In this document: piece by piece, positions 1 to 24,635 of the stretch | How positions within the stretch are numbered: position 1 is the first letter of the stretch | Layout of the letters: each line of letters starts with the position of its first letter | Program-made: the position numbers and the translations under genes | DNA from: Saccoglossus kowalevskii | Taxonomy: Eukaryota; Hemichordata; Enteropneusta; Harrimaniidae | Direction: 5' to 3' | DNA length: 24,635 nucleotides | Assembly (NCBI RefSeq): GCF_000003605.2 | Contig: NW_003132862.1 | Span: 21,987-46,621, forward strand | The notes under the pieces: generated by a model | What the model was told of the DNA's origin: nothing | Databases searched by the model: none | What the model saw: only the letters and a program-made list of their open reading frames with translations

Positions 1-984
1 GACAATAAGTATATGTTATTTTTTTTAAAGACCTTGTATTTTGAAAAACATAAACTCCTAGAAATCGTTGATGAAGTCACATCACAGATTTTTAAGCTTG
101 TTTATCGGCACAAGCGATTTGTTTTCACATCAAGGTCTGTTTTAACATGTTGTAGGGGCATTCAAATGTATAAGGCTATTGGAAACCAAAAAATAAAGGA
201 ATGGAGTAGGTGTAATTCGATAAAATTGGCAGATGAAAACGCCAAAATCAATGATTTTTTTCAGTGGCTGTGTGACCTTGTGTCTGACACATTCATATGC
301 AAATGACTAATCTGTGAAATAAACAGGGGCGGAGACAAACCACTCAAATGTTTGGAAACACTCATTGTGTGTCAGATAGCTACTGATAACACATCCTAAC
401 ATTGCTTTGTCTTGAGTTTATCTTTGAAACTTATAGGCACACAGATTAAACCTGTGTTGTTGATTTGGGAAAACACTACTGAAGCTGCCTTGCTTCCCTT
501 CAGAAAATCTATATTTTAACCAACTTACATGACATTCTAGGTTACGTTGACTTTATCAGATGAAAGTTTATAGTGCATTTCATCAATTAATAAATAAATG
601 TGAAAATCGTAATTTTCAACGCAAATAATAGTCTCGCTACCTTAAGACAACATGAGAATTGTGAAAAATGTGTCCTAAACCAAATCTCCAATTTCCAATG
701 ATTTTCAGAATGTCAGAATTTCACTTTGGCTATTCATTTGATTGTTTTTTAATTGTCAATATTTCGAAACTAGTGCTTTAATTAGCGTGAATTCACAAAC
801 ATTGCATTTTTTCCAAATTATTGCATCCCACAGTAACAAAATAGAAATAGATGAATTCTCAAATATTTCCTGCAATTTCTGCCATGTGATTCAATATTTG
901 CCATAGCAGTTCTTTGCATAAAGCTTTATGAATGCTAAATGCAACTTTTAAAACAACAACAAAGACTTCAATAACACAACTTAC
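1..984. other. PI4KA intron sequence (downstream)
   Basis: AT-rich sequence after the last exon in the window. I searched the minus strand for the next family segment and did not find it. An open frame at 13-306 on the plus strand has no recognisable features. No repeat or RNA gene is evident. Confidence 0.6.
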
Positions 985-1196
985 GTAAAATAATCAAATG
1001 CTGCCGAGTAGACTCTCTCACGGAGTACATTTTTCTTGGTTGATTGTGGCAACACGTCACCTTGCAACATTGACATACCCATTGTCAATAGTCGATACCT
1101 GGTGTCTACCGCTGCTATATGACGACTCATGTGACTTGGTTGACACCCAACGTTGAGAGATAAAGAATGATGTAGCAATATTGCAAACATCTCAAC
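985..1196 (-). CDS. PI4KA: PI4KA exon (20th and last in window)
   Basis: 212 nt, phase 0 in, phase 2 out. Acceptor CTCATTTCAG, donor GTAAGTTGTG. It reads [17 protein letters not shown], then [40 protein letters not shown] and YSAAFDYF. The family has VEIFSSLLQRSMSLNIG, MNRHVAAIGPRFKLLTLG and NVLREKIYSTAFDYFS. The next exon, expected to begin near CPPKFPT, is not in positions 1-984. Confidence 0.96.
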
Positions 1197-4100
1197 CTGA
1201 AATGAGATACAAGTCTCTGCATTGTATTTGGCAAGTCAAGTCAAGAGAATTTTATAATCAAAACAGAAAACAAGTTGGCAGGCACATGCAAATAATTTTG
1301 CCTCGTCTTTGTATCTTTATTTTTAAACAAAATTGGTGAAAGTGCTGTAATAGAAACATGTGCAAGAGAAAAAAAATGGTAGCTAGTTGGGCATTTTGAA
1401 TCGAAACACGGAACCAGGCATGATGTTCATATCATATTAGAGTGATATCGACGAAGGCCTGCCTGAGAAATGTTTGATAACGTGTTACAATGTTTGATGT
1501 GTAGGTCAAAAATTGGCATCAGTTGAACAAATGTCAATGAATCAACCACCAGACAGAATTACATGAATTTTATCTTATAACAGGAACTCACCTGATCCAT
1601 ACTTGAATATTTGATAGCTTCAAATCTTTGATGTAAAAACTGCAAATTGGGAAGATTGTGATGATTATTACCAAACTGTGTTCATTTTAAGAACAATATG
1701 AATGTATAACATTCAAGCTTTCTCCATAAATGACTGTAATTAGAATATTCCAACAAACAAATCTATTTCTATGCAAATATGAGAACTCAAAATTACTGTC
1801 ATACAAATTTAGTGGTCACAGATAACAACTTGTGTGTAATATTACTTCTTCATAATAAAATCATGATATGCATTTCAGTGAATTTCACCAGTGAGAATGA
1901 ATTGAAACGTACCGTTGTCCATATCTGGTGTGGTGCCACATTTGGTGGATTGGGGGCTGGTACTTCATGATCAGCAAAGCTTAAAGGATTTCCATCAGGT
2001 TTGTCTGGTTCAAATATTCCAAGTTTCATGTCCACTGTCATCTTCCATGCAGCCACCATCTCCTGAGTAAACTGAAGTAAGTAAATAAAGGTATAAATAA
2101 ACAGAAAAATACTAATCTTAAACTAACAAGAAATAAAGTATAAATAAACATATTTAACTGCAATGAAAGTCTGGATACGGGTGCAACCTGACACAAAATC
2201 ATATTCTGTGACCGGACACAAGGTCAGATTCTGTGTGACCTGACACGAGGTCAGATTCTGAGTGACCTGACATGAGGTCAGATTCTGTGTGACCTGACAT
2301 GAGGCAGATACTGTGTGGCCTGGCACAAGGTTGGATTCTGTGTGACCTGACACAAGGTTAGACTCTGTGTGACCTGGCACAAGGTCAGATTCTGTGTGAC
2401 CTGACATGAGGTCAGATTCAGAGTGACCTGACATGAGGTCAGATTCTGTGTGACCTGACATGAGGTCAGATTCTGTGTGACCTGACATGAGGCAGATACT
2501 GTGTGGCCTGGCACAAGGTTGGATTCTGTGTGACCAAACACAAGGTTAGACTCTGTGTGACCTGGCACAAGGTCTAATTCTGTGTGGCCTGACACAAGGT
2601 CAGATTCTGTGTGACCTGACACAAGGTTAGACTCTGTGTGACCTGACATAAGGTCAGATTTTGTGTGACCTGATTTGAGATGGGTGTGGCTATGTTACTG
2701 TGAAAACATGGTATAACATTGTTTGACTGTCATATATTACTGATGCTATTGTTTCAGTCTAGTCTATTCATGTACCATGGGTGTGGCCATGAATTCTCTC
2801 TATTCTATACCTGCAATTCTAGATCATGTCTTGCTGCCAATAACCATTCCCAGCATGCAACAGCAGTGTCCAATGTTGAGGCTGTAAATACCCGTATTGG
2901 AGCCCAACACAAGTGATGTAGAAGCTGTCGATTGAGACCTGAAATAAAAAACAATCTAGTGAAAACCCAAATTTTTCATCAAGTAGTCAACATTTGTTTT
3001 ATTGAAAACAAACAAGCCATGCATGCCACATTCCCAGTTAATTATAAAATTTAAGATATATAGTTTTGTTTATAGTAATATAGTTAGAACATAAACATGT
3101 CAGAGATATGAAACAGAAGCTGATGCTTGATTATGGTGATTTTTTAACACTGAAATGATTGACATTCAGTCATCTTGTATCTGATCGTCAAACGAGTAGT
3201 TGCCCATATTGAGAGATATTGCTCTAGAACAGTCGGCCATTTTGAATCAGATAGTCAAACCATGGAAGGTAAAAAGAGAGGATATAGGACGACTTTTAAT
3301 CAGATTTATTTCTTTTGTATCAAGCTGACAATATCGCCTTATTGCTATTGTTTATATATTTTGTTTTACCCCATCACCAGTACCACTTATTTACTCAGCG
3401 AAATGGGATGAACTCTCATTTTTCGTGACTAAAAAAAAAATCAACGTCACGAGTGGCACTGCGCATCAGCAAAGAGACGGAAGAGTGTATGCGCAGAAAG
3501 GTTCACGTGACGTCATAGATCATTGACAAGGCCTGGCACCGGAAACAAAACACTCGTCAGTTGTTTCCAGCGTGAGCGGATGATACGCTGCTCGGTCTCT
3601 GCACGTAAACTTGTTCCATTTTTAAAGACGAAAAATCTACACGCCCGGTTGTCTCTCGAAGTATTTAAAAAGCTCAAATGAAACTTTATGTCAGGCACTT
3701 TCGAGTAAGCTTTGTCTTGTTTGTATGCGGTGATATGTGATGGTGAAAAAAACAATAGTTTCGCCATTTTGTTACCGCCTCGACACAACAAATATACTTA
3801 TAAATACATTGTGTGTGTGATCATATGGAAGGTGGTGCGATGTTAGAACCCTGGTGTGATCACGAACAGTTATTGTTGTGTCAGTTTTCTGATATGAGCA
3901 TATAAATACATATTTTTCATTTCATTTTAACGATTTTTACAGTTATTGTCCGCGATTGAAATACTCAAATAGGGAAAGATGTTGGGTTATGGTTATGTTG
4001 CTGTCTTGCTTGATAGTTTTACTGGTGCAGCAAGATTTGTTGTCATGTTCGAATTGAGCCGACCCGAATATTAATTATTCACATAATCGCATTACGGAAT

Positions 4101-7100
4101 TGTTTACCAAGTAAATAAATCAAAACGATCATCGAACAAGGGAGAACAATAGCGTCCTATCTCCTCTCTTTTTACCTTCCATGGTCAAACCAATACATCT
4201 ATATATATATATCTATGACATGATGTATAATGAATATATAAAATTTGAACATAATCAGTCAAGGCATGCCAGAACCGCATTCATTAAAACACAAGCCATG
4301 CATGGCACAGTCCCCGTTAGTTATCAAATTTAAGATATATAGTTTTGTTTATAGTAATAAAGCTGGAATATAACCATGTCAGAAATATGATTTTTTAACA
4401 TTATAATGATTGACATTTGTATCTGATCGTCAAACAAGTACTTGTCCATATTGAGAGATATTGCTCTGGAACAGCATTCAAAATCAACCATTTTGTATAC
4501 ATGTATATACCGGTATATAACATGATGTATAACGAATATATAAAATTTGAACATAATCAGTCAAAACATTTAAGAGACATGGCTCTGGAAGCCCAATCAT
4601 TAAAACAAAATGGCCACCAGTCAGCCATTTTGAATCCAATCTGAATAATAAAATGACGTGCATCAGGAACCCGTAATGTCTAATGTATGTACCAAGTTTG
4701 AACGAAATCCATCTATAAATGCCAGAAATGCTTGCTATCTGATGATTTTTTAGCACAGAAATGACCACCATTCAGCCATATTGAATAGGATCGTCGAACC
4801 AATATATCTGTTTATCTATGACATGATGTATAATGAATATTTAAAATTTGAACATAATTAGTCAAAACAAGCCGGAGATACAATGTATGGGTCTAGAAGC
4901 CCATTCATTAAAACAAAATGGCCGCCAGACAGCCATTTTGAATCTGATCTAAAAAATAAATGATGTGCATCAGGAATCTGTAATGTCTAATATATGTACC
5001 AAGTTTGAACAAAATCCATCCATAAATGCCAGAAATGCTTGATATTTGATGATTTTTTAGCACAAAAATGGCCACCATTTGGCCACTTTAAATAGGATCG
5101 TCAAACCAATATATCTGTCTATCTATGACATGATGTATAATGAATATTTAAAATTTGAACATAATCAGTGAAAGCAAGTCAGAGATATGGCACGAGAACC
5201 ACATTCATTAAAACAAAATGGCCACCAGTCAGCCATTTTGAATATTATCTGAAAAACAAATAAATTATTTGCATCAAGGTCCCATAATGTCTAATGTATA
5301 TACCAAGTCTGAACAAAATCCATCTGTAAACAGCCGAGAAATGCTTGATTTTTAGGATTTTTTAGCACAAAAATGGCCGCCATTTGGCCATCTTGAATCA
5401 GATCCTAAAACAAAATGATGTGCATCAAGGTCCTATAATATCCAACGTATATACAAGGTTTGAACAAAATCCATCTGTAAACAGCTGGGAAATGCTTGAT
5501 TTTGATGATTTTTAGCACAAAAATGGCCGCCATTCGGCCATCTTGAATCAGATCGTGAAACAAATTGACGTGCATATGTATAATATCATGTATGATGTAT
5601 GTGTGAAGTTTGATTGTGATTGGTCCAGGCATTTCTAAGTTACAGGTCCAGACGCACGCACATACGCACGCACGCACGCACGCACGAACAGACACACAGA
5701 GGTCAAAACATAAGTCCTCGTTTTCGGACTGCGTCCGAACGGGGACTAAAAATGGCCACCAGTCATTTTGAATCCAATCTGAAAAACAAAATGACATGCA
5801 TCAGGGACCCATAATGTCCAATGCATATACCAAGTTTGAACAAAATCCATCTGTAAACAGCGGAGATCCGCTTTTGGAATGCCAGTGATGCTTGATTTTC
5901 AGCAGATCTTGAATCAGATCGAGAAAAAAATTATGTGCATATGTATAATATTATGTATGATGAATGTCTGAAGTTTGAATGTAATCAGTCCAGGCATGTC
6001 TAAGAAATAGGTCGGGACGACACATGAATGCATAAATGAATAATTTATGAGACTGTAGAGTCACATGATTATCCAAAGACACAATGCCATGGCAGATTCA
6101 ACATTTCACATGTATTGTGTTATTCTTAGATAATAATTTACCTTTGCTAGAAATTAACAGTGCACACACTCTAAACAGTGAGTGTGCTAAGTCTTCTTCA
6201 GATCCAGCATTACATGCCTTCTGTAGCTGTTTGATTAAAATCACTGCCAAGTTCAAAGGCATGTCTGAGTTCTCATAAATGGCTTTCATCCCAGTTACCT
6301 GTGAAATGAACAACTTGCTGTCAACTCAAAATCTGGCTATTTGGAAAGTCTGAACAAAAACTCTGAGGTAACTATTTTATGATTTACAAACCCCAGTTGT
6401 ATGCATCTTGACCAATATTCAATTTAAAAGTATTTTACAATTATTGTAAGATAAAAACTATGATTATTAGAAATTTGTATAGGAATAAATATTTATTTAT
6501 ACACTCCTAAATAGGGAGTTTCCAAAGTTCAGATTATTCCTGTACCAAAAATGTCTTAGAAGTTGATAAAACGTCTTTTATTTTCAATATACATTAAAAG
6601 TAAAGTTGCAATTCATAAATTGCCATAGCGCTGGGAATCTGGGTTTCTACAACTCTTCACCATTTCAATTCATTTAGATTTTGCTAAAATAAATTATGTC
6701 ACTTTTGCCACCATTTATGGCTAAGACTATTTTCAAACCATGAATTATTCTGCCAAAAATGGCCATCATGGTTACCCACAAAAATGTAAATAAAACATCA
6801 GGAAAAATATAATAAATGTTATGGTACAGTATCACATTTTTTCTCAAATCTTAGTGATTTTTTCATTTCTCTTCATTTGCGAAGTTGCTAAATAAGTTTG
6901 AAATTTGTTGTGAAAAACAATGAAGTATTATAAAGTGACTCAAACTTTTTTTATCTTTAGCTAAAGCCTAGGGCAAAAGGTTCAAAGTTATCTGAGTGAT
7001 TTAGTTTGCATAGGTACATGTACGTGACTAATGCTATTCGATGAATGGTGGGAAATATAATTTGCAGCAAGTCTTGATTGGATGTTTGTGGTGATTGTTT

Positions 7101-10100
7101 AGACTTTTAATATAATTCCTGAAAAAGACACGATTTGCTGAACATATACATAATTTAGAAAAAAAACGCTCATAATTCTCACGAAAATTGGTAAATATAT
7201 TTTGCAATTGACACATATTCATAAGTTTAAATAAGTCCAACACACCAACAACACTTATCATCATAACTTTTACATCTCAAAAGAAAAAACAAAGTGGTGA
7301 AAGGAATTAAAGAATTCAAGAACTTACTTCGCCAGTGTATCTACTTCTTAGACTCACGACAGATACAAAACTAGATGAATTGTTCTTTACGCAGCCTGGC
7401 CTTTTATCTAGAGAAGAACCCTAACAAATGAAACAACAGTATTAGTGATTACAGCCCAACTTGTCTGTCACATGAACCATTAGCATAACAACCCTTACAA
7501 AATGATGCTTGAGGGCGCAGCAGGATACCAGTTGTGATAATTTCACATCATAAGCATAGATTTTACAAATTCATTTAAAAGGTTTATCATATAAAACATT
7601 AAAATTGCTACGACAGGGGCAGTCTACCAATTTAAACAACAGCGATTTAAAGTAAAACACAGGTTTACAAAACAAGCAGTCTGTCGGCTGAGTTAGCTCC
7701 GCTGTTAGCAATGCACATTTCAATTAAATAACTGAAGATATCATTAGAAAATGAACAATATGTATAGTATCAAAGCAATGGGACTTGCTGTTTTCAACAA
7801 GAATTTGAAAAAATACCTTTTTACCAAAAATGACAAAAATATTCATCAAAATTAGAGAATCAAAAATATCATCACGAAATGAACAAATCTGAGAGCGGTA
7901 ATATATGATATCAAAGCAATCAGACTTGCATTTACAACAAGAAGTCAAAAATATAAATTTTTACCAAAAATGACAAAAATGTTCATCAAAATTAGAAAAT
8001 TGAAGATATCAACATGAAATTAACAAATTTGAGAGAAGACCATTTGTAGTACCTATAAGTATAATATTAAAGCAATGTGACTTGTGGTTTTTAACAGGAA
8101 GTCCAAAATATTCACCAAAATTATAGAATTGAAGATATCATCATGAAATGAACAAATCCAAAAGAGGTCTACCCAAAGTACATACACACCAAGTATCTAT
8201 TATTCAGGCTTGTAGTTTTCAAGAAGAAGTTGAAAAAATAAAAAAATTGACACGGACGATGATGGACGCCAACGGACAATCACTCATATGATAAGCCCCG
8301 CTCAACCAAGTCGACAGCGGAGCTAAAAAGTTCCACAAGGACATTAAAAATTTCTAGCGCTAAAAGACACTAGAATAACTACTAATACTCACACTAACTG
8401 ATTTATTATATCCTGCAAATTGAAGAGCGCTTTCTGTAGCCAAAGCCAGACCACTATGTTGAAAAGAACCATCGCTGGAATTCTCTCGTTCAACTAAATA
8501 TTGCTGTAAGTGTGATCTAGTAGGATTAGGGGCCCATTTTACTGCCTCTTGTAGAATACCACTACATCGAGCTGAAAAATCACGGACTATAGTCTGAAAA
8601 TAAAACATAATTACTCACTGATTCTTGTAAATGTGTGGAATCTGATATATGAAATGATTTATTCACAAATTGTTGATAAGGTCGGATTTCCAGCACTGTA
8701 TGATGGGGAAAATAGAATTCCAACTGTATATGGAGAAACAGAATCTGGAAATCCAGACAAGTATGGAAAAAAAAATCCTGGAAATCCAGGCAGTTATGGC
8801 TACTAAATAAAATATGGCCTAGTTTGTCTCGCCACATACCGGTTGATGAGGTTGGATTTCCAAGACTGTATGACTAAAAAAACTTGGAATTCTGACTGTA
8901 TATGGTAAAAAGATTGGGCCAGTACAAAATAGTTATTACTGAAATTAGATAAGGATGGTGGCACGAATGAGCTCATCAATACCGTGAATCAGGACTAGTT
9001 TGGATTTACATTATAAAATATAAAATTTTGAACTTTAAAAAATAGTAAATTAGCATATGATAGTTATATTTGGAAATCCTACTCTGTATGGTGGCACAAA
9101 AAAACTCATCAACACCATAAGTAGGAACTATAGTTTTGGATTTCCATCACTGTATGGTGAATGGTGATTTGGAAATAAAACTTTGTATGACTTAAACACC
9201 CTTGGAAATTATACCCTGTAAGAAGTAAACACACAAGCTCATCAACAGGGGGGGGGGGGGGAATGGAATGGCCCATTACATAACATGGGTACCATCCACC
9301 AATCAGGATACTTCATTTAATACATGGAGTATGTGTGTGTGTAAAATGACATAACTCTTCACCTTCATGTATATTAATGAGTGCCCAAAAATAGTCACTA
9401 TGTTTAGGTAGTCTTAACATTAAGGTGGTCACTGACATAGCTTTCACTGTATGTCCTTATGCAGCTTACATTATAGTAGAGATATTAACATTATCACTTC
9501 TCAAATAAAACCTCAGCTGTCACCTACTCGCACATAAATGCTAATAATTGACATGACTCAATTAATATTATATGACACACAGTCATACATGTTAAACTGA
9601 CCTCTCTAGCCTCCATAGTATCCATAACAGTCACTGTGAACTGAGTATTAGGTACTTGTACAACTGTAGCTTCCTGTGTTGGTTCATCTTCCAAAGACTT
9701 TGACAAGAGCTGTAGTATGTCCAGCATTGTAGTTACAACTCTTCCATTCCACAGTAAATGAGGAAATCTATGATATATAAAACAGGAAAATATTACCATG
9801 TAATGAATAGATATTATTTTGAAGCCATAATATTATTTGCAAATGGATGTTAACCATTAACCTGTTCACTACCAGAATCAAGTTTGACGCTCAACCTGCT
9901 AACTGCCAGAGTCAACATTGATCCTTAAGCTCTTCACTGCCAGAGTCAACTTTGACCCTTAAGCTCTTCACTGCCAGAGTCAACTTTGACCCTTACTTTC
10001 ACTGCCAGAGTCAACTTTGACCCTTAAGCTCTTCACTGCCAGAGTCAACTTTGACCCTTAAGCTCTTCACTGCCAGAGTCAACTTTGACCCTTAAGCTCT

Positions 10101-13100
10101 TCACTGCCAGAGTCAACTTTGACCCTTAAGCTCTTCACTGCCAGAGTCAACTTTGACCCTTAAGCTCTTCACTACCAGAGTCAACTTTGACCCTTAAGCT
10201 CTGCCAGAGTCAACTTTGACCCTTAACCTGTTCACTGCCAGAGTCAACTTTGACCCTTAAGCTATTCACTGCCAGAGTCAACTTTGACCCTTAAGCTATT
10301 CACTGCCAGAGTCAACTTTGACCCTTAAGCTATTCACTGCCAGAGTCAACTTTGACCCTTAAGCTCTGCACTGCCAGAGTCAACTTTGACCCTTAACCTG
10401 TTCACTGCCAGAGTCAACTTTGACCCTTAACCAGTTCACTGCCGGTCAACTTTGACCCTTAACCTGTTCACTGCCTGAGTCAACTTTGATCCTTAACCTG
10501 TTTACTGCCTGAGTCAACTTTGACCCTTAACATGTTTACTGCCTGAGTCAACTTTGACCCTTAACCTGTTCACTGCCAGAGTCAACTTTGACCCTTAACC
10601 TCTTCACTGCCAGAGTCAACTTTGACCCTCAACCTCTTCACTGCCAGAGTCAACTTTGACATTTAACCAGTTCACTGATCTAAATCTATATTATGTTTAG
10701 TACTGTGTTTGGTTCAAAACAAACATTTAAATTACAAACGTATTAAAAAATGAATCTGAACTTACTTGTCAACTAATCCAGATAAATATCTGTCAGCAAC
10801 TTTTCTTATTCTTCTCAAAACATGATTAAATTTGACAAGCAGGAATTGTGCATGGGTTTCCAGTTCTCGGTCTCTCACTTCAGTTCTTGGCTGAAATAAA
10901 ATATTACAGTTATTCTGCATGTATATAAATACATGAACAATTTGCTTTACAAGTTAACATGGTGATATTACTGTATTAGTTAATACACTGGACAATGTTT
11001 CTAACTTACCCTTTTTTCCATCAAGTTCAGGAACATTTTAAAAACTTGATCTGAGATCGCAGACAAACACTGCCACATACCAGCTTTGTCCTTCTGGATA
11101 GCCTTGTCCTCAAGATACCGAAACATTATGTGAAAGTCATCAGCAAGATTCTGTACACGTAACGTTTCCATACGAAACACAGACAGAAGGTATGTACACT
11201 GCGCAAAGCTAAGTTTGTTGACCAGTGGAATAACTTCAGGTGGATGCTCCAAGAGACTGAGAATAGTTTGACGTAGTTCATTCAACTCTGCCTGTTAACA
11301 AGTGACAGTGATAGATTTTAACAACAAAATTAAGATTTGTTTTAGATATAACAAAGTCTGTCAACACATTACAGAGCCATGCTATATATGAGATATTAAC
11401 CAGATTTTTTAAGGTAGAAAATGTAATTATGAAATTAAGTCTGAGTGTTATTCAGCACAACTTCATTATGTATTTATTAAAGATGTTATAATGTATTTGG
11501 TTTACTTATACTGTAAAGTCTGACTTTCGACGCTACAGAATCATTTCCAAATGCAGGGTTAGGTTTAACTCGTCTATGCTATAGTTTTATTTCATAATGT
11601 TTTACTCACCGGTGCTACGGTATCATTTCGTAATGCCGAGTTATACTGTAACTCTGATCTGAGATGTTCTCCACCAGCTAACGTAAGTAACGGAGACTTG
11701 GTTGCTATGACACGTACTCCATCATACCATTCTCTCGGCCACAAACCTGTCAAAAATTCACAAACGTGTACAAATTATTTCTCAATTAAAACCAAAATTC
11801 TAACAAGAGAAATTCATGCAGTACTACAAAAGGTTCAAGAATGCCACTACCAAACTTTCTCCACTAGAAGACCATTCTTAAAACCAAACTACAATACAGT
11901 ATATATTACCGTACTAAGACTACTGTATATACATGTATAAGGGTATCTATTGTGATTGAGTGTTGCTACATATGGTGCACGTGAAATATGGTATGTTATC
12001 ATCTGAATATGATGACTTTCAGTCTACACTGATTATATCTATGTAAGGCTCATACTTAATTACTTAAATTACTTAACACTATCAGTTTTCTTGGCAAAGT
12101 ATTTTGTGATAGGTATCAAAAGTTGTCTTTTGAGGTGAAAAGGTCAAATCCATCATTGCTTCAAAGACAATGATAACCAGAATAAGAAATATTATATAAT
12201 TATGTATTTTATAATCATAGTAAACCCTTACTTGTATATAATTTTACAATATTTTTTCTCAGGTTGACGAGTGAATACCACCAGAGTTTTTGCATGATTC
12301 CGAGCCACAAGTGAAACGTAATCATAATTCTCTGCTGATGCCAACTGTGTTGTCAATCGCGGGGTTATATATTTATCATATGCAAATCTGCATAATCGAA
12401 AAAGTGAAACAACAAAGTGTTGAAAGTATTGCTGAATTAACATAGGAAATCATTTCTCATATTGTAATTTCGCCAACGCCATGGTGTTCTATTTCACGCA
12501 AAGGCCTTGTGTGGCAATATTTGCTCCAATTCATTAGAATTATTTTTTAATTTCAATCTATTTTTTGGAGGATTGAATAATATTTTTGGAAATGAGAACA
12601 CATTAGATTGCCAAAATATATCATTTTTACCATTCGCAGTTATCGGGCTGTATATAAACAAAGTTTGGCAGTATTTGAAATCAAACTATGAGATTTTCAA
12701 TCTGTCTTGTATTACATCACTATGGAGATATGTGTGTTATACATAAGCAGCTATTCCTACCATAAGCCACTCTCATTCACCAACACAAAATACATGTTAG
12801 AAATGTTTGAGTGATGCATTTTGGGTAAATGACAACCACAAATAATAATGGGTAAAAAAAACTAGTCAGTGTACATACAGTGAAAAAATTAGTTAAATTT
12901 GATGTACTGGGTTGGTTTCCATGCAGTTTAGACAATCAGTTAATCAGGCTTTCTCAGTGTCAACAAGAAATATCTGTCACCTTGGATTTTAAATGCATTC
13001 TGGATTTTTCTAGAGCAGTAAGAAGCAAGGAAGCTACAAGGACGCAGTGAAATAAAAGCATATATAGCATGACTGCGTGGTTCACTTTTTCAAACATGGT

Positions 13101-16100
13101 CTGTATGTAAGCAATGCCCTCCCTTAGAGATTATATCACAGGATGCACTGCAAATCCAAGATGGCGGAAAGATTAGTACCAGGAGAAGTGATATTCCTTA
13201 TAAGGACATTTACTAAAGAAACAAACCCTGAATGTTAAAGCTATAAAGTCATCAATTAATAATTCATGCTTAAAATAGTATGAAGGTAAAACAAAACAAG
13301 ACACGACATGCACTGTTAGTAACTGTAGGAAACCACTTAAATAGAATACCTTGCTGTTTTCGCAACACTTCATGCGGGCACGACAAATATCATCAAAAAA
13401 AGGGATAAAATATGAATATATTAGATGAATATTATTACATTTTTGAATTGGTAGGATAAAGATGAAGTCTTTCTTCAATGTTCAATTCAAAGTGGGAGAC
13501 ATAACAACAACTGTTTATTTTATGTAAATAATTTTAAAAAGAAGATTGCAAATAAAATAAACAATCAGAGAAATTACTGAAGTTAGGAGGTCTTGTACAT
13601 GCAGTGTCTGCATTATAAACTGAAACTTAAGTAGCATAGATACACACATGTCAAGTAAATAGCTTAAAACATTGGGATAAACATTTGCAGGCATGAACTA
13701 AACTATGTTTTGTTTTTCAATCAATCAGTAGGCACATTTACTAGTAGGATAGGCAGTAGGAGAAGAGCTGAAGACTGTAGCCAAAAACATGGCTTAAAAA
13801 TATTTGAATGGAATGAGCATGTAGACTACAACAGAACTCAGTAGTAAAGTTAGAATAGAATGAAATGAAATGGAATGGAATGGAATGGAATGGAATGGAA
13901 TGGAATGGAATGGAATGGAATGGAATGGAATGGAATGGAATGGAATGGAATGGAATGGAATGGAATGGAATGGAATGGAATGGAATGGAATGGAATAGAA
14001 TAGAATAGAATAGAATAGAATAGAATAGAATAGAATAGAATAGAATAGAATAGAATAGAATAGAATATTGAATAAATAAAATATTACCAGCAGAAATTTT
14101 GCCTACAGATAACGAATAAATGGAACAATGAATAAACTGTCATTTTGATAATATGAATATATAAATATTTCCTAACAGTGTTGTTGGAAGTAAGGAGACA
14201 GAAAGTAGATAGCGTCAACAGTCTCATTCGATGGGATTTTATATCACTATAAGGAAAATTAATATCACTATGCGTATCCATAGTAAACAATGGATTCCAT
14301 AGTTTTAAAATAATAATAGAGTTGCATTTTGTGAGCATTTTTAAAGCTATATCGGGGTCTTGGTACTATTTTGTTAAACATTTGATTGTCTGAATCTGTG
14401 TAGATTGTGAGAAAACAAAGCAAATCTTTGTGAATAGACGTATTCTGGACTGATATTTAAAAGTGTTAAAATGAAATTCACACACAGTTAAATGGGAAAC
14501 CAAAACGATCACAAGCATTTAAATACACTGAAAAACATTTGCCATAATTCATACAAATACAGGCTTTCATATATGTGACATAATAATCCTAAAACTTCAA
14601 GACTCCCAAGTGTGCAACTTTATGAATGCTAGGACAATGAAAAAATCATAATTTTATGGTAAAGAATGGCAGCTCAAATCAATGATGTTTGTAATACATA
14701 TTTATTTTTTATGCAAGAGAGTAAAGTTAATTACAAATTCTTTCACTGGTAACTAGAGTTCTGAGGGACACAAGTGATTTTCTTCCTGCAATTGCTTGCA
14801 AATACATGTTTAATGGTCCACTCCTTCCCATCCCATTAATAAATGTCCCTAACTGTTGTTGAACTTACCTGATTCCTCAACTGCAAACCCCATGACAACA
14901 CAGTACAACCAGAAATCACGAAATAATTTATGTAAACGAGGTTTGGGATTACTGATTGGTGGAAGTCTTTTCACAAGCTGAGGAATGAGACAATACAACA
15001 TTATCATTTTTTTGTAAATGCATTATCACTTCAACAAAACATCTAATTTAACTAAGAAAATGTGAAATGTAGATATTCACATATAACAATATGTTAAATA
15101 TTATAACTTGGCCTAAAAAAATAAGTACACCTAAATTACCAGCATTCCTTACCAGTACCAAAACTGGGATAAGTATACATGTATCTAAATTACCAGCATT
15201 ACTTAATAATGCCAAAACTGGGATAAGTACATCTAAATGACCAGCATTCCTTACCAATGCCAAATCTGGGATAAGTACACCAAAATTACCAGCACATTAC
15301 TTACCAATGCCAAAACTGGGATAGGTACATCTAAATTACCAGCATTACTTACTAATGTCAAAACTGGGATAAGTACACCTAAATTACCAGCATTCCATAC
15401 CAATGCCAAAACTGGAATAAGTACACCTAAATTACCAGCATTCCTTACCAGTGCCAAAATTAAGTACACCTAAATTACCAGCATTACTTACCAATGCAAA
15501 AACTGGGATAAGTACACCTAAATTACCAGCATTACTTACCAATGCCAAAACTGGGATAAGTACACCTAAATTACCAGCATTACTTACCAATGCCAAAACT
15601 GGGATGAGTACACCTAAATTACCAGCACTACTTGATGCCTTCATAGTTGTTGACTTCTCACTGGCTCTTTTACCCTCTAAGCCCAACTGTACAAACAACT
15701 CCAGCAGTCTCACAAGCAGTTCATGTTGTTCAATTTCGCCCTCTAGATTTGCAGCGATGTTTGCTAGGGCATTGATAACAGCTAATGAACAGTGCCTGAC
15801 ATAGAAAAAATGCATGATTTGACATATGAAATACATTTGTACCATTTCATATTTAACTTGCATATTTAGAGGTCACACATGTATATGTAGATCATGAACA
15901 GATTACATTCTCTCTGCAAAGTTTACTGCACGTTTATAACCAAGTTTTTATTAAAAGTTTCACAATTATACAATTATACACCACCAAACTTAGATTTACA
16001 TTTAGTAAGTACTGTATGTGCACAGCTACAATTCTCAATATTCCATTGTATCAGCTATGCATAGATTTCTTGATCCAGAAGTCTTATAAAAGATTGTGTT

Positions 16101-19100
16101 GAGTGCCAACACTATCTAACAATCGGGTTGGGATATGTGGTTAATGGGACATTGCTCTCCAGTCATTGGAGAAATTGAATTAAGAAGAATTAACACAATA
16201 TTTCCATATTTCTTTCTGCCTTAAGTCTTACAGTGAAGGAACCAATCATCCCGCAGTAATGTCAAAACTGTAATGAGGATGCCTGGGTTGTTTAACATGT
16301 GGCACTTAAGACAGGATATGGGATAATAGTTTGTATATCTCCATCCTATTTTGGAGGCCAGTTTCCCAAACACACAATGTTGACATGGACAGAATATCCT
16401 AGGTTATAATAAGTGAACTGTTGGCTGACGGGGATCACATCAACAATCTCACAGATGCAAGAAGACCTCAATCACTGTACCAGATCAAGGCTAAATATTA
16501 TAGCATATATATATTATGTGATTCATACGGTGAGATTATACCTGTATCCATGTGTTCTGTCATCAGTGCCACCACGGGAATAAGTTGCAGATCCAGCCTG
16601 GACGCTAATCTGGATGAACATGTTCATAACATCCTGATAAATGGACGACTAGAAAAGATCAGACAAAGTCCAATGATATACAATAACCATTCTCAATTTT
16701 GACACAGGATTTTGAATAAATGTAAGAGAATCTAATAGGACTGTTTTGCGAGATTCCACGTACGTGTGAAATGGAACGTAAAAAAATGGTCAGAACGACA
16801 TATTGGTGTCAACACCTCACATGATTTTCAACAAATGCGAGAGTATTACAAAGACTTACGGAGCCGCTGATTATCATACAGCCTAGCATATCAACAATTA
16901 GTACGTCTAATGGTGATGGCGGATGACAAAAACGATGTTGAAATATTTGAAAGATGCTCTCCATTGTTTTTGGTGTGTTTCTCAACGTCACAGCAACATG
17001 GCCCAGAGTCAAGATTGTATTGATAGATATTAAAGAAGACTCCCTTCAAGACAACAACAAATATTGGTATTAAACGAGTGATACAGTTAATCCTGAGTTT
17101 TTGGGACGAACTTGCCAAAATACTGCCAACACGATGAAATTTGTGTATATCAGGAAAACAAAAATTGTTTAGACTCCGAAATGGTTACGAAATACTGAAT
17201 TAACCAACACTACCAGAACTCACTATACAGTACACAGATAAAGCTGAAATCTCACCTTTCACTTGTTTCTGCTGTATACAATCGATTTGACACTGATGCT
17301 AAAAATGCCTGCACGCAATCTGAACTCTCATGTAACCCAGCTTTTAATGATCTGTTAAATGCAACAAAAAATATTTAAACAACCAATCAGAAATATACAT
17401 ACTAGGTCATGTGACCCAAAACAACCAATGAGCTGTATATATGTATAAGAAAGATTAGTATACGAACCTACAGAGGTTGTGTATTGCAGAGTCTCGTAGT
17501 TTTTCAAATGGTGACTGATCAGCGCATGAGCGACTTGAAAACATGGCTGACTGCCCAGCAACAGTGACCTTGAGACCAGAGGCACTCAAATTGTGTTGTT
17601 TGTGGAGTTTTAACAAAACAGGTGATGGGTTCACCAGGAAATCTTCCAGTGCATGAATGCTCATGTGGGACATAATTGGAAACTTCTCAGCTACTGTACC
17701 AAGACCCTGAAACAAAGTAAATTAAGTCAGCAAATTTGTGATAATTGTAGATATAACACCCAAAAAGGGATTACAGGAATTGAACTGCATCAATCTGATT
17801 AAAATCTGATGTAGTGTATGGCCGTGACCAGCTTTAATTATTTTGGCTATAAACTTATTTTAATTTTATTTTTTATTATATTTGTTATTAATGCCCTTTT
17901 ATTTTATTATTTTACTTTGATTTTGTGATTTTTTTTTAATTCCGCCCTACCCTACCGCCCTGACCTGATGCCTATGTAACGAGATTTCAACGAGACCCAC
18001 TATCGACGATTTTAGTCAACTAATCACAGACCTCCTTCTATAGCGCACATGATGACGTCACCGGGCAGAGTCAGGTAGCAAACAGACTCAAATAAAATGG
18101 CGGATTTACCCACGTTAGCAACCGAGAATAACACGGCTTTTCGGTAAGTTTATCATTGTCAAATGCAACGAAAGTCATTTTTATGTTAATATTGTGGCTC
18201 GAATGGTTCGACTTTAGATCGTTATTTTGCATAGTTATTCTGGGAGTGACGATTTTGTTTCCATCGGTTCGACCGAACACCAGTGTCTTTTTCCAGTCGC
18301 CTGCCCTGGAGACAGGTGATGTTTTGTTGACGATCGGGCCAAAATCGTCTATGGTATTGAAGCCGTAGCTGTAAATATTCATCAAATTGTATCAAAATTT
18401 TGTACATTATACAATAACTCGTTATTATAGTAATTGAGCTGATTTGGACTGGAATAAAATATTTTTTTATTTGGAACACATCGCAATTGATCAGGAAATA
18501 TTTTTTTGCTCCAATTTTCTGCGTCGATGCCGTGGGCCGGTGACCGTTATACAATTTAAAATCAGTTTGCATTGTTTTCTATAGTTGTTTACAGTGTTCT
18601 AATCATTACGATTTACTTATTTTTTTTGCTTCCATTCTAGATAATTATGCTCAGTGATGTAAAATTGAAGCGATGACTGAATGAACGAACCTTGGCTGGC
18701 GAAGATGTATCTGGAAGTGTACACATTTGTTGGAAGTGAAAAAAATATTCAATGTAATCACAAAAATTGTAAAATGCTGTGGAATTTCTTTTGCAAATAA
18801 AAATATACTAGCAATTTTCTATTAATGGTTTATTCAAGTGGGCAAAATATAATGTACAGAAAGACTGCCCGTATACACTGAAAAGTACTAAGCACCCGAC
18901 AGCTTGTATAAAAGGGGGGCTGTGATTGGCTGTTACTTACGCGAGATTTGAACGGGACTTACATAGGCGCCGGATCAGATGTAGGTATGGCGGAATTAAA
19001 AAAAAAATCACAAAATCAAAATCAAAGTAAAATAATAACATAGTTGAACTCTGGTGACCTTGCCCTATGTTATACATGTATAATATAATTCCCTTTATCA

Positions 19101-22100
19101 TAGTTTGTTTCAATATAAATATGCATTGTCATAATTAATTTTGAATACAAACAACTTTTGAGGTTGAACCAACAGTGGGGAATCAGTCTACCAAATGTCC
19201 TTTAAAGATGTAAATATCTTACAAAAACATTGATGACTTATTTGTTTAATTATTTTAAGGGACATATTTTCCAGCTTTATTCAAAGTAATTCAGATATTT
19301 TAGTATAAAAACAAATGCCTCATCACAAAAAAAAAAGTGCTGCATTTAGACGTCAATAGATTCATAAAACATGCAAGATAACAGAAAATCTTAGCTGGGT
19401 ACAGGTATCTGTCAAAAATTAATGATTCACTGAGACAAATATGAACTGCCTTATTGTGTGACTACTGTATTATATGAAAAGAAAAAAAAACACCCTTTAT
19501 GAACAGCTATCATGTTGCAAGCTCTGCTTTGTATGCAAATCAACTTAAATAGTTAGTTGGTGTCCAGTGGAGGGAGAAGTCAACAGTACTGTTGCCTCCT
19601 GAGAATCTACATCTTCAAACACTGCAATCTTTGAAGTGCGTTTTTAAACCAGTATTATAAAAACTCTATCATTCTGTTCTAATAGCTGAAACATATTTCT
19701 GTGAGTTTTCATTTGTCGAATGAACTGTTTGTCAAATACAGAATACATATATTTTAGAACAATTTTTTTTTTTAAATGTGGATGAAATGTTTTGCTTTTT
19801 ATGTATTTTTTATGTATTGTTTTTGATTTGATAACTTTGAACTAAACAGATTTGGCACCCAGTTCATAGGAGTGCTTATATTGATTTTCTGACATCTTGT
19901 TTTCTGTAAAGATTTTATTGGTAGGTTTGCAAATGTGTATCAGACTGTGCAATCTCTCCATGAGTTGGTTTTGAAACCCAGTATGGGATTCTGAGATACA
20001 TTACCAAGGATATTATTACAAGATAAATCATTTGCTTCATTGAACACATACAACAATGCATATTTCCACTGAGATCAGTGACCTTTGATGTGTATCACCA
20101 GTGATCACTCAAGTAGAAACAGTCAAAATATTTTATCAGATTTTCTCAATTTTTGCATGATATTTTCATACAGGACATCTGTTGTTCAACTCAGGGAAGA
20201 CTTTATACTGATGAATAAAGTGACCAAGTTTGGTGAAGTTTGGAATAGAATTAGTGAAGTTATTATGCACACAATAACAATTATTAATGACGACGACGGC
20301 GACAACAACACCGGACAAAATTTTTCCCTTAATATACCTTTCCCTTCCATCTTTGATGGTACGGGCAAGGTAAAAATAAAAGGGCATTAATAACAAAAGT
20401 AATACAAAATAAAATTAAAATAAGTTTATAGCTAAAATAATTAAAGCCCATACACTACATCAGATTTTAATCAGATTGGAACTGCATCAAAGCCCAGGAA
20501 GTTTTTCTTGGTGCCCATCAAAATACTAGTATACAGATTTTCTCTACACTACATTTTTATTTCTATATGCCAATGTATTGTTATCAAATTTAGCTCTGAA
20601 GTTCATGTCCTGGGATTATAAACAAAAAAATATTTCATTACATCGAATAAGGTTACAAAGTTTAATGTACTAATTTCCATGGAAACAGTTTATTTTACCT
20701 CTAAACAACACATCATTAGAGGCATGTGTGCTAAAACTTGTTTTGTTCCCATACTGGAATTCAACTTTTCAGTCAATCTACCTATTAACCCATCAGCACC
20801 TGGAAAAAAATAGATGTACATTGCATTATATGTCATTGATTATGATAACCCATGATGCATACATGTACATGTAGGTCTGGCTGAATTATAAAGTTTAGCA
20901 ACCATAAATGTTGACACAAGAACTCACTAAATATACATATGGGTTTAATTTGTTCAAAAATACAAAGAGTATTTGAACAGACTGAAAATATTAAAAGGTA
21001 AAAAATTGTGATCAAAGAAGTCTGAAAAATACACTCTAAAGAAGAGTTTTTTTAATGTGTACCAGAGCTATGTTATAATGTATTCTGAAGCAAGAAAAAG
21101 TTTAAAACAATTTGTACCAAATACAGTCAACATCAGAAACCTGGTGACATTATAAACATTTCATAAATAAAATTAATCAATCCAGAAATTGTATGGCAAC
21201 ATCATCACAAGTCCTTAATATTTATTAGTTAATATATTAATATTAATTATTTAGTTCAACATCATTCAATCAGTAAGTGCTTTTATTTTGGAAAAGGTGA
21301 GTGATCGCAATTTTTATGTCACTTAAGGTAGAGATGCAGTTTACCTGACAGGTATTTTAATTAGTTAATTAGGAAACCAAGATGACCTCCCTTGTCCACA
21401 AAACTATACATTTTCAGAAGGCTTATTGTATGAATTTAAAAATATTGTTAGTATTTTTTTTCTATGGACACTGTAGTTTGAAATATGCACAAAAATGTGC
21501 TTTTTTGGTCAAAAGTGATTAAAAAAAAATTAGCTTCTAAACCGTGCTTCTGTTTCCTGTCAAAATTGGTTTATGGGTACATCTGTTTACTATGAAGAAA
21601 GTGCCGTCTTGAAAACTGTCTACCAGTTGTCAATTTTGCAGGGCAGCAGCTCAAATTTCACTATTTCAAGTTGATGCATAAATTAACACCCAGGCTAGTT
21701 GTCTGTACAATTGTTGTAACACTGTTCAACCAAAAGCAATGCCCCAACGGCATTTTGAAGATAAACACATTGTCAATCATTTGTAAAAATTTCAAAACAA
21801 AAGGTCAAAGCGTCTAGGAGCTATTTTTTTTTTAAAGTTCTGGGATGTGCCCTAAAAAGAAGCTGCTGAGACAATTGCTAATTTGCATGACAATTCACTC
21901 AGTAAGAAGTTTGCTAATGCTCATAATTAAAATGGCTGTAACAGTTCTAAATTTAAATGTATTATCGTTTTGTTAAAAGTTAAATATAGTGCATAATATG
22001 GAGATCCCGTCATTTCTTTTTTTCACCATGTTTCTTTTTTATTATTTATGTACAGCCTAGCTAAATCTTTCTAAGCATTCAAAAAAGAGAATGTTTTCAC

Positions 22101-24417
22101 CTGTTATCTATATTTTAAAATTGTTTTTTGAGTACGTTCCATTATTCACAATTCTACAAAATTTAACAGTCTATAGCCAAGACTGTTTGGATAATAAAAA
22201 GCAAAAAAAAAAAAATTCACTCCCGAGTGCCCACGAACCTGCATCTCTACCTTGAAGGGGAACCGCTCAATCCCATGGATTGCACCACATGCTCATGGGT
22301 AATTAACTCCGCCTCTGTCCACTAAGTAAATGAATGCTTATTATGCTCGCTCACTCAAACTGTGATTGACAGGCATTTTGCACACATTAGCCACCATTTT
22401 AAACTCGTGATTTTTACTTGTCGCGGCATGTTTCGACTGAAAACAACATCTTTTATATATCAAAAGCCCAACCAGACGAGTGTAATCAGTAGCGTACATA
22501 TTCATGCCCCGTAGAAATGTATTTGGAATCATAGCTTGATCTGTAAACATGGTAAATGGCACATTTCCCGGAGCTCCCATCACAATGTGAGCGGCTTGGT
22601 TCGGATTAACATACTAATTGCGGTGGCCATCTTATCCCTATTTACAGTATCGGTTCCCCTTTAAAGGCAAGTGCGAACATTTATGGGTGTGGACAATGTT
22701 GAATATTTGATTTTGGATGAAATTTACAAGTTTTTACAAGCCGTGCACTATAACACATCTGATAGTTACAACTCTAACATCAAGCATTATATAAAGTACC
22801 AATGTACTGTTTCGTTTTAATGGTTAAAGTACTGTTCAGTTACTGCACTGACCTGTCTCTTCCTTCACTGCCCAAACTAATAAATCCACACAGGCAGCAT
22901 TAGCATTAACTGCCAGCGAAAATGTATTTAGTGTCTTTCTGCTCTGACTCATAGTATCCTGACTTCTGTTCTGTAGTTCTGTCTGCCCAGATAAAAACAG
23001 ATCTCTAATGAAGGACTGCACATCTACTGTGAAGCTAGTGGGTAAATCTGATGATAAACGAAAGACTCATTAGTATATGCAGCCAAGGGGAGTAGTCAGA
23101 AGAGGACTAGAAGCATAGGAAGATAGTCAAAAGAGACTAGAAGCATGAGGAGGTAGTCAAAAAGAGACTAGAAACATGGGAGGTAGTCAAAAAGAGACTA
23201 AAACCATGGGGAGGCAGTAAGAAGAAGAATGATTAAAGCCGCAAGCAGCGTGAGGGGGCCAAGCGGACAAGATTCTGTTTCATAATTAATGAGGTCAGAC
23301 ACATAATAGATAATCAGGTAGTTTGAATGATCAGTAACATGAGGACGAAATGCAGTGAATTGGTTCCATGTATTTACCTGGTTTGGTTATCGAAATATGG
23401 TTTTAAGAATATATAATGAGCCATGTGCTTATGCATATTAATGAGGTTACATGATCATATATCATGGTAATCTCTTATGTCAGGTACATCTTTCGTTTAA
23501 TGCCTTCATTATGGCACTTGTTGCATGTCCCATTCTGCAACAGCGTTAAAGTTAAGCATATTAACGATCATGCATGACCATATATTTAGCCAAATCAGTC
23601 CAATACAACACATGTAATTGCAAAAGTACCATTTATGCAAAATCCAAGATGGCAGCCAAACCACGTGACTGATTAAAATTATATTTTTTCTTGCAACAAA
23701 CTATGACCAAACATCTTATAAACAGCATATCCAATTTTACCTATAATCCATGATGGTGGCCAAGCCATGTGACTGATCTGAAATATTTTTTAACATTCTG
23801 AAAGAGTTCCATATAGAAATGCAAAGCAGCAAATGAGAAGATAATCGCATAAATGTGGCACGACTAAAAAAACAACTTCCTGTTTAGAAGAAAACCAAAA
23901 TGGCGGCCAAACCATGTGACTAATCGTAACAAATTTTGCAAACTGAAATGTGCTTCATATATAGATGATGAAATACCATATGTGGGAGAATTTTGCTTAG
24001 TGGTTCTAAAGAAGAAGATTTAAATGTGTTTTTTGTCGTTTTTAGGAGAAAAAAGATGGCGTGACCGGTAAAGTTGTTATTGCTTACATGTATATCTGTT
24101 ACATATGAGTTGTACTATATGCCATAAAAAAATCTGACTGCCCTCAGAAAGTGGTCAAATAACCACTTCCGGTTTAATTTCAATTCAATATGGCTGCCGA
24201 ACCAATTGACCAATCAGAATTCTGAAAGTTAGGTGCACCAGAAACACTTACCTTCTTGATGATGAAGAAGATAGCGCAAGAGTGTTACCATGGCAACATT
24301 GATTGTTTCACTAAAACTATGATAAATGAAAGTTCTGTCAGCATTCCTTTCTCCGAGTTGATCCAACAGTGCATTGTCTAAAAACTTCAACACTTCTTTG
24401 TTCATTACTTTCTGAGC
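985..24417 (-). CDS. PI4KA: Phosphatidylinositol 4-kinase alpha, 20 internal exons (partial gene)
   Basis: PI4KA phosphorylates phosphatidylinositol at the 4-position to make PI4P, mainly at the plasma membrane. In known animals it works in a complex with TTC7, FAM126 and an EFR3 anchor. Twenty exons on the minus strand were placed by matching translated segments to the known family in the correct order; each has an AG acceptor and a GT donor and all phases join. The 1,034 codons cover the helical scaffold that holds the partners and shapes the dimer. The catalytic domain and both gene ends are outside the window. Landmarks include [77 protein letters not shown] and [15 protein letters not shown]. 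No frameshift or stop interrupts the joined exons, so the gene looks functional. The span is about 97% intron or repeat outside the exon entries below. Confidence 0.96.
1197..1591. other. PI4KA intron, no further feature
   Basis: 395 bp between the 19th and 20th exons. AT-rich, without an open frame, tandem repeat or inverted repeat that I could see. Confidence 0.6.
1592..1639 (-). CDS. PI4KA: PI4KA micro-exon (19th in window)
   Basis: A 48-nt exon, exactly 16 codons, phase 0 in and out. Acceptor TTCCCAATTTGCAG, donor GTGAGTTC. It reads [16 protein letters not shown], against FLVQRFEIAKYCSSDQ in the vertebrate protein. It is far too short to be seen as an open frame and was found from the missing family segment between IWTT and VEMFAILL. 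Its size, divisible by three, means skipping would keep the frame. Confidence 0.92.
1913..2062 (-). CDS. PI4KA: PI4KA exon (18th in window)
   Basis: 150 nt, phase 0 in and out (50 codons). Acceptor CAGTTTACTCAG, donor GTACGTTT. It reads [20 protein letters not shown], then [20 protein letters not shown] and [10 protein letters not shown]. The family has REMAGAWHMTVEQKFGLF and PPEVTPHYIWIDF. A CAG three codons upstream is a possible alternative acceptor but would bring in intronic sequence. Confidence 0.94.
2184..2675. repeat. 27-bp minisatellite with higher-order period
   Basis: About 18 tandem copies of a unit like GTCAGATTCTGTGTGACCTG followed by ACATGAG, in the intron between the 17th and 18th PI4KA exons. 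Because the unit is 9 codons long, frames stay open and read as repeated MSGHTESDL on the minus strand; this is not a gene. Variant units recur: a 26-bp unit beginning GAGGCAGATACTGTG occurs at 2301 and 2489, 188 bp apart, which equals seven units (6x27 + 26). This suggests a multi-unit block was duplicated. Confidence 0.93.
2811..2938 (-). CDS. PI4KA: PI4KA exon (17th in window)
   Basis: 128 nt, phase 1 in, phase 0 out. Acceptor TTTTTTATTTCAG, donor GTATAGAATA. It reads [20 protein letters not shown], then [20 protein letters not shown] and LQ. The family has [19 protein letters not shown] and [16 protein letters not shown]. The join to the next exon skips about three residues present in the vertebrate protein (VPFMR region). 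The preceding intron (2939-6141) is over 3 kb and full of repeats. Confidence 0.95.
3254..3260. repeat. Target-site duplication, left copy
   Basis: GTCAAAC, directly before the TIR element. The same seven bases follow the element at 4184-4190. If the terminal C of the element is counted with the flank, the duplication is 8 bp (GTCAAACC). Confidence 0.8.
3508..3515. promoter_or_regulatory. CRE palindrome TGACGTCA inside TIR element
   Basis: Full consensus cAMP-response element, overlapping an E-box (CACGTGACGTCA at 3504-3515). It follows two TGCGCA motifs (from 3460 to 3496) in the GC-richer core of the element. This looks like a promoter module, though no transcript is shown. It lies at the 3' end of the 84-codon frame, so it would sit correctly for plus-strand transcription rather than for that frame. 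Confidence 0.5.
3513..3767 (-). CDS. 84-codon frame inside TIR element, function unknown
   Basis: Starts at ATG 3767 in a strong context (AAAATGGCG) and reads [20 protein letters not shown] to a stop at 3513. I see no transmembrane segment, zinc-binding pattern or transposase signature; it has a basic middle (RIIRSRWKQ). An open frame extends upstream to 3791 with an alternative ATG. It may be a fragment of a captured gene or chance. I do not recognise it. Confidence 0.3.
   Translation of the reverse strand: MAKLLFFSPSHITAYKQDKAYSKVPDIKFHLSFLNTSRDNRACRFFVFKNGTSLRAETEQRIIRSRWKQLTSVLFPVPGLVNDL
5653..5698. repeat. (ACGC)n microsatellite
   Basis: A short ACGCACGC run with variants, ending in ACAGACACACAG. 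It comes just before the terminal hairpin at 5713-5747, an order typical of the tail of a dispersed repeat. Confidence 0.85.
5713..5747. repeat. Hairpin AGTCCTCGTTTTCGGAC / GTCCGAACGGGGACT
   Basis: Two arms of 17 and 15 nt pair around TGC with few mismatches, followed by TAAAAA. It is GC-rich against an AT-rich background. It resembles the terminal stem-loop of a dispersed element (Helitron-like ends have a hairpin near CTRR), but no matching 5' end is identified. Confidence 0.7.
6142..6298 (-). CDS. PI4KA: PI4KA exon (16th in window)
   Basis: 157 nt, phase 0 in, phase 1 out. Acceptor TTCATTTCACAG, donor GTAAATTATT. It reads [20 protein letters not shown], then [20 protein letters not shown] and [12 protein letters not shown]. 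The family has VYGMIRF at the start and FKLTAMLISSKD at the end; the middle is divergent. The last G joins GT of the next exon to give Gly. Confidence 0.9.
6299..7327. other. PI4KA intron, no further feature
   Basis: About 1 kb of AT-rich intron between the 15th and 16th exons. No convincing open frame, tandem repeat or inverted repeat was found. The open frame at 7034-7264 on the minus strand has no family features. Confidence 0.55.
7328..7420 (-). CDS. PI4KA: PI4KA exon (15th in window)
   Basis: 93 nt, phase 0 in and out (31 codons). The acceptor is CATTTGTTAG with a weak pyrimidine tract; the donor is GTAAGTTC. It reads [20 protein letters not shown], then [11 protein letters not shown]. 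The family has LSERPACVKKDYSNFMASL and NLRNRYAGE before VYGM. It was recovered by looking for the missing segment between FAGYNK and VTGMKAI. Confidence 0.92.
7693..8326. mobile_element. TIR-bounded element built of ~180-bp subrepeats
   Basis: TTAGCTCCGCTGT at 7693-7705 is mirrored exactly as ACAGCGGAGCTAA at 8314-8326. The interior consists of about three divergent copies of a ~180-bp unit containing ATCAAAGCAATG, CAACAAGAA, ACCAAAAATGACAAAAAT and TTCATCAAAATTAGA. The right end contains a GC-richer tail (ACGGACGATGATGGACGCC). No coding capacity is apparent. No target duplication was identified. Confidence 0.65.
8393..8593 (-). CDS. PI4KA: PI4KA exon (14th in window)
   Basis: 201 nt, phase 0 in and out (67 codons). 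Acceptor TGTTTTATTTTCAG, donor GTGAGTATTA. It reads [20 protein letters not shown], then [39 protein letters not shown] and SVS. The family has [20 protein letters not shown] and HTGLAMATESILHFAGYNK. An alternative donor GTTAGT six bases earlier would remove two residues; GTGAGT is the better site. Confidence 0.95.
8670..9250. repeat. Degenerate repeat of GGATTTCCA..CTGTATG motif
   Basis: Variants of TTGGATTTCCAGCACTGTATG and its complement-like phrase CTGGAAATCCAG recur at uneven spacing of roughly 30-60 bp. GCTCATCAACA also recurs. The copies are too diverged to give a clean unit length. The region ends in the G-run at 9248-9261. Confidence 0.5.
9248..9261 (+). repeat. G14 homopolymer
   Basis: Fourteen consecutive G on the plus strand, unusual in this AT-rich sequence. 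Such a run can form a G-quadruplex and is prone to sequencing length error. Confidence 0.9.
9602..9767 (-). CDS. PI4KA: PI4KA exon (13th in window)
   Basis: 166 nt, phase 2 in, phase 0 out. Acceptor TTATATATCATAG, donor GTCAGTTT. It reads [20 protein letters not shown], then [20 protein letters not shown] and [12 protein letters not shown]. The family has FPHLLWSGTVLKTMLDILQ and VPDTYEARES. The middle of the exon is shorter and more divergent than the vertebrate version. Confidence 0.95.
9858..10676. repeat. 34-bp minisatellite
   Basis: About 24 tandem copies with unit TTCACTGCCAGAGTCAACTT then TGACCCTTAAGCTC, measured as exactly 34 bp between successive CCCTTAAGCT phrases (10021, 10055, 10089). 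It lies in the intron between the 12th and 13th PI4KA exons. Central units are almost identical and both ends are more diverged, as expected for unequal exchange. Each unit holds the near-dyad GTCAACTTTGAC and a TGACC half-site. Confidence 0.95.
10766..10890 (-). CDS. PI4KA: PI4KA exon (12th in window)
   Basis: 125 nt, phase 0 in, phase 2 out. Acceptor ATATTTTATTTCAG, donor GTAAGTTCAG. It reads [20 protein letters not shown], then [20 protein letters not shown] and D. The family has ELERHAQFLLVNFNH and [15 protein letters not shown]. The exon ends with AA, completed by A of the next exon to Lys. A 34-bp minisatellite begins about 90 bp downstream in the following intron. Confidence 0.95.
11010..11291 (-). 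CDS. PI4KA: PI4KA exon (11th in window)
   Basis: 282 nt, the largest exon here, phase 0 in and out (94 codons). Acceptor CTTGTTAACAG, donor GTAAGTTAG. It reads [20 protein letters not shown], then [38 protein letters not shown] and [12 protein letters not shown]. The family has AELSELRSTIINLL, STYLLSVYRLEYMRV and [17 protein letters not shown]. The start codon is not here: the frame is open through the acceptor. Confidence 0.96.
11528..11575 (-). pseudogene. Decayed tandem copy of the end of the 10th PI4KA exon
   Basis: On the plus strand, CGACGCTACAGAATCATTTC continuing to 11575 aligns with the exon end at 11610-11663. The first 34 aligned positions match at 26, and the rest aligns with small gaps. 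In transcript direction it still reads [11 protein letters not shown] against [11 protein letters not shown], but a 1-nt deletion breaks the frame upstream and the GTGAGT donor is lost. It sits only 34 bp past the real donor. It looks like an old local duplication of an exon/donor segment. Confidence 0.7.
11610..11746 (-). CDS. PI4KA: PI4KA exon (10th in window)
   Basis: 137 nt, phase 1 in, phase 0 out. Acceptor AATTTTTGACAG, donor GTGAGTAAAA. It reads [20 protein letters not shown], then [20 protein letters not shown] and DTVAP. The family has [20 protein letters not shown] and YNSAMKNDTVTP. A decayed copy of the last third of this exon lies 34 bp inside the following intron (see the entry at 11528-11575). 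Confidence 0.95.
11747..13870. other. PI4KA intron, mostly featureless
   Basis: Long intron between the 9th and 10th exons (which continues to 14868). It contains one minus-strand open frame at 12228-12443 ([17 protein letters not shown].., not recognised) and several ATGGCG start-like contexts. No conserved family is recognisable and no PI4KA segment is missing here. Confidence 0.5.
13871..13995. repeat. (TGGAA)25 pentamer satellite
   Basis: Twenty-five perfect copies of TGGAA with no interruption. This is the same pentamer as human satellites II/III (GGAAT). The flank at 13853-13870 has imperfect TAGAA/TGAAA versions. Confidence 0.98.
13996..14065. repeat. (TAGAA)14 pentamer satellite
   Basis: Fourteen perfect copies of TAGAA, directly continuing the TGGAA run in the same register. 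The single G-to-A change has been homogenised across the right third of the array, so the two blocks are separate expansions of one array. Confidence 0.98.
14066..14868. other. PI4KA intron, no further feature
   Basis: Remainder of the long intron. AT-rich; the minus-strand open frame at 14084-14338 has low-complexity composition and no recognisable family. Confidence 0.55.
14869..14977 (-). CDS. PI4KA: PI4KA exon (9th in window)
   Basis: 109 nt, phase 0 in, phase 1 out. Acceptor TCTCATTCCTCAG, donor GTAAGTTC. It reads [20 protein letters not shown], then [16 protein letters not shown]. The family has [20 protein letters not shown] and WLYSVLMGFAVEGSG. The final G joins GT of the next exon to give Gly before LWPREW. 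Confidence 0.95.
15112..15635 (-). repeat. 48-bp array copying a PI4KA exon end and its splice donor
   Basis: About ten and a half tandem units; the first (15588-15635) overlaps the authentic exon end. In transcript direction each unit is 41 nt of exon (GCTGGTAATTTAGGTGTACT .. TTGGCATTG) plus GTAAGTA of the intron. Donor GT positions precede exon-side ends at 15588, 15540, 15492, 15449, 15401, 15353, 15305, 15255 and 15153; the unit at 15207 has lost GT. Spacing is 48 except 43 (a 5-nt deletion), 50 and 54. Units read [16 protein letters not shown] in frame for two extra copies, then the deletion shifts frame and a stop follows at 15432. Confidence 0.96.
15588..15795 (-). CDS. PI4KA: PI4KA exon (8th in window), end amplified in tandem
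   Basis: 208 nt, phase 2 in, phase 0 out. Acceptor TTTTCTATGTCAG. It reads [20 protein letters not shown], then [18 protein letters not shown] and [18 protein letters not shown]. Most of these residues match the vertebrate protein. I chose the donor GTAAGTAATG at 15587 because joining here to the next exon gives [14 protein letters not shown], matching family length. The end of this exon plus the first 7 intron bases is the unit of the 48-bp array downstream. The frame stays open through the next units, so donors at 15539 and 15491 would add 16 or 32 residues. Confidence 0.95.
15796..16541. other. PI4KA intron, no further feature
   Basis: About 750 bp of intron between the 7th and 8th exons. 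A small hairpin (GTGTTG..CAACAC near 16098-16114) is the only structure noted; no tandem repeat or open frame with family features. Confidence 0.55.
16542..16648 (-). CDS. PI4KA: PI4KA exon (7th in window)
   Basis: 107 nt, phase 0 in, phase 2 out. Acceptor ATCTTTTCTAG, donor GTATAATC. It reads [20 protein letters not shown], then [16 protein letters not shown] with the last codon split. The family has IYQEVWNLFQQISVKASS and ends DYKDHGYR at the same junction before HCSLAV. No long open frame marks this exon; it was placed from the family order. Confidence 0.92.
16860..17043 (-). CDS. PI4KA: PI4KA exon (6th in window)
   Basis: 184 nt, phase 2 in, phase 0 out. The acceptor is GTTGTTGTCTTGAAG; an in-frame TGA lies just inside the intron, which fixes the exon start. 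Donor GTAAGTCT. It reads [20 protein letters not shown], then [19 protein letters not shown] and [20 protein letters not shown]. The family has [20 protein letters not shown] and [20 protein letters not shown]. This is one of the strongest matches in the window. Confidence 0.96.
17256..17351 (-). CDS. PI4KA: PI4KA exon (5th in window)
   Basis: 96 nt, phase 2 in, phase 2 out. Acceptor CATTTAACAG, donor GTGAGATT. It reads [20 protein letters not shown] followed by [11 protein letters not shown]. The family equivalent contains CLKAGL and EAFLASLSNRLYISQES. The frame is fixed by the preceding exon (AG+A, Arg) and the following exon (AG+G, Arg). Confidence 0.93.
17468..17706 (-). CDS. PI4KA: PI4KA exon (4th in window)
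   Basis: 239 nt, phase 0 in, phase 2 out. Acceptor CTTTGTTTCAG. The donor is GTTCGTAT, a clear departure from the GTAAGT consensus and the weakest donor of the set. The translation begins [15 protein letters not shown], continues [19 protein letters not shown] (family: LRDFLVIPSPVLVKLYKYH) and ends [13 protein letters not shown] (family: YEQLRDIAIDNICR). The final AG joins A of the next exon to give Arg. Confidence 0.95.
17782..17790. repeat. 9-bp target-site duplication, left copy
   Basis: GAACTGCAT immediately outside the left end of the Mutator-like element. Confidence 0.88.
18053..18060 (+). promoter_or_regulatory. CRE palindrome upstream of cargo gene
   Basis: TGACGTCA within ATGATGACGTCACCGGGCAG, 37 bp before the ATG at 18097. 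This is the full consensus for CREB/ATF factors and a common TATA-less promoter motif. Position and orientation fit a promoter for the plus-strand gene. Confidence 0.55.
18097..18368 (+). CDS. Small intron-containing gene carried by the Mutator-like element
   Basis: Exon 1 is 18097-18143, starting at ATG in a strong context (AAAATGGCGG) and ending at donor GTAAGTTT. After a 74-nt intron with acceptor TCGACTTTAG, exon 2 runs 18218-18368. The CG|A junction restores Arg and the frame is open to TAG. The product is 65 residues: a short N-terminus ([16 protein letters not shown]), one hydrophobic segment of about 14 residues ([13 protein letters not shown]), then [20 protein letters not shown] with a possible N-glycosylation site (NTS). 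An alternative donor at 18354 joins in frame to an exon at 18641 (acceptor CTTCCATTCTAG) giving a 72-residue product ending LSDVKLKR. It is probably a type II or signal-anchored membrane protein. I do not recognise the family. The strand is antisense to PI4KA. Confidence 0.5.
18796..18801 (+). terminator. Poly(A) signal AATAAA of cargo gene
   Basis: AATAAA about 430 bp past the stop at 18368 and 120 bp past the alternative stop at 18676, still inside the unique core of the element. It is the natural end for the plus-strand transcript. The motif is common by chance in AT-rich DNA. Confidence 0.4.
19038..20373. other. Sequence inserted into right arm of the Mutator-like element
   Basis: About 1.33 kb without a counterpart in the left arm. 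It interrupts the arm between AAAATAATAA and AAATAAAAGGG; TAA may be duplicated at both ends. ACCTTGCCC near 19069 and GGGCAAGGT at 20364-20372 form a 9-bp inverted pair, but the first lies about 30 bp inside the break. The right part has a dispersed-repeat-like segment (CCAAGTTTGGTGAAGTTTGG, then a GACGACGACGGCGACAAC run). No recognisable gene. Confidence 0.5.
20479..20487. repeat. 9-bp target-site duplication, right copy
   Basis: GAACTGCAT immediately outside the right end of the Mutator-like element, identical to 17782-17790. Confidence 0.88.
20699..20799 (-). CDS. PI4KA: PI4KA exon (3rd in window)
   Basis: 101 nt, phase 1 in, phase 0 out. The acceptor has a run of seven T then CCAG; the donor is GTAAAATA. 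It reads [17 protein letters not shown], then [16 protein letters not shown], which matches the family stretch that ends in AHLPLLICCLQ before GLG. This exon is too short to stand out as an open frame and was found by searching for the missing family segment. It lies just outside the right end of the Mutator-like element, so that insertion did not disrupt it. Confidence 0.9.
20800..21324. other. PI4KA intron, no further feature
   Basis: AT-rich intron between the 2nd and 3rd exons of the window. The frame at 20833-21015 on the minus strand is low complexity and unrecognised. Confidence 0.5.
21325..22253. mobile_element. Inverted-repeat element, 15-bp TIR
   Basis: AAGGTAGAGATGCAG at 21325-21339 is mirrored perfectly by CTGCATCTCTACCTT at 22239-22253, 929 bp apart. 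The interior is AT-rich with no coding potential. No target duplication could be defined because the right end abuts another inverted pair. It is probably a MITE-like non-autonomous DNA transposon. Confidence 0.6.
22250..22667. mobile_element. Inverted-repeat element, ~17-bp TIR
   Basis: CCTTGAAGGGGAACCG at 22250-22265 pairs with CGGTTCCCCTTTAAAGG at 22651-22667 with one gap and one mismatch. The 418-bp interior is richer in GC than its surroundings and holds an open frame on the minus strand (22341-22583, [20 protein letters not shown]..) that I do not recognise, and an AAGATGGCC start-like context near 22630. It overlaps the end of the neighbouring element by CCTT. Confidence 0.6.
22853..23047 (-). 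CDS. PI4KA: PI4KA exon (2nd in window)
   Basis: 195 nt, entered in phase 1 and left in phase 1. Acceptor TTTATCATCAG, donor GTCAGTGC (GTCAGT is weaker than the GTAAGT used by most exons here). The translation runs [20 protein letters not shown] to [18 protein letters not shown]. This last motif is nearly identical to the vertebrate protein ([16 protein letters not shown]) and makes the identification secure. The final G joins GT of the next exon to restore Gly. Confidence 0.95.
23090..23225. repeat. Short minisatellite, ~34-38-bp unit
   Basis: Four to five imperfect copies of a unit like GTAGTCAAAAAGAGACTAGA then AGCATGGGGAG in the intron between the 1st and 2nd exons. It is followed by GCCGCAAGCAGCGTGAGGGG, which looks like the end of a dispersed repeat. 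Confidence 0.75.
23636..24220. repeat. Diverged repeats with ATGGCGGCC..CCATGTGAC core
   Basis: The core occurs four times on the plus strand: CAAGATGGCAGCCAAACCAC at 23645, CATGATGGTGGCCAAGCCAT near 23749, CAAAATGGCGGCCAAACCAT near 23895 and AATATGGCTGCCGAACCAAT near 24187. Each is followed by a GTGACTGATC-like phrase. Spacing is irregular (about 105-290 bp). The first half matches the YY1 recognition consensus. It is noncoding intron. Confidence 0.65.
24252..24417 (-). CDS. PI4KA: PI4KA exon (1st in window)
   Basis: 166 nt, phase 0 in and phase 1 out. It follows a pyrimidine-rich acceptor ending CTCTCCAG and is closed by donor GTAAGTG. It reads [20 protein letters not shown], then a segment with [15 protein letters not shown] and [10 protein letters not shown]. 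The family equivalent is the stretch after the NLVKKIVEEAVLK helix, which has a similar YTSFSDPLYLTMFK motif. The last base (G) joins AT of the next exon to give Asp, so DLPTSF reads across the junction. The upstream exons are beyond the right edge of the window. Confidence 0.9.
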
Positions 24418-24635
24418 CTGGAGAGGTATACAAAAGTTTAAATTAATAATTGATTTTGCATATTTTAGTAAATAATTTGAAATGCATCACATATATAATC
24501 AAAACACAACCTGAGAAAAATATGAAATTTTAGCAAATTTGCCTTAATGCTGTACTTAGTTAACAGGATCTTAATTTTGCTAAGGATCAACAATGACACT
24601 GATATCTAATTGGTTTACTGAAAAGATAAATCTTG

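Follow-up and report, generated by a model that had tools for sequence, protein, structure and literature searches.

What becomes of a splice donor when the exon end that carries it has been copied repeatedly into the intron behind it? This question is raised by a window of 24,635 nucleotides from Saccoglossus kowalevskii (the window being the whole stretch of DNA analyzed), the minus strand of which encodes much of phosphatidylinositol 4-kinase alpha (PI4KA). The exon at 15588-15795 matches residues 704-775 of the solved PI4KA chain 9b9g_A (E 1.7e-23), which we take to be a structure of the human protein. In the assembly (572,110,611 bases in 4830 contigs were searched, and all match counts are lower bounds), the PI4KA N-terminal region was found with PF19274, whose 7 matches all lie on the contig of the array described below. 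In addition, residues 170-1201 of P0002, a database protein of S. kowalevskii named 1-phosphatidylinositol 4-kinase, match the window in 22 pieces: 14 are at 97-100% identity, six at 62-93% are taken to overrun exon ends or gaps, and two match copies of the array weakly. These three lines of evidence bear out the gene name given in a first-pass annotation of this DNA.

The repeat at this locus is a 48-bp tandem array at 15121-15633, for which TRF reports 10.6 copies, 87% matches, and a score of 758. The first-pass annotation had set its limits at 15112..15635; the array itself is real, but it ends near 15121, not 15112. Between 15112 and 15121 the partial last unit passes into TTTTTTAGG, an acceptor-like sequence that lies within the intron. 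The array shares 46 bp with the PI4KA exon and thus spans the exon/intron edge. Read on the coding strand, each unit consists of GTAAGTA, the first 7 nucleotides of the intron, followed by the final 41 nucleotides of the exon, which is the composition that had been proposed. The exonic match reaches 5 nucleotides further upstream, to an AAGTA common to the exon and the donor, for a total of 46 exonic nucleotides. Splitting the minus strand by unit gives an exon-end unit (u0), nine full intronic copies (u1-u9; 48, 48, 43, 48, 48, 48, 50, 48, and 54 bp, in order), and a partial copy (u10). The first base of u0, at 15634, has no match in the other copies. A genome query with 15400-15640 returned at least 3 matches, every one at this locus. 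With the donor at the exon end numbered D0 and those that end u1 to u9 numbered D1 to D9, the features are as follows, with their basis in parentheses.

15588..15795, minus strand: PI4KA exon with the likely source copy (translation; 9b9g_A and P0002 matches)
15587..15634, minus strand: u0, exon-end unit, 47 exonic nucleotides plus the first intron G (unit split)
15629..15633, minus strand: exonic AAGTA, the same as the AAGTA of the donor GTAAGTA at 15585-15581 (sequence; putative role)
15539..15586, minus strand: u1, first intronic copy, in frame, ending at D1, exon end 15540 (unit split)
15491..15538, minus strand: u2, second intronic copy, in frame, ending at D2, exon end 15492 (unit split)
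15448..15490, minus strand: u3, 43 bp with a 5-nucleotide deletion, frame shifted, ending at D3, GTAAGG (unit split)
15152..15447, minus strand: u4-u9, six more full copies with D4-D9 (unit split)
15121..15151, minus strand: u10, partial final copy of about 31 nucleotides, then intron (TRF, unit split)
14978..15587, minus strand: array-bearing intron, if D0 is used (sequence; P0002 match)
14869..14977, minus strand: next PI4KA exon (translation; P0002 match)

The array retains GT at nine of its ten unit boundaries (D0-D7 and D9), in line with the earlier count of about nine donors; at D8 there is TT instead. The sequence GTAAGT stands at five of these nine donors, of which four (D0, D1, D2, and D6) are identical as TTG/GTAAGT. 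Among the distal donors, D4 is GTATGG, D5 is GTAAGT after an A, D6 is TTG/GTAAGT, and both D7 and D9 are GTAAGG. Pairing with the 5' end of U1 was computed at -10.7 kcal/mol for each of D0, D1, D2, and D6, at -8.5 for D3, D7, and D9, at -7.2 for D5, at -4.7 for D4, and at -4.2 for D8. Thirteen other PI4KA donors in the window, with exon ends picked by eye, average -8.2 kcal/mol (range -12.5 to -5.1). Since the computed U1 pairing of D1, D2, and D6 equals that of D0, the donors themselves give D0 no advantage. Selection against the distal donors is suggested by one way of counting but not by another. Substitutions are more frequent in donor columns than in the rest of the unit when cells are counted (9/81 vs. 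12/351, Fisher p 0.008), a value inflated by shared variants; by changed columns, counted by hand, the comparison is 5/9 vs. 11/39 (p 0.14), and D6 is still perfect. A possible GCAUU/AAUGC hairpin around each donor was rejected, as the RNA folds no better than shuffled sequence: the 520-nucleotide array has a z of -0.54, with 25 of 100 shuffles folding as well, and the surroundings of D0 a z of -0.47 (66 of 200 shuffles). Rfam at gathering scores gave no match in 14800-15900.

The consequences of donor choice can be read from the frame, for which each donor was spliced in silico to the next two exons. D0 yields the normal PI4KA protein. D1 and D2 are in frame, adding 16 and 32 residues, respectively, and neither introduces a stop, as had been claimed for the first two extra copies. 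D3-D9 all lead to premature stops: D3-D6 are out of frame, the stop of D3 falling in the next exon, while D4-D9 sit behind in-frame stops within the array, and D7-D9 are back in frame by length yet remain behind those stops. The 5-nucleotide deletion was also said to limit the in-frame set, with a stop following, and this agrees with the 43-bp length of u3 and the frameshift and stop of D3.

The protein databases give a view of which donor is used. P0002 joins 15588 to 14977, which corresponds to use of D0, and skips the array. Just downstream, it leaves the frame of the window and reads GFANSSLW. P0002 is weak evidence on account of this departure, and because the support behind the model was not seen. 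P0002 represents two sequences clustered at 90% identity, and such a cluster could conceal an isoform. P0002 reads GFANSSLWPREW where the window exons 14869-14977 and 11610-11746 read otherwise, and Glandiceps is like the window; the model may be wrong at this point.

Two protein searches (the best 120 of 298 and the best 120 of 922 matches, some rows without names) listed 219 proteins in all, P0002 included; many are fish isoforms, and these are not independent. The one S. kowalevskii entry among the matches listed uses D0. Anchors on both sides of the junction are present in 209 of the 219, and their spacing is 28 in 206 of these 209, the exceptions being P0077 (27), P0109 (29), and P0085 (69). 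None of the 209 anchored proteins listed carries an array-type insert. P0085, a fish model, has a different, 41-residue insert; it starts at this very junction and resembles a retained intron, a hint of an old intron position. Of the ten proteins without both anchors, P0100, P0124, P0126, and P0131 have an ordinary junction by eye; P0102, P0111, P0113, P0121, P0128, and P0154 show no first anchor in their printed pieces, and P0128 shows neither anchor. PI4KA of Glandiceps talaboti, an acorn worm, has an ordinary junction with no insert.

The first-pass annotation knew of no described case in which a minisatellite unit is itself an exon end plus donor in a core lipid kinase. As to kind, the available parts of the literature hold precedents in ABCA7, CBS, and IFI6; as to a core lipid kinase, they hold nothing to the contrary. 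The original paper on the CBS 31-bp VNTR is reportedly that of Lievers in 2001, and a 1995 paper by Turri announces in its title that the IFI6 minisatellite provides multiple splice donor sites. The IFI6 repeat unit is 12 bp.

The excerpts on human ABCA7 describe a 25-bp VNTR in intron 18 whose first two bases are those of the exon 18 donor (PMC5954066). Retention of one unit amounts to 2 +/- 1%, if "respectively" follows the listed order of the two events, and is constant over VNTR size, while exon 19 skipping rises with size (PMC5954066). As far as these excerpts go, ABCA7 resembles the PI4KA locus in having an array at the exon/intron edge that opens with a real donor, in drawn units that begin with donor bases, and in that the donor one unit downstream is used in cDNA (PMC5954066). 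On the other hand, the ABCA7 unit is 25 bp, starts from the donor GT, and is out of frame when retained, whereas the PI4KA unit is 48 bp, includes 41 coding nucleotides, and is in frame. The partial texts on human CBS give a 31-bp VNTR, c.1444_1467+7(16_21), with 16 to 21 repeats (PMC2630376), located at exon 13-intron 13 (PMC1395315). By our reading of the variant name, its unit holds 24 exonic and 7 intronic nucleotides, the same layout as in PI4KA, and the gene encodes a core metabolic enzyme; in contrast, 31 bp is not a multiple of 3 and the copies are more numerous. In the CBS 844ins68 allele, as described in the same excerpt, an intron 7/exon 8 junction is duplicated, and splicing strongly prefers the more distal of the two sites (PMC2630376). 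In human IFI6 (6-16), according to the part of the text available, two downstream units of a minisatellite are used as donors, giving three mRNA species (PMC4526556). IFI6 thus shares with the PI4KA array a minisatellite with multiple splice donors, although its unit is shorter and its gene is interferon-induced rather than a core kinase. Excerpts on intron gain by tandem genomic duplication describe exonic AGGT duplications that make new introns (PMC3443670). There, too, a coding stretch is duplicated and splice sites are doubled, but those events create introns, whereas in PI4KA an existing exon/donor edge is copied into an existing intron. Human cases are cited or mentioned in passing in the available parts of PMC2572611, PMC3618361, and PMC5188458; the part of PMC7277093 at hand contains no VNTR, and the literature excerpts on competing donors held little (PMC8724738).

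The ABCA7, CBS, and IFI6 cases mean that this kind of repeat is already known, and by edge overlap and donor-bearing units the PI4KA array, as judged from its sequence, is one of them. No printed account of the PI4KA array itself was found in a thin search that covered the species or gene name for the best 8 of 1,452 records. What is new is the lineage (an invertebrate deuterostome), the gene (a core lipid kinase), and, as a special feature, the in-frame unit. The locus is a ready-made natural setting in which to study how donors are chosen, as four identical donors (D0, D1, D2, and D6) and weaker ones stand 43-54 nucleotides apart in one intron, and the outcome is readable from the frame as +16, +32, or a stop.

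The account we favor, and consider probable as a whole, is that the end of a PI4KA exon and its donor were duplicated in tandem, probably via the shared AAGTA, and then expanded inside the intron. D0 would remain the main donor and yield the conserved protein. The downstream donors would be mostly silent, with D1 and D2 perhaps leaking at a low level to add 16 or 32 residues; use of any later donor would give premature stops and probably mRNA decay. The anatomy, the reading frames, and the first-donor protein model are direct observations. That P0002 skips the array and that 206 of 209 proteins share the same spacing suggest that D0 is probably the main donor and that leak to the next one is rare. 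By analogy, the one-unit retention in ABCA7 offers a parallel for such a low leak. Against the dominance of D0 stand the identical U1 pairing of D1, D2, and D6 and the use of downstream units in IFI6; moreover, the preference for the more distal site in CBS 844ins68 means that the original site need not win.

If the later donors were used more often, D3-D7 and D9 could act as poison donors, their premature stops leading to mRNA decay, such that a longer array would lower PI4KA output. The stops predicted for every donor from D3 on, and a D6 that pairs with U1 on a par with D0, would fit this alternative. However, in the ABCA7 excerpts the effect of length is tied to exon 19 skipping and not to unit retention, and the decay of donor columns, which would fit selection against donors when cells are counted, does so with only p 0.14 by columns. 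We regard this alternative as unlikely.

Still less probable is functional use of D1 and D2, which would produce PI4KA with 16 or 32 extra residues in a range set by array length. Both donors are in frame and stop-free and match D0 at all 9 bases flanking the splice point, and IFI6 does use its downstream units. Yet the insert occurs in none of the 209 anchored proteins listed, and it is missing from the S. kowalevskii model as well. By chance alone, one unit length in three would be divisible by 3, as 48 bp is, and most of this unit (41 of 48 nucleotides) derives from an open frame; by this argument, its openness needs no selection. Unit retention in ABCA7, in the parts of that paper available, also does not change with VNTR size. 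A stronger form, in which a natural population with variable copy number would carry graded PI4KA isoforms with 0, 1, or 2 extra 16-residue solenoid copies set by donor competition, we think very improbable. An assembly artefact in the presence or length of the array is just as hard to credit, for although there is a single assembly and a single contig, the copies carry distinct substitutions and indels and the flanking exons continue in the PI4KA frame; collapse in the assembly could still alter the copy number.

If the array arose as in the favored account, its origin may be traced to the short homology at its edges. AAGTA is found twice, 48 bp apart, in the exon (...GGCATCAAGTAGTGCTGG...) and at the exon end with its donor (...GGCATTGGTAAGTA...). 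The founding duplication probably took place through this 5-bp homology between exon and donor, an event that would yield the observed unit. Conservation of its protein sequence in other animals, in whose PI4KAs a 12-residue stretch of it recurs with small variants, makes the exon copy the most likely source of the array. Two inner positions set the full intronic copies apart from the exon, and all nine share these differences; they therefore probably stem from a single intronic copy, the exon itself not having been replaced. Substitutions from the consensus number 0, 1, 2, 2, 4, 2, 2, 5, and 3 in u1-u9, rising away from the exon (rho 0.78, p 0.013; permutation p 0.007). The rise is not significant without u1, which equals the consensus, and u2 (rho 0.51, p 0.24), and pairwise divergence between copies does not grow with their separation along the array (p 0.51). 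These values are a weak indication that the youngest copies may adjoin the exon. The arrangement suggests a way for a minisatellite to begin at a splice donor, through short homology between that donor and its own exon.

Tandem repeats occur elsewhere in the genome and the window. A genome sample of 20 stretches of 10 kb, each from the start of one of 20 contigs, held 9 minisatellite arrays by our thresholds in 122,138 readable bases of 200,000; six stretches are all N and four partly N, and four are almost wholly satellite, so that contig ends are over-represented in the sample. In the window, 15 TRF rows resolve into 10 distinct arrays, nine of which were compared with 20 exons of our choosing; among these nine, only the PI4KA donor array touches an exon. 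The tenth, at 5652-5686, touches none of the 20 by coordinates. A 34-bp minisatellite of 24.6 copies at 9853-10677 takes up the greater part of a different PI4KA intron, which lies between the exons ending at 10766 and starting at 9767; the repeat is 86 bp from the nearer of the two. At 2186-2673, a 27-bp minisatellite of 18.2 copies, with a 188-bp period too, lies within a PI4KA intron, and 124 bp separate it from the nearest exon. The stretch 4516-5575 consists of longer tandem repeats (307 and 151 bp), and a GAATG pentamer is repeated 42.8 times with 98% matches at 13853-14066. Lastly, a 30/61-bp tandem repeat at 23088-23225 lies 41 bp from the exon at 22853-23047, on its acceptor side.
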